From positions 31,102-95,101 of the forward strand of contig KZ627159.1 of the NCBI GenBank assembly GCA_002917775.1: a stretch of 64,000 nucleotides of DNA, read 5' to 3'. Both the position numbers and the translations under genes were made by a program. Positions 1 to 64,000 of the stretch are shown one piece after another (the stretch's first letter is position 1; every line of letters begins with the position of its first letter). This stretch comes from Glaciozyma antarctica PI12. Lineage: Eukaryota; Basidiomycota; Microbotryomycetes; Kriegeriales; Camptobasidiaceae. The notes below the pieces were generated by a model. The model was given only the letters and a program-made list of their open reading frames with translations, made no database searches and was not told the origin of the DNA.

Positions 1-1511
1 TCGACTCACAGTATCTCCTCCCATCCACCCCGAATCCTCATCCGGAATCCCAGGAAAGCTCGCCGCCGATCCTTCGCCCCCTTCTCCCTCCTCATCGTCC
101 TTCTCCCTCGCCGCCGCCTTGGCCGCCTGCTTGGCCGCCTTTTCCCTCGCCTTGCGCTCCTTGCGCGATTCCTGCGGCACTCCTCCTGCGGCAGCCAGCG
201 AGCCAGGCGAGTCCTCTCGCGCGCGCTTGCGGATCGACGACGGCCCGGCCTCGTCTCCTCCCTCTTGTGGTGCGCGAGGCTCGGTAAGGTGGAAGACGGG
301 GGCGGGCGTGTCTGCGGGGGTGGCTTTCGAGCCGAGGCGAAGGGTGATGGAAGGGGTGGAGGGAGTGGAAGGTCCGGCGACCATATTGATGAGACGCGGC
401 TTGACGGACGTGCGCATCGGTGCAGGAGTCGAAGTAGAGGGACCAGCGAGGGACGAGGTGATCTTGATCCGCTTCGGCTTGTGCTTGTCGACATCTTTCG
501 AGGAGCCCGCGGTGGGACCAAACGATCCAGGGCGGGGGAGAGCATGGAAAGGAGGGAGAGGGGGCGATCGTTCGTTCCAGAGCTTCTGCATGTAGCTCTG
601 CGTTGGAAAGTCAGCGACGCGCGAGGAGAGAGACGCACAGCAGGACTCACCTCGAGCTTCTCCGCGTCGTTGTAGACTTGACTTCCTTGCTCGTTGTACT
701 CGCGCGCGTTGGACCAGACTAGGAAGAGGTCGTAGGCGACACCCTGAGCGCTCGAGTAGATCCCCTTCTTGACGCTGTCCTGCAGAAGGGGAGGAAGGCG
801 TTAGTATGGGTCGCGTCTGCTCCATCACTCGCGAGGTGCCCAATTCTACACGCCCGCGCTCCGATGATCCCTCCACCTCTTCCCCGTCCTCCCTTTCCTC
901 ACTCAAGCCCACGGTAGCGCGCTCTCTCGCGAGGAGGGTCTGGCTGCCCCGCTCCCCGAGCCTTCCTCCCACCTCGTCCCCGCCCAGTCCACCACCACCC
1001 CAATCAACCAGGACACTCACCAGAACTCCATTCAAGCTCCTCGGCTCCTTGATGAGGATGTAGTAGTCGGCATAGAGTCGCTTGTCGGGCAAGTCGCGGA
1101 AGAGGTACGAGTAGTAGCGTTTGAGCGAGTGGCCTCCGCCCGAGGTTTGGAGGTTGATGAGGGAGGTGAGGATTGTTTGGAGGGGTGCTTGGAGGGAGGG
1201 GTCGAGTGGCTGTTGGCTGGGGTTAGCTGGAAGGGACGGGCAGAGGATGGAGGGGGCGCACCATGGCTGGGGGAGCGGCGCGCGCGCGGAGGGTGAAGGC
1301 GGAGGAGGGGGAAGGCGCAGGAGAGGATCACTCTAAGAGCAGCTGGTCGTCGTCGAGTTGTCGCTGAGAGAGTTGAGCGCGAAGTCAACAAGAGAGTCGA
1401 GGCTGGCTGCTATTCCCGAGGTAGTAGCGAGGGGGAGCGAGGGGGAGCGAGGGATTCGTTTGATTCGTTCTCTCGCACAGTTACGACTGCAGTTTGCACA
1501 TCGAAATACAT
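1..1511 (-). CDS. Bromodomain-containing protein (3' end outside window)
   Basis: Four exons can be joined in phase: 1511-1479 (tentative start, MYFDVQTAVV), 1363-1332, 1216-1021 and 779-651, followed by 597-1, which runs off the window edge. Exons 3 and 4 together encode a bromodomain: LFRDLPDKRLYADYYILIKE (ZA loop and YY motif) joins VKKGIYSSAQ and then FLVWSNAREYNEQGSQVY, with the acetyl-lysine-binding Asn in NAREYN. The C-terminal exon is rich in Ser, Pro, Lys and Glu, with a KERKAREKAAKQAAKAAARE stretch that may be nuclear-localising or coiled coil. Bromodomains read acetylated histones. Residual similarity to RSC/SWI-SNF subunits is possible, but the complex cannot be named. The proposed ATG is only three bases after the stop of the upstream gene, so the first exon is the weakest part of this model. 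Confidence 0.75.
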
Positions 1512-1514
1512 CCG

Positions 1515-2708
1515 CTAAGCATCCAACTCCTTCCGTGCCAGCCACTCGCGAATCCCCGTGCTCCCCATCTTCCCTTCTACCGCTCCTTGCGAATCCGCCT
1601 CTGCCGAGATGAGCTGAATCACGAAGACGTCCAGTTGAGAAAGGCCGCGCTTTGCTCGTTCTTCGTTCACTGTAGCGTGGCGAATCAGTACGCCTGGACA
1701 AGAGAGGAGGAGCGAGGAGAACGTACCTGCATCACCGCCTGCACGCGTCTCGTCCGACACAACGATCGCTTCGATCTCTGGATCCCAAGCCGTAGGTCCA
1801 TAAACATCCTGAAAATCCCATCACATCAGCGGCATCCTCGTCTCAGCGAAGAGACGGAGCGAATGGACGCACTTGAATCGGAACAACGTCGTGGATGATT
1901 CCCGGTCTTACGAGCTCGAGGAACGACTGGACGTGCGCCTGGCGGACTTGTAGGGATTCAAGGAGGTGAGGGACCCTCTTCTTCCCCAGCAGAGGTGCGT
2001 CTGCGGGAGCGAGAGGTCAGCTTGAGCCCTCGTGCGGGGTGGCCTTCTTCGCTCCCAAGAGAGTCGCTGATCGCGCGCGAGGAAATGAGGAGCGGGGTAG
2101 GAGATTAGAGCAGCCAACGCACCCGAAATCCCAGCAATCAGCCGCCGAGTCGTGATGAGCGCCGCCATGGTGAGGAGGATCTTGTGGCCAGCATGAAGGT
2201 GGTCGAACGTCCCTCCCAGCGCTGTCACCGCGTACTCCTTCCCTCCCTCCTCCTCTTCCACCTCTCCATCCGCTCCCCCGTTCCCCTCCTCGACGACGCT
2301 CCTGACGACCTCCACCCCATTCCCCGCACAGACGGCCAACCCGCGCATTTCCACCAGCACGACGTCCACGCTATCCAGCAGTCGTCCCTCGGCGATAAAG
2401 ACCTTGGTAGCTGCGCCGTACGCGCGCGAAAGGAAGTCCTGCAGGAGGTGGAAGTGCGTTGCAGCTGTTGGGGTCGAGGCGGGTACTGGTGTTGCCGATG
2501 AGGAGGAGGAGCTGGGGCCGGCGGAGGAGGGTGAGGAAGGGTGAGGGAGGAGGAAGGGGAAGTCAAAGTGGATGAGGATGAGGAGGGACGAGGTGCGGCG
2601 AGCGCAGGAGGTGATGAGCTCGAGATGAGAGGTGGTGGAGAGCGACGCGAGCGAAGGGAAGGTGAGGTGGAGATGGAGAGAGTGCGTTAGTTGTGGAACA
2701 GGTGCCAT
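1515..2708 (-). CDS. CAB4: Phosphopantetheine adenylyltransferase (CAB4-like, CoA biosynthesis)
   Basis: Four exons, 2708-2123, 2000-1873, 1808-1727 and 1693-1515, join in phase to give 324 aa. The nucleotidyltransferase signature GGTFDHLHAGHKILL is at about residues 159-173, with the HxGH-type motif as HAGH. It is followed by GKKRVPHLLESLQVRQ and the eukaryote-type segment VVSDETRAGG-VNEERAKRGLSQLDV, and the protein ends in STGIREWL. The enzyme transfers AMP from ATP to 4'-phosphopantetheine, giving dephospho-CoA. The N-terminal 150 residues are poorly conserved and Ser/Pro-rich, as in other fungal members. There is no fused dephospho-CoA kinase domain, unlike animal COASY. It lies head-to-tail with the bromodomain gene. 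Confidence 0.92.
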
Positions 2709-3251
2709 TGTTGAGTAGAGTGGGCGGCGTGCGGAGGGTAGGAAGGAGAGAGAGCGAGACCGAGGAGCGGGAGCTCGAGGAGATGTGGAGACGTGTCTGC
2801 TTTATGCTGTTCTTCTACCTCGACGATAGACCAGCTTACACTGCCAGGGATACTCTCTGAAGGTGTTCCCGGCCCCGCTGAACCGGTCCTTTCTTAAGAG
2901 CTACCGCTCATTCCTCCGAGTCCGCACCGAGCGATGTAGTGCGGGGTTGTTTGCGTTCTCCCTCCCGTATCCTCGCTCTCGTGCTTGCTTTCCAGCTATC
3001 AAAGTCTATCGTGGCGCGTTTCGAGGCACGCAGCGAGGAACATGGAGGGAGGAACGTCTCAGCTCGAGCAGCCTCCTCATCCCTCCACACTCCGCCATTC
3101 GAACCACAAGCCTCGTCGATAGTCGTTGAGCCTGGAGCTGCGAGCACGCCATGATTGCGAAGCAGATCAAGGAGGAGAGCAGGAACGGGCCACGAGCAGA
3201 CTCCACCCTTCTCCAGCGACGCACAGCACGACAATCTCCTTCCATCGCTCC
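2709..3251. other. Intergenic region between PPAT and MCTS1 genes
   Basis: About 540 bases between the start of one minus-strand gene and the stop of the next. I see no conserved reading frame or RNA gene. It should hold the promoter of the PPAT gene and the 3' end of the MCTS1 gene. Confidence 0.5.
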
Positions 3252-4251
3252 CTAGATCTTGTTCAAAACCCACAGATCATCCCCCAAGAAAGCCACGTTC
3301 TCGACGCCAACATTCTTGTTCAAACGCTTGATGTCGTTTGTACTCATCGTCGTCAATCCGATCCCAAGCGCCATCTCCTTGCCTGCGGCGTGGACAGCGA
3401 CGGGGGTGCCGACGGGGAGGTTCTCGGTGGAAAGGGCGGCGGTGGGAGATGTTAGGCCGGGGCTAGTGGAGGGAAGGCGTCGAAGAGAGGAGAGTAAAGC
3501 GGTCGGGGAGGAATTGAGGAAGGAGGAGGGACAGAGGATTAGCGTCCGCGCGGGCATCTCGAGGGGAACGCGACGCACCACATGATGTTGGCTCCTGCTA
3601 GCACAAACTTGATCGCTCCCCGGTCGACCTGTACGCGAGGTAGCATCTCAGGATCTACGCCACCAGCACATCAGCTCCCGTCCTCTGTTTCACGCGGAAT
3701 GAGCTACTCACACCGGTGCAAGATCTTGAGAGTAGGGTAGTAGGGTCCGTCAAAGTGCTGGAAGAACAGTGGCTCGCCGTGTAGGACAAGGATGGAGACG
3801 TGCTCTCGACTGCAAAGTGCGGCATCAGCTCTGCCCTCCCTCGAGCTCCCGAACAGCAACTCACCACTTGACGAGCGTCAACCCTTCCTTCTTTGGCCAC
3901 AGCACATCCAGCAGCGTAAGCACCTCCTCCTCCTGCACCTCCTGCACCTCCTCGACCACCTCCTTCCGTCCTCCCTTCCCTCCCTTGCCCTTCTCCTTCT
4001 TCGCGCCCTTCTTCCTCACCACCTCCTCCTCCTCTGCACTGCCGTCGTCCGAATCCTTGGCGCGCGAAGGGGCGGGAACGGAGGGGGCGGAGAGGAGAGG
4101 GATCTGGGCGAGGAGCTTGGTGCGGATCGCTCGTTGAGCGGAAGACTTCATGGAAGTCGACGAGGCGATGTCCTCTTTGGGATTGAATCTGCGCGGGCAG
4201 AGGTTAGCGCGGTAGGATGGAGAGGTGCTGCAGAGCGTACTTTCTGAACAT
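3252..4251 (-). CDS. TMA20: MCTS1/Tma20 translation factor (PUA domain)
   Basis: Five exons, 4251-4241 (only 11 bases, MFR+K), 4188-3865, 3809-3712, 3654-3579 and 3462-3252, join in phase to 239 aa. The N-terminal MCT-1 domain shows EHVSILVLHGEPLFFQHFDG and YYPTLKILHRYPEMLPRVQV. The PUA domain begins at [20 protein letters not shown] and ends GVENVAFLGDDLWVLNK, closely matching human MCTS1. The family, with DENR/Tma22, recycles 40S subunits after termination and supports re-initiation. The protein is about 58 residues longer than human MCTS1 because of a Glu- then Lys-rich insert (EEEEVVRKKGAKKEKGKGGK) near residues 50-90 in the N-terminal domain. The tiny first exon is supported by donor, branch and acceptor signals and by the conserved MF(K/R)KF start. 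Confidence 0.93.
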
Positions 4252-4523
4252 GGCAGCAGCAGAGAGGTTGGTGGAAGGTGATGGGAGGAGGAAGAGGAGC
4301 GGGAGGTGACGGCTCTCCTTTGGGGCGTCGAAGGCGGATCTCTCAAGCTCTGGCAAACGTCTCTGAAGCAGCGTATTCAATTCGGAAAGCAGCAGCAACA
4401 GACTCTGTCGGCGTCGACAGCATCCTCGCAGTAACGCTCCGTAGCAATCTCAAGATGCCAGCTCCGATACACCCCATTGCAGTCCCCAGTTTAGTTCCAG
4501 TAGCTCAGCAAGGTGCTCTCCAC

Positions 4524-5280
4524 CTAAGCCTGAAGCCATCCCTCCGCCCTCGCCCTCTCCAGCACTGTCTCCCAATCCTCCTCCTTGCCCGGCTCTCCGC
4601 CTCGCACGAGCTCCTTGAAGGAATCGACATTCTCTCCCTCGAGCTGCGCGTAGAGGTGAGGGTAGACTTGAGAGAGAGAGATCTATCAGCTTCCGCCCCG
4701 CAAGAAGCGGAGAGCTGTCGACTCACCGTCCGTCGCCGAAGCCTCCCAGCTAACGACCTTCCACGCGCTCAAGCGAGCGTAGTCGCACTTGAGCAAGGTG
4801 ACTGCTGGCACGTCCACGAAGAATCGGGAGAGGGTGCCGGAGAGCTGAGCGTCGGTTGAGAAGTGGAGAAAGCCGTCCTGGGTACGTGGGGAGTCGTCAA
4901 CTGCTCGTTCAGCCGTGCGCGGTGAGGGGTGGCGACTGTGAAGCTGCAGCGCTCTCGTAGGAGTGTGTAATAGCTTCCGCGAAGGTCACCCCGGACTGGT
5001 ACTCTACTCACCTTGGCGTCGAGCTCCGAAACGGCGAACTCGTGGCTGGCGGGGATGGGGATGGGGAAGGCGTAGCGAGGTTCGAGGCTGTGGTGTGGAA
5101 TGATCTTGTAGATGTAATTGGGCAGAACAGCTGGCGTTCGGCGGGACACTTCTCGTCGTCGTTAGCATCGCGGTGTGGGGGAGTGGTGCGGTCCATCGGG
5201 AGAGTACGTACTTGTTGACGATTAAGGAGGTGAGAGGGCAACAGCAACGTTCCTAGGACTTGCGAAGGGTTTTCTAACAC
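4524..5280 (-). CDS. DUF952 family protein
   Basis: Three exons are secure: about 5149-5012, 4877-4727 and 4666-4524. They encode YIYKIIP, then DGFLHFSTDAQLSGTLSRFF, then VTLLKCDYARLSAWKVVSWE and YPHLYAQLEGENVDSF, the order typical of DUF952 proteins. The family has no settled function; its fold is related to ADP-ribosyltransferase-like proteins, but I do not infer activity. A 5' exon starting at ATG 5280 (MLENPSQVLGTLLLPSHLL) can be joined, but the splice phase there is ambiguous, so the N-terminus is uncertain. The body of the domain has no break. Confidence 0.75.
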
Positions 5281-5780
5281 TTCAACTCAGCTCCCGTCGT
5301 ATCCGCCAAAAGGGAAGACTCTTCCTTGACCACTAGGACACTCAGCCCAGCAGCTCTCACCAGCGTCCAGCCGCCGACCGCCTCTCCAACCGCCTCAAGA
5401 GCCAGCGCAGCGCGTCACCACGCAGTCGTTACCGCCGCCTCTTCTCCCCCGCTTCCCGAGGACGCAGCCCGCGTGGACGGATAGGAAGTACCACCAAGGT
5501 ACGTGGTTACCCTGGCCTACGTACGCGGGCGCTAGCTGGACGGACGGAAGGAGGTGCTGCTCTCGGGGCCGTTGCTGGGTCACGCGGGCGCGAAGGCGGT
5601 ATCGTTGGGGGAAGAGGGCCACTCTGCAGGCGTGGGGAGCTCTCTACCTAGCGCGACTGGTTCAGGTGGAGCAGGACAGCGGCTCGGTGTTTAGGCAACT
5701 CGGAGGCTCGGCATCCTCGCAGCCATTCAACAAAGAAGCTGATGCCTTCCTCCCTTCTCTCCCAGTAATAGCTAGGCACC
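5281..5780. other. Divergent promoter region (DUF952 gene / ArfGAP gene)
   Basis: About 500 bases separating a minus-strand and a plus-strand gene, so probably a shared divergent promoter. Open frames here are GC-driven and show no recognisable protein. Confidence 0.4.
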
Positions 5781-7785
5781 ATGTCCAAGGTAGCAGATCG
5801 GAACCAGGTGTGCCCTCTTCAAACCGTCTCGATCTCAGCCTGCAGCAGCTCACACCTTCCGACGCAGCGGCAACTTCTCGAGCTGCTCAAGCTCCCAGGC
5901 AACGACGTATGCGCAGACTGCAAGAGTAGGAACGTGAGTGGGCTGCACGCACGGAACGATTTTACTGGCGGAGTGGGAGCTAACCGAATCCTCGCAGCCT
6001 CGATGGGCGGCCTACGACCACGGAACCTTCATTTGCGTCGTCGTGCGTAGTCCTCGGCGCTGCTCTACGACCAAGCTAACGCTCAAGTGAACGCAGTGTG
6101 CTGGAGTACACAGGAAGATGGGCTCGCACATCTCCAAGGTCAAGTCCTTGACGCTCGACACCTGGTCCCGCGAACAAGTCGACGTGCGTCCTTGTTCCTC
6201 GTCCCTTGCTTCGCACGAATGCTGACCCCCGACACAGCACATGAAGGCGCGCGGCAACTCCTACTCCAACTCTCTTCTCAACCCAGACGAGTACCGCAAT
6301 CCGTGCGTTTTCCTCAGCTCGCCGCGATCCCTACTCACGCTTCCATCGCATAGCCCTCCAACCTCTCTCGACGAGTCAGAGCGCGACTCGCAACTGGAGA
6401 AGTTCATTCGCAGCAAGTACGAAGCACGCGCGTTCTCCGCTCCCGCCACCTCCACCTCGACTCTCCGCGCCCCAGCGCCAGCACCTCCGACCCGATCAGC
6501 AACCTCTCCTCTCCCACCTCGCGCCCACCCATCCCAACCCACCACTCCCGCTCGACCCACCTCATCCTCCAACTCTTCCCCCGAATCGATCAAGCACGTC
6601 CGTTTCCGACCAGCCACGGCACCGATTCCAGACCTCCCGCTTGCGGTCCCCAGCGCCCGAGCTCCAGCGAAAGGGATTCTGAGGCCCAGCAGTGCGCAGG
6701 CGAACGGTTTCGCATCGCAGATCGGAGGAGGAGGAGTGGCTCCACCGACGGTACCGGCGCGACCAGGCTACGCGCAGGTGCAGGCTGCATTCAGCGCGCT
6801 GCCGGTGGGAGGGCCGGGGACGCAGAGTTTTGGAATGGCGAACGGAACGACGAATGGAGGGATGCTGCGACCGCAGATGACGGGGAGCGCGCCTCAGAAT
6901 GGGAGTGCGCAAGCGAGCGTGCAGCAGGAGCCGAGGTTCAACCCTTCGATTTGGGACGACATCGATGCGTTGGCGGGGAAGGCGCCCACGACGTTGGCAC
7001 CTACCTTTAGCTCTCAGCCTTCCTACCTCTCTCCGCAACCTCATCAGCAACAGCAACCTCAGCAACCGCAACAGCCCTCTTTCCAACCCTCACCCTCGTT
7101 ACAACCTCCCTCCTTCCAACCCTCGCCTTCGCCCCAACCTCCCTCCTTCCAGCCCTCCGCTTTTTCGCCCTCACTCCCCACCTCGACCTCGTCCTTCTTC
7201 CCCGCCGGACAGTCCTTCGTCCCCTCGTCGCAATTCGGCCAGCAGTTCGCCCAATCCTCCCCCGCCCAACCCGCCATCTTCTCCACCGCCTTCCCCTTCC
7301 AACCCAGCGGCACCACTCCTTTCCCTACTCAATCCTTTCAATCTTCGCCTCTCTACCCTACGCCCGGAATCGGGACACCGACCGGCGGATCGCAGCTCAC
7401 GAATCCGTTCCATTCGAGCATGAGCATGGCGGCGATGGGGAATTCGACGACGCCGGGAGGGACCAACCCGTTCTACAACAGCGCGCCGACGACGAACGGC
7501 GTTTCGATGGCGCAGGGATACTTTCAGCAATCGCAACAGCAACCTCAACAGCAGCAGCAGCAGCAGTCGCAGCAGCTCGAGAGCAGCTTATGGTCGTTCG
7601 CGCCTCAGCAACAGCAGCCGCAGCAGCAGCAGCAGATGTTCGCAGGGCAGTTCGCGCAGCAGCTGGTGTCGACGCCGACGGGGAACCCTTATGGAGGAGC
7701 GATGGGAGGGACGAATCCGTTTGGAGCGGGGTTCGGCGGACAGCAGCAGCAGCAGCAGCAGTATGGACGGACTTGGGGGAGCTGA
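5781..7785 (+). CDS. ArfGAP domain protein with Gln/Pro-rich tail
   Basis: Six exons, 5781-5807, 5868-5933, 5998-6042, 6097-6183, 6238-6302 and 6354-7785, give 573 aa. The ArfGAP zinc finger is complete: C-A-D-C, 16 residues, C-V-V-C (CX2CX16CX2C) at about residues 24-46, followed by AGVHRKMGSHISKVKSLTLD with the catalytic Arg in GVHRKMG, and LNPDEYRNPPPTSLDESERD. Such proteins stimulate GTP hydrolysis on Arf GTPases at Golgi and endosome membranes; the size of the catalytic domain is closest to yeast Age2 or animal SMAP. The remaining ~440 residues are low complexity: Pro/Ser-rich, Phe-Gln-Pro-Ser repeats around 7060-7170, NPF motifs (TNPF repeated near the end), and several CAG-coded glutamine runs at 7548-7640 and 7741-7758. 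NPF motifs bind EH domains, which fits a clathrin-adaptor role. Confidence 0.92.
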
Positions 7786-7925
7786 GCAAGGAATGTAAAG
7801 GACAGTCCATAGGCCTTGATCTCGCATCTGCTCTGCGGAGCGCTTCGAGAGGGAGCGAGGCGCTCTTGAAATGACCAAGTCATCGATTCGAGCGGTCCTC
7901 CCCTCCTCCCACCACTTTCTCCGAT

Positions 7926-9349
7926 ATGATGCAGCGCGTTATTCCTTCTCTCCGTGGAGCTGTACGTTCCTCTTGAGCCCTGCCAGCAGCTCCCACAGCA
8001 AGCTCCAGCCACGAGCCTAACCCCGCCTCTCCCCCAGGTCCGCTCCTACTCCACCGCTCCCGCCGCGGCCGAATCCTCCAACCTCGCCCCCATCCTCCTG
8101 GGTGCTGGACTCGTAGGCGCTGGAGGGTTTTACTACTCGACTCTCGGATCGGCCAAGAAGAACGACCTCGCCAAGGCCGCGAAGAAGCTCGCCGTCGATG
8201 CACCTGCTGCTCTCAGCAAGGACGAGTTCCGCAACTTCAAGTACGCCTTGCTCCGCCCGCACGGCTGCCAGATTGAGCTAACCCAGCCCCGTGTGCGCAG
8301 GCTCGAGAAGATCATCCCGTACAACCACAACAGTTCGACGTTCGTCTTCGCTCTCCCCGAGGGCACGCAATCTGGTCTCTCCGTGGCGTCCTGCCTCGTC
8401 GTCAAGTCTGCGACCGAGGGACAGGCACTGGCGAAGAACGGCAAGCCTGCTATTCGGCCTTACACGCCCGTCACTGCGCCCAACGTCGAGGGCAAGATTG
8501 TGCGTTCATGTGTTGCGGGAGATGCAGGAGGGAGCTGATCGCGGTTCGTTGGTGCGCAGGAGCTGCTCGTGAAGAAGGTGCGCTAGGAGTAGCTGTAGAT
8601 GGGGACGGAGCTGACGGTTGTTGCAGTACGTCGGAGGTGCGATGACTGAGCACATCTTTGGCCTCAAGGTCGGCGAGGAGCTCTCGTTCAAGGGACCTAA
8701 CCTCAAGTTCCCCTACAAGGCAAACGAGTTCGAGGTGCGTTGTCCTCACTCCCCTCCCCTGCCCCTCCTCCTCTCCCCTCGCAACCGCAAGCTAACCCTC
8801 GCTCTCCAGTCCATCGCTCTCATCGCCGGCGGTTCCGGCATCACTCCCATGTGGCAGATCATGCAGGAAATTGACGCCAACCCCTCGGACAAGACCAAGG
8901 CGACGCTCGTCTTCGGCAACGTAACCGAGGCCGACATCCTCCTCCGCAAGGAGTTCGAGGACCTCGCCGCGCGCAAGCCCGACCAGTTCAAGGTCCACTT
9001 CGTCCTCGACAAGCCTCCGCCCGAGTGGAGTGGTCCTAGCGGGTTCATCAACCAGGCCATCCTCGCCAAGGCGCTTCCTGCGCCTGCGTTCGGCGACAAG
9101 ATCAAGATCTTCGTTTGTGCGTTCTCCTCCTTCCTCGTTCTCTGAAGACGACCTGACGAGCTGTGCGCAGGCGGACCTCCTCCTCAGGTTGAGAGCATCA
9201 GCGGTGGCAAGAAGTCGTTCGCGGATCAGGGACCCCTGAAGGGCGTTCTCGCCGATCTCGGATACACCGAGTCGCAGGTACGGCGCTTCCTCTCTGGCGT
9301 TTGCGAGAACCCGACGCTCACACGAGGTCTTCAGGTCTACAAGTTCTGA
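7926..9349 (+). CDS. MCR1: NADH-cytochrome b5 reductase, mitochondrial
   Basis: Eight exons, 7926-7961, 8038-8240, 8301-8499, 8560-8577, 8627-8734, 8810-9116, 9171-9277 and 9335-9349, give 330 aa with all phases consistent. The N-terminus (MMQRVIPSLRGAVRSYST) looks like a mitochondrial presequence, followed by a membrane span around LAPILLGAGLVGAGGFYY. The FAD-binding motif RPYTPVT and the NADH-binding GGSGITPMWQ and CGPPPQ motifs are present, ending GYTESQVYKF as in fungal Mcr1. It passes electrons from NADH to cytochrome b5 or to D-erythroascorbyl radical in the outer membrane or intermembrane space. Exon 4 is only 18 bases. The gene starts 140 bases after the ArfGAP stop on the same strand. 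Confidence 0.95.
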
Positions 9350-9669
9350 GGAATCGAATAGAATGGTTACATATGAATGAATACGAAGGAGCTTTTTGGC
9401 ACAGCTATCTTCGGCCTCGCTGCTTCATCTGCGTTCTCCCTCCTGCACGCAGTCGTTCCGCTTTGCACAGCTCGATCAGCAAGCGGACCCAAACTTCTCC
9501 CTCTCGAAACTTCCTCTCGCGCACATCGCGAACATCGCGCAAAACGGGTCTTTTGAAACGATCAAATCATGTCAAGTTGAGGCGACTACTACCAAGAAAC
9601 TGGGTCCTCCTCAACTCCAGCACCCACGAAAAAGCGATTAAAAGGGATCCTAAGCGGCGACGACGACGT
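9350..9669. other. Convergent intergenic region (MCR1 / INO1)
   Basis: About 320 bases between two convergent genes. No gene is seen; it should hold both 3' untranslated regions. Confidence 0.5.
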
Positions 9670-11778
9670 TCAAGCCATCTGGGTGAAGCTAATCAAGTCG
9701 CTCTGGGGCTGGAGCGACAAGCACGCGCGAAGGAAAGTCTCGAGCGCGTTCCTCTGGCGGGAGAGCGAGTTGATAACGTCCGTGCCGGGCTTGACAAGGG
9801 GAGCCTGTGCGATCGTCAGTTTCAGGTTCTTTGACGATGAGGGGAGGAACGGACCTTGAGCATGTAGGACAAGAGGCCGAGGACCGAGTAGAGGCTCTCG
9901 AACTTCGCTGGTGCTGGTAGGTGCGGTAGGTGACGCGGGTAAGGAGCTCGGCGAGGAGGCAGAGATCGATAATGAGGGGGGTAGCGAGGAGCGAGTCCTG
10001 GCACTCGTTGAAGATGTTCTGCGGGAGGAGACGTCAGTGACTGCAATGGGAGAAGACGAGGAAGGAAACGCACGATGGTGGAGCGACCGCCCATGCTGAT
10101 CTCCGAGTAGTACTCGTCGAGCGCACGCTTGTTGTCTCCGACGGCGGGCACGTACTTGATGACGATCTGCAATTTAAGTCGTTAGCAACAAGCGCGATGG
10201 GAGCGAGGCGAGGGAGAGGAACGCACGACGTGATCGGGGTGCTCAGTCTCGTAGCTCTTATCGCCCTTGACGGCGCCCGCAACCGGAGCGATGGGCTTGT
10301 AGAGGAGACTGTTGCTCGCCACCATGTCGTCGACGACCGAGGCCTTGGAGATCTCCTTGGAGCGGAACTGGGCGGGAGCCGAGAGGTTCTTGCCGTCGTT
10401 GTTGCCGAGATGGTTGTACGACGCGATCGAGAGGGGCTTGATACCAGCGCTGACGAGGAAGTCGGCGAGGACGGACTTGATCTGTGATTGCGAGTCGTTA
10501 GCAATGTGTGCGATGAGGGGAGAAGATAGGAACGAACCTTGGTCTGTCCCGACTTGAAGTCGTCTCCACCGATGAAGCTCTTGTGGTGCTCAGCGAGCTC
10601 GATGCATCCAGGAACGAACGTGTTCTGGGGAGCTCCGTTGATGTAGGGGACGCCCTCGAGGATGGCGGCGACGGCGAAGATGGTCGAGGGGGAGACCTCG
10701 AAGTGGTCGTCGCGGATGGCCTTGAGGAGGTTCTCCTTGGTGTCGTGAACGCCGGCGGTAACGTCCGAGTAGCGCTCGGTGTTGGCGGTCCAGAGGATGA
10801 CGACCTGGTCGAGACCGTTGGCGGTCTTGAAGTCGCGGATGTCCTTGCGAATGTGCTCGAGGTGAGCGAGCTTGGACTCTCCGGGGACGACGTTGTCGGC
10901 GCGCTCCTCCTGGTTGGCGTTGATGAACTGGGGGTAGTAGAGCGAGGGGAGAGGCTTGAGGAGCGACATCTGAGGAGCGACCTGGCGCTGGAGATCGTAG
11001 TCGAGGACCTTGGCGCGACGCATGGCCTGGTCGAGAGGCATCGACGAGATGTCCCATCCGCCGACCTGGGGGAAGAACGTGGCTTAGCTTGTGTGCGTGT
11101 GCGCGGGCGATTAAGGAGGGGAGAGTGGGGAGAGGGAAGGGGAGAGGGTGACGACGACGACGAGCGAAATGCGAGACTCACGACGAGGTCGTTGGGGTGA
11201 ACCATGGGGAGAACGTCGGAGAAGGGAACGTTGACGTCCTTGCCCTCCTCGTCGGTACCGAGGCGGAGGGTGGAAGCGCGAACGAGGGATCCGATGTAGT
11301 TGGCGTTCTGAGTTCCCTCGCGAGTCGACCACGACATGTTGTGCTTGTTGGCGATGATGGTAGCGGAGAGAGTCGTTCCGTTGTTGCCTCCCCATCCGAC
11401 GAGCATGAGACTGTGAGGAGGGGATCGTCAGCGGGGGGGGCCCCTCGAAAGCGCAGCGACGGAAACTCACCCAGTCTTGGGGACCTTGCGGACGGTCTTG
11501 AACTCGAAGGGCTTCTCGGAAGGCTTGACGGTGTAACGGTCTCCCTCCTTCTTGACCTGGGTCGAGTGGTAGGTGTACTTGGCGAAGAGGGCCTCGTCGG
11601 TGTACTTGAGGTTGGGGCTGTCGACGGTGATGGGCTCGACGGGGCGACGGGCGGCCGTAGGATCGACGGCGACGGTCTCGGAGGAGTAGTTGTTGGCGTG
11701 GCTAGGGGCCGGGGTAGCAGCGGCGCGAGCACCGTTGGAGCCGTTGGAAGCGGAGTTGTCGAGGGCGATGGGCGACAT
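9670..11778 (-). CDS. INO1: Inositol-3-phosphate synthase
   Basis: Seven exons: 11778-11471, 11410-11182, 11065-10538, 10481-10227, 10166-10074, 10018-9855 and 9804-9670. Family landmarks are all there: [14 protein letters not shown] (NAD-binding Gly motif), [46 protein letters not shown] and [15 protein letters not shown]. The C-terminal exon reads [20 protein letters not shown]. The enzyme converts glucose-6-phosphate to inositol-3-phosphate, the first step of inositol and phosphoinositide synthesis. Exon 6 is one base short: [11 protein letters not shown] is in one frame and [17 protein letters not shown] in another, switching near 9906-9910. Restoring one base would give about 570 aa. The break is probably an assembly or sequencing slip, since both sides are highly conserved. 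Confidence 0.95.
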
Positions 11779-12320
11779 GGTTGGGGATTCGAGTGTTGTT
11801 TGGGTTTAGGGTGAAGGTTGAGCTGGGGGTGTCGGTGAGGGTGATTACGACGTGTGTCTGTCTATACCGGGCGCAGTGATCTTGCGAATACTGCGTTTGA
11901 GAAAAAAGGAGGCGCGTGTCAGTTCCCGCAGACAAGGCCGAGTTCGGGAGAAGATGAGACGAACCCGCGGTGTCCTGGAGGGAGAGAAGCACGAAGAGGA
12001 GAGGAGGCCATCAGTACGAGTGCTCAGAGCGTGGTCCAGCGGGCGTTGAGGACTGACTATTGTGGGACGAGCTGGGTTTGAAAGAAGTGCGTGTCAGTTG
12101 GGGAACGAGCGGGCGACGACGGGAGAAGGATGAGAGCTTACCTGAGAGAGTTGGAGAACGTGTTGGGCGATAGGTAAAGGTTGAAGATTCCCTTTGACTT
12201 TCAAGAGGGAGTTTGAAGGTAAAGGAGGGATGTGGTAGAGAATCAAGAGGAGTTGGCGCTGAGAAGAAGGGGGGACCCGCTCACTCAGAGAAAGTAGCAA
12301 GTAGCAGTCTCTTCTCACCC
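11779..12320 (-). promoter_or_regulatory. INO1 upstream region with probable 5'UTR introns
   Basis: On the minus strand a donor-like CTCTCAG/GTAAGC at about 12143 is followed by a branch-like CTGAC and the acceptor TTTCAAACCCAG near 12073. A second branch and acceptor (CTGACACG...AAACGCAG) ends near 11892. No ATG-initiated conserved frame lies between them, so these look like introns in the 5' untranslated leader of INO1. This is inference from splice-signal patterns only. Confidence 0.4.
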
Positions 12321-12611
12321 CGGCGGGCGGTCACCTCCGAGAGAACAGCGGCGACGTAGCGTTCCCGCTCTCGTTTTTGGGGTCCCTGGCCCAGCTGGAG
12401 TGTACTTGGCTTAGGAGCGAAGGCGGGAACTCCGAACCAACAGCGTCTGCGCTCGCATTCCTTCCCTCGCAACCTTCGCAATCACCTTCCAGGTCTCTCG
12501 AGCGTCACTCTCCTTGCTTCGCTCTCCGAACCAGTCTCGTTGGCCAGCAGCACCGCGAGATCTTGCAGCCAACTCGAGCCTTCTAATTCGTTCGACTGTT
12601 CGACTGAATCC

Positions 12612-14059
12612 CTAGTTTCTCCCCACTAGTAGTTGCCGCGGATGATGATGCGAAGGCCCTCCTGTTCGCAAGGTCGGAGGACGTGTACCGCGGCGAGTAG
12701 TGCTGTACACCAGGATTTTGCCGAAAAGCTCAGCGCTTGCGACGGAGAGATTCGAGCGGAGGCATTCGAGCAAAGGGACGCAGAGGGTGAACAGGCGCTT
12801 GAATGCGTTTGAGCGAGCGCTTTCGTCACTCATCGGAGAGCGATAGAGCAAGAGTATGGGCGAGGGAGAGCTGGCGGAGAAGCTGTCGTGCTGCAATTAC
12901 CAGCGCGAGACGTCCGGACCGTGGCGAGCAGAACTGAGCAAGCTCGCTGCACCTCAAAATTCGCAGAGATCAAAGGTCTGGCTGCTCCCGAAGCGGTAGA
13001 GAACGACAGACGAGAGTGATATGTGGGTGGGCATCTGAACCTGGGTACCTCGGGTTAGGCCGATTGGTGGTAGGGGTAGATTGAGAGAGCGTGGCGAGAG
13101 GAAAGAGAGGGAGATGAGTCGGCGCTCGTGGTCTGAGGCCCGAAATGCGCTCCGCAGAGTGTTGAGCCTCTCCTCGTCCAAAGCCTCGGTAACGAGCGAA
13201 ACGCTTTCTTGCCGCAGCCCCTCCTGAGCATCTCGAAGTCCACAGTCGCGCCGACTGCGAGCTAGAAGCAGTGCCTGTCCTTGAGTCCCTTCGCAGCAGC
13301 TTGTCGGTCAGAATTCGGGCGTGCGTGCGCCGACTTATAAGAGAAGACATTCCTGATACCTTCCCGTCGTCGCAGTCGTGCGGGAGAAGAGGAGGTGGAG
13401 AGCGTACGCGAGCTGCAAGGCCGTCGAGGAGGAGAACTGCTGGAGAAGGAGCTCCGGCGCCGCTGTCCTGCTGCGTGCCGACCTCCAGCGCCCTCGCGTT
13501 TCCCAAGCAGACCAGCATAGAGCGAAATGCCGTCGATTCGAGTTGCGTGAGGAGTGGCAGGAGGGCGACCTGCAGACGCCCAAGTCGTTCGTTCCTTCGC
13601 TCTCACTCTCCTCCTCCTACCCTCAGCTCGCTCATTTCTCAGCACAGAGGCCAACCTCGTCAACCCCTCTACGACCCCCAGACCACTCCGCACCCGCCCC
13701 TCTCCGCGCACCGACGCCCGGGAGCTTGAAACCACGCGCCTGCCTTCGACCTTCAGGTGCGTTCAGTCCTCGCTCAAAAGGAGAGGTGCTTGGGGGACCG
13801 GTGAAAGGATCGTTGCGGGAGGAGTGTGTGGGAAGGAGGGATCGCAGGAGCTGGGGTTGCAGCGGGAAGGAGGTGCGAGTTGTGTTGCTGGCCGACTGTT
13901 CGCTGGTCAGCTGGTACGAGGCCTGCAGGACTGTCGGCTGTCCTCGTGGACTGGGACGAGCTTCAGTACCAGCTCAAGAAGCTGCCAACGCACCCGCGGA
14001 GGAACGCCAGCTGACTCTTGCTCCCAACAGCACCTCGCTCCCTCTCGACGAACGCACGA
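12612..14059. other. Unresolved region, possible remnant or unrecognised gene
   Basis: About 1.4 kb without a confident gene. On the minus strand, 13213-12954 reads SVSLVTEALDEERLNTLRSA and continues open to a TGA. At 12690-12626 a short frame ends EQEGLRIIIRGNY, which resembles the C-terminal ends of the F-box-like family elsewhere in this window (for example CEQRGIEVEYVS). On the plus strand, 13745-14059 contains donor- and acceptor-like pairs (AG/GTGCGTTCAG at 13757; CTGACTCTTGCTCCCAACAG ending at 14030) that may be leader introns of the downstream MED4 gene. I could not join these into one protein. Confidence 0.3.
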
Positions 14060-14903
14060 ATGGCCGTCCCTCCCTCCTCCCCACCGCCCCTCACGCCAGC
14101 CCAGGTCGCCCTAATCCCCTCCCGCTCCCTTCCCATCGCCTCCCAGCTCTCCCACCTCCTCGCAGAGTTCAAGACCCTCTCCCTCGCCCTCTTCTCCGTC
14201 CTCTCCACATCTACCCTTTCCCCGACCTCCACCAGCACGATCTACGCGTCCCTCTCGACGCTCGACCAAAAGCTCGCCGACGTCCTTTCTCTCGCAGCGG
14301 AGCATCAACGACAGCAGCGACACATTGACTCGCTCGTCAACTCCCTGCGGTCTACGGACCTCGCCTGGCGCTCCACAACCTCCACCCTCCATTCAGCCCT
14401 CTCCACCCTCACTCCCACCATCACCTCAGGCGCTCTAGACCGGCAACTCATCGCCGCTTCAGCTCCCTCAAAAGCGGGTCTAACCCCCTCAACTCTCCTA
14501 CGCCCTAGCGCCCTACACCTCGCGCCCTTCACCTGCGCTCCTCCGAGCTCCGGATCTTCCCGCCTGAACAGCGTGCAGCGAGTATGGACCCGAGTGGGAG
14601 GGGATTGCCGAGTGGGGCGTTCCCGCCTTTCCCGACCGAGGGAGCTATGCGGCGCGGGAGGCTGCAGTTTGGGCAAAGTGGGGTGGATGTTGGGGAGACG
14701 GGGGAGGTGGGAGGTGAGTCCCTGTTGACTGGATTGCGCGGAGTGGGAGCTGACGAGAAATTGCGCCGACAGTGCGAGTCGAGAAGGAGAAGGAGGAGGA
14801 GAAGGTCGATCCGGGGACGAGGTTGCAGTTGCAGGCGAAGCAGCACGAGGCACCACCAGCGGACGAGTTTGTGTTCGATCTGGACCTCAATCCGGACATG
14901 TAA
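14060..14903 (+). CDS. MED4: Mediator complex subunit 4
   Basis: Exon 1 is 14060-14713 and exon 2 14773-14903. The protein has the Med4 order: a coiled-coil region (LDQKLADVLSLAAEHQRQQ, then HIDSLVNSLRSTD), the AP-F-T-C-APP segment (LHLAPFTCAPPSS), then FPPEQRAASMDPSGRGLPSG and PFPTEGAMRRGRL, and an acidic end FVFDLDLNPDM. Med4 is a middle-module Mediator subunit that links the tail and head during RNA polymerase II transcription. The reading frame is broken by one missing base between FTCAPPSS and FPPEQRA, at about 14540-14560; exon 2 splices in phase only to the downstream frame. With one base restored the protein would be about 261 aa, a normal Med4 size. Confidence 0.8.
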
Positions 14904-15335
14904 TTCAGACGTGCTGGTCGTGCTGGAAAGGAACGAGGTCGTTGAGGTCGAGGCGAGGCGAGGTGTTGTTGCGAAGCTGGCTTCCGCGCGTTTTGGTGCT
15001 TCGTTCCCAACATTGCAGCTCCACAGCGGACTACCGTGGAAAAACTACTCTCGTGACCGCTCCCCGACCTCTCTTTGCGAAGTCGGTTGCGCCCTTCGCG
15101 CTGAGGACTTTGGAGGACTCGAAGCTCGAAGAGGCTCGAAGCTGGAAGAGGAGCTTCGTCGCGCATAATCCTCTTTTCCTCTTCCCACACCTCAGATCGC
15201 AGGCTGGCCCTTCAGGACCTCTCAAGCTAGCTTGCGCCTACGTGAGTCTTTAATTCCGCTCTCAGCCTGGCAGGCTCTCCCCGCTAACCAACACCTCCCC
15301 GCAGACCTCACCTCTCCCTCCCGCCCCCTCCCCAG
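14904..15335. other. Intergenic region MED4 to F-box-like gene
   Basis: About 430 bases between two plus-strand genes. A local GAAGCTCGAAGAGGCTCGAA direct repeat is visible near 15118-15145. No gene recognised. Confidence 0.4.
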
Positions 15336-16368
15336 ATGGCAACCCTCCAATCGCTTCCACCAGAGCTCATTCATCGCACACTAGAGCTTGGCGCGGCATC
15401 GCTCGAGTCGTATCCAGAGCGGACCGCCTTCCTGCTCTCCGCCTCACTCGTCTCGTCGAGCTGGCGCGCGCACGCACAGGCGCTGCTTTGGAAGAGGGTG
15501 GAGATCAACTCGTGGGGATCTGCGATGGCGTTTCTCGCAAGCGGGAGGAAGGGGAGGACGACGGCATCGCTCGTGGAGAAGGGCCCGGGGAATCATCCGC
15601 TTGCCGGCGAGCTCGTGGATGCCTGCGAAGGGTTGCGAGAGCTCTCGCTCAGCTCTGGGATACTTAAGAGTGATGTGTTTCTACGCTCCAGCAAGCTACA
15701 AGGTGGGTTGTTCCTCCAGCCGCGTCCTTCGGAAGAGCTGCTCACTGCCTAGCTTCTGTCCCGCAGGCCTCACCTCCCTCACCCTCAACGACGTCTCTTT
15801 CCAGAGCATCCAAACCCCATCCACCCCATTCCCCTTTGGACTCTCCAGCCTTTCCATCGACCTGCGATCCCACCTCCCGACTCCCGACTCTTTCGCCCAC
15901 CTCCTCCAACCCTCGATCCACTCGCTCTCCCTCACCTTCTTCCAGCCTACCCTCCACCTCACCCCGCCCCACCTCCTCTCCCTCCTCACTCTCGGACCCA
16001 ACCTCACTTCGCTCTCCCTAATACACGCCGACAGCACCCCCAGCACCACCTTGCGACCCTTCCTCGCCACCTGTTTGCGCCTCTCCCACCTCTCCTGCCA
16101 CTTACCCAGTGCTTCCAGTAACCTCCCCTTTCTTCCCGCTCAACTATGAGAATGGATCGTCCTCAGGAGCTACAGCTTGGACTGGCTGGAGCTCTCGGCG
16201 CTGCTCGAGTTGATCAAAGCGGACGTCCCGGCCTTGCTCAAGTTGCGAACGCTTGGCTTTTGCTGTTCGGCGTCGCAGCTGGGGAGGAGACAGTACTTTC
16301 GGGAGCTTTTGGGAGCGTGTGAGCAACGGGGGATCGAGGTGGAATACGTCTCGCGCATGGGATTATGA
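15336..16368 (+). pseudogene. F-box/LRR-like protein gene with in-frame TGA
   Basis: Exon 1 is 15336-15702 and exon 2 15767-16368, joined in phase at SSKLQ/GLTSLTL. The N-terminus MATLQSLPPELIHRTLELGA followed by SASLVSSSWRAHAQALLWK is F-box-like, and the rest is a Leu-rich solenoid (LTSLTLNDVSF, LSSLSIDL, PSIHSLSLTFF, LTSLSLIHAD). An in-frame TGA at 16147-16149 interrupts it. The same frame stays open for a further 72 codons with family-typical sequence (WLELSALLELIKADVPALLK and a C-terminus CEQRGIEVEYVSRMGL). No phase-correct intron removes the stop. It is therefore either a nonsense-mutated pseudogene, a base error or a short protein. Such proteins usually bind Skp1 and recruit targets to SCF ubiquitin ligases; the target is unknown. 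Confidence 0.65.
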
Positions 16369-16654
16369 GTCCTTCGGCTGCGAAGGCTCTCGGAGGCTGG
16401 AATGGAATGCGATGAGCGGGTCAAAGCGAGTTGGAGAAGTTATTGGCACCACGGCAAGCTTTCAAGACGCGAGAGATAGCTCGAGCAGGTAGCTCAGCTG
16501 AATGGTGAGAACTCGGAACCCCGACGCTCTTCTCCCTTGCCAGTCGAGCACGCGATCTAAAGGCAGCACGACGACGGCCTCCGTGATATGAACAACATCG
16601 CAGCGTGCGAATTACGAAACGACCTCAACGTCCCTAGAACTACATCTCCCGCTC

Positions 16655-18777
16655 TCAAGCCTCCTTCCCCTCCGCCACGTTCCCCAGCCCCAGCCCCTCG
16701 AATCCACTCGACCCAGCACCCAGTTCCGGCGTCGCAATCCCCGGATCGGTCCCATCGCTCCCTCGCCGGCTATCGCTCTTCTTCGGTACGACTTTGGGAG
16801 GTCCTTCGCTGAGTCCTTGCGCGTCGACGCCTCGTACGGGGAGTCCATGCAAGCCTGCGCAGAAGCGTTAGCCTCCGAACCAACGGTTTGCGAGAGAGGG
16901 AGCGCACCTAGCCCTGGCACCTCGTGCCCCTTCAGGTTCCCTCCGACAAGGTACCGCAGCACGTCGCTCAGACTGAGCAGCCCGACCAAGCTCCCCTTCT
17001 TCTTCCCCGGCGAATCCCCCACCGCAGGAACGTCCTCGTCCTCGACGATAACGAAGCGATGGCATCGGCGCTCGCGAATGTAGGCCAGGATCGAGGCGAG
17101 CGTGTCGCGCGGGGTACAGGTGATGACGCCGGTAAAGTCGTTCGAACGCTGGTTGAGAGCGACTTCGATAGTGGCATCGAGGACTTCGTAGGCGTTTTGG
17201 CGAACGAGATCCTGCAAGTAAAGTTCGTTAAGCCACTCTGGGAGGAGGGAGGGAAGAGAGGACGCACGACGATATCGACGGTCTCGTACAAGTTGATGAC
17301 GATACCATCAGCGTCCACAATAGGCACCGCGCTGATTCCCCTCTCCGAAAAGATGTGCACGACATCGAATACGCTCGTCTCGAGCGTCGCCGTCGCGAGC
17401 GGGAAGTACTTGTCGACCACCGCCGTCTCGCCTGCACCGCTGCCGGTCCCGCTTCCTCCTCCTTGTCGCGAAATGCTGCGCGAGCGAGAGCGTATTGATG
17501 GTCGAGAAGGGGGAGTGTGGGAGGGAAGTGCCGTGTTGAGGGAGATGGGGGAGGGGTTCGAGGAGGTCGAGGATGTGCCGCCGGGCGCGTACCAGGAGAC
17601 GTAGGAGCCGATACCGAGAGATCCAATCGACTGATCTAGTCGTGCACAGTCGTGTTGGCACTGTAGTCCCGCTAGTCGTCAGCCAGAGCTCGAGAAACGG
17701 AAAGAGGAACGCACGTTGATGGCAATGAACTTGAGGACTCGGTACTGTGTAAGGACGCTCACGATCGTCTCCTTCCCCGTCTGGTCGTCCCGGTCCACGA
17801 GTGGGAGTCGTCGAGCGTGCGTGCGAACGAGGGCATCGCAGGCGTCGGAGAGCGGTTGATCGGGGTGGACGGAGATGGTGGGAGGAGGAGGAACGTCGAT
17901 AGCTTGCTCAATACCTGTGTACTGTGATAAGCTCCTGGGCCGGTGGAGTGGAGAAACCGAACGTGCTCCTCAGAGACTCGAGCTGAAAGGCTTCCACCTC
18001 CGCAACGACATTCTCGTACTTGTCCACCGTGAGGTAGTAGTACTGGATGAGGTGAACGACGTCGGCCAGAGTGAACATGCCTGCGAAGCGCTGGGTTGTC
18101 GAGTCGTACAGCGGCGCGGAGACGACACCTGCGGAGGGGAGAGGGGGTAAGCAGCTGCTCGCGTGCGCGCGAGATGTAGACAACAGCAGTGGGAGGGACC
18201 CCGTGAGCTGCTCCTCTCACAAAGCAGGCGTCCCCTGGTGCTATCCTCTAGTCCTACGTAGCTCAGCTAGCCCTCCGCACCGCGCTATCCCCAGCCAAAG
18301 CGCGCCCCTCATCTCCCCGACAACACCTTCCCCTGCACACCTGCACCGCCCCAAGCCATCTCACCCAGGCGTTCCCAGCACGCTCAACCTCCTTTATATC
18401 CTCCATCGCATCTCCAAACAGCCCAGCCTGTCGAACCGGGGCGCGAGCCACTCACCATTCGTCACCAACGCGGTCAGACTCCTCGTGATGCTGAGCTTGT
18501 TGTCCAACACGATGAGCCTGAAGGATTCCGGCAAGATGTCGTAGCAACTCTTGCTCCTACGGTCCAGGAACGCACAGGCGGAGGGATACAGCGAGAAGGG
18601 TGGAAGGCGGGCCGGGGAGGAGGGAGGGTCAGGAGGGCGTCAGTGGGAGTTCTGGCGCGACGGGAACGAGCTAGCGCACCTTAAGAACGCCCTGATAGAG
18701 TCGACGGCGCGCAAGTGAGGCTCTCGCTTGGGCTTGACGAGGACGGGTGCTGGCGAAGCGACCTTCTCGGCTTCCAT
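16655..18777 (-). CDS. SNF4: AMP-activated kinase gamma subunit (Snf4)
   Basis: Seven exons, 18777-18680, 18556-18456, 18128-17958, 17914-17715, 17660-17268, 17211-16908 and 16854-16655, give 488 aa in consistent phase. Four CBS repeats can be seen: SCYDILPESFRLIVLD to GMFTLADVVHLIQYYYL; VHPDQPLSDACDALVRTHAR to IVSVLTQYRVLKFIAIN; TLETSVFDVVHIFSERGIS to INLYETVDIV; and VITCTPRDTLASILAYIRER to GSLVGLLSLSDVLRYLVG. The gamma subunit binds adenine nucleotides and controls Snf1 kinase during carbon stress. A Ser/Pro/Arg-rich insert of about 70 residues (SIRSRSRSISRQGG) separates the second and third CBS repeats, and a low-complexity tail follows the fourth. The start ATG is the one that gives a short acidic leader before HLRAVDSIRAFLRSKS, matching other fungal Snf4 proteins. 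Confidence 0.95.
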
Positions 18778-19029
18778 GACGGCGGCCAGTGGATGCGCGG
18801 GACGGGCCTTGGGAGGCTGTTGCGAGTGATTCTGAGAACGTGGAGCACGCGAGGCGGTGAGCAAGAGACGGGACGGGTGTGGGAAGAGGGGAAGCTGAGA
18901 AGGCCAGCTGAGTCAGCAGCGCGCGCTCCGAGGGAGCGGGGTTCGACCTTTGGCTCACGCGAGAGGTCTTCTCTGATCCCAGTCAACTCGACGACACGAA
19001 TCCTGCGTTGCTGTCCAGCCAAAGTGATA

Positions 19030-21928
19030 CTACAGCCTCACCGCGCCAACCCTCCAAGCCCCTCGCAACGACCCCATCTTCCCCTTCCCCTTCGCCTTGC
19101 CCATCTCGTCCTGCACCACCGCGCTCGGCACAGCCTTCTCGACGCCAATCCTATTCGCACGATCTTCGTTGCCGAGCTTGCCGCCTGTGAGCGTCGGGGC
19201 AGGCGACGTTGACCGCACGCTGTGAGCCTTGACGGTTCGCGGTTCGTCGTCCGACGAGTCTGAGCCTCCGTCCGATGTTGAGGCGACGGTGGCTACCGCA
19301 AACGATGAAGCTGGTGATTCGGAATGGAGAGATAGAGTGGAGGAGGAGGAGGGGGAGGAGGTGACGGCGAGGGGCGAGCTTGCGAAGGTTGATGAGGAGA
19401 AGTCGCTGTCGGCGAGTTCAGGGTCAGCATGCCCGTTTGCGGTGACAAGAATGAACGCACGCATGAGAGGGATCGTAAGATAGCAGGAGAATGAGCGACT
19501 TGAGATTCGGTAGCGTGTTCCGCAGGTCGAAAACCATCAGGCCCTGCGAGTACATGAGCTGTTCAAGAAAGCTCGTCAGCTCTGTCCACCTCACGCCTCC
19601 ACTCGCGAACGCACCTGCTCGATGTTCTTGTTGAGCAAAAAGACGCCGTAATCGAAGCGGTACCGATCCACCCCTCGCGCATAAAGCGGGAACGCCCTCG
19701 GTCCCCTCATCATGCTGATCGGATCCATCACCGCGCTCCGGCTCCCCATGCTCTTGATCGGGTAATGCAGCGGGACGCCAAGGTACCCCGCGAGCGTAAA
19801 GACGACCTGAGCGGCGTATCCCAGTGCCGAGGAGAGGACTTCGTCCGACATCGAGGGCGGGTAGGAGGAGTTGGGGAGAGGGAGACCGACGATGGTGAAG
19901 AGGAGGGAGGATTCTGGCGACGCTGGAGCGGGCTCGATGGGAAAGATTTGTGAGAGGAGGGTGATGAGTTGCGTGCGGCGGGAATGAGAGGCGGTGCGGA
20001 TTGAAGTACAGAGAGCTTCGTCGGAGAGGAGGGAAGAATTCGAGGTGGCGAGAGCGTCGTGTCGCTGGGCGAGGAGATCTCGTGCGGCCTTTAAGCGACC
20101 TCGTCGAGCTCGGAGGGCTTCTCGTCTTGAGGAGATCTCAGCTTTCTCTGCAACGAGTCGTCAGCAAGCGTACGATGATGACCAGGGCGAAAGAACGCAC
20201 CCTCCTCCAAGTCAAGCAGTCCATCTTGCTGAACAGCCTCCAGGTCGTCCACTCGATCAGCAATCTCAGCCTTCTCCCGCTCCTGCTCTCCGTATTCAGC
20301 CCAACGTCCAACGAAGTACGGAATGACGACGCACGAGCGAAAAGAGACCATCCGGAGCCTCGAGCGGCGCATCCATCTTCTTTTTGAGTTGTACGATCGA
20401 GGCTTTGGTGTCCTCGATAACTTGCTGCAGGGTAACGAGCCTGCACGTATACTTCAGCCTCGTCGCTCACTGCACTGGAAAACGAGCTCACCTAATGATC
20501 GCCTCGACGCCCGCACCCTTGACCATTCTCGTCTCCCTCACGCTCTTCTCCACCGCCTCCTTCCTCCTTCTCCGCGCCTCGCTCGCTTCCGCCAGTTCAC
20601 GCTTCTTCCGCTTCGTAACGGCGTTATGAGCGAGTGAGCTCGGGGCGCCAGGGTCGGATTGATTCCCCTCGTCTTCGTCCGAACCGCAGGAATCGCATTC
20701 GTCGCGCGAGGGAAGAGGGGCGGTGAAATACTCGTCGTGGAGGCGAAAGATGAGAGTGTTGGGTGGTAGTGGAGGGAAGGAAGATGGCTGCAGGCAAACA
20801 TCAGCTTTGGCGCGAAGGAGAGGGAGGAACGCGACGCCCCTCTCGACCGAGACTGACGAGCCCGCTCAGGTCGACGTCCCACTCGACCAGCATACCCCAA
20901 TCTTCCTCTCGCTCATTCCCCTTTCCCTCGTCTCCCTCCCTCGTCCAGACCCGCACCAGCACGCGGCCCTCGCGCATCCCCTTCCACTCCTCCGGCTCGT
21001 CGACGAGAAAGTCCTCCTGGTCCACGTCGAAAGAAGGGTGCATCGTGCTGAGTTGAGGTCTTGACACGAAGAACGGCTTCTCCTCCGCACGCGACTTGGT
21101 CGTTGCTCCCAGCAACAACGGCGTCGAGAGGGTCCTACTCCTCGCCTTGCCCTTGGTCGACCCAGGCCTAATCGTCGAGTCGGCCCTCCTCCTCCCACTA
21201 TCCCCACTCCCTCTCCTCTCCGCCTCGCCATGCACAAGATGCAGGCTGACGAAGCTATCCACCAGCCGCTGCCTAAGCGTCTCAACGCGGCGCGCCTTGT
21301 CCCTCCCCAGCTGCGCTTCGCTCGTATAGCTCGTCCCCGTCTCCCGCTCAACCTCCTTGACGACCTCCTCCCTCATCTGAGCTATCCTAATCGTGCTCCC
21401 CGATCCCGCCGACGCCATCGAAGCGCGCGAAGTCGAGCGCCGACGCACGACAGGAGGTGGAGGCTCCGTGATCCCCCCACTTGCGCTCCTCCGCATGCTC
21501 CGCGCTTTGTCATCTCCTGCCCCACCCTCCGCACCCGCCCATTCACTCGGCAGGGTCCTCGCAGAACCGACAGAGAGCAAGCTCGCGTTGCTGGTAGCGC
21601 GGCGCCGTTTCGAGCGGAAGTAGAGGTCCGTGTCGTCCGCTGCGTAGGGCGTGAGAGGCGGTGGTTGGGCGTGAGAGGAGAGTGTGTGTAGGCGTGGAGA
21701 GTGGGTGAGGTTGCGGATAAGGATGGAGGAGAGGTGTCGCAGTCGGCGCTGTGGAGTGGGGATGGTCAGACCGCGTTTGTGGGTGTAGTGCGCGAGAAGG
21801 ACACAGATCAGAAGAGCTGCTTTGGACACGAAGTAGGCTGGGGAACTCGGAACACTCACTTGATCGTGGGGGACGGCAGGATCGTTGTCGAGCGGAGGGA
21901 GCTGCCATGACGAGCTCGAGGCGAACAT
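19030..21928 (-). CDS. VPS38: UVRAG/Vps38-type subunit of the Vps34 PI3-kinase complex
   Basis: Eight exons, 21928-21860, 21748-20858, 20787-20492, 20440-20335, 20282-20201, 20147-19615, 19558-19461 and 19405-19030, give 816 aa in consistent phase. The N-terminus has QRRLRHLSSILIRNL, typical of UVRAG proteins. The middle is a long coiled coil (VTLQQVIEDTKASIVQLKKK, EREKAEIADRVDDLEAVQQD, REALRARRGRLKAARDLLAQ). The C-terminal BARA-like region reads FTIVGLPLPNSSYPPSMSDE, ALGYAAQVVFTLAGYLGVPL, HYPIKSMGSRSAVMDPIS and YRFDYGVFLLNKNIEQL. This subunit pairs with Beclin/Vps30 and directs Vps34 to endosomes for vacuolar sorting. Residues after about 690 are a Ser-rich, Lys-rich tail. The start is the first ATG before the conserved QRRLRHL. 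Confidence 0.93.
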
Positions 21929-22520
21929 TCGCCGTCGCCGCCTGGCAAGAGGCTGTTCGTTGTCGTCCTGTTCAGATGGTAGAGGCGATAGCAAAGCGGG
22001 AGTCGTTCAGAGGGATCCGTGGCGAGTTGAAGGGGAGACGAACGAGGGGCAGGAGCGCTGAGCGCTGATCCAAGTTCGGCTTCTCAGTCTCCAAGAAGGG
22101 GGCCGTCTCTCTCTCGGACTGGAACGCTGCTCAGCTGATGACAAAGAGTCTAGCAGAGAGACTCGAGGTAAGATGTGAATGACAGGGAATGCCGAAGGTA
22201 CAAAAAGAAGGGGAGGGGAGGGGAGGGGAAGGCGAGAAGGGTCGCGTCGAGGATGGGCTGGGAGATAAAGGTGGAACGTGGGGAGGGTGAGGAAGGGGAG
22301 GGGAGAGGACGAAGGCGAAGAAAGGGGAGAAGGGGAAGGAGAAGGGAAGAACCTCGCAGGAAGTGTCGAAAGCGCACGGCTTGAATGAGGCAGCGACGGG
22401 GCGAGAATGTCCTTCCACCGTCTCTCGAAACGAAGAGGGCCTTGATGCTAAAGATCCAGCTTCAACCGTGCCTTTTGACGGGAGTCAGCAGCGCAAATGC
22501 CCAGCAGAAAGAAACACGAC
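21929..22520. repeat. Intergenic region with long purine-rich tract
   Basis: About 590 bases upstream of the Vps38 gene. From about 22203 to 22350 the plus strand is nearly pure G/A, starting with (AGGGG)n-like units at 22210-22230. No gene recognised. Confidence 0.6.
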
Positions 22521-23524
22521 TCACCTCACCACCCGGATCCCTCGGTTCGCACACTCCTCTTCCAGCCGTTGCCTCGCAATTCCTCTCCAACGTCCGGGCA
22601 CACCGAGTATTCCGAGTCGAGGAAGCTCTGGCAGCTTGATCCGCAGCGCGTCGAGCCCCGTATTGAGCACCTCAACGGGGAGCAGCACGAGTGTCTCCAG
22701 CGTCCGGGGGAGGGCGTCCACCAGCGAATCAAAGGGGGAGAATGCCGTTGCAGTGAAGTGGAAGTGTCGAAGTCGGAGGGTCCTTCGCAGGAAATCCACA
22801 ACGGCGTTCCCTGATTGGCGCGAAATGCGGCGGCCCACGAGCTCGAGGTGATGAAGGTTGCCCGCGACTGCCCGGAACCGCCCCAGAAGAAAAGGGAGGT
22901 GTCCACTAAAGTCGACCGGAGCTTCCGGAGCGCTGAGAATTAAGGTCGTCAAGGTACGCGCGGAGCTGGAGACAATGAGATTGAGGACGGCGCGATTCGG
23001 GGAGGTGGTGCAAATGCGGACAGTCGTGAGTCAGAATGGAAGTGTGCCACGGATTGATTCAAAGTCGAGAATCCCGTCGAGAGAGAGTGACTGGAGGCCT
23101 GCGGAGGAAGTAGAGTTAAGGCAAGAACGCCGACGCCGGGGTGTCGCGCGTACCTGCAAGATTCGGCTGATACAAGGACGCCATCGGAATCGATTCTTTC
23201 AGCGTCAGAGTCTTCAGCTGAACGCACTTTCCCAGCGCCCTCGCAACAGCGGAACGCGCCCCCCAGCTTTCCGCGCCTGCGATGGTGAGGCTGCGTGTTG
23301 GGTGCCTGCCATTCGCTTCGCTCTCCGCAAAAACCCACGCCTGCAGCACATTCGACAGTACGACCTCCCTCCAAAGCTCCAAAGTGCACCCACCATACCC
23401 AGCACTTCGCCACGCACGCCAGAGCTGGAAGGTCGGACCTCGTCCCCCGGTCGTTCTTGTTCACCGCAGCGAATGAGACGATAACGGCGAGGATTTCGGA
23501 AGGGAGGGGGTTGATGCTGGCCAT
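22521..23524 (-). pseudogene. F-box/LRR-like gene, frame-broken with in-frame TGA
   Basis: Exon 1 is 23524-23154 and exon 2 23098-22521. The N-terminus MASINPLPSEILAVIVSFAA and LPALACVAKCW are F-box-like. Family sequence then continues in the +1 frame from about 23385 (LELWREVVLSNVLQAWVFAE, CVQLKTLTLKESIPMASLYQ), so one base is in excess around the TTT in 23380-23390. In exon 2, GLQSLSLDGILDFESIRGTL-PF is followed by an in-frame TGA at 23033-23031, after which the same frame stays open with normal family sequence (LTTVRICTTSPNRAVLNLIV, and a C-terminus EEECANRGIRVVR). Two lesions make a functional protein unlikely unless the assembly is wrong here. Its closest relatives in the window are the genes at 15.3, 38.2 and 62.3 kb. 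Confidence 0.65.
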
Positions 23525-23805
23525 GTCGGGCGTGGTAGGACGAGGGAAGGGGTGGAGGAAAAGGTGGGGGAGGGGGGGAGGCTGGAGCTGGAGCTGGCGA
23601 GCTGGAGAGCTGTCGGGAGAGAGGGTCGTCAGCGCAGCTCCTCACACCCATGTGCTCCTCCCAGTTCACTTACTGGAGTATCGAGCGCAAGCAGAGTCCC
23701 GAGCGGTGTGGTGAGAAGGAAGCCAGCGGAGGCTATCGCGGCGACGTCCCTCTCCCTCCTTCCACACCATCGCGCACCAACTCAAGGAAGCAACTACAAC
23801 AGCCT

Positions 23806-24618
23806 ATGTCGTCCACTCGCTCCCTCCTCCGCATGTCCTCTCTCGCGCTCCGTTCCGCCCGCCCCGTCGCTCCTAGGCTCGCCCCCCGCCTCCGTCCTTC
23901 CGCCGTCAGCCGTCCGTTCAGCTCCACCCCTCTAGCGTTCAAGGAGCGCCACACCTCAGCCGCCTGGGCCAGCTCGGAGAAGGTCGAGTACCCTGAGCTG
24001 AAGAAGATCACGCAGAGTCCCGATGATGTGCGTTCAACGTTCGTCGCTCTGAGGGTTGTTACTGATCTCTCCTGAACGCGCAGAGCATCCTCCTGATTGG
24101 TGCGCTCCTTCCTTGTGAAGCGCAACGCTGGCTGACCCCGCAACAGACGTGCGAGAGCCCAACGAAGTCGCCCTCGGCAGCATCCCCTCCTCGGTCAACC
24201 TCCCTCTGAGCAGCTTCGAGAAGTCGCTCAGCATGGATGAGGGTGCGTCGTTCTCCTTTACGATACCTTGCCACGGCTGAGACGTTTGTACAGGGGACTT
24301 CACGCGCGTCCATGGCTTCCACAAGCCCGACAAGACGCAGCAGATTATCTTCTACTGCCGCAGCGGCAAGCGCTCTGAGACGGCGTTGGATCTCGCAAAG
24401 AGGGCTGGTTTCCGAGCGTGAGTCTCATACTGCTTTGCGGAGTGGGGCTGGTCTCGTTGGGAGGAAGGCGAGCACTAGTGGGAGCTGAGGGGGAGCGCTG
24501 GATAAGGACGGACTTAGCAGGGCGCGAGCTGATTCCTCTCTGTCCATATCGCAGTCTTCGCAACTACGAGGGATCGTACACCGACTGGGCTGCCAAGGAC
24601 GCGAAGAGCGACGATTAA
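23806..24618 (+). CDS. Mitochondrial rhodanese-domain protein
   Basis: Five exons, 23806-24027, 24084-24099, 24147-24242, 24294-24417 and 24555-24618, give 173 aa. The first ~45 residues (MSSTRSLLRMSSLALRSARP, then RPFSSTPLAF) form a strong mitochondrial presequence. The rhodanese fold follows: ILLIDVREPNEVALGSIPSS, VNLPLSSFEKSLSMDEGDFT and the active-site loop IIFYCRSGKRSETALDLAKR with the catalytic Cys in CRSGKRS, ending LRNYEGSYTDW. Such single-domain proteins move sulfur from thiosulfate or persulfides. The length agrees with yeast Rdl1/Rdl2. Exon 2 is only 16 bases. The substrate cannot be told from sequence. Confidence 0.9.
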
Positions 24619-25345
24619 ATGCCGCCCATCGAGGTTCAGCGTGAGGTGTGGAATTGTACCTCCGTTTTATGTGCTCCTGGGGGGCCAATCTTCGCAAGCT
24701 AGTGGGGTGATAGGCGGTACTGCTTCGTTCCTGCGCTGGTGTGCGAGTCTCAGCTCTCTGCTTCCAGCAACTCCCGCGCCACGCTGCTCAATCACCTTGA
24801 GCGTGCCGTTCGCAGCTTCGGTCGTCGTCTTCACAGCCTATCTTCCTCGAGTGCTTCTCAGCTCCTTTTCTGCTTCGCTTCGGATTCGAAGACGGCCAGA
24901 GCACTCCTTTCTTGATCCCCACGAACCGCCAGAACTTCATCAAGGCGCCGAGCACCTCTCTCCGCTCTGCTTCACTCTCCTTCTCCTTCGCAGCTTGCGC
25001 TACTGCCGTCCTTCACCCGTGCGCTCCTCTTACCTCCAGTCTTGTCCTGGACTACGCCGCTTTCGTTCCCGAGCCTCTCTCTCACCTCCGATGTGATCCT
25101 GCGCACCGCTCGACGCTCGCGGCGCAGCTCGGTGAGGCGGCGCGAGAGTCTGGCTTTTTTCTGTCGTTACCAGCTACGCACCTATGACTTCGGAGGAGTA
25201 CGTGCGGAAGCTTTCGATGAGACGTACAGCCGAGCGGCCGGCCGCGTAGCCAAAAAAGATGCAGCTCTTCGGAAATCGAGAACGTTTGAATCCGATTTCA
25301 GAGGCCCCTGGGATAGATATGTACGCGATAAGATACAGAGCGTGT
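24619..25345. other. Convergent intergenic region
   Basis: About 730 bases between the rhodanese stop and the RNase T2 stop. An open frame at 25042-25365 (ending FRGPWDRYVRDKIQSVSSQS) lacks a plausible start and overlaps the neighbouring gene's 3' end. I do not call a gene here. Confidence 0.4.
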
Positions 25346-27208
25346 CTAGCCAAAGTGGAGGTTGATGCTCTGTGCGGCGGAGCCGGTAACGACAGTGACT
25401 TGCGAAGTCCCTGAAGGAACGCCAGACGCGTGGAATGTCGCCGAGGACGCGTAGACGAGGTTCCCAGCCGCGTTCTATTGAGTATCTATATTAGCTAAAT
25501 CCTGAAGGGAGAACAGCGAGAGGAGCACGAACGCTGCTGAACGAGGTTGCGACGAGTCCAGAACCGCAGATGAACGCGCCAGCGGAGCTGATCTGGCAAG
25601 GTCCCTTGGAGGTGGAGAGCTTGAAAGTCGATCCGGAAGAAGCGACGGTGTATCCTGCGACGTGTCAGCACTTGATCTCCGAGCTTCGCAAAAAGGTAGA
25701 AAAGACGCACCAGCGCAGGTCGCTCCAACCATCCACTTGCCAGTGCTGATGAGGCATCCCTTCGTCGTTCCAGCGTTAACGACGTTCATAAACTTGGTTC
25801 CCGAGGGAGCGGAGGTGGAAGTTGAGCCGGGAGAGCTGCTGGTGGAGGTTGAGGACCCGCTCGTCTTGGGGAGCCACTTGATGCCGGTGCTGCTCCAGTC
25901 TCAGCGAAACGTCGACGATCAGGAACGAAAGAACTTACGAAGGGCAAGTAGACAAGCTCCCAACGGGCGAAGAGTGAGTGAAGCTGCCTCCCTCAATCGG
26001 GCCTGTCGTTGTGTACCCCCACCAGACCTCGCCGAGCACGCCAGATCTGCAGTTCCAGACTGCCTGCTTTCCAGTCCTCGCCGTGGCAACAGCTTGAAGC
26101 TGTGCTAGAGTGTATGTGGCGGTGGTGGAGGGGACGATGCCGGCGGCGGTAAGCCAAGAGTAAGTCGGGAGGGACTTGAAGAGCTCGACCGTCTTGTCAA
26201 AGTACGCGACCACTTCTTCCTCTGGTGGAGAGGAAGATGTTAGCATTGGTTGATTCTTCATGAAGAGCGACGCACGGTTGACGTAGGAAGAGCCGTAACA
26301 GTCAGTCTCGAGCGTCGAGATGCACGTTCCGTGCTGTCAAACGTTTGAGCGAGCTGATCGTGAATTAGGCGTGCACGCTGACCTTGTTCCACTCGTGAGA
26401 CCAGAAGCTTTCGTCGTCGCCGTTGTAGTCCTTCCAGTAGAGGCTGAGGTGGGTAATCAGCGTCGCGAAAGCGAAAATTCCGGATTCCGGAGCTCACTTC
26501 ATATAGTCGAGCGAAGCCTGTCCTCCACCAGATTGAAGAATCGAGCGAATGTTGCTGTACTCCCTCGAGGTGTCGCAGAAGGCATCATATGTTCCATCGC
26601 AGTTGTCCTGTTGGGAGGGAGGGGAAGGAGGGAAGAAAGGAATGAAGACTGAGTTGCGAACTTGATTGAAAGAGGAAGTAGAGACGAACGGGCCAGAGTC
26701 TGCATTGGCAAAAGCTTTATTAGCGATGAACGGATGAGAACATGGAGGGACCTACCCGTGTACGGTCCAGCTGTTAGTCTGGGAAGATTGCGAAGCGGGG
26801 TCAGCGAGCGCGCGGTTACCGTTCTTGATCCCTTCTCACCGGTCCAGTAACGGGTGCAGTATCCTGCGAGCAGCGTTAGTGATGACCCAGAGCCATTGAG
26901 CTGAACGTGCGTACCCAGAACTGGGTCCTGAGGAAGCGAGTCAGCTAAGCGAGCGCACGTGTGAGGATCGCAGAAGCTCACAACACGAAGTAGCCTCCAG
27001 GGGAGTTGGTGCGGCAGGTGTCAACAGTGCTAAGAGCCGTTTTCAGCGAAGAGCGAGAGGAGAGAAGACGAAAGACTGACCTGGACGCCGGGCAGGAAGC
27101 CCCGACGTTGGAGCAAGTCGCTTGCCTAGCGAACAAGCCACCTTTGCTGAGAGAGGTCGTGGGTGCCGCTAGAGCGGCTGGAAGGAGTGCGAGAAGGGGA
27201 AGAATCAT
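25346..27208 (-). CDS. Secreted ribonuclease T2
   Basis: Thirteen exons join in phase to 395 aa: 27208-27081, 27029-26982, 26927-26915, 26863-26840, 26778-26756, 26699-26690, 26607-26498, 26443-26383, 26333-26276, 26221-25939, 25889-25711, 25654-25533 and 25474-25346. A signal peptide (MILPLLALLPAALA) is followed by a possible Arg-containing propeptide site. Both RNase T2 active-site motifs are present: SWTVHGLWPDNCDGTYDAFC (CAS I, catalytic His) and FWSHEWNKHGTCISTL (CAS II, two catalytic His and Glu). After residue ~280 comes a Ser/Thr linker and an extra C-terminal domain (GATCAGYTVASSGSTFKLST), as in Rny1-type fungal enzymes. The enzyme cuts single-stranded RNA outside the cell or in the vacuole. 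Two exons are 10 and 13 bases long. Confidence 0.93.
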
Positions 27209-27782
27209 CTTGGAAGGAATGAAGGAAAGAGAGAGAGCTGCACGTTGCTGTTCGCAGAGGACAGCTGAGGGCAGGCGAGCTAGTGCAGACGGACCGCGTG
27301 GCTCTCGATACGAAGTGCGCGTAATGCAACCTTACACAACTGAGCCTGTTACAAAGTCGTCTCCCCTCTAAGAGGCACGCAACACGCGAGAAGGAGAAGG
27401 GAGGATCGGGAACCGCGGAGGCCCGCGCGAGGGGCCGCGTTCCTCGAGCCACTGTCGGTGACTGGGCGTAGGAACTTAACAGATTATACACCAGGAGGGG
27501 AGCTCACGCAATCTGCTGCAAAAGGACGATTTCGAGAGTCGGGAAGAGCCTGAGGAAGAGCGAAGCGCAGGAGAAGGTTCGGCGAGCGAGGCTACGAAGT
27601 TATCCTCGTCGGCCATCTGAACACACTGAGGAGCGTCTTGGTGCAGAAATGGAGGCAGGAGGGTAGGCGGCCGCCTGGCTTGTGCTGGTACGGCCCGACG
27701 GGCCCTACATAAACTAGGTCAGTCTATTGAAGAGATGAGACGCGTAGGTGACGTACAAGTCGGATAGCGGTATTCCCCCCGT
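27209..27782. other. Upstream region of RNase T2 gene
   Basis: About 570 bases. It holds the RNase T2 promoter and possibly the 3' end of the small minus-strand gene at 27.8-28.2 kb. No conserved frame recognised. Confidence 0.4.
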
Positions 27783-28174
27783 TCACGACAGCAACTGGAG
27801 AGTTTCGACATGAGGTGCCGATGGAGCGCTGTACGGTTCTTCCATTAGCGCGGGACTTGAGAGAGGCGATAGCAGAGGGACGTAATTTGCAGGACCTCGA
27901 TGTAGAGCTGAACCAGTTCGGCGTCGCATTGCTCGGACGCGGGCTTCACGTCGTAGTTCTGTTGAGACGCCGCGGCGATCAGTAGGAGAAGCCAATCAGA
28001 GTTTCAGCACAGACTCACAAAAACATGAGGCTTCTTCTGGTTCCAAAGGAACCTCTTCGGGCTGAGGAGCTTGGATCCAGCTCGGGCGCGAAGAGCGAAT
28101 CCGCCGCGGGCCTTGTCCGTCGAGTTGTGGCGTGGGTGGGGGATCTGAGGAGCGAGGCGTTTAAGGCGCTGCAT
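27700..28174 (-). CDS. Small protein of unknown function
   Basis: A likely first exon, 28174-28019, starts MQRLKRLAPQIPHPRHNSTD and is very basic (FALRARAGSKLLSPKRFLWN), which could be a mitochondrial presequence. It ends at a clean GTGAGT donor. A second exon from 27958 reads NYDVKPASEQCDAELVQLYI in phase. Further downstream, about 27830-27763, the frame AVVNGGNTAIRL looks coding and is followed by a GTACGT donor, so a third exon is possible. I do not recognise the family, and the 3' end is not settled. Confidence 0.4.
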
Positions 28175-28729
28175 AGCGATTTCGAGGTGTAAGGAAGGAA
28201 AGAGAGAGAGACTGTGACCAGGGTCTCGTGAGGAGCGCAAATCTCAGAAATGATCGTCGGCGAGGAATGTGAACCCAACGGCAGAGCGCGTCGCGATTTG
28301 TTTAGGACGTTGAAGCTAATTTGGCTCGAAACAAGAGGCGCGTGATACACTATCCGAAGCTCTACGGTCACGCCGGTCACAGCGAGTCACAGTCGACCGT
28401 GGTGTCAAATGACCGGGATCAAGAGGTCGGTTCGAGCAGAGGGTTGCGGTACTCTTGTATGTCGCGAAAACATTTGTGCAAACAGGAAGAAAGATACTCT
28501 CCACTAGCCTCTCCCTAGAGCGAAGAGGCGTGCCGACTCGGGGAGCGAGGGCAGCGAGTTAGGGAGAGTGGAAGGAGGAGAACGTTCGGCCCGCGAGGTT
28601 CTGAGCCAAAATTTTGGAGTGGGGAAATTTGTCAAAAGAAAGAATGCAGGCCCACTGCAGCTTCCTCACTCCTTTCTCCTCTACTCACGACGCAGGGCCA
28701 AACCGCTACACCAGCTCGACTTGATCAGG
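28175..28729. other. Divergent intergenic region upstream of NIC96
   Basis: About 550 bases with no recognisable gene, likely the NIC96 promoter. GC falls locally (28310-28660) compared with the flanking genes. Confidence 0.4.
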
Positions 28730-31700
28730 ATGGCCTACTCCTACTCGCAACAGGCACCGCCTTCACTCGCGGCCTTGCTCGAGCAATCCCAGCGCCTCAC
28801 CTCCTCCCTCGCTCAACCCGCCGACCTCCCTCAGATCCAGCTCGGCTTGGACCAGATCGAGAGTCAGAGTAGGAGGATCGCAGGACGGAGCGCCAAGGAA
28901 GCTGGGGCTGGAGGCGCAAGAGAAGGAGGGAACGCGTGAGTCGTCTTTTTGAGGGCGTGTTTGGTGTTGCGGGAGAGGCTGGGGAAGCTTCAAGGGGAGC
29001 AAGCAGCAGCCAGGATGTGCTTTGAAGTAGCTACCGGACCTGCTTGAAGCTCGGCCTGAGCTATCCACCCGTCTCGGACGAACACCGCTCAACTCGTGCA
29101 GCAGCTCACTGACTCTCTCTCCACAGCTACTACCTCCTCGCTTCTGGCGGAGTCAACGCCGACCAGCTCTCCTCTACGATCAATGCCGTCTCCCTCACCG
29201 GCACTTTCGAGCCCCTCCTCCCTCTCAGCGATACCGACGTCGAGGTGCGTCTCCTCCGCGTCTATCCTCCCGGCCCCGCTAACAACGGACACGCAGGGCT
29301 ACCTCCGCCACACGCACGAGCAAACCATCATCTCCTCTATCGAAGAAGGTCGGCGCCAAACGACTGCAGACTTCTACCGCAATCTCGACGGCCAGATGAG
29401 GCGTAATTGGGAGCAGCAGAAGGAGAAGCTCTTCGAGGAGCTCGGACGGCATCAGGGATCTGCGACTGCGTCTGGATCTGGAGGTCGTGCGGATTCAGGG
29501 GAGACGCCGAGGAGGAAGGGCGCTGGAGGAGGGTTCGACCGAGGAGTGAGTTCCGGCGCCTTCCTGCTGCTGGAGAGGAGCTGATGGGTTGGGTTTAACA
29601 GAGTCCAGCGGGGCAGGCACCGAGTGCGGCGAGCGCTCTCCAGATGCACTCGCGTATGATGCGTTACGATCGAGTCGTGCGCAAGTTGAACGAGTACCGG
29701 AAGCAGGGGTACTCGTTTGGGCTTGTCTCCTCGTTTGGCGAGGCGAGCGTCGGAGCTGCTGGGGATTCGGTGCGTTCCTGGTTTGACTGACTGCTTGAGA
29801 ATGCTGCTAACTCGCGTCCGAGCAGAAGGCGGCGCAGACGACCGAGACCTGGAGACTCCTTAGCCACCTCGTCAAGGAGCGGGACGTCATCAATGGCGAG
29901 TTCCAGCGCACGAGTCTCAGCGAGCGGCAGTACGCGCGCGCGTACCTTGCTTCAGACCAGGAGGGCGCCGAGGCGACAGAGTTGCGGAAGATGATCGGGG
30001 ATGGTGCGAGGGATGGAGCTCGACCTCCAGTGAGTGGTCTCGCTCGAAGCTGGGGAAGGGGAAGAAGCTGATGAGCTTTGCAGGTTCATCAACTACGTCG
30101 AGAAGACGCTGGCATCACGACCTGCGGAAGCTGGCCTTGGAGGCGTTCCGTCGATGCAGAACAAGATTCGCGCCTTCCTTAACGTCAAGTACCAGAAGCA
30201 AGGAGCGTGGACCAACTCGAGTCTCGAAGTAGGTCGCTTCTTCGAGCCTATTTCCAAGCAGACGCTGACGTTCAACGCCAGATCGTCAACAACACGCCCG
30301 TCTGGGCGAGGATCTACTACCTCCTCCGCTCGGGACACGCCAAGGACGCTCTCGAGTTCGCTACGGAGAACGAGCCTCACATTCAGAAGCTCGAAAAGAG
30401 TTTTGTCCCGTACTTCAAGGCCTGGCTCGACAGCCCCGACCGCCGGTTCGTCGTTCTTCGTTCTCCCGCCTCCGTCGCTGACCTCCGACTCTCACAGACT
30501 ACCCAAACTCCTTCGCGATCGCTTCCTCTCCGAGTACAACCAACGCATCCGCTACCTCACCGACACCTCGGATCCCTACAAGCACGCTCTCTACAAGCTC
30601 ATCGGTCGCGTCGAGCTCTCGCGCCGGAACGTCCCCGGAGTCACGCAGACGACCGAGGACTGGCTTTGGTTCCAGCTTAGCCTCGTGCGCGAGAACGAGG
30701 GACCGGGAGAAGCGCCGCATGAGCGGTACGGGCTTAGGGACCTCGGGAGGGTGTTGGTCAAGTTCGGCGAAGGGCACTTTGATCCCAAGGGGAACAGGCC
30801 GGTGTTGTACTTCCAGGTGCAGGTGCTGAGCGGGCAATTCGAGAGGGTGAGTCGGCCAGATGCGAGACCGGAGAACGAAGCTGATGCGGTTTGCGCAGGC
30901 CGTCGCGTTCCTTCATCAACACTCGCAGTTTCAGGCCGACGCAGTCCACTTTGCCATCGCTCTCTCGTACTATGGACTCCTTCGCGTTCCAGCAGGACCC
31001 AGGACTTCCGACGTCGAACTTCGTACGTCCTTCCGCTCCTCCCCTCCTTCCTCGAACTAATCTCTCACCACAGTCGTCATCGACCAAGACGGCGCCGGCC
31101 ACGATGTCACGCACCTCAACTTCGCCCGCCTTCTCCACCGCTACACGCGCGCGTTCGTCCAGAGCGACGCGCAGGAGGCGCTTCACTACCTCTACCTCAT
31201 CTGCCTCAACGCCGACCTTCCTGCGCCGGCGGGACCGGAACAAGTCGCGCTGTGCCACGACTACATTCGCGAGCTTGTGATGGAGACGAGGAAGTACGCC
31301 GAGCTGCTGGGGGATGTGCGGAACGACGGAACGAAGATCGTGCGTTGGACTCCATCGGCTGGGTGGAAAGCAGCTGACGGACGTTTGTGCAGTCCGGAAT
31401 GCTCGAACGAGACCTCAAGCTCATCCACCTCAAGGACGAGAAGTCGTACCTCCTCGGAATCGTCAAGGCCGCCGCACACCGCGCCGACCAAGAGAAGCGG
31501 TTCTCGGAAGCGATCCTCCTTTACAACCTCGCCGAGGAGTACGACGCCGTCATCTCCGTTCTCAACGTCGAGCTCGGCAACTCGCTCTCGCGGCCTTCGT
31601 CGGCGTCAGCAGGGAGCGAAGCGGCGGCGTACTTCCGCGCCGGAGGGGAGAGCGTCGCGATGGCGGCGGGGCAGGAGGACGTGGCTAAGATTGCGCGGAG

Positions 31701-32330
31701 CATCTTGGAGCACTACGATCGGTCGAGCGGGATTGGGGGACGTGTGTCGAGGAAGAACAGGGAGACGTGCGCGGTGCTCATGCGGCTCAAGGAAGCCATG
31801 ACGCTGTACGAGGAGAACAGGCTCGACCATGCGCTCGAGGTGAGCTTCTTTTCTCTTTAACCGTGCGTGGGTGGAGCTGATGCGCGGGAGCAGGCGATCG
31901 AGGCCGTCAATATTATCCCTCTTCATTCGGACCTCGTCGCCATCATTCGTGCGGCGGAGGAGTTCAAGGAGCTCGACGAGGCGATCGTTCGCAACTTTGA
32001 TGTCATCCTCCTGACGACGATGAACATCATCTACAAGATCCACGGCGGGCTCAAGGAGAGTCCGTACGGCGACGCGAGTCGGCAGCAGGTGCATTTCGCG
32101 TTCTTTTGATTCGCAGGAGCTTGAGCGACGAGCTGATTCGATTCTGCGTACGTAGAAGATGACGGAGCTGCGACAAAAGGCACGCTCGTTGATGATGTTC
32201 GCCGGCATGGTACGTTCGCTCCTTGCGAGAGGCGAAGCAGGAACTGACCGACCTCACTCTTCAGCTACGCTTCCGCCTTACGAGCGACACTTATGCGGCG
32301 TTGACTCGGTTGGATGTCTTTATTCACTGA
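28730..32330 (+). CDS. NIC96: Nucleoporin Nic96/Nup93
   Basis: Fourteen exons: 28730-28935, 29127-29244, 29297-29545, 29602-29769, 29826-30029, 30084-30228, 30282-30445, 30498-30846, 30899-31022, 31074-31339, 31393-31839, 31894-32088, 32156-32209 and 32265-32330, about 917 aa. An N-terminal coiled-coil region (LEQSQRLTSSLAQ, HTHEQTIISSIEEGRRQTTA) leads to the Nic96 solenoid: VWARIYYLLRSGHAKDALEF, LPKLLRDRFLSEYNQRIRYL, TEDWLWFQLSLVRENEG, AVHFAIALSYYGLL and SEAILLYNLAEEYDAVISVL. Nic96 builds the inner ring of the nuclear pore and anchors the Nsp1 complex. Between exons 5 and 6 the phase fails by one base: removing a G near 30018 would give DGLDLQFINYVEK. Alternatively, an acceptor eight bases upstream at 30075 (exon 6 starting CTTTGCAGG) keeps the frame as LCRFINYVEK. 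Confidence 0.93.
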
Positions 32331-32913
32331 GCACTCTGCAGCAATGTACGCTTTGGATCATCTTCGTCGCGCGTTGTCGTCGAGAGATCGAGGCCGAGCA
32401 GCTAGCTGGGGTCGCGCTCTTCTGATCTTAGCAGTCCTTTTTCAGATCTTAAATTCATGTTGTACTTCTTCGTATGTCGGCGTCGCTGCTCAGAGCAAGG
32501 AGTTCCAGCGAAGGGAGTTACGAGAAGACCTTGTTTTGAGGGCGCCTCGGCGCCGAAATCCTTCTCCCTCTTCCCCCACCCTCCCGCGAACAACACGCCG
32601 CCTTTGCACAAGAACAGCACCGTAGGCTGTCTTAGACCTCTCCAAGCTCCGCCACGGCTGACACTCGCCGTCGTCGCAGACCGCACCCTCCGCAACGCTC
32701 GATCCCTGGCAGAACGTCCTCAGCAGCGACCTCACCGCTCCCTCTCCCCTCCCCACACCCATCCGACTCTCCTCCAGCTCGTACTTAGGACCTCGACGCA
32801 GCGGCGATCCTCCCCTCCCCTCTCCTGTTCGGCCCTAGGCTCCCGAACCTTCTCCACTCGCGACAACAGCGCCTTTCTCGCGTATCGGAACTCGAGGGAC
32901 GGAGTGATTCACG
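32331..32913. other. Intergenic region NIC96 to membrane-protein gene
   Basis: About 580 bases with Pro/Ser-coding-like composition but no recognised protein. It probably contains the 5' untranslated leader of the downstream gene. Confidence 0.4.
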
Positions 32914-34922
32914 ATGGCTTCCACGACTGGTACGTTATGGCTATCGGTCCGCAGCTGGGAGGGAGGTCTGGGGACTTGGCGATGGCGTTTTTTCTGCGGG
33001 TGCGCCGCGCCGTTGGCGGTGGAGGATGGTGGACGCGGTGTTTGCAGAGAAGCTGGCGCGCAGGTCGCTGCAGAGAACGTAGGAGAGTGGGAGAACGCTG
33101 GCTGGTGCTCTTGTGCTGCTTGGGGAGTCCCTGTTTGCAGGAGTCCGTTGAGTACGCATGGGAGCACCCGGAGCCGAGGTAGCACGGTCTGAGCGCAGAC
33201 GGTGTTGCTCTTCACCAGGAAGCGTGTCTGCGTTGGTGCTGCCATCCTGCCATTTTGCGGGAAAGGAGGGGCGCCGCTCGCGAGTCGAACGGGTCGACGA
33301 GGCTTCGAGAGCTGGCTACCTCCAGCGGTGTGTGGCGCCTAAGCGAGCAGTGACAGCTCTGGCCGTATCCTGGTTCCGCACGAGAGCACAGACGCGACGG
33401 CGAGACCGCCAGCTGTGACCTCGGCGCAGGAGCAGCGCGCTCTCCGGAGACTGCCCGAGATCCCATCACACCTTAACAGCGAGCTCAGCTAACGCCCTTC
33501 CTCTCGATAGCAGCAGGTCTTCCTACCGCTAGCGCCACCTTCTCCGAAACCTCCATCAACACCTGGGGCGTCGTCACCACCACTGGCATCCAAATCGTCC
33601 CCGTCGCGACCTCGGGCGCCAACTCCTCCAACTCTGCCGACTCCTCCCCCTTCCCTATCGCCGCTATCGTTGTCATTGCCATCGTAGGAGGCGTCGTCCT
33701 TTTTGTCGTCGCGTACAAGCTCTACGCGTGGTGGTACCGCCGTTCGCGAGGGGAGGACCTCTCGAATCCCTATCCCGAAGCGCGCCAGCCGCTCGCAGCA
33801 CAGAACAACGGGAGCGCGATGAGCGTGGCGTTTGGGAGTCCGACGACGCCGATGGAGGGAGGGTTCGGGAGCGTCTGGCATGGGAGGAGTCGGAGCAGCA
33901 TGGCGTTTGGCGACGTCTACGCGCAGGAGAGGAACCCGTACGAGTCTTCGCCACAGTTCCCTTCTCAGTTCTCGCCAGAGCTGGGAGGAAGTGGGAGCAA
34001 CACGCCTACTTCGCCGAACGGAGGATCGTCGATTAGTCGGGAGCCGAGTCCGTTTGGACTCGACCGTCCGGCGCGGACGAGGAACGAGAGCGTAACGAGT
34101 GCAGGATGGGGAGGATCCGCGAGCGGGATGGCTTCGGCGTCGAGTCGGGGATCGCTCGCAGCGGGTCAACGCCGGTCAACCTACGGGTCGAGCACGTACA
34201 ATGGTCCTCAGCTTCGCTCTCAAAGCAGTTCGAACCGACTTTCTGGCGCGCCGCACGCTCCTCATTCGCGCATCGACATCGTTCCTCCCCTCCCCCTTGC
34301 CCCTCCGCCCGGAACGGTTGTCTCGACCGACAAGTCGACGCTCGACTTCTCGCCCATGTCGGGCGTCGGGAACGGTCAAGGATTGGGCGAAGAGTGGATC
34401 GTCAACGCGCGAGGCGAGCAGGAACGGATTTACGGATCTCGCAACCCCGCCTTTGACGGCGAGTACGCACGCTCAACGTCGACCCCTTCCTCCCCCGGCC
34501 ACTCCTTCCCTCCTTCCCAACGCGGCCGCGACACCCGCGCTCCTCCCGCAACCCGCCCCTCCCCCACGGCCTCTCCTCCTCGCTCGTACCCTTCCTCCGA
34601 TTCCTCCCCCTCTTCCTCCTCCTCCGGCCTCCCTCGACCCACCCTCCCAGCGCTCAACACCCATCTCACCCCCTCCGGCTATCCCGCCCTCCACGCACTC
34701 CCAACTTCGCCCCTCGAGAAGCTTCAGCAGCGAATGGCGCAAGAAGCGCATCGGGAGCAAAAGGCGCAGGATCGGAGGGAGCGCGTGAGACGAGCGAACG
34801 GCGGAGAGGACGGAACGTTTGAGGGGAGTAGTGGGAGTGGGAGTACGGGGGAGAAGGTGGAGGAGGTGGGAGGGTATAGGGCGCCGAGTACGCATCTTGA
34901 TGAGTTGGTGTCGAAGCGGTAG
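32914..34922 (+). CDS. Single-pass membrane protein, Ser-rich
   Basis: Proposed exon 1, 32914-32929 (MASTT), is joined over a long intron (about 580 bases) to exon 2, 33514-34922, giving 474 aa. The N-terminal ~45 residues are Ser/Thr-rich (AGLPTASATFSETSINTWGV) and are followed by one strong membrane span, FPIAAIVVIAIVGGVVLFVV (about residues 51-70), then AYKLYAWWYRRSRG. The ~400-residue cytoplasmic side is disordered, with Ser, Pro and Gly runs, and ends in a charged helix (EKLQQRMAQEAHREQKAQDR). The plan (short O-glycosylable ectodomain, one span, long cytoplasmic tail) resembles fungal cell-wall sensors such as Mid2 or Wsc, but no sensor domain or signal peptide is seen. The long first intron is unusual here and may hide another start. 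Confidence 0.65.
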
Positions 34923-35147
34923 AGAGGGTCTACTTCAGATTTCGCCTTGCTCGGATCCCTCAACAGACACTGCACCCCCACCCTCGTTACTTGGAATGGC
35001 ATCATCGATTATCTTCCAGCTTTGTCGCTCGTGCCTTGCTCGCTTGAGAATGAGGCGAATACAAGCTTGCATTGCGTGAACAGAGCTGCAAGCTCGTCAA
35101 ATCTTGCGACGAACGCCGAGCATTCAATTCCACCCCCTCACATCGAC

Positions 35148-36577
35148 TCAATAAAATACCGTCCTCCTCTCCGCAACCCTCTCCACCTCCCTCAAGTCTC
35201 CCTTCTTCGCCCCACTCCAAATATACCCATCCAACCCCACCTCGTTCACTCCTCCCATCCACTCCTTCCCCTCCTCCCTCGCCAGCACTTGCGCGCGAGA
35301 AACGAGGAATGCACAGGCTGAGATAGAGGCTGCGCGGAGGGCTGTTGCGGAGTGGGTGGGGAGGAGGAGGGCGGGAGAGGGGGTGGTAGGGAGTGGCGAG
35401 GGGATTGCAGTAAGGAGGGGGTCGGTAGAGGTGGAGAGGGAGAGAATGTGGTGGTGAATGAGCATCGCTAAAGAAATCCGCGTTAGTATGCTGAGAGCAG
35501 AGGAGAGGGAGGAACGTACTGGGAATGACGTTGTCGGCGAAGATGGGGAAGGAGGAGATGTCGGGGAGAGGGAAGGAGACGGGTCCGGAGGGTTCGTGGA
35601 AGTTTTCGTCGGGCGTGTAGGAGGTAGGGGAGAAGCGGAGGGAGATGGAGGAGAGGAGGAAGACGGCCTTTTTGAAGATGTAGACCGCTGCGAAGGTGTT
35701 AGTGCGAGAAGTGAGGGAGGGAGGGGATGGAGACGTACGCTCGCCGTCAATCGTGTAGGCGTCTGCGAATGCTGGAAATGTCGTTGCGAGCTGCGTTCGG
35801 GCGTTAGCTTCCTCTCAACCTCGAGAACAAGCGAGTCGAGAGAACGCACCTTCTCCACCATCGCACCGGGGTCTCCTCCCGTCTCTACGAGCGCCTCCTT
35901 CACCCAAGCTCCCAAATCCTTCTTCCCCACCTTCTTGAGCACCTGCCCAGTCCCCTTGAGCACCTCGACGAGCAATTCAAGCACCTCCCACGCCTCTGCA
36001 TCCTTCTCCCCTACGCGCACCGCCGGTCCCATCGTCGGATGATCCTTCTCCGTATGCGTCTGGATCTGCGCCAAGTTGGCGAGCGAAGCAGGGGTGCAGG
36101 CGAGCATTCCTGCGGTCGAAAGAGGGGTGGAGGAGGAAGGGGAGAGGTGGGCGGAGAGGACGAGGGAGAGGATCGTGGACCATGCGCCGCGGGTCGTTAG
36201 GCGGTGCAGGGGGGCACGGTAGCCTGATAGGAAGTTGAGGAGGGCGAGGGTTCTGCGAGGGGGTTAGCTGGGGCTGAGGGGGAGGAGGGGAGGACGGACG
36301 AGATGAGGTTGAGCTCCTCCTCGGGTGATTCGAAGCGCAGCGGCAGACGGATACCGTGCGCGTTCGAGGAGAGGGAAGACTCGTAGTCCTCCTGCGATAG
36401 GGAGAGAAGGAAAGCGTCTGCTGCTGCTTCATCAATCTCCGAGGGAGGTCAGCTCGTGTGGAAGGACGTGGATCAAGCGGAGCTCACGAGGATGTTGGAG
36501 CGGACGCGGAGGGCTTCACACGACGAGCGGATGTCGTTGATCAGAGTCGTTGCTGCTGGGATTGGCGTGATTGACAT
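35148..36577 (-). CDS. QNG1: Queuosine salvage nucleosidase (Qng1, DUF2419 family)
   Basis: Six exons, 36577-36488, 36436-36300, 36252-35850, 35790-35739, 35687-35520 and 35467-35148, join to 389 aa. Landmarks of the family: SSNAHGIRLPLRFESPEEEL, NLISTLALLNFLSGYRAPLH, TTRGAWSTIL, TTFPAFADAYTIDGEPVYIF (with the VYIFKKA motif), FPIFADNVIPTMLIHHHILS and the end RTVFY. The enzyme frees queuine from queuosine 5'-phosphate, so the cell can modify tRNAs with queuine taken from outside. Fungi that lack the gene cannot salvage queuosine. The start gives a conserved helix with INDIRSSCEALRVRSNILID. No break is seen. Confidence 0.92.
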
Positions 36578-37061
36578 GGCTGCAGCTGGGAGACGGGGGC
36601 AGGAGGAGGAAGAGGAACGCGTAGGCGCTGAGGCCAAAAGTGAGTAAGTCCCCCTCTTCGCTCCTCGCCCCTTCTCTTGATTCAATCTCACAACACTTGA
36701 CTATCACCTCCTGATTCTCCCAATAGCTATGTACGAGTGTATACGAGCTGTTACGACCTCTGGAAGCGTGAATTGATCCGCATACACTCACTCGTTCGAG
36801 CCCCTCTCCTCACGAGCGACTCTTCCTTTCCTTCGAGAGCCTAAGCAGGTCTCCTCATCGTGTTTGAAGCTCTATCCATCCTCAGAAATTACTCTGCTCG
36901 ATCCTCGAAGAAGATTCAGCTGGTTATCGACCCGTGACGAGGCCGCACACACCTCACCCCGCCCGAGACAACTCGAGTTGAACCACCGGTCTCTCTCTTG
37001 CTCGTACCACATCCTCAACACTCAACTCACCCTCAAAGCAAACTCAACAACACACATCAAC
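36578..37061. other. Divergent intergenic region
   Basis: About 480 bases between the Qng1 start (minus) and the DM9 gene start (plus); likely a shared promoter. An ACACATCAACATGG context precedes the DM9 start. No further gene recognised. Confidence 0.4.
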
Positions 37062-37881
37062 ATGGTCAACTGGGTAAGACCTCACTCCTCGATCCCAGAC
37101 GACCGCTGACGTCTCTCCTCCTCGACTCTAGGTCGCTCAACGCTCCGGGGACGAGATCCCCCAGGACGCCATTCGCGGAGGACAGGAAGCTAATGGCCAG
37201 CCCTTCTTCATCGCGAGGGCCAAGATGGCCGACGGGTGAGTCCTTCTCATCTCACCGTCCCCTTCCTCGCTCGTACCGCTGCGAGCTCGCACCTCTTAGC
37301 TCACACTTTGGGATTACGCAGGTCAGTTCACCCAGGCAAGACTGGAACTACCTGTGGGCGTGGTGCCCTCATTGGATACGGCGACAAGGAGGTCTAGTGC
37401 GTGAAGTTGCGAAGCGCCGCGAGGTCGAACGTAGCTGATCCTCGTTCCTCACCCAGCTCTGGTGAATGTACGCTTCCAATCCCCAGGTACGATGAGGACT
37501 AAAAGCTGACAAAACAGTTCGCAGACGAGATCCTCACCGGAGACTAGAACAGCGTCAAATGGATCGACGCGAGCGGTCCCCTCCAGTCCACCGACGGCCT
37601 CATCGACGGCGGCAGGGTACGTCCTCCCCCCTTTTCGACCTCCTCCCTGGTCGCTAGCTAACTGGAGGGCACAGGACGGCGAAGGCAACCCCCTCTTCAT
37701 CTCTCAGACGGACTACGAGGGAGGAGTCTTTGTTGGAAAGGCTTCGCAGCAGCTCGATGGTTCTCGTTTCGGATACGGAGGAGCTGAGCAGAAGGGTGGG
37801 AACGTGCGTTCACTTCCTTTTGTGTGTGCAGGGAGGCAGGCTGATGAGGTGGTACAGTACCGCGTTTTGGCTAATGCTTGA
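37062..37881 (+). pseudogene. DM9/DUF3421 repeat protein, probably inactivated
   Basis: Exons 37062-37073, 37132-37235, 37322-37396, 37457-37467, 37518-37616, 37675-37803 and 37858-37881 show two DM9-type repeats. The first is VAQRSGDEIPQDAIRGGQEA, NGQPFFIARAKMADGSVHPG and GRGALIGYGDKEVYSGE. The second is NSVKWIDASGPLQSTDGLID, GNPLFISQTDYEGGVFVGKA, FGYGGAEQKGGN and YRVLANA. DM9 proteins are mannose-binding lectins in animals; fungal roles are unclear. A TAG at 37545-37547 replaces a codon in TGD-stop-NSVKW, and exon 4 to exon 5 is out of phase by one base. Two independent lesions suggest a recent pseudogene, although base errors are not excluded. Confidence 0.7.
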
Positions 37882-38233
37882 GGGAGGGATCGCAGAGGGA
37901 TAGGAAGGAGTTTGTGCGCTTGCAATTAGTTCGTTGAGAACGTCGTTGTTGTCGTCGTCGTCGCCGTCGTCGTTATCGTCGTCGAGAGCGAGGAGAGAAG
38001 GACGTAGAGGAGCACGAGCGCAGAGTGAGCGCGGTTGCGAGAGCTTCGCACGACGAATGTCAAATTTCAGATGAGGGGTGAGGCAAGGACTGGGGGAAAG
38101 GAAAAGAGAAAGTTGACGGTGGTAGAGGTGGTGTTCGAGAGAAGAGTTCGCGAAGTCGGGAGGAGTTCGCGAGAGTCAACGAGCTGGAGGAGGGTCAGCG
38201 ACGAATGGCCAGGAACGAGCGAAAAGCCGCACC
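37882..38233. repeat. Intergenic region with (GTC)n-type microsatellite
   Basis: From about 37938 to 37985 the plus strand is an imperfect GTC/GTT trinucleotide run (GTTGTTGTCGTCGTCGTCGC and onward). Otherwise about 350 bases without a recognised gene. Confidence 0.7.
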
Positions 38234-39162
38234 TCAATCCCAAACGAACCTCGCCTTGATCCCTCGAGCATCGCATTCCTCGAGCAATCGCACCTCCTCG
38301 TCCGTCCCACAGCACCAAGAAACTCGCCCTCGCATCGACAACCGTTCGGCGTCCGGAGGCGTGATCGCAATCGACTGGAGAGACGGCAAGTCGTTGAGCG
38401 CCATCCGAATGTCGTTTAGTGATTGCGGCTCGAGTTCGCATTCGTCGAGGTGGAGGGATTTGAGGGAGGGAGGGAAGAGGGGGAGGAGTCGGCGGAGGGT
38501 CGGGGAGTCGCGTCGAAAGATCCCAATGTGCTCGAGTTGAAGAGCAACGCCGAGAAAAGTGGAATTAGGCGAGCAGCTTTGCGAGTCTTGGTGGAATCGG
38601 AGGATCGAGTCGACCGAGGAGGAAGGACGGGTTCCGAGGACGGCGCGAGAGTGGGAGGCAAAATCCTTGTTGAGCGCCCAGACCACGAAATGTGCATGGT
38701 CGAGGGAGCGCTGGGCGGAGCCGTGATCGAAAGGCGGGCGTGCAGGATGAAGGACGGCTGAGCGTTGGTAGGACGAACGTAGCTGATGACCAAGGCTGCC
38801 TGCGCAAGGTTGACGAACGTGCAGCCTCGAATGACAATACCTCGAGCCCAACACACACTCGCAGTACTCGATCCGTCTCTTGCAACCTTACGCTCCCGGC
38901 CTGGCCACCCCAATACACCTTCAGCCTGCGCGTCGGGTACCGCCCTCGCGCCTCGCTACCGCAAAAGCTGATGGCACTCGCGGAGCTGCGGATAACGGGT
39001 GCCTTCCACAATTCCCGCTGAGCCCACCACTGCCACCTCTTCGCCACGCGTGTCGAACTGCGACTTGGGCGGTTCCTCGTCGTCCAGCGGGTCGTCGTGC
39101 TCGCCGGCTAGTTCGATGATGCGAGCGAGGATTTCAAGTGGAAGAGAGTTGATCGTAGCCAT
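38234..39162 (-). pseudogene. F-box/LRR-like gene, frame-broken
   Basis: The start MATINSLPLEILARIIELAG is F-box-like and runs to DDEEPPKSQFDT. Family sequence then continues in the +1 frame (RVAKRWQWWAQRELWKAPVI, GSEARGRYPTRRLKVYWGGQ, TDRVLRVCVGLEVLSFEAA), so one base is in excess near 39048. An intron from about 38841 to 38762 then joins in phase to PVLHPARPPFDHGSAQRSLD, and the frame stays open to GIKARFVWD at 38234. The C-terminal third has clear LRR periodicity (LPLFPPSLKSLHLDECELEP, LNDLPSLQSIAITPPDAERL). Related to the genes at 15.3, 22.5 and 62.3 kb. Whether the single frame break is real or an assembly slip cannot be told. Confidence 0.6.
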
Positions 39163-39437
39163 GGTGAGAGGAGGTGAGCCGTCGTAGCGTGCAGGACGGG
39201 AAGGGGAGGTTGGGGAGGTTGGGGATGAGCTGAGATGCCTGGCGTCGGAGGGGCGGTCAGCGAGGTCCTTCTCCTGTCATCGGAGCAGGATCTACTCACC
39301 AGCTACGGAAGCAGAGCCACGGCGCCAGCGAGCAACCTACGGAGCGACGCGGAGAAGGACAAGAAGCGATGGTGTCGAACGTTCCCCTCCCTCCTTCCTC
39401 CCACTCGACCCGCCTTCCGACAGCGACTGCGCTCCGA

Positions 39438-40042
39438 ATGTCGACTTCCTCCCAGCCTGAACCAAGCTTTCAGCCCGCGAACGGCGCAGGGCCCACCTCG
39501 AACCCCCTCTTCCTCGTGCGCTCCCTCTCTCCGCGCTCCTCCCAAGCTAACTCGCCCACAGCAAGGTCTCCAATCCATCCTCGCTCCTCTTTACGCGCGT
39601 GGAGCTTCAGAAGCCGAGATAGCAGAGGTGACTGCTCGCGCCGAGGTCTTCTTTGCTCAATCGTGCGTGCTCCCCACATCGCTCTGGGACAAGCTAACAC
39701 GCTTCTCCCAGACAAGCTGCCGCTGCTCCAACACCTGCAGCAGCTCATCAACCACCTCCTACCGAACCTTCCGACCTCCCTACACCTCCACCAGCCGCCA
39801 CGAGCTCAGCACCCGGCAACCCTCCGTACCCCCTCTCCTTCGCCGCTCTCGCTTCCCTCATCGCCTCGGGCGCTCCGATTCCAGGGATCCGGGATATTCC
39901 AGATAAGCTGGCCGAGGGAGAGCCGAGCGTTAGTACGGTGGACGTGGCGGCGGTGAGAAAGCCCTGGGAGGTGGCGAAGGAGGATGAGGTGGTGGAGAGC
40001 GATGGGACTGCTGCGAGAGAGGGGATGGAGGTTGGGGAGTAG
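39438..40042 (+). CDS. Pex39-like protein with KPWE motif
   Basis: Three exons, 39438-39515, 39562-39662 and 39712-40042, give 169 aa (an in-frame ATG at 39369 would add 23 residues). The N-terminal half has a helical segment (QGLQSILAPLYARGASEAEI, AEVTARAEVFFAQS) and an Ala/Pro linker. The C-terminal domain reads YPLSFAALASLIASGAPIPG, IRDIPDKLAEGEPS and VRKPWEVAKED. The combination of Y-P-x-S-F, G-x-P-I-P-G-I and (R/K)KPWE matches the small peroxisomal PTS2-import factor described as PEX39 (yeast Yjr012c, human C6orf226), whose KPWE motif contacts Pex7. Family assignment is from memory of those motifs. The N-terminal extension is longer than in the human protein. Confidence 0.7.
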
Positions 40043-40407
40043 CGAGGGCTGTGGGTGGGCTGGATGGCTTTCATGCGAGGAATGGAGGGTGTGTTGTGCT
40101 GGAGATGCCGACGAAAGGGCGCTGGCAGGTGCTCGCATCATCCCCTCTCTATGCTGCTCTCTCGCTGCTCCTTTCAGTCCTGCTCGCATCAAATTTCTCG
40201 CGTTCCATCCCTCTGCTCCAACACGCCTACGAGTTCTCAAGCATCGGCCTTCCCCTGCGCATCAACATCGTTAGCCTCGCACCCCCTTCCTCTCGAACTC
40301 CGCTGCTCACCTCATCAAGCGCCGCCGTACCCGTCGCCAAGATGCTCACACATATGCAGTCAATGTCATACTTGGCGGTGCTATGCGTAAACGTGATCCC
40401 AAGCAGC
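40043..40407. other. Convergent intergenic region
   Basis: About 365 bases between convergent genes; no gene recognised. Confidence 0.4.
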
Positions 40408-41020
40408 CTATTTGCTCCCAGGTTCCTTCCTAGCCTTCTGCTTCAGAATCGCCGTCGCCTCCTCCGCAGCCTGTTCGATGCTTCTTGAAAGTCGTCCCTG
40501 GTTGGGGATGCAATACTTGTTGGCAGAGGCGACGACGACGCGGAGGAACTGCGTGTGGTGTTGGAAAGGAGGACCGGTGAGGGTGGTGGATTGGAAGTCG
40601 CGTGGCTGGGACTGCGGCAGACGGCGTCAAGAGGGAAGAAGTGCGGTGAGTAGACGCATTACTTGCTTGTGTCGCTCTCTGGGTGAAGGTGAGGAGTAAA
40701 GAAGGGGGCTCTCAGGCGCTCGCTCTCTCCTCTCCTTCGCGCTCGGGTTTCGTCGCAGCTGCAGTCGAACTTACACCAGTAAATTCTGAATGCCAGATGT
40801 TTGTTAGGAATCCAATGCCTTTCCTCGGGCAGCGCGCCACTTTGTACAAGCCTTCGTCGCGCTTCGCTCCTGATTCGAGCACGTCGTAGCGGGCGGTTTC
40901 GGCGAACAGACGCGTAGACCAGTGCACCTTGCGCGAGTCCGCGCAAAAGGGGCCAGTGAGCGGTGTAGATAGCGGTGAAGGAGCTGTAGCAAGCGGAGGG
41001 GGATAAGCGACTCGCAGCAC
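40408..41020 (-). CDS. Unrecognised protein, two-exon core
   Basis: The last exon, 40611-40408, reads SQPRDFQSTTLTGPPFQHHT, QFLRVVVASANKYCIPNQGR and EQAAEEATAILKQKARK. It joins in phase over an intron (GTAAGT donor at 40774, CTGCCGCAG acceptor at 40612) to an upstream exon ending LYKVARCPRKGIGFLTNIWH-SEFTG at 40775. Further upstream the same frame holds STRLFAETARYDVLESGAKR and is open to about 41020, but no ATG is found, so the start lies in another exon (an acceptor-like CTCCTTCGCAG is at about 41034). The composition and continuous frame look coding. I do not recognise the family. Confidence 0.45.
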
Positions 41021-41110
41021 AGTTGAGCTGCGAAGGAGCCGATGCGGAAGTGAGATGGAGTCAGTTGGCGCGCTTAAAGATGCTGCATCTAGGTTATTAG
41101 ATCGCTGCGG

Positions 41111-42048
41111 TCATAAACTGCTCGTAGGCGAAGCAGAGAGAGCGCCACAGCGAGCAGTCCATTCTCCCCTCGACGCGCGACCGCCCACCTCCGAATCCCG
41201 TCGACCCCAATGGATTACCCCGTCCCTCCCAAGCTCTTCAGCAGAGTTCTGCAGTTCTGTCGAATCGATCGTCCCGCCTTCCAACCCCGTCAACCCTCCC
41301 CCTCCTTCCGGCGGCAACGGCATCGCACCAAAGTCCATCCCCTTCATCGAGAAACCTTCTCCAATCCCTCCCGACGCATTAACCATATTTATCAGCGTCT
41401 CCAGATCCGGTTCGCTCGCCGCTGGTAACGATGTTGGAGGAGGCAGGATGGAGAGGTCGAGCGAGGTGAGGAAGTCGGCGTCCGCTACGGGGTTTACGAC
41501 GGGGGAAGGGAGGGCCGAGTCGCCAAAGAGGGAGTCGAGGTCCGTTGGACCAGTAGCAGAGGCAAGGAACGATTCGTCGAGTTCCATGGGAGCTGCTTCG
41601 GCGTGGGGGAGGGAGGGGAAGGCGAATGGGAAGGGGAGGGAGGGCTGAGGTTCGAGTGGGGCGTCGGAGGAGGTGGAGACGGGGAGGGCAAGGCCAGAGG
41701 CTTTTCGGGCGTCTCGTTCTTGTACTGCGAGGGCTTTCAGCTGTGCGGAGTTAGCTGGGCGCCAGGTGGGGAGAGGGAGGGAGGACCGACCAGGCGTTGC
41801 TCAATCTGCGAGCATGTCTCGTCGAACGCGCAAGTCGAAGCTTGAAGCTGCTGTACGAGGTGGCGGGGAGCGTTGGGAGCGTAGGGCGTTACGGAGAGGG
41901 ACTGGACAGCGGCGTGGTGAGAGAGAATGAGGGCGAGAGTGCGAAGAGTCGCCTGTTGCTCGCGTCAGCAGGTGCCTGGCGGGAGCTGAGGAGGAGAGCG
42001 GACCTTGAGAGAGGCTTCAAGGGCTTCGATTGATTCTGCTGTGCTCAT
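41111..42048 (-). CDS. Acidic coiled-coil protein, possible Mediator tail subunit
   Basis: Three exons, 42048-42004, 41952-41791 and 41740-41111, give 278 aa. The N-terminal ~85 residues are helical (MSTAESIEALEASLKATLRT, LALILSHHAAVQSLSV, DETCSQIEQRLLKALAVQER). The rest is acidic and Pro/Ser-rich with hydrophobic patches (LDESFLASATGPTDLDSLFG, DADFLTSLDLSILPPP, EPDLETLINMVNASGG), similar in style to activation or Mediator-tail proteins. A short N-terminal helical bundle plus an acidic tail is compatible with a fungal Med2-like subunit, but this is a weak inference. No break is seen. Confidence 0.55.
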
Positions 42049-42940
42049 CTGAAGTGCGCGGAGGAGGCGATTGAGGGAAAAGAGCAAGGTCGCGGGCGAT
42101 TGTAGCTCTTGTCTTCCTGCCACAGTCCGAGCAGTGCTTACGTGTAGGAACTGCTCCCGTGCACTCCTCTGCTCTCTCCGCTCATTTTGCGGAGGAAGGG
42201 ACCAGCTGACGGTGTTCTTGTGGGTAGGAACGCCGGCAAATGCGTTCGAACAGGTCTGCTCAGGCTGCTTGCGGGCGTGCTGCTCCAAGCTCTCCAGGCA
42301 AGCTTCAAGAGCGCTCCCCTGGCAGGAGAATCGAACGCTGAGTGGGCTCAGCGGAGAAGCCGAGGGGGAAGGGGTTGCAGTGGGCTGTTTGATCTACAAC
42401 GCGGTACGCTCAGCAGCTTCCTGGCCTCCGGAAGCGAAAAGGAGGAACGCGAAGAAGGGGAGAGCAGCAGATCTGTAACGCAGGAACTGGATTTCGAGCT
42501 CTCTGACGGTGGGAGAAGCTCCTCGGCCAACGCGCTCGACGTCGCAGCCGCGCAGCTCTGCGCGTTCGAGCTCTTCTCCCTTCCTCACGTCCTCAAACGC
42601 TCCAGGTGCGTTCCTGAAAGAGTGGGACATGCAGGAACTCAAGGAAGGTCGCGCGATATGAACCAAAATAGGAGGAGGGTCGGTCGTGAGGGAGGTCGAA
42701 ACAGGAAACTCGACCCAAAACTCAACTTTCTCTGCTCGTCTCCCTTTTGTTCCTCCTCCATTCCCTCGACACCTTCTCCTCCTTCTTTCAGGTACTCAGC
42801 TCAGCGCAGGTCGCACTCCATCTTCCTTTACAGCCCGCAGCGCGACCGCTTCGACATCCCGTTTGATACGAGCTCTGTCCCTTCCGACCCCCTTCCTTCC
42901 GCCACCACCCCTCGTCCAACAACTCCCCCAGCTCCTCAAG
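42049..42940. other. Large divergent intergenic region
   Basis: About 890 bases between divergent genes. A plus-strand segment at 42480-42605 (QELDFELSDGGRSSSANALD, ending at a GTGCGT donor) looks exon-like, and a CTTTCAG acceptor-like site lies near 42791. These may be leader exons of the secreted-protein gene that follows, or a small unrecognised gene. Not called. Confidence 0.35.
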
Positions 42941-45470
42941 ATGAAGCTCTCGACCTCTCTCCTCACCGCCATCTCCCTCTCCCTCGCCACTTTCGCCGTC
43001 GAAGCCCGGGAAGTCATCACCGAGCGAGACCTCCTCCCCGCTCTCGGATCCAGCGGACACCTGCAGCAAGAGCGGAGCTTCCAACACGCCTCTGGATCTC
43101 GTAAGCTCTCTCTCCTCTCTCCCCTCTCTCCCCTCTCCGTCTTGCGCGTGGGTTACAGCCGGGGAGTTGGAGTGGGTCTGAGCGGGAGCTGACCTCGCCC
43201 TTGGATACCGCAGTCGCAAAGCGTCAACGGAACCGCAACGGCGGAGAAAGGAACCGCTTTGGAGGTAGGATTCGACCTAAGAACCGGGGTGCGTTGGTGT
43301 GCCCTGGTTTGGACGAACGTCGACGCTGACTTCGCTTTCGATTCCTTATTCCTTTGCTGCGTCGACCGCTACCGCTGCTGCCACCACCGCGGCTGACGCT
43401 GCTCAGGCTTCTACCTCGGCTGCCGCTGGTGAGTCCCTCCCGCTTCTCCACCTCGCACGCAGCCTCACTCACTTTCGCGTTGCAGGAACGAACGACGGAG
43501 CGACTGGCGACGCACGGACTGGCAACAACGCCGCGACGGACCAGAACGGCGACACCCAGAACGACGGCGGCAACAACCAGAACGGCGGCAACAACCAGAA
43601 CGGCGGCGGGAACGACCAGAACGGTGGGAACGACCAGAACGGTGGGAACAACAACGACGGGAACAACGGCGGGAACAACAACGCTGGAGCCGACAACGAC
43701 CCGCAAACGTCGCTCACTCTCGACCCTTCGCAAGTTCAGACCGGTCTCGCTCTCGACGGACAGCAGGTCCCAGCGGACAACCAGGTCGCTTCTGCCACTT
43801 CGACCAACAACTGTGAGTTCGCTTTCGTCTCGTTTGGTGCGCGCGAGACTGATCCTCGCTCGCAGTCATCAACTTCTGCCTCACTCGATCCGACCTCGTG
43901 CGCTCCCCGCTCTCATTCGCTCTCAGCTCCTCGCTAACCCCTTCGCAGCCTCTCACCAACGGCGCGCAAGTCAAGACCGGCTCTTGCAACAACGTTCCCA
44001 TCGGAGTCGTCGCTTCGCAGTCGATCATGCCCTCGAGCAAGTTCCAGAACCCCAAGAACCTCGACACCATCGCTGCCGACACGACCTTTACCATCGAGAT
44101 GAGAATCAACAACGTGCGTTCGCTCCCTCCCATGTCGCGCGCTCATGCTGACCTCAATCTTCTTTCGCAGCTCGTGACTGGTAACTTCGTGAACGCGCAG
44201 GCGAACTACTTTGCGGCTCCTCAGAACACCGACAACGGCGGAACCATCATCGGTGCGTCGCTCCCTCCTTCGATCTCCTCACGCACGAGCTAAGCCTTTG
44301 ATAAAAAGGCCACTCTCACGTCGTTATCGAGGAGATCGACTCGCTCACTTCGACCACGGTCACGAACCCCCAGCAGTTTGCGTTCTTCAAGGGTTCGTTC
44401 GCGTCGTTCTCGCTCGCAAGCTCTCGCTGACTTTGGAACTCTGTCTCTAGGATTTAACGCCGCAGCGAACAACGGAATCCTCAGCGCCGAGGTCGCTGGC
44501 GGGCTTCCTGTTGGCACGTACAAGGTACGTCCTCGTTCTCGCGTCGACCACCCTCTCTCGAGCCATAGCTGACCTCGATCCATCTCCAGATGTCCTCGAT
44601 CAACTCTGCGGCGAACCATCAGCCCGTCATCGTCGCTGTCGCCCAGCACGGCTCGCTCGACGACGCAGTCTACTTCGTGCGTCTTTTTTCGCTCGTTCTT
44701 TCGCTTTCGACATTTCGCTGACGATGGCGCGCAGACCGTCACTGCTGATGGAGCTGCTGCGAACGATGGCGGCAACAACCAGAACAATGGCGACCAGAAC
44801 GGCGGTAACGATCAGAACGCAGGCGACCAGAACGCGGGCGATCAGAACGGCGGCAACCAGAACGCAGGCGACCAGAACGCGGGCGACCAGAACGGCGGTG
44901 CTGCGAACAACGGCGGCGACCAGAACGGCGGCGGTGCGAATGATGGCGGCAACAACCAGAACGGCAACAACCAGAACGGCGGCAACCAGCGGAACGGCGG
45001 CAACCAGAACAACGACGTGAACCAGGGCAACGCTGCGGGTGCGTCGTCGCTTTTCGCCCGCTCCGAGGTGGTGTCTAACGCTTCTTCCTCCCAGTTCCGT
45101 CGACTGTCGCCATCGATGCCGCCTCTACCGCCGCCGACGCTGCTTCCACCGCCGCGGACGTTGCGACGAGCGCCTCCTCGACCATCGCTGCCGCAGCTGC
45201 GACCGCAAGCGCCCCAGGTGCGTCAACTTCTCGACGTTCTCGAAGCCGTTTGTTGACTCGCTGCTTTAGCTCCCACTGCTGAATTCGGCGTCGCTGCCCC
45301 TGGTGCGGTCCTCGCCGTCACGCCTCCCGCGAACAACCAGAAGCGGTTCGTCTCCTCTCTCCTCCCCGTTTCGCGCGACGCTGACGATCGACTGCAGATG
45401 CGATCCCGCAACGCTGCTCAAGAAGCGTCTCGCCGCGCTCGAAGTCTCCGAGGGCGTCAAGCTCCTTTGA
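42941..45470 (+). CDS. Secreted fungal protein with Asn/Gly/Gln/Asp repeats
   Basis: About 14 exons: 42941-43100, 43214-43288, 43407-43428, 43486-43812, 43866-43897, 43949-44113, 44171-44252, 44309-44392, 44451-44524, 44590-44676, 44735-45038, 45095-45217, 45270-45345 and 45398-45470; about 560 aa. A signal peptide (MKLSTSLLTAISLSLATFAV) is followed by a Kex2-like KR site. A conserved secreted domain reads FINFCLTRSDLPLTNGAQVK, GVVASQSIMPSSKFQNPKNL, TIAADTTFTIEMRINN, TGNFVNAQANYFAAPQNTDN, GHSHVVIEEIDSLTST and HQPVIVAVAQHGSLDDAVYF. This domain is common in filamentous fungi and often annotated, misleadingly, as ribosomal s17; its role is unknown. Two low-complexity blocks (43500-43690 and 44755-45010) are built from N-G-G-N/D-Q units. 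Exon 2 to 3 is one base out of phase at a G4 run (43286-43289). Confidence 0.85.
43556..43690 (+). repeat. Repeat block 1: AAC/GGC/CAG codons (NNQNGG units)
   Basis: Tandem 12- to 18-base units coding N-N-Q-N-G-G and N-D-Q-N-G-G. The same unit type recurs in block 2 of the same gene, so the two blocks probably share an origin. Confidence 0.8.
44755..45015 (+). repeat. Repeat block 2: GDQNGG/GDQNAG units
   Basis: Tandem 12- to 15-base units coding N-A-G-D-Q and N-G-G-D-Q, about 20 copies, all inside one exon. In-frame unit gain or loss would change protein length without breaking it. Confidence 0.8.
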
Positions 45471-45846
45471 TCGCCCCCACTGCGTAGATCCCCTCCCCCG
45501 CCTGTCCGGTGTGCCTGGTGCATAATGGACGCCTTTTCGCCCCCTTCGCTGGTGTAGATCGCTTTTAATCACTCGTTTTTGCAATCTCGCTGGCAGAGAG
45601 AGAACGAGAGTGTGCCGGGCTTGTGTGCCTGTGAGCGAGAGTTACTGGGCTGAGGAGGTCAGGCTCGGGAGCAGGTTCACCTTTCCTCACTTGGCTTGAG
45701 CTATCTGAAGCACCTTCATGAGGAGCTTCCTCAACAATGGCAGAGATTGCGAAAATTAGCGGACTCCGGGGTCGAACCTTCTCCTTTCGATCGTATCCGC
45801 GGAGTTTGATTTGAGTATGGCAAGAGTAGGGAGGGATTCCTGCTTA
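45471..45846. other. Intergenic region before tRNA-Arg
   Basis: About 375 bases with no gene seen. Confidence 0.5.
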
Positions 45847-45939
45847 GGTCCCGTAGCGAAATGGTTAACGCGTCGACCTTCTATTTTATAGGCTCATTGC
45901 GGTAGTCGAAGATTGCGGGTTCGATCCCCGCCGGGATCT
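45847..45939 (+). tRNA. tRNA-Arg(UCU) with a 20-base intron
   Basis: The acceptor stem GGTCCCG (45847-45853) pairs with CGGGATC (45932-45938). The D arm is GCG...CGC. The anticodon stem TCGAC (45873-45877) pairs with GTCGA (45905-45909). The loop CT-TCT-A carries anticodon TCT (45880-45882), with an intron at 45884-45903, one base 3' of the anticodon as usual in nuclear tRNA genes. The T arm GCGGG-TTCGATC-CCCGC is perfect and contains the B box. A T-rich stretch (CTTTTTTTTG) follows directly and would act as the RNA polymerase III terminator. Confidence 0.93.
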
Positions 45940-45943
45940 TACT

Positions 45944-45953
45944 CTTTTTTTTG
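45944..45953 (+). terminator. Pol III T-run terminator of the tRNA gene
   Basis: A run of eight T residues begins a few bases after the tRNA 3' end, the standard RNA polymerase III stop signal. Confidence 0.8.
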
Positions 45954-46099
45954 CTCTGAGGTACGAGAAAGGACGAAGGAGGTGGACGAGTGGCAGGGGG
46001 GGACGGAGGAAGCGAGAGGAAAATGAAGAAAAGCGTTCTAGGTACACGCACTCTGATTGAACCGCTCCAGATCTACACCTCGAATCCACGAACCCACAC

Positions 46100-47019
46100 T
46101 CATCCCAGCGTACTAAACAGCCTGTCCCCACTGTCTCCCAACCCAGGCAGGATCATGCCCTCCTCCGTCAACTGCTCGCACATAAATCAGCTCCAGAGCC
46201 CCTATCCCGCTTGCGAGAGGGAAACGCACCTGCTCGTCGACGCCTCCGACAAAGATCTCGAGTCCAGGGCACGCGGAAGCGACGGCCTCGAGACCTGGCT
46301 TGGAGCCTAGGAGGACGAGGAGCTTGATGTTGGAGATCTGGAGTCCCCAGTCGAGCTGTCGCGGAGGAAAGGTGGGATTAGCTTTCGGATTTCGCGAGGA
46401 GGCGGCGCTTTGGGTGTCGAGTGGAGAGGAGAGAGGACGTACGAGCATGGATACGGCGGCGATGGCGGTTCCGCCTGTTGCGACGAGGGGGTCGAGGAGG
46501 AAGAGCGTATCGACCGTCGGGTGCGCGGGGAGCTTCTGGTAGTACTCAACGGGCTGGAGCGAGACCTTCTCCCTGAACAAGCCGAGGTAGAAGACTGAGG
46601 CGGTGGGGAAGAGGTCGAGGATCGCTGGAGATGACGGAGGGAGAGGTCAGCTGAATCGTGTGGGGTATCGTGGTGGGGAGAGGACGCACGATCCGTCATT
46701 CCGATCCCAGCGCGGAGGATGGGTGAGATGCCAATACGGTGTGCGATCTCATGCCCTGTGAACGAGGCGATAGGGGATTGGAGCTACGCGATAGGGAGGT
46801 CAGCGGGGTCCCCGCGGGTTCAAGACAAGGACGCACGTTGGGTACTGGACGAAGGTCGAGGTTCCGTGATGCCTCGACGCCGAGGATGGAGGAGATCTCC
46901 TTGACTAGGCGGCGGAAGTCGGCTGGAGGAGTGGAGACCGTTCGGAGGAGGGTGAGCTTGTGCAGGAGGACGGGGTGAGAGACGACGTTGTAGGGCGAGG
47001 GGGCCGGCGTGGAGGACAT
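46100..47019 (-). CDS. FUR1: Uracil phosphoribosyltransferase
   Basis: Five exons, 47019-46837, 46783-46690, 46624-46443, 46355-46230 and 46171-46100, give 218 aa. The order is typical of UPRT: VVSHPVLLHKLTLLRTVSTP, FRRLVKEISSILGVEASRNL, ISPILRAGIGMTDPILDLFP, LFLLDPLVATGGTAIAAVSM (PRPP-binding loop) and [27 protein letters not shown] (uracil-binding end). The enzyme makes UMP from uracil and PRPP in pyrimidine salvage; its activity is what makes yeasts sensitive to 5-fluorouracil. The length and the SHPVL start are of the bacterial/short type. No break. Confidence 0.95.
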
Positions 47020-47832
47020 GCTGGGCTTGGAAGAGAGCGCTGGAGGGTAGGTGAGAGTCCAGGAGAGGTGGCGGTGAGAGAAGGACGACGGATCTCAGGA
47101 GCGTCAGGACGGACGAGGTTAACTCACCCGCGACGGGTCAGATCCACGCGCCGGATTCCAGCGTCCATGTGTGGGTGCCGCGATAAAGGCTTCCAACGTG
47201 AACTTCCCAGTGAGCAGTTCAAGCGAGCGAGAGTAGCGCGCCAGGAGCCCGTCTGCGAGCGCAGTCGCATCCTCGAGGAGTGAAGCCGCGCGAGGAGGGA
47301 GGAAGGTCAATAGCGGATGGCGAAGAGAGCCAGCTACCAGCGAAAAAGAGCACAGGAGAAGCACATCGAAGCGGCTGAGAGGTTGTAGGAGGACTGGGAA
47401 GGAATTCGGCGGGGACTGGGAAGATTCTCAGCAGCTGTTCGACTCAGCACCTCCGCCAGCCAGCAGACGTCAGTGGCGGCACTGAAGACACTTGAAGAAA
47501 GGACTCCTCCTTGCAAGAGCTGAGCAGCGGCCGAAGAGCAGAGCTGAAGAGAGCGAGAGAGCGAAGTTGAGGGCGAGGTCCATTCCGACGACGTCGAACG
47601 AGTCGCGGTCGTGCAGAAGAGGAGTTTAGGCGAAGAGCAGAAACAGAGCAACCGTCAGCGAGCAGAGTCCACCGCCGAACCCGCCCCAAATATCCCCCTC
47701 GCAGTCGCTCCGCACTCCGCCAACGAAACGGTGAAGGTGATGGGGGGTTGATTGGGGTGGCGGGGGGTATAACACGATGCGTGCTCCTAGTCCTGACGGT
47801 GGTATACATACAATGCTCCTTCCGTTCCTCTT
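47020..47832. other. Unresolved region between FUR1 and PAM16
   Basis: About 810 bases. On the minus strand a coding-like frame at about 47440-47130 reads LLTFLPPRAASLLEDATALA, DGLLARYSRSLELLTGKFTL and EAFIAAPTHGRWNPARGS, ending at a GTGAGT donor. A second at about 47590-47480 starts MDLALNFALSLSSALLFG. They may be exons of a small membrane protein or the leader of FUR1, but I cannot join them to a start and stop. Confidence 0.35.
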
Positions 47833-48712
47833 CTACTGCTTCCCCTCGGCCGGTCCTCCCTCCGCCGCTGCTCCCTCCGCCGCTTCGCCGCCCTTCCGCC
47901 CGCTGGCAATCTCGGCTTCTATCCGCTCCTTGGCACGAACGACCTTGGACTGCAGGTAGTGCGACGAGTGGGGCTTTCCTTCGGCTGTTAGGGGGTTGTT
48001 GGCTTTGAAGAGGTGGTCGAAGTTCTGGTGGAGGGGAAGGCCGGAGGTAGAGAGGCGCGGAAGGGGAGGAGAGGGCGAGCAAGGCAGGGGGAGGGGAGAA
48101 GGCGTTGGTGGAGGCGTGAGGTGAGATTCGTGGCGAGAGGGTCAGGTGCGGAGCGGAGGGAGGGAGGGAGGGAGGGAGAGCGTTAGCCGGCGGTCGCAGA
48201 AGTGGCGGAACAAGGGTCAGGAGGGCGGCACCCGGCAGGAAAGATGGAAGGAGAACAGGCTGAACGCCCAACGCACCTTGAGCATCTTCTGCAACTCGCT
48301 CTCCTCGACGATCGCGCCCTTCTTGATGTTCAAGATCTGGCTCGCCTCGTCCAGCGTCATCCAGTGCGTCCGACTCAGCACATCCGTTCCTCCCTTCCCA
48401 CTCGAGGTCTCCATCCCTGCTGGTGCCGAAGCCTGTGCATCTGCGAACGCCAGGAGAGGTTAGCTGCCGCTCGGTCGTGCCGGGGTTGGTCGGAGGTGGA
48501 AGTGGCGTGGTGGTGGGCTAGGAGGGGCCGGTGGAGCTGGAGACGAGGGACGTACTCCGTGCTGCTTGTCGCCAGGCCTGCACGAAGGCCTTGCCGAGGA
48601 TCTGTGAGCCTAGGATGACGACCTGCGCGAGGATTCGGGGCGCCGACTGGGAGGAGGTGCTGCTCGTTAGCTCTCCTGTTGGCGCTTGCTCGGGAGTGAA
48701 GGTACGAACCAT
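47833..48712 (-). CDS. PAM16: Pam16/Tim16, presequence translocase motor subunit
   Basis: Four exons, 48712-48710 (the ATG alone), 48646-48556, 48440-48277 and 48024-47833, give 149 aa. Conserved features: SAPRILAQVVILGSQILGKA (N-terminal hydrophobic helix), AFVQAWRQA, the degenerate J domain MTLDEASQILNIKKGAIVEE (lacking HPD, as expected for Pam16), NFDHLFKANNPL and SHYLQSKVVRAKERIEAEIA. Pam16 pairs with Pam18 at the TIM23 channel and controls mtHsp70 in matrix import. The first exon holding only ATG is inferred from a good donor, a CTAAC branch site and acceptor, and from family alignment of the next residue. The tail is Gly/Glu/Ala-rich. Confidence 0.92.
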
Positions 48713-49264
48713 GCTTGAGCTGGGGAGATGCGGGAGAGGCGCGGGAGCTGCTGGAGTGGTGCGGAGTCGTATTCTCCCCCTGGAGAGAAAAAGAGGAGGA
48801 GCAAGTCCGACTGGGGGGAATCTGGCCCAGGACACCTCGAGTTTCGCTTGACCCCATCAGTCTTTCTCACTCAGGATTCCTTCGTTCTTGAAGGGAAAAG
48901 GAATACAGTGCCATAGTTGACTAAACGAAGCTGAAGAGGGAAGTTGAAAGAGCAAGAGGGAGGAATGCTGTTGTTGCCAACTCGGCAGCGAATTCCACTT
49001 TCGCAAGGATCCTTCGCTGGTCAAGGCGTACATATCTATAAGCGTAATTTTCAGCCCTGAAAAAGTTCAGACTAGTTCAGATTCAGTGCTGCTATACTCT
49101 GCGGAAACCAAGGAGAGACACCCGGGGAGCGAGGATCGAGTCGGCCTGGCGAAGGTTGAGGGCAGGGCGATCTGTTCACCTTCACCTTCCTCCATCTCTT
49201 TCCTAGCACAACCGACCGTTCACCCTCACCACGCTCCCTTTAGTGGCGTTCAGGCGGCCTCGCC
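48713..49264. promoter_or_regulatory. Divergent promoter region PAM16 / histidine kinase
   Basis: About 550 bases between divergent starts. The middle (48890-49090) is locally AT-richer than the genes. No coding frame recognised. Confidence 0.45.
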
Positions 49265-52200
49265 ATGTCCGCCAACGAGCCACCTCCCTTCCAGTCCCCG
49301 CCGCCAGACCTCCCCCTTCCCATTCTCACCTTCGCCTCCTCCTCTCTCGCCCTCACCTACCTCTCTCCAACCGCCCTAGCGGTCTTTGGGTCGCCTCCGC
49401 TAGGCGCCGACGCGCACTACTTCCTCCAGAGCGGGCCTCCTATCCTCCCTGAACTCTCTCCGGCGGGAAACCTCAGCTGGGGCTTGGGAAGGAAGCTGGC
49501 GATGCTAGCGGAGGAGCACGAGCAGTTAGGATGGGGCCACGGGACGGTATTGGAGTATTGGACTGGCACAGGAACTGCGAGGAGATCCAATCGCTGCGAG
49601 GCCGTCGTGACCCTCTCTGAGCCTCTCTCCGCTCGCCCCCCTCCCCCTCCCCCTTCAACGCCAGCGCCGTCGCCGACTATACACCCACCATCACCATCCT
49701 CTTCCTTCGCGACCTCCTCCCGCACCCAGCCCCGCGGCAAACCTCCATCGTCGACGCCGGCGGGGCGCCCTTGTTGCGCAAAGCGGTGCTGTTGGAGGGA
49801 GAGACGGAGCTCTCGCACGCGCACAACGAGCTGACGAGGATTCTTAGCACGGCAGTGCAGAAGGAGAGTCTGGGGGAGGACTATTATGGCCAAATCGTCG
49901 ACTCGTTACCGCAGGTGCGTCCCTTCATGTTGACTCGAGGCTTTCCGAAGCTGACACGCCGGGACGTGCAGATCTGCTTCACTGCCACGGTTGACGGTCA
50001 TATTGACTACTTCAACAAGCAGTGGTACGTGGGACGTTCTCTCCAGGCTTCCTCGCTCTGTTCAGGATGCAAGCTAACTCCTCGCCCGCATCACAGGTTC
50101 GCGTACACCGGCCTTACCCACTGGGAGTCGTTCGACACTGCAAAGTGGCTCAGCGTCTTCCACAACGACGACATGCCACACGCGGTGGCCTGCTGGGAGC
50201 ACAGCGTAGCGACGGGCGACCCCTTCGACGTGCGTCCCTCCCTTCTCCTCTTTCCCGCTCACGACTGATGCCTCTGGGATCTACAGGTCGAGTACCGCAT
50301 CATGGGGGCTGACGGTATCTGGCGCTGGATGGTGGCGAAAGGTCGTCCGCTCAGAGACGAGACAGGAATGGTCGCGAGCTGGGTCAGCACCATCACGGAG
50401 GTGGAGGAGCTGGTGCGAGTAAGTCTGATTCCCCGTCCTAGCAGACGAAAGACGAGAGCTGACGGCTGGCTGTAGGTGAGGAGCGACGCACTCCAGATCA
50501 AGGAGCACATCAACGCCGTACTGAGCGGCGCCAGTACGCTCTCTCTCCCTCTCCCCGCTCCCGAGCATCAGCGCTGACTCGTACGGTACGCAGATATTAT
50601 CCTCCTCTCCGTTGACCGCTCCTCTATCGTCACTTTCTTCGAAGGATCCACCATCGCAGCCGTCGGACCTCGGCAAAAAGCCATGCTGACGGGACAGGAT
50701 TTGCGAACCGTCTGGCCAGATCCACGACTGCACGAGGCCGTGTCGAATATCGTGGACGAGAATCTCGCGAGTTCATTTCTCGCACGGGAGGAGCGAGCGA
50801 GGGAGCTGATGCGGGGCGCAGGAATCGGTAACGCTGGTGACGGAGATTCACTCGGGGGAGCTGGCGGACAAGCGCTCGTATCGATATCGAGTGAGTTGCG
50901 AGTGCGGAGTTTGGGGGAGGAGCTTGAGGAGCTAATGCTCTTGTGCAGCTTGTTCCTCTCAAAGGCGGCGCAGGCGCTGCCGATGACCTGGTGACGGGAT
51001 GTATCATCGTCGCTGGTGCGTCCTTCCGTTTTGCTCTCCTCAAGTGCGCCAGTACTGATGCGTCGCCTTCGCGCAGCCGATGTTACGCAGCTCGTTGCGG
51101 CGGAGGAGGCGCTCCAGCAGGCCAGCCTCGAGCGAACACAACTCATGGCGTCCGAGACTGCTGCCAAGGAAGCCTCTCGACTCAAGTACGTCCCATTTCT
51201 CCGCTCACATCGTGTACAGCAACTGACTGGAAGCGCGCAGGACCGAATTCGTCAGTCTCCCCTTCTACGCTCCTTCCGCTCGTCGGTCGCTGACTCGAAT
51301 ACCCGCAGGTCACCAACATCTCGCACGAAATCAGAACTCCCATCGCAAGTATTATCGGAATCTGCGAGATCCTGCTGGACGACCGAACGCTAGGCAGCTC
51401 GCATCGTTCGCTCATCGAGAAGAGTCTGAGGTCAGGCGAGATCCTGCTCGACCTAGTCGGGATGGTCCTCGTGCGTTATCCTCCCTCGAACGAGCTCTGC
51501 ACGATGAAGCTAACGCAGACCGCAGGATCTGGGCAAGGTTGAAGCCGGCAAGTTGGGGATCGAGCATCACCCTTTCCACCTCGTCGAAGCCGTCGCCGAC
51601 GCAGGCTTATTCTCCGTCATTGCGCGCAAGAAGGGCGTACTGTTCGTTGAGGATGTCGGGGAGTTCCACAAGGGCTTGCTGCTGGGAGATCGGATGCGGC
51701 TGCGCCAGGTCCTTGCGAACGGGCTGTCGAACGCGATCAAGTTTACGAGAAGAGGTGCGACGGCTCGTGTATTTAGTCAGTGGGAGCGGGAGCTGATGTT
51801 GTGCACAGGGAGTATCACGCTGCGTTTGCGGCAGGAGGTCGAGACGGAGACGCAGTGTGTTGTCGTCTTCCAGATCGTCGACACTGGCATCGGGATCGAC
51901 GCTGCTGTCCTCCCTACGCTCTTCACGCCTTTCCGGTGCGTTCGCTCCCTCTCTTCCTTCTTTGCGAACGACCACTGATCTCTCATCGCATTGCAGGCAA
52001 GCCGACACGTCTACGGCTCGTCACTACGGCGGATCAGGCCTTGGACTCGTCATTGCGAAGAACGTTCGTCTCCCTCCGTTCCCTCCCCCCTCTCCCTCGT
52101 CACTGACAATCCGCGCACAGCTCGTCGAGCTCATGGGCGGAACCGTTCTCCTCGAATCTACCGCAGGCGTCGGGACGACTATGACCGTTCGACTCCCGTT

Positions 52201-52947
52201 CGACAAGGCCCCGGCGCCTGTCGCGCCTAACGGAACTGCGAGAGGAGGGACGCCGGTGCAGTCGCTTTCGGGGTTGCTAGAGGTGTTGCCCGAGACGGAG
52301 AAGCGGCCGAGGAGGCAGGATGTGCATATCCTCCTGGCCGAGGGTGCGTCGCTGATTTCGCTGCTTGTTGGGAGTGAATGAGCTGATGCGCGGAGCAGAT
52401 AACGACTTGATTCGGGAGATCGTGACGAGGACGCTCATCAAGATGAATGTGCGTTGGAAGCTCGTCGTGCGTGAGCTCAGGAGCTAACGTCGCTCCGCCA
52501 GTTCCACGTTCGTGCGGTACCAGACGGTGCTGCCGCCGTACAAGCTGTCGCTGAGGAGCACTACGACTTGATGTGCGTCCCGTCCTTCTCTCACCACAAT
52601 CCTCCGTCGCTGACGCTTCTCCCGCCGCAGCCTCATGGACGGCCAAATGCCAGGTCTCGACGGCTACGCCGCGACGGCACAGATCCGAGCCTCACCCATT
52701 CCCGCTACTCGCGACATCAAGATCATCGCTCTCACCGCCAGCGCAATACAAGGCGACAAGGAACGCTGCATCGCAGCAGGCATGAACAGCTACCTCGCCA
52801 AGGTGAGTTCTCCTGTCTTTCGTGGCAGCTTTCGAAAGCTGAACGTGCTCTTCGCAGCCTGTGCGCGCAAAAGACTTGGAAGCTGCCATTTGGGCTCAGC
52901 TGGATCCTTCTTCGTCACCTCCCCTCTCTCCTCCTCTCCCGCTGTAG
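49265..52947 (+). CDS. PAS-domain hybrid histidine kinase
   Basis: Eighteen exons from 49265-49914 to 52858-52947, joined in phase except for exon 1, to about 903 aa. The N-terminal region is followed by a PAS domain (ICFTATVDGHIDYFNKQWFA, YTGLTHWESFDTAKWLSVFH) and its PAC part (VEYRIMGADGIWRWMVAKGR). A second PAS-like part follows (LLSVDRSSIVTFFEGSTIAA). The kinase core has the H box FVTNISHEIRTPIASIIGIC with the phospho-accepting His, the N box GLSNAIKFT, DTGIGIDAAVLPTLFTPF, and a G box GGSGLGLVIAKN. The receiver domain shows HILLAEDNDLIREIV, the phospho-accepting Asp in LILMDGQMPGLDG, and IIALTASA with its Lys in YLAKPV. No membrane span, so a cytosolic sensor feeding the Ypd1/HOG relay is likely. 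One base is missing in the C-run at 49635-49652; both sides are conserved. Confidence 0.92.
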
Positions 52948-53449
52948 TAGTGTACTTCTCTCGCAGTCGCATGTTGTTTATGGTAACGCATTTGAGTTAT
53001 TTTGGAACAATCGATTGGGTTTCTCCCCCTTTTATCTCAAGACGCCTGCTCGCGGTACCCAGACCTGAGTGCCGACAAAAGCTGCTTTCCAAGCTTCCCT
53101 CCGACCCCCTCCCATCCTCCCTGCCCGACCTTCAGTCCCTGTCGTCCACCATCTCGTACCTGCTCCCGTCGCTCAGCGAAACAGTGATTTCGGCGGTAAG
53201 GAGGAAGGAAAGAGTCAAGCGAGCGAGTTCTCCTCTTCTGCTTGCTTCGGAGTCCGGCCACTCTCACGATTCTTGCTCCCCTAGGAAACGAAGCTGAGAT
53301 TGAGATTTCTTTACCAGACTGAACGTGTCCTTGTTGACGCCGTTCACCAGAAGCCCAGGGAGCTCGGTCGAGAGGTGGCTGCGAGAGCTGGTGAGAAGGG
53401 GCAGCTGAGACGAAGGACTCTCGCGACGTGAACGCGGAGCTTGCAAAGA
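52948..53449. other. Convergent intergenic region
   Basis: About 500 bases; no gene recognised. Confidence 0.45.
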
Positions 53450-54037
53450 TCAATCAAAAATCGTTACAATCCTCCTACGGTGGCCAATTGCCAATCTCCA
53501 TCCTCCAAGCGCATTCCACCTCGGCGGGAACCTCAAATCTCGCGCTCGCTCCATCAAAGTGTCAGCTCCCGTTCCTACTTGAGCACCAGATAGAGAAGCA
53601 CGTACGTTTCCTTTACGAGCTTGACTGCAGTCCCGTAGGCGAGAACAGCCGAGGGCCTTTCGACGAACCTAAGGGCGAGTATGGCGTTGGCTCCGACTTT
53701 CTGCGCTTCCTCCTCGAGCGACTTAAGAGCCTCCTTGTCGGGACCGGGAGAGACCGAAGTGGGGACGTGCCTGTAGGTATGCTGTCAGCTTCTCACGACC
53801 TCCTTCCTTCGGAGGAGACGAACTTACGCGGCAGAAGCGAAAACGATACCGCAGGACTCGGTGATGGTGCACCCAGGGAGGTGGTGGAGAGTACTAGTCT
53901 GAATCTTGTTGGACTGGAGAGTAGCATCCTCGTTAGCGGAGCTCGGAAAGCGAGGAGAGCGAGGGTCGTCGACTGCTGAACGAGCAGGGGATTCCTGCGA
54001 AGCGCGACGAGGGACAGTGAAAGGAGAGACTCACCAT
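53450..54037 (-). CDS. YbjQ/UPF0145-like small protein
   Basis: Four exons, 54037-54035 (ATG alone), 53913-53828, 53770-53606 and about 53519-53450, give 107 aa. The body reads SNKIQTSTLHHLPGCTITES, CGIVFASAAHVPTSVSPGPD, KEALKSLEEEAQKVGANAIL and ALRFVERPSAVLAYGTAVKL. The order EEEAxxxGANAIxxxRF...GTAV is that of the YbjQ (UPF0145) fold, found in bacteria and fungi and once proposed to bind metals; no function is firmly known. The last exon (TWNALGGWRLAIGHRRRIVT) is less certain. The gene is divergent from the dioxygenase gene, with 167 bases between starts. Confidence 0.7.
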
Positions 54038-54204
54038 GTTGGCGAATTGCGTGGGCTTGGAGTGTGTTTTGGGTGGAGTCGAGTGAGTGGCAGGAAGGAG
54101 AAAGACAGCGAGCGACCTCTCCGAGTACGAGTGCGAAAGACCAGCGGACTCCGCCTGCGCCCCGGCGCCTCGAGTCGGCTCGTTCCTGTTCTCTTTTTAC
54201 GACC

Positions 54205-55328
54205 ATGTCGAACCTGCGCCTCCTCGCCATTGGACTCGTGGTAGGCCTGTTATCAGCCTTCTACCCCTCCCTCCCCTCTCTCCGGTCCTACGTCCCCTTC
54301 CTCCGCACGCCTTCCCCCGCCGTCATCTTGGACGTCCTACCAGCGCTTTCAGGCGTCGCACCCGCCTGCAGCCAACCACGACCCGTTCGACTTGGAGGAG
54401 CCAAAGGAGGAGAGGAGGAGGAGGATGGAGAGTAAGGAGGGGGACAAGGAGCGGGACCGGGAGATGAAGAGGAAGGAGAGGGAGAGTGAGGGGAGGAGGG
54501 AGGCGGCGGGCAACGAGAACAGGGTACTGGAGGGCGTCCCGGCGTACTGGGTGACTCGTGAGTGCTTCTATGCATCAGGAAAGGAGTTAAGCTGATGCGT
54601 CGCCTGCAGAGGACGACTGGGCAGCTCAATTCGAGAGGGAGATCGCCTCTCTCCAGCCAACAGCACTCGTTATCCTCTCCACGCACTCGTACGCGCGCTC
54701 ACCGCTTTCGAGAAGCATCTTCACTTAACTCTTCTGCAGATCCCCCTCTCTCCAGCTCTCCGCGCCACCCTCCCCGGTCCTCACCTCTCTCCAATCCATC
54801 TTGCACGCGCACGCCATCCACTCACGTCTCGCCGCGCCCGTCGAGGCACCTTTCAGCGGGATTGAGACCGTGCGGGTGGAGCTCCCCGGGAAGGAGTTTT
54901 GGGGAGAGGAGGAGTACTTCAAGCTGGGATACGCGCTGGTCAAGCTGCGGGAGGAGGGAGTGCTGTTGGTTGCGGTGGGAGCTAGCTCGGTACGTCCTTT
55001 TCCCGTCACCGCTCCTTCCCATATCCTTCCGCTGCTGTCATTCTTTCCGTCCACTTGGGCGTCCCTCCACCGACATTCGCCTGCTCTCCGCCTCTCCTTC
55101 CTCTAAAACTACCGCTGACGCTCTCTACAGCACCCTCCTCCCTCCCTCACCCACGCTCTAACAGATCACACCTCTCACCCACGCGAACTCGCCCTCGAAC
55201 AACTCGGATTCGGTGCCACAGGTGCCGAGGGATTGTGGGTCGTTGTCGGAGCTGCGGGGGAGGAAGAGGGGGTTGAGCTGGGTGAGGGAGCGGGCTGGAG
55301 GTTTGGGGAAGTGGAGGTGGGACGCTAG
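54205..55328 (+). CDS. LigB/DODA-type extradiol ring-opening dioxygenase
   Basis: Four exons, 54205-54557, 54610-54688, 54740-54989 and 55131-55328, give about 292 aa. The core shows DDWAAQFEREIASLQPTALV, VILSTHS, EEYFKLGYALVKLREEGVLL, VAVGASS, HPRELALEQL and TGAEGLWVVVGAAGEEEG. These match the LigB family (DOPA 4,5-dioxygenase-like), where HW, HP and LGxxLxxLREEGV elements surround a non-haem metal. The N-terminus is unusual: MSNLRLLAIGLVVGLLSAFY looks like a signal anchor, and a charged insert (KEERRRRMESKEGDKERDRE) sits between residues ~70 and 110. Exon 1 has one base too many at the C5 run near 54310-54316; removing it joins LRTPSP to SSWTSYQRFQASHPP. Substrate unknown. Confidence 0.7.
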
Positions 55329-55830
55329 CGTAATACGTTCAGGGATTATGGGATTTACTGGGTCGGGAGAGAAGCAGCGGGAGAGGGAGATTCGCGATTG
55401 TCGCAAAGGGATCGCTCCCTCGTGCTCGTTCTTCCGCGTTGTTGCTCTCCGCTTCTAGCTGCTTGTAAGAACAGATCTTACGTGCAGCTTTGAGAGACGA
55501 GGGAGCTGAACCGCGAAACGCGCTCCGATGTGCTCTCGCGGGGAAGCCTCAGCCTGAGGCCTCAGGCTCGACGGCGCTCTCGTCTTTCTCTCCTTCCCTC
55601 CACGTCGCTTGCTCGCAGACTCGTAGAACCCTCAGCTTATCGCCAACAGGACACTCCATCGAGTTCTCTGGCAGCTGTTTTTACCGCGCACTCTCGAACG
55701 ACCTCGCCGACTCCGGCCTGCCTCCTCGAACCACCACCTCCGCCTCCTCTCACCGCCAGGCAGCCATCAGACCCGCTCCGACTTCTAGAACAACGCTACG
55801 ACTAGCTAGACTACAAGATCCCCTCACGCG
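55329..55830. promoter_or_regulatory. Upstream region of the copper-transporter gene
   Basis: About 500 bases between the dioxygenase stop and the Ctr start. An imperfect palindrome GCCTCAGCCTGAGGC with a following CTCAGGC is at about 55550-55567. I looked for the basidiomycete copper-response element core TTTGC(G/T)C(A/G) and did not see an exact copy. Confidence 0.4.
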
Positions 55831-56357
55831 ATGAGCCACAACCACGCCACAGGTCGGTCCCTCCCCCCCTCCTCTCCTCCCGCCTCACTCCGCTGACCCT
55901 GCCTCCCCCTTCCCGCAGACCATGCCGCTGAGGCTGGCAGCAGTGTCAGCGGCGGACACTCTGAGCACAGCATGAGTACCTTCTTCACCACTTCGTGCGC
56001 TCCCAGCCCTCCTCCCTCGTGCCTCTCTCCTCGCCAAGCTGACCTCTCCCCAGCCCTGGCGCCGCAACCCTCTGGATCGAATCCTGGACCCCCTCCACAG
56101 TCGGCACCACCATCGGCGCCTGTATCGGCCTCTTCCTCCTCGCCCTCTCCTCGCGCCTCCTCTCCGCCCTTGCAACCGCGTACCAACGCCGCTGGTCCTC
56201 CTCGATCGCTCTCCGCCGTTCCTCCTCCTCGACCTCCTCCCTCGAAAAACCCCACCTCACCACTGCATCCCCATTCGTCCCCTCGATCGACTTCCCGCGC
56301 GCAGGGCTGTTCGCGCTACAGCGCGCTGCGTCACTCGGGGCTCAACGTTGGGAATGA
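55831..56357 (+). CDS. Ctr-type copper transporter, apparently truncated
   Basis: Three exons, 55831-55852, 55919-55994 and 56054-56357, give 133 aa. The N-terminus is His/Met-containing and extracellular (MSHNHATDHAAEAGSSVSGG, HSEHSMSTFFTTSPGAATLW). The Ctr signature (L)WIESWTPSTVGTTIGACIGL leads into the first membrane span, FLLALSSRLLSALATAYQRRW. The cytoplasmic loop and the start of the second span (IDFPRAGLFALQ) are recognisable, but the frame then reads RAASLGAQRWE and stops. The second and third spans, with MxxxM and GxxxG, are not found downstream in any frame. Instead an antisense BIM1-like first exon begins there. A full Ctr has three spans and forms a trimer, so this copy is probably non-functional or rearranged. 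Confidence 0.75.
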
Positions 56358-56384
56358 GGGGAGACGGCTGCGAACGGGACTCAC

Positions 56385-56505
56385 GATTGGGGATAGCTTC
56401 GCCAGCCGGACTGGTGCCGTTCGCAGCGCCGCGCGAGAGAGGGCTGAGGAAAAGCTGTGCGGAAGCAGTGCTGGCGAGAGCAAGGAGGGCTACAAGGGAC
56501 TTCAT
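56385..56505 (-). pseudogene. First exon of a BIM1-like secreted protein (fragment)
   Basis: One exon: MKSLVALLALASTASAQLFL then SPLSRGAANGTSPAGEAIPN, ending at a GTGAGT donor (56384-56379). The signal peptide and the x-L-x-x-P-L-x-RG pattern resemble the starts of the BIM1-like genes at 58.4 and 61.1 kb. No second exon with FCGGF follows on the minus strand, because the Ctr gene occupies that position on the other strand. Best read as a duplicated fragment. Confidence 0.5.
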
Positions 56506-57076
56506 GGTGTTGAGCGAGGAGCGGAGAGTGGCTCCCCGCCTCTGGATACTCAAGACGGTAGCAATGTGCCGCGCCCGGCGTGGCCTATCGGCGCTAGCGT
56601 GGCTTCCGACGCAAAACTAGGAAGCTGGAAGGCGGAGACGGCGCGAGGAGCAGCGGAGCAAACCCCGAAAAGGGAGAGGAGAGGAAGTGGAGAAAGAGCG
56701 TTGAGGTGACTGGCGAAGACGCGAATTGAGAAAGAGAGAGGTTGCGCTCCCAAACTTGTGCCGGTGGCAGCAAAGCCGGGAAACGGTTCCTCTGCGACGT
56801 TGCGTGGAAGCAAGATGATTACACGTGCGGAGAAGTCCTGTAAGTCCGGTACGGAATCTCCGAGAAAGGTCACTGGGTAGGAAGAGCTAAAAATGTGTGA
56901 ATCTCGGTAGCGAGGTGCGCTTGCTCGAGGTCGTGCGAACTCCCTCAAGCGGGAATCTTCGAGGCAGGAACACAGGACGCTGGGTACAGATGTAATGTAG
57001 AGTTATACAGGAGCAATGCGCAGCTTTTTGTTTACTTCTGCAGAGGGGCGTTCGACAGCAACAGCACCCATCTCGT

Positions 57077-57914
57077 CTACAAACCCAGCACAACCAGCGC
57101 AACCAGTCCCACTACCCCCACCCGCCCCACCAGACCTCCAACACGTCTTTTTCTTCCGGCCGCCGATACAGATACAGAAGTGTGCTCGCAGGTCAGCGGC
57201 ACCTGAGGCATTGACGAGAGGACGACGTCGGCGCACTGATCTTCTCGTTAGCGAGTTTGCGAAGGGAATGGCAAAAATCAAGGCACTCACAGCAATCGTT
57301 GTGAAACGCATGGAGCCCTCTCGGGTGGGGTCTTGCGGCGCAACCACGAACACTCTGAGGAGTCAAATCAGAAGGAGTTGACGAAGAGAGAACTTGAAGG
57401 TCCTGAACGCACTGAATTGTCGCAAGATCACCGTCCTTGACTGTTCGTCCACTACCGACCTCCGTAACGTTTGTATCAAAGCACCACTAAATCCCTTATC
57501 AGCCTCCTTCCGCACCCTCGACACGAAAGAAAAGACGCACCTGTCCCCCGCTATCGAACTTGCGCACCCCACCCAGCAACACGCTCGTCCTGTTGAACTC
57601 GAAACTCGTCGACGGAGCGTCCCCAAAAAAATATGAACACGCTCGCCTCCCCCGATGACTTGTACAGCGTCGTCGATACCTGTCCGCCCTCGAGCGGGAA
57701 TCGCGGGCGGTCTGCAACAGTATTGGTGGCGTTCACCCATCCTCCGCAGAAGAACGGAGCTGCAAACAAGGAGGTCTTAGTGCGGGAACGGAGAGGCAGA
57801 AGGGAGGTCGGACTTGCTGGGTAAGAGGCTGCCAGTGCTGTTGAAGATGCCCCCCCCCCCGCGCGCTTGGGGGAAGTCGAGCGTGAATTGAGTGAAGGGA
57901 AGACCCTTGAACAT
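57077..57914 (-). pseudogene. BIM1/X325-like copper-protein paralogue, frame-broken
   Basis: Recognisable exons: FTQFTLDFPQARGG-IFNSTG (57890-57830), PFFCGGWVNATNTVADRPRF, PLEGGQVSTTLYKSSGEASV, FIFFGDAPSTSFEFNRTSVL, LGGVRKFDSGGQ, a TGG-TGC exon (WCFDTNVTEVG), VFVVAPQDPTREGSMRFTTI, and a last exon 57235-57077 with CADVVLSSMPQVPLTCEHTS and a hydrophobic GPI-type tail (VVGLVALVVLGL). Two frame breaks fall in single-base runs: ten G (plus-strand C10 at 57850-57859) and seven T (minus strand) near 57625. No convincing signal peptide is attached. The N-terminal copper His is Gln here, and the second His position is not His. Confidence 0.7.
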
Positions 57915-58137
57915 GGCGGTGGGTGAGGAGTGAGGACAGAGCAGGAGCGGCGACTCCGAACAAAGAAGCAGGTGCGTGCCCCGACGGTCTGCGCCCAGCG
58001 CGGCCTAGCGTGCTTTCGGCCTTTCGGCCAGGCTCCACTTCAATCCACTCGTTTCTACTTTACTCCACTCTTTACCCATCCGTCGAGAGCGAGAACGGAG
58101 AGGCGGAGGCGGGGGGGGGGAGAAGAAAGGCACAGGA

Positions 58138-58385
58138 GAGAACTTGGGCGAGAACGGCCCTCTTGCCAACGGCTAACTCGGCGTTTCGGCACTTGTTGGC
58201 AATTCTGAAGAGGCCAATCGCTTTAGAATGCTTTTAGGATGAACATTGCAAGCCAAAGTTGTGCGAAAAGAGGGAGGAGAACTGGGCTGAGAAGGGCCTC
58301 CGTTGGCCCCCCCTTTAACTCGCCTCAGGAGCTTGTTTTCGCAATTCTGAAGAGGGCCTTCTCTCAAGAAGACTTTAGGAGGGAA
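58138..58385. repeat. Imperfect tandem duplication (~140 bases)
   Basis: Two copies, about 58138-58243 and 58279-58385, share GCAATTCTGAAGAGG, an AACT(T)GGGC(G/T)GAGAA start and CTTTTAGGA/CTTTAGGA ends. It lies between two broken BIM1-like loci and shows the local instability. Confidence 0.7.
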
Positions 58386-58407
58386 AGGGGCAGGGAGGAC
58401 GAAAGGA

Positions 58408-58521
58408 CGAACCTGGCGAGACAGACAGCTGGCCGGCAGGACCTCGCTGGACCGGGTAATCAAGCGTGAACTGGGCGCAGACAGCGGTCGCAAAGACAGA
58501 GAGAGTGGCCAGGGAGTTCAT
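58408..58521 (-). pseudogene. BIM1-like first exon (fragment)
   Basis: The exon reads MNSLATLSVFATAVCAQFTL then DYPVQRG, that is a clear signal peptide followed at once by the family start Q-F-T-L-D-Y-P-x-x-RG. No FCGG exon is found downstream on this strand before the next locus. Residue 1 of the mature protein would be Gln, not His. Confidence 0.65.
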
Positions 58522-58918
58522 TCTCTATACAAGCAGGAGGAAGAGAGAGAAAGGACCGGCGGGGACTCCGTCTTTGCAAAAGCAGACGGCAAGACATGCG
58601 CGCATTAGCGTTGCTCCCGACGTAGCTCGCCAGGACGAGAACAGCACGGAAGACGACGAGGACTCGTCGAAGAGTGATGCAGGAGATTGCAGGAGACAGA
58701 TGTTGGGATTGTAGTGAAAAGCGTGCCGCCGTCGTCTCGTCGCAGAGCGAATCTCGGTAGCGAGGTTCTCACGGGCATGCGAAGGTTTCCAAGCTCGTTA
58801 GCCTGAGAGCAGCCTCTCAATGGCTCGCATGCAGTAGTAAGCCGTGCATGTCCTCCCTCTTATGTACACAGCGCTGCGCTATTCAACAAAAAACGAATCA
58901 CGAATGCCTCCCCTCCTT

Positions 58919-59774
58919 CTACAAAACCAACGCAACAAGCCCGAGCAACCCCAGCAACCCTCCCAATTCGACTGCTCTTCCCACTGCCGAGTTCACAGTG
59001 TGATCGCAGGTCAGGTTCGGCGGCGCAACGGTCGACGACAGGATGACATCCGCGCACTGCGTTGCTCGTCAGCGGTGAGCGGAGAGGCGGCAGGAGAGCG
59101 TCAACTCACAGACGACCCATAAAAACGCATGGAGCCAAGGTTGACGGGCGTCTGCGGCACAGAAACCAGTACTCTGCAAGAACAGCATCAGCGGTGTCCC
59201 ATGAGAACATCTTGAACGCACTGAATCGTCGCAAGCGTGCCCTCCCCGACGCCTGCAATCCCAAGCGCCGCAACATCCGTACCGAAGCACCACTGGAGCA
59301 CATCACCAGCCCTTCTTGTCATGTCTGAAGCGAACACGCACCTGTCCAGAGCTGTCGAGCTTCCGCACCCCGTCTAGCGGCGCGCTAGTTTTGTTAAAGA
59401 AATCATCCGCCGAAGAGGGAACCTCCCCAATCGAGATAAACAGGCTCGCCTCGCCCAATTTGAACTGGACGCCAGTACCCCCCACCGCCTGATAGATGCT
59501 CGTCGACACTTGCCCACCGGAGAGGGGGAACCGAGGCCGGTCAGCGACAGCGAGAGTCGCGTTGGGCCATCCTCCGCAGAAGGATCTACCTGCGCACAGT
59601 GGTCATCAGCTCTAAGATTGAGGAGGCCGGAGGAGAGCACGTACGGACGAGGTCGGCGTCAGCCCCGTTGAAGATACCTCCTCGAGGTTGAGGGTAATCC
59701 AGCGCAAACGGCAAACGAGCTGGGCGGAAGCAGCGGTGGCGAGAGCGAAGAGGGCAAGGAAAGACTTGTACATC
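58919..59774 (-). CDS. BIM1/X325-like secreted protein (LPMO-like), diverged copy
   Basis: A signal peptide MYKSFLALFALATAASAQ is followed by a frame break at 59703-59716, a 7-base tandem duplication GCAAACG-GCAAACG on the plus strand, before FALDYPQPRGGIFNGADADL. The next exon is intact: SFCGGWPNATLAVADRPRFP, LSGGQVSTSIYQAVGGTGVQ, FKLGEASLFISIGEVPSSAD and LDGVRKLDSSGQ. Then come WCFGTDVAALGIAGVGEGTL, VLVSVPQTPVNLGSMRFYGS and a last exon with CADVILSSTVAPPNLTCDHT and the hydrophobic tail LLGLLGLVALVL, typical of a GPI-anchor signal. The expected copper His residues (position 1 and the one after the FPLSGG strand) are absent, so copper binding in the BIM1 manner is unlikely. Confidence 0.75.
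59700..59722. repeat. 7-base tandem duplication at a frame break
   Basis: GCAAACGGCAAACG (plus strand) sits exactly where the signal peptide frame and the mature-protein frame disagree. Confidence 0.7.
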
Positions 59775-60097
59775 GCTTTCGACGCAAGGGGAGCAGGAGA
59801 AGAGAGGGAGAGGGAGAAGCAGAGCGGGTTCTCCGCCCGCGAGGCTGAGCGCGCTGCGGTTTAGCGTGCTTTGCCCCACTTAAGCCCGGCTCTAATCCAA
59901 AGGACCTGTGGAGCAGGGGCCCCAGGGTGACTTGAAGATGGAGGAAGGATGCGAAGAGAGAAGATGGCCTTCAGAGATCGAGGTTTCAACCTGCGCACTG
60001 CGGAGTGGCGCCGGAAGGGACGTAGGATGTCGGCGGAACTCGTGCTGAGCGCAAGCAGACCTGTGGAAGCCAGATTCTTGTTCACCAAGCAGCACGT

Positions 60098-61113
60098 CTA
60101 CAGAACCATGCCTGCCAGCCCCACGAGCCCTAGCAGACCCCCAACGACCGCTTCCCTCCCCGCCGCGCCAGTCGAAGCCGTCGTCGTCGCAGCCGTCCCG
60201 CTGGCAGTCGTCGTTGCGCTTCCCACCAACACCACCGTCGAGGTCGCAGCCGTAGCGGTGCCGTTCTGGCAGATTGCCATTGGAAGCGGTGAACGAGGAA
60301 GAGATGGCGATGTCAGTCGTCGTTGCGCTTCCCACCAACACCACCGTCGAGGTCGCAGCCGTAGCGGTGCCGTTCTGGCAGATGACGTCGGAGGCGGTGA
60401 ACGAGGACGAGAGGGTGATGTCGGAGCACTGCGAGGCCAGTCAGCGAAGGTACGTAGGCAGCGAGAAGCGGGAGGCGGACCTGGTAGAGAGCGCCGTCTC
60501 CTCCGTTAAAGGTGACCCTGTGAGCGAAAGGTCAGCAGGCGGCGAGTAGGGTGAATGGGAGAAGCGCACTGGAGAGTGGCATTCGTGCCGTCCGCGACTC
60601 CCGCAACTCCGAGAGCCGCAACATCGACGTTAAAGCACCACTGCATATTTGCATTAACTCCCCCTCCCTCCCCATCACACCCGAGAGACGACGCACGATC
60701 CCATCCACGGTGATAGATCCAAAGCCCTTCAAGATAGGGATCGCCGCTCCGCTGCTCGTCGTATTGAAGTCGGCAAACGAAGTAGGCGCCTCGTCAAAGG
60801 AGATGGTGATGGCTACGTCGGCGGTAGGGTGGCTTGAGTCGATCACGACGGGCCCGCCGGAGAGGGGGAAGAGTTGGCGTGGGAGGAGGGTGTTGTTGAA
60901 GCCACCGCAGAAGTCTGCAGGAGAGAGGGAGGGTCAGCTACCCGCAGAGCGCTGCATAAAGCGAGAGGAGAGGGGTGATGGAGAAGGGGGCTGGGGGAGA
61001 ACGGACGTACTTGGCTCGAGGTCCTCGTCGAACCCCCGTGTGAGGGGGTAGTCGAGCGTAAAGTGGGCAGAGGCCACGGCTGCGAGCGAGAGGAGGGCGA
61101 TAACGGATTTCAT
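60098..61113 (-). CDS. BIM1/X325-like copper-binding GPI protein (best preserved copy)
   Basis: The signal peptide MKSVIALLSLAAVASA is followed by HFTLDYPLTRGFDEDLEP, so cleavage would leave His as residue 1, the hallmark copper ligand of BIM1/X325 and LPMO-like proteins. Later exons read NFCGGFNNTLLPRQLFPLSG, GPVVIDSSHPTADVAITISF (candidate second His), DEAPTSFADFNTTSSGAAIP, KGFGSITVDGI, WCFNVDVAALGVAGVADGTN and CSDITLSSSFTASDVICQNG. A hydrophobic GPI-type tail (GGLLGLVGLAGMVL) closes it. In Cryptococcus, BIM1 is a GPI-anchored copper protein that helps Ctr1 acquire copper. Near the C-terminus a 108-base tandem duplication (60205-60420) repeats the ICQNGTATAATSTVVLVGS segment, and the two copies are one base out of phase, so the tail is read correctly only with one copy. 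Confidence 0.82.
60205..60420. repeat. 108-base direct tandem duplication
   Basis: The unit starting CAGTCGTCGTTGCGCTTCCC occurs at 60205 and again at 60313 and is identical for about 70 bases, then diverges (one extra base in the left copy). It lies in the C-terminal Ser/Thr-rich part of the BIM1-like gene. Confidence 0.85.
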
Positions 61114-62298
61114 GGTTGAGGAAGCGTCGTCGAGTGCGGAGTGAATGGTAGGAAGCAGAGAGACGACGGGCGCCGAAGTTGAGACGAGGCGTGGTGGCTT
61201 AACCTCGGGCCAGTTTCGCGCGACCGCGTTGGTTCGCCGGGGAGGAGGATAAGAGCGTTGGAGGAGAACTCCAAGAGCTGCTGAGGACAAGTGGAGTAGT
61301 CCATCTGCAGTCCCCGCTCAAAGCAAGCGAAGCCTCCCTTCCTGCGCCGAGAGAGCCCGCCCTGAGCTCGCGCCAAACTCCTCAACCAACGTTGATTTCT
61401 GCCCGGCTTTTCGTTACGCTCCCTCGTCCCGTGCTTCTCCCGAACAACCACGCGGTTCCAACGGCCTCAGGAGAACGTACGAGGGGCAAGCAGCTGATCC
61501 GAAGGGACCTTGAGAGCAGCTGACGACGACGGAGGTGCTGAGGTCGCGGAGGGGGCGGAGGGGGCGGAGGGGGCGGAGGGGGCGGAAGGGGAGGTGGAAG
61601 AGGAGGGTGTGTTGAGGTGTTTGGCGGCAAGCTGGGTTAAGGCTGGCGGCGACGGTGTCCTGCAGGGCTGAAGAGGAGAGGTGGTCGTGAGGAGGAGCCG
61701 AGGGATGGGACGATGACGAGATGGAGGAGCGAGTGTATTCGTTCGTTGTGGCTTTCGCTGGTGAGGTCCTACGGCAAGGATGGAGGTGGGAGGAGGTCGA
61801 GGAGGTCGTGGAAGGAGGGGAGTTGGTTGCTGAGGCGCTGGACGTCGAGGCGGGCGTCCTGGAGGTGCCGTGGAATGCAGCGAGAGCGAGTCAAGTAGCT
61901 GCTGCTGCTGGCTGTGTACACCGTCAACGGCGAAGGCGGGAGGTGAACGAGGACGTGGGAGGAAGGAGAAAGGCGGCGAGCGATTTTGGCTGAGAGAACT
62001 TCGCCAGCCGAGTTTGGCTGAGCCAGATCGAGTGCGCGATTTCTGCGCTCCTTCTTTGTCGTTCTTCGAGAGTTATCCGAACTCTGTACGCCAGCAGGAG
62101 AGACGCAGAAGAGCTCTTGATACTGCTGACTCCTCGGGTACTTCGATTTCCTCCTGCAAATCCACCGCCAAAGCCACCTTCGCCACCTCCGCACCGCACC
62201 TTCGCACGAGCTCGCCCTCGTTGACGCCGGTGCATTAATCTGCGCAACGAACAAGGGAAGCACGTCAGCTTAAGAACAGCAGCAGCAGGGGAACGAGC
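61114..62298. other. Unresolved region with minisatellite and coding-like minus segments
   Basis: About 1.2 kb. On the minus strand, 62225-62085 reads GVNEGELVRRCGAEVAKVAL and LAVDLQEEIEVPEESAVS, and 61600-61480 reads LAAKHLNTPSSSTSPSAPSA; both look like parts of an unrecognised gene, which I could not assemble in one frame. A 9-base minisatellite (GGGGGCGGA)n lies at 61550-61590. Confidence 0.35.
61548..61594. repeat. Minisatellite (GGGGGCGGA)~5
   Basis: Five near-perfect copies of GGGGGCGGA. In the overlapping minus frame they would code Ser-Ala-Pro repeats. Confidence 0.85.
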
Positions 62299-63556
62299 TC
62301 ACCAGATGTCGGCCCTCCAAAAGGCCTGACCAACCGAAGCGCCTCGCTCTCGCTTCAGCCGAATGCCACGAGAAACCGCCAGCTGCGACAGCTCTTCAAA
62401 CATCCTCGCCTGATCCCTCGTGAAGTCGATATCAAGCGTGATCTTGGCGACTTCTAGTCGCAGGCTCGTATCGGCGAATGCGTCGGAAATGCCGGCTAGG
62501 AAATCGACCTCGTTGCCCAAGTAAGCGAGTACGAGGGATCGAAGGGATGGGGGCAGGTACCGAGAGACGTTCGCAGAGACATCAAATGATCCTACGGAGA
62601 GTCGGAAGAGGCGTCTGAAGTGCGGCAAGAGCTGCTCGAACCAGCACATGCCGTTGGCGCCGCGAGAGGGAAGGGTGATAAGTTCGAGTTGGCGAAGGTT
62701 GGGCAGCATCGTCGACCACGCCTCGATAGATGCGGTACAACTGAGGCCCCCACTGAAGTGGACGCTTAAAGCTTCCAGCCCTGGCCCGACGAACGCCAGG
62801 AGCGCAAATAAATCGGCGTCGGGGAGGTTGACTTTTAGCGCAAGACGAGCGATGGGCTGATGGCGGGGGAAAAGATAAACTTGGAGAGGAAGAGACACTT
62901 CTCCGTCCCCCCCGCCACCAATACCTCAGCTCCACCTCGCGAGCGGAAGACTGGAGGAATGCACTCAAGTCCTCGTGTGAGAACATTGGTTCTGTCCATC
63001 CGAGGTGCGGGTGGCCGAAGGAAGGTGATAGGACGAGTGAATCGAGGGTGCGCGCGGCGATAGCAGGGATAAGCCTGTCGTGGGCGAGGTGGTGAAGGGG
63101 TTGGATTTGGAGGTACCGTACGGAAAAGCAGACTTCGAGGACGCGGACGAGATCGTTCGAGGTGCTGGCCTGTCCCATGTCGAAAGCTGGAATCCACTTT
63201 CGAGCGTTCTGGTTCCAAGGGGAAGGCTCAGCCTGCTCCGGCGTGAGGGCAACCGAGAGCCAGCGAGTCGTTCGCGCGAGGTCCGGTCGAGCTTTGGCCG
63301 TGCGGAGGAAGAGGACGGCAGTAGTGAAGCCGACAATCTTGACCGATTGAAAAAGGACTTGCTGCGCCGGTAGCTTCCAAGCTCGACACGCCAGCGAAGA
63401 GGCGAGGATGGTCCGTCCTTGACTCGTACGCCAGAAGATCATGGATCCTCCTACGAGTTGCCCTTCGCTAAAGGCAGCGAGCTCGAATATGCGGAGTATA
63501 ACGTCGTAAGGGAGAGTGGGGAGTGGACTTTGAAGGTCGCGAGTGGTGGAAGCCAT
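62299..63556 (-). CDS. F-box/LRR-like protein, one frame break in a G run
   Basis: The start MASTTRDLQSPLPTLPYDVI, then LRIFELAAFSEGQL and LACRAWKLPAQQVLFQSVKI is F-box-like. The solenoid follows: WLSVALTPEQAEPSPWN, DLVRVLEVCFSVRYLQIQPL, IAARTLDSLVLSPSFG and AREVELRYWW. In the run of seven G (plus-strand C7 at about 62907-62913) one base is in excess: removing it gives WWRGDGEVSLPLQVYLFPRH and the frame continues (LPNLRQLELITLPSRGANGM, LPPSLRSLVLAYLGNEVDFL) to a C-terminus with LAVSRGIRLKRERG. Total about 418 aa without introns. Member of the family at 15.3, 22.5 and 38.2 kb, but far diverged from them. The single lesion in a homopolymer is most likely an assembly error. Confidence 0.65.
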
Positions 63557-64000
63557 CGGGAGGGTCGAGCTTGGGAAGGAGGGGGGCCTGCTGGGGGTCG
63601 CGTCAGTCGAGACTGGGGACCTTGCTGGTAGTACACACCTTTAGATGTTCTTGAAGCTCTGACAAGCTTCCAGCTTAGCGAGCGAAGAGCTGGAGGCGGA
63701 CCTGGAGAGGGCAAGCGAGTGAGCTGGGGTGCAGGATCTCAGCTTGCGCAAGTCACTCACGTTGACGAGGGTCTGCGTTGCTGTCCAGCGAGCTACGAGC
63801 ACCAGAGCAGTTCGTTCGAGTCCGGCGCGCAGGAGTCGAGGTGATGGCAGGGGGGAAAGTCAACGACTCCAGGATCCTGTTCTCCGCCAACACTCTCCGG
63901 ATCAGGACTTCAGCTACTCAGGCCCAGCTAGAGTCATGCTACGCTCCAGCCTGCGCCACTTTAACAGCACAGCGCCGCTCAAATCTCCCGCTGGCCGATC
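63557..64000. other. Upstream region of the F-box-like gene
   Basis: The last 440 bases show no recognisable gene; it should hold the promoter of the minus-strand F-box-like gene. Confidence 0.4.

Follow-up and report, generated by a model that had tools for sequence, protein, structure and literature searches.

The window analysed here, a 64,000-nucleotide stretch of Glaciozyma antarctica PI12 DNA, contains one plus-strand Ctr gene adjoining five minus-strand loci of the X325/BIM1 type, designated A to E (Table 1). We propose that this array probably descends from an ancestral Ctr–BIM1 neighbourhood that has since largely decayed, and that it is not a working copper-uptake unit as assembled. 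The initial annotation placed the two families side by side between 55831 and 61113, and Pfam matches and exon models confirm both the families and their physical clustering, and the two limits coincide exactly with the start codons of Ctr (55831) and gene E (61113). It went further in describing up to five loci that run from a signal peptide through to a GPI-like tail, which does not hold: A and C consist of exon 1 only, and B has no signal peptide. Nor is there a complete array of five genes, as the signal peptide and the FALDYP sequence of D lie in different frames, and so do the ectodomain and GPI tail of E.

Table 1. Positions of the Ctr remnant, the five X325/BIM1-type loci and associated elements in the window.
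Feature	Position	Strand	Basis or remark
Ctr gene remnant	55831..56357	+	Exon model, PF04145 match, hydropathy scan
Ctr exons	55831-55852, 55919-55994, 56054-56357	+	133 aa
Ctr span 1	56118-56174	+	Hydrophobic segment
Ctr/A junction	56322..56384	.	Recognisable Ctr (+) stops, relic A (-) starts
Relic A, BIM1-type exon 1 only	56385..56505	-	Signal peptide, phase 1, donor GTGAGT
CACGCTA upstream motif	56595..56601	-	-96 from ATG of A
Locus B	57077..57914	-	Exon model; hydrophobic C-terminus
B exons	57914-57818, 57759-57541, 57486-57413, 57354-57291, 57235-57077	-	
CACGCTA upstream motif	58006..58012	-	-98 from ATG of B
Relic C, exon 1 only	58413..58521	-	Signal peptide and QFTLDYPVQRG, phase 1, donor GTTCGT
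Locus D	58919..59773	-	Signal peptide from 59773; hydrophobic C-terminus
D FALDYP frame	59708-59645	-	
D further exons	59589-59342, 59292-59222, 59173-59110, 59056-58919	-	
CACGCTA upstream motif	59862..59868	-	-95 from ATG of D
Gene E	60098..61113	-	Canonical BIM1/X325 ectodomain
E exons	61113-61011, 60914-60697, 60640-60570, 60517-60481, 60428 onward	-	
Tandem duplication	60205..60422	-	Period 109, 2.0 copies, 92% matches; Ser/Thr-rich linker of E

Against PF04145 the Ctr model scores 49.4 bits (E 9e-13; curated cut-off 25.3 bits) over profile positions 2–119 of 151, and the first membrane span named in the initial annotation is present, whereas spans 2 and 3 are missing. In place of the three membrane spans of the family, a plus-strand scan of 55831–58600 gives a single hydrophobic 19-mer (mean hydropathy >1.5), at 56118. 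Beyond span 1 the frame runs on to 56321 through the stretch that leads into span 2 and closes with 11 more residues and a stop; relic A starts, antisense, within about 60 bp. Because antisense relic A follows directly on the Ctr frame, spans 2 and 3 are absent together with the copper filter. A second half of Ctr further along the plus strand was sought up to 58600 and none was found, and the pattern MxxxM, which we take to be that of the Ctr methionine filter in span 2, does not occur in the three plus-strand frames of 56300–58600. The filter methionine is given as conserved in the second span in an excerpt of PMC11509074. The Ctr model has no match in the PDB, and neither Ctr nor E has one in NCBIfam. 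The likeliest reading of the Ctr/A junction is a scar left by a tail-to-tail deletion; it could instead be a misassembly.

The ectodomain of E matches PF20238 (cut-off 27 bits) at 100.6 bits (E 1.4e-28) over profile positions 1–139 of 140, and LaX325 (6ibh) at E 1.2e-23 over 17–164, including the HFxLxxP start, the second histidine and YQC(A/S)D. His1, the second His and the Asp of E all align with LaX325, the residues assigned to the brace being read from this alignment and not from the structure file; a histidine brace with Asp is described for Bim1 and X325 in excerpts of PMC7529816 and PMC10952591. Among the five loci E alone has a canonical ectodomain in which the copper-binding residues are kept. 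Pattern matches to this ectodomain in prokaryote (0 of 28) and viral (0 of 9) collections yielded no tblastn-confirmed relative, as expected for such collections.

The linker of E carries a tandem duplication whose 109-bp period is not a whole number of codons, and the hydrophobic GPI-like tail, ending at 60098, is out of the ectodomain frame after it. The GPI frame stays open to its stop and is hydrophobic, which argues for the tail being in use. An in-frame fifth intron leading to the tail can be drawn (three donors were tried), and rescue by this route is possible, but with the one donor of the three that was checked the only branch-like site lies 47 nt from the acceptor. This is far outside the usual range: of the other 14 introns modelled, 12 have their nearest branch-like site at 8–22 nt, and in two (D2 and B1) none was found.

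Loci E, D and B have a four-intron layout in common. Counted from the ATG, the first exons of A, B, C and E all close in phase 1; that of D does so only when counted from the FALDYP frame (from its ATG, exon 1 of D is 129 nt long and ends in phase 0). The shared layout and the phase-1 first exons together tie the five loci to one another. In D, where the frame break falls between the signal peptide and the mature part, the joined mature part scores 37.7 bits against PF20238, above the cut-off; the exon-2 fragment alone has no Pfam match, and the match to LaX325 is weak (E 1e-05). Exon 1 of B is followed by a GC-AG intron and has no signal peptide, its best 15-residue hydropathy being 0.32 as against 1.71–2.09 in the other four. 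Exon 2 of B has a frame break at a 7-nt A/T run (57625–57631), and the two in-frame pieces flanking it reach only 18.5 and 17.8 bits against PF20238, below the cut-off, the first being scored with the exon-1 sequence of C placed before exon 2 of B. The fragments of A and C do not match PF20238 at E<=1, and no later exons were found for A, the signal region of which is 80% identical to D over 50 nt. We class A, B and C, none of which reaches the profile cut-off, only as relics, on exon-1 structure and DNA similarity.

It is very unlikely that exon 1 of C acts as an alternative first exon, giving the body of B its signal peptide across a 653-nt intron. Exon 1 of C (phase 1) does join exon 2 of B in frame, but as phase 1 is general among the first exons of the family this fit is expected anyway. 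An intron of 653 nt would also be unusual beside the 12 modelled in E, D and B, which measure 48–96 nt, and the frame break in exon 2 of B would persist.

In a four-row alignment D and B retain the Asp after Cys and have neither brace histidine, and for this reason they are not classed as copper-binding X325 proteins. In A, B and C the His1 position is taken by Gln, which in D ends the signal peptide. The sole His in the mature part of D and in the pieces of B belongs to a C-(D/E)-H that the two have in common and that follows the last Cys. Rough dN/dS values (NG86, with dS up to 1.63), which average over the time before any decay, are 0.19 over 64 codons and 0.49 over 110 for B–D, 0.44 over 56 and 0.57 over 84 for B–E, and 0.34 over 150 for D–E. 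The B–D ratios of about 0.2–0.5 suggest that these two loci diverged under constraint.

The regions compared upstream of the six genes differ in length: 600 bases were taken for A, E and Ctr, against 495 for B, 397 for C and 324 for D. In the word counts the region of A lay 3 bases further upstream than its true place. No 9- or 10-nt word is common to at least four of the six. There are 20 7-nt words found in at least four, whereas 40 shuffles gave 8.1 on average and 15 at most, and two 8-base words (shuffles 0.3 mean, 2 maximum). The shared 7-nt words are mostly CT-rich, with CTCCCTC present in all six regions, that of Ctr included, and because they exceed the shuffles a weak shared composition may have a regulatory role. 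The sole positioned motif is CACGCTA, which lies 95–98 bp ahead of the start codons of A, B and D and does not occur upstream of Ctr, E or C; its probability of 8e-10 was computed after the motif was seen, and its positioning is explained by common descent of the upstream regions. TTTGCT, presumably a copper-element-like word, occurs twice upstream of A, is found upstream of no other gene, and is uninformative.

The initial annotation envisaged a working, perhaps co-regulated module of Ctr and BIM1, which the sequence as given does not support, as spans 2 and 3 of Ctr are gone and, of the five BIM1-type loci, four are fragmentary or broken, with Gln at the His1 place. A co-inherited copper module would still be at work here if assembly errors accounted for both the truncated Ctr and the frame breaks, which we consider unlikely. 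Sequencing or assembly errors may indeed explain the small breaks of B, D and E, since INO1, elsewhere in the window, carries an unexplained break too (2 nt between the frames, against 4–5 residues in the two PDB relatives listed) and the break in B sits in a 7-nt homopolymer. E and the part of Ctr that precedes the junction are well conserved, the upstream 7-base words are shared above shuffles, and a comparable co-regulated trio is reported in the part of the A. fumigatus literature cited below. However, the frame switch that was checked in the conserved gene Nic96 is a canonical intron, so errors are not everywhere, and small indels cannot yield the loss of spans 2 and 3, an A and a C reduced to exon 1, the missing signal peptide of B or the loss of both histidines from B and D. 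With the spans missing and no 9- or 10-base word in at least four of the six upstream regions, a working co-regulated module finds no support here.

Also unlikely is a reading that makes A–D a functional branch of X325 that has lost the brace and serves a purpose other than copper, such as cell-wall or surface structure, with D and perhaps B live and the breaks again errors. The low B–D ratios, the conserved introns, the retained Asp, Cys and hydrophobic C-termini, the shared C-(D/E)-H and an upstream motif of their own at constant distance all speak for such a branch. Against it, B has no signal peptide, both B and D are broken in frame as given, A and C are first exons only, and the dN/dS values average over time preceding any decay. 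In a wider form, it is a tentative possibility that this fungus, and perhaps its relatives, has brace-less X325/BIM1 surface proteins that keep the domain, Asp, cysteines and anchor tail and have given up copper, tandem-duplicated beside BIM1 and Ctr and selected for another task.

Returning to the decayed neighbourhood that we favour, beyond the families, exon layouts, missing parts and residue losses described above we infer an order of events, a single-deletion origin and a function for E. An ancestral neighbourhood of Ctr and a BIM1/X325 scavenger would have expanded by tandem duplication of the scavenger, with copy E remaining a canonical histidine-brace protein. By analogy with BIM1 in Cryptococcus, E would capture extracellular copper at the cell surface through His1, His and Asp and deliver it to a Ctr transporter. 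Loci A–D would represent another sub-lineage, from which the histidine brace disappeared early and which then evolved for some time under purifying selection; it may now be decaying, two copies being exon 1 only, one lacking a signal peptide and two having frame breaks. A single deletion between two convergent genes could have removed spans 2 and 3, at the 3' end of Ctr, along with the body of A, so that what is left of the two stands tail to tail. As the cluster is not self-sufficient for copper uptake as assembled, E, if expressed, would need a Ctr from elsewhere in the genome.

The arrangement resembles Bim1/Cbi1 and Ctr1 of Cryptococcus neoformans in that E has PF20238 with His/His/Asp and a Ctr-family gene lies next door; it differs in that Ctr here has one of three spans and the other array copies are brace-less, and in that CBI1 and CTR1 are, we assume, unlinked in C. 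neoformans. Likewise E aligns with LaX325 of Laetisaria arvalis (PDB 6ibh/6ibi/6ibj) over the whole domain and D does so weakly, whereas D and B lack both copper-binding histidines of that protein. The pairing of Ctr with a neighbouring GPI-protein gene is not new, being in print for Aspergillus fumigatus: an excerpt of PMC2481287 gives Afu6g02800 (putative GPI-anchored), Afu6g02810 (ctrA2) and Afu6g02820 (metalloreductase) as adjacent and co-regulated. A table in PMC13208438, seen as an extract, sets XP_747797.1, XP_747796.1 and XP_747795.1 beside P. destructans BLP2 (VC83_03095), CTR1a and the FRE7-type VC83_03096, from which Afu6g02800 is probably BIM1-like; the consecutive tags VC83_03095/VC83_03096 suggest a BIM1–FRE neighbourhood in P. 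destructans too. The ctrA2 neighbourhood is thus like the present one in that Ctr adjoins a GPI-anchored/BIM1-type gene, and unlike it in that the extracts describe no tandem array there. Titles and abstract openings disclosed no published BIM1/X325 array of this kind, and we make no claim of its absence from print.

If the array is real, a scavenger family has duplicated beside its transporter, lost its metal site while under constraint and then decayed, which would be a natural experiment on the parts of an X325 protein that matter besides copper. Should the breaks prove to be assembly errors, the cluster would be a basidiomycete-type counterpart of the A. fumigatus Ctr neighbourhood. Either way it is a warning that clustering of families in raw sequence need not mean a working module.

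Of the 240 stop-to-stop ORFs of at least 120 aa in the window, 30 ORFs or ORF pieces were run on Pfam and no metalloreductase was among them, so one may yet lie among the others. As a separate observation, five of the ten homopolymer runs of at least 7 in the window fall within 55831–58600 (binomial 3e-5, for a range picked after looking).

We read the 10 kb around the copper gene cluster, listed its open reading frames and then scored exon models, which were drawn by hand with GT-AG borders (GC-AG once, in intron 1 of locus B, 57817–57760 on the minus strand), preserving frame and family motifs. The window is GC-rich (0.57–0.63 across 2-kb values) and its genes contain introns, both of which are basidiomycete-yeast-like.

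Features of the copper gene cluster and of other genes in the window
Feature	Position	Strand	Remarks
INO1 (myo-inositol-1-phosphate synthase)	~9.7–11.9 kb	-	Pfam NAD_binding_5, E 6e-78
CBS domain	16615–17307	-	Pfam
ATG14-type	19594–20160	-	Pfam
Nic96 nucleoporin	30034–31798	+	Pfam
Response-regulator domain	52614–53294	+	Pfam
Ctr exons	55831–55852, 55919–55994, 56054–56357	+	hand-drawn model
Locus A	56505–56385	-	first exon and donor
Locus B	57914–57077	-	ATG start, without signal peptide
Locus C	58521–58413	-	first exon and donor
Locus D	59773–58919	-	joined mature part 37.7 bits (PF20238)
Gene E	61113–60098	-	canonical X325/BIM1 ectodomain

Gene E covers the whole of PF20238 (the Pfam X325/BIM1 profile, cut-off 27 bits) with 100.6 bits, and matches the Laetisaria arvalis X325 protein LaX325 (PDB 6ibh) with E 1.2e-23. 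Its post-signal-peptide His, second His and Asp all align with LaX325; in X325 the fourth ligand is an Asp (PMC10952591). A tandem duplication (period 109, 92% matches) between the last-Cys region and the GPI-like tail puts the tail in a different frame from the ectodomain, although the tail frame is still open and hydrophobic. Three candidate introns would restore the frame; the one examined has its branch-like site 47 nt from the acceptor, against 8–22 nt for the closest such site in 12 of the other 14 modelled introns, with none found in the second intron of D or the first of B. A 9-bp tandem repeat, GCGGAGGGG, occupies 61546–61591 (5.1 copies, 97% matches).

In an alignment of LaX325, E, D and B, the Asp and the cysteines are common to all four, and D and B lack both histidines of the copper-binding brace. 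Gln takes the place of the first His in A, B and C, and the D signal peptide ends in Gln. By simple NG86 counts, with dS up to 1.63, dN/dS is 0.19 (64 codons) and 0.49 (110 codons) for B–D, 0.44 and 0.57 for B–E and 0.34 for D–E, values which suggest that after loss of the brace B and D diverged mostly under constraint, before or without decay.

As assembled, both loci are damaged. The signal peptide of D is in a different frame from its mature part, its exon-2 fragment alone has no Pfam match, and its exon 1 (129 nt from the ATG) ends in phase 0 as against phase 1 in A, B, C and E. Exon 2 of B is broken at a 7-nt run, and the locus lacks a signal peptide (hydropathy 0.32, compared with 1.71–2.09 in the other four loci). 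For A and C no gene body was found beyond the first exon, and neither alone matches PF20238 at E<=1, the sole Pfam row for A being an unrelated match under cut-off. The A signal region is 80% identical to that of D over 50 nt (C 60%, E 64%). A diverged 39-nt element occurs twice at 58196–58376, between relic C and locus B, and the palindrome-like CTCGGTAGCGAG occurs twice on the plus strand of the window, at 56903 and 58753, both in array spacers.

The Ctr model encodes a 133-residue product that carries the LWIESWTPSTVG signature and a single membrane span and scores 49.4 bits against PF04145 (cut-off 25.3; positions 2–119 of 151 covered). Its frame leads into span 2 up to 56321, followed by 11 residues and a stop. 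No second hydrophobic segment follows span 1 on the plus strand scanned to 58600, MxxxM is absent from the plus strand at 56300–58600, and the filter Met of Ctr proteins sits in span 2 (PMC11509074); on this predicted sequence the product as it stands therefore cannot form a Ctr pore.

Sequence error has to be weighed against real damage. A misassembly at 56.32–56.38 kb could account for the Ctr ending. INO1 has a frame break (9905–9930, minus strand) at which only 2 nt separate two conserved pieces; in the two of its four matched PDB relatives that were displayed, 4–5 residues occupy this place, which suggests assembly indel errors or a broken gene. A sequence error may therefore lie behind each small, isolated frame break in B, D and E. 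In Nic96, the other conserved gene inspected, the first frame switch is accounted for by a canonical intron, with GTAGGT at 30229 as donor and CCAG, preceded by CTGAC, at 30281 as acceptor. Small indels cannot explain the missing Ctr spans, the reduction of A and C to single exons, the missing signal peptide of B or the lost histidines. Five of the window's ten homopolymer runs of at least 7 lie in 55831–58600, including runs of 10 and 11.

The initial annotation, which proposed a Ctr gene beside up to five BIM1/X325 loci as a perhaps co-regulated copper module, is borne out in part, both as an observation and as an interpretation. Ctr, E and D exceed their family cut-offs and the E ectodomain is canonical; the Ctr pore is incomplete, A and C are first exons, B lacks a signal peptide, B and D lack the brace, and the pattern from signal peptide to GPI-like tail is broken in frame in D and E.

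Bim1 is an X325 member that works with Ctr1 (PMC7924993) and is reported to co-occur with other proteins of copper transport (PMC10952591). A. fumigatus has a co-regulated trio of neighbouring genes, Afu6g02800 (GPI protein), Afu6g02810 (copper transporter) and Afu6g02820 (metalloreductase), which have been knocked out as a group (PMC2481287); P. destructans has three BIM1-like and two Ctr genes (PMC12113139). Afu6g02800 is probably of BIM1 type, because PMC13208438 lists consecutive protein accessions next to BLP2, CTR1a and a FRE7-type protein of P. destructans. A Ctr–BIM1 neighbourhood is therefore already a known kind of arrangement. What is unusual here is the array with brace-less copies, which none of the titles and abstract openings listed in our literature searches described. 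This brace-less sub-lineage is the part worth pursuing, provided the sequence is confirmed.

An economical history, and the most likely one, is that a Ctr gene and a BIM1-type gene were convergent, that the latter expanded in tandem and one branch lost the brace early, and that decay came later, one deletion perhaps removing the Ctr 3' end and the body of A together. In Cryptococcus, Bim1/Cbi1 is induced when copper is lacking and interacts with Ctr1 (PMC9258870); by analogy E, if expressed, would hold extracellular copper and pass it to a Ctr.

Upstream of the ATGs, CACGCTA occurs at -96 (A), -98 (B) and -95 (D), these sites being among seven occurrences on both strands of the window, and is absent upstream of Ctr, E and C. 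Shorter CT-rich words are common to the upstream regions more often than in shuffles, one being present in all six.
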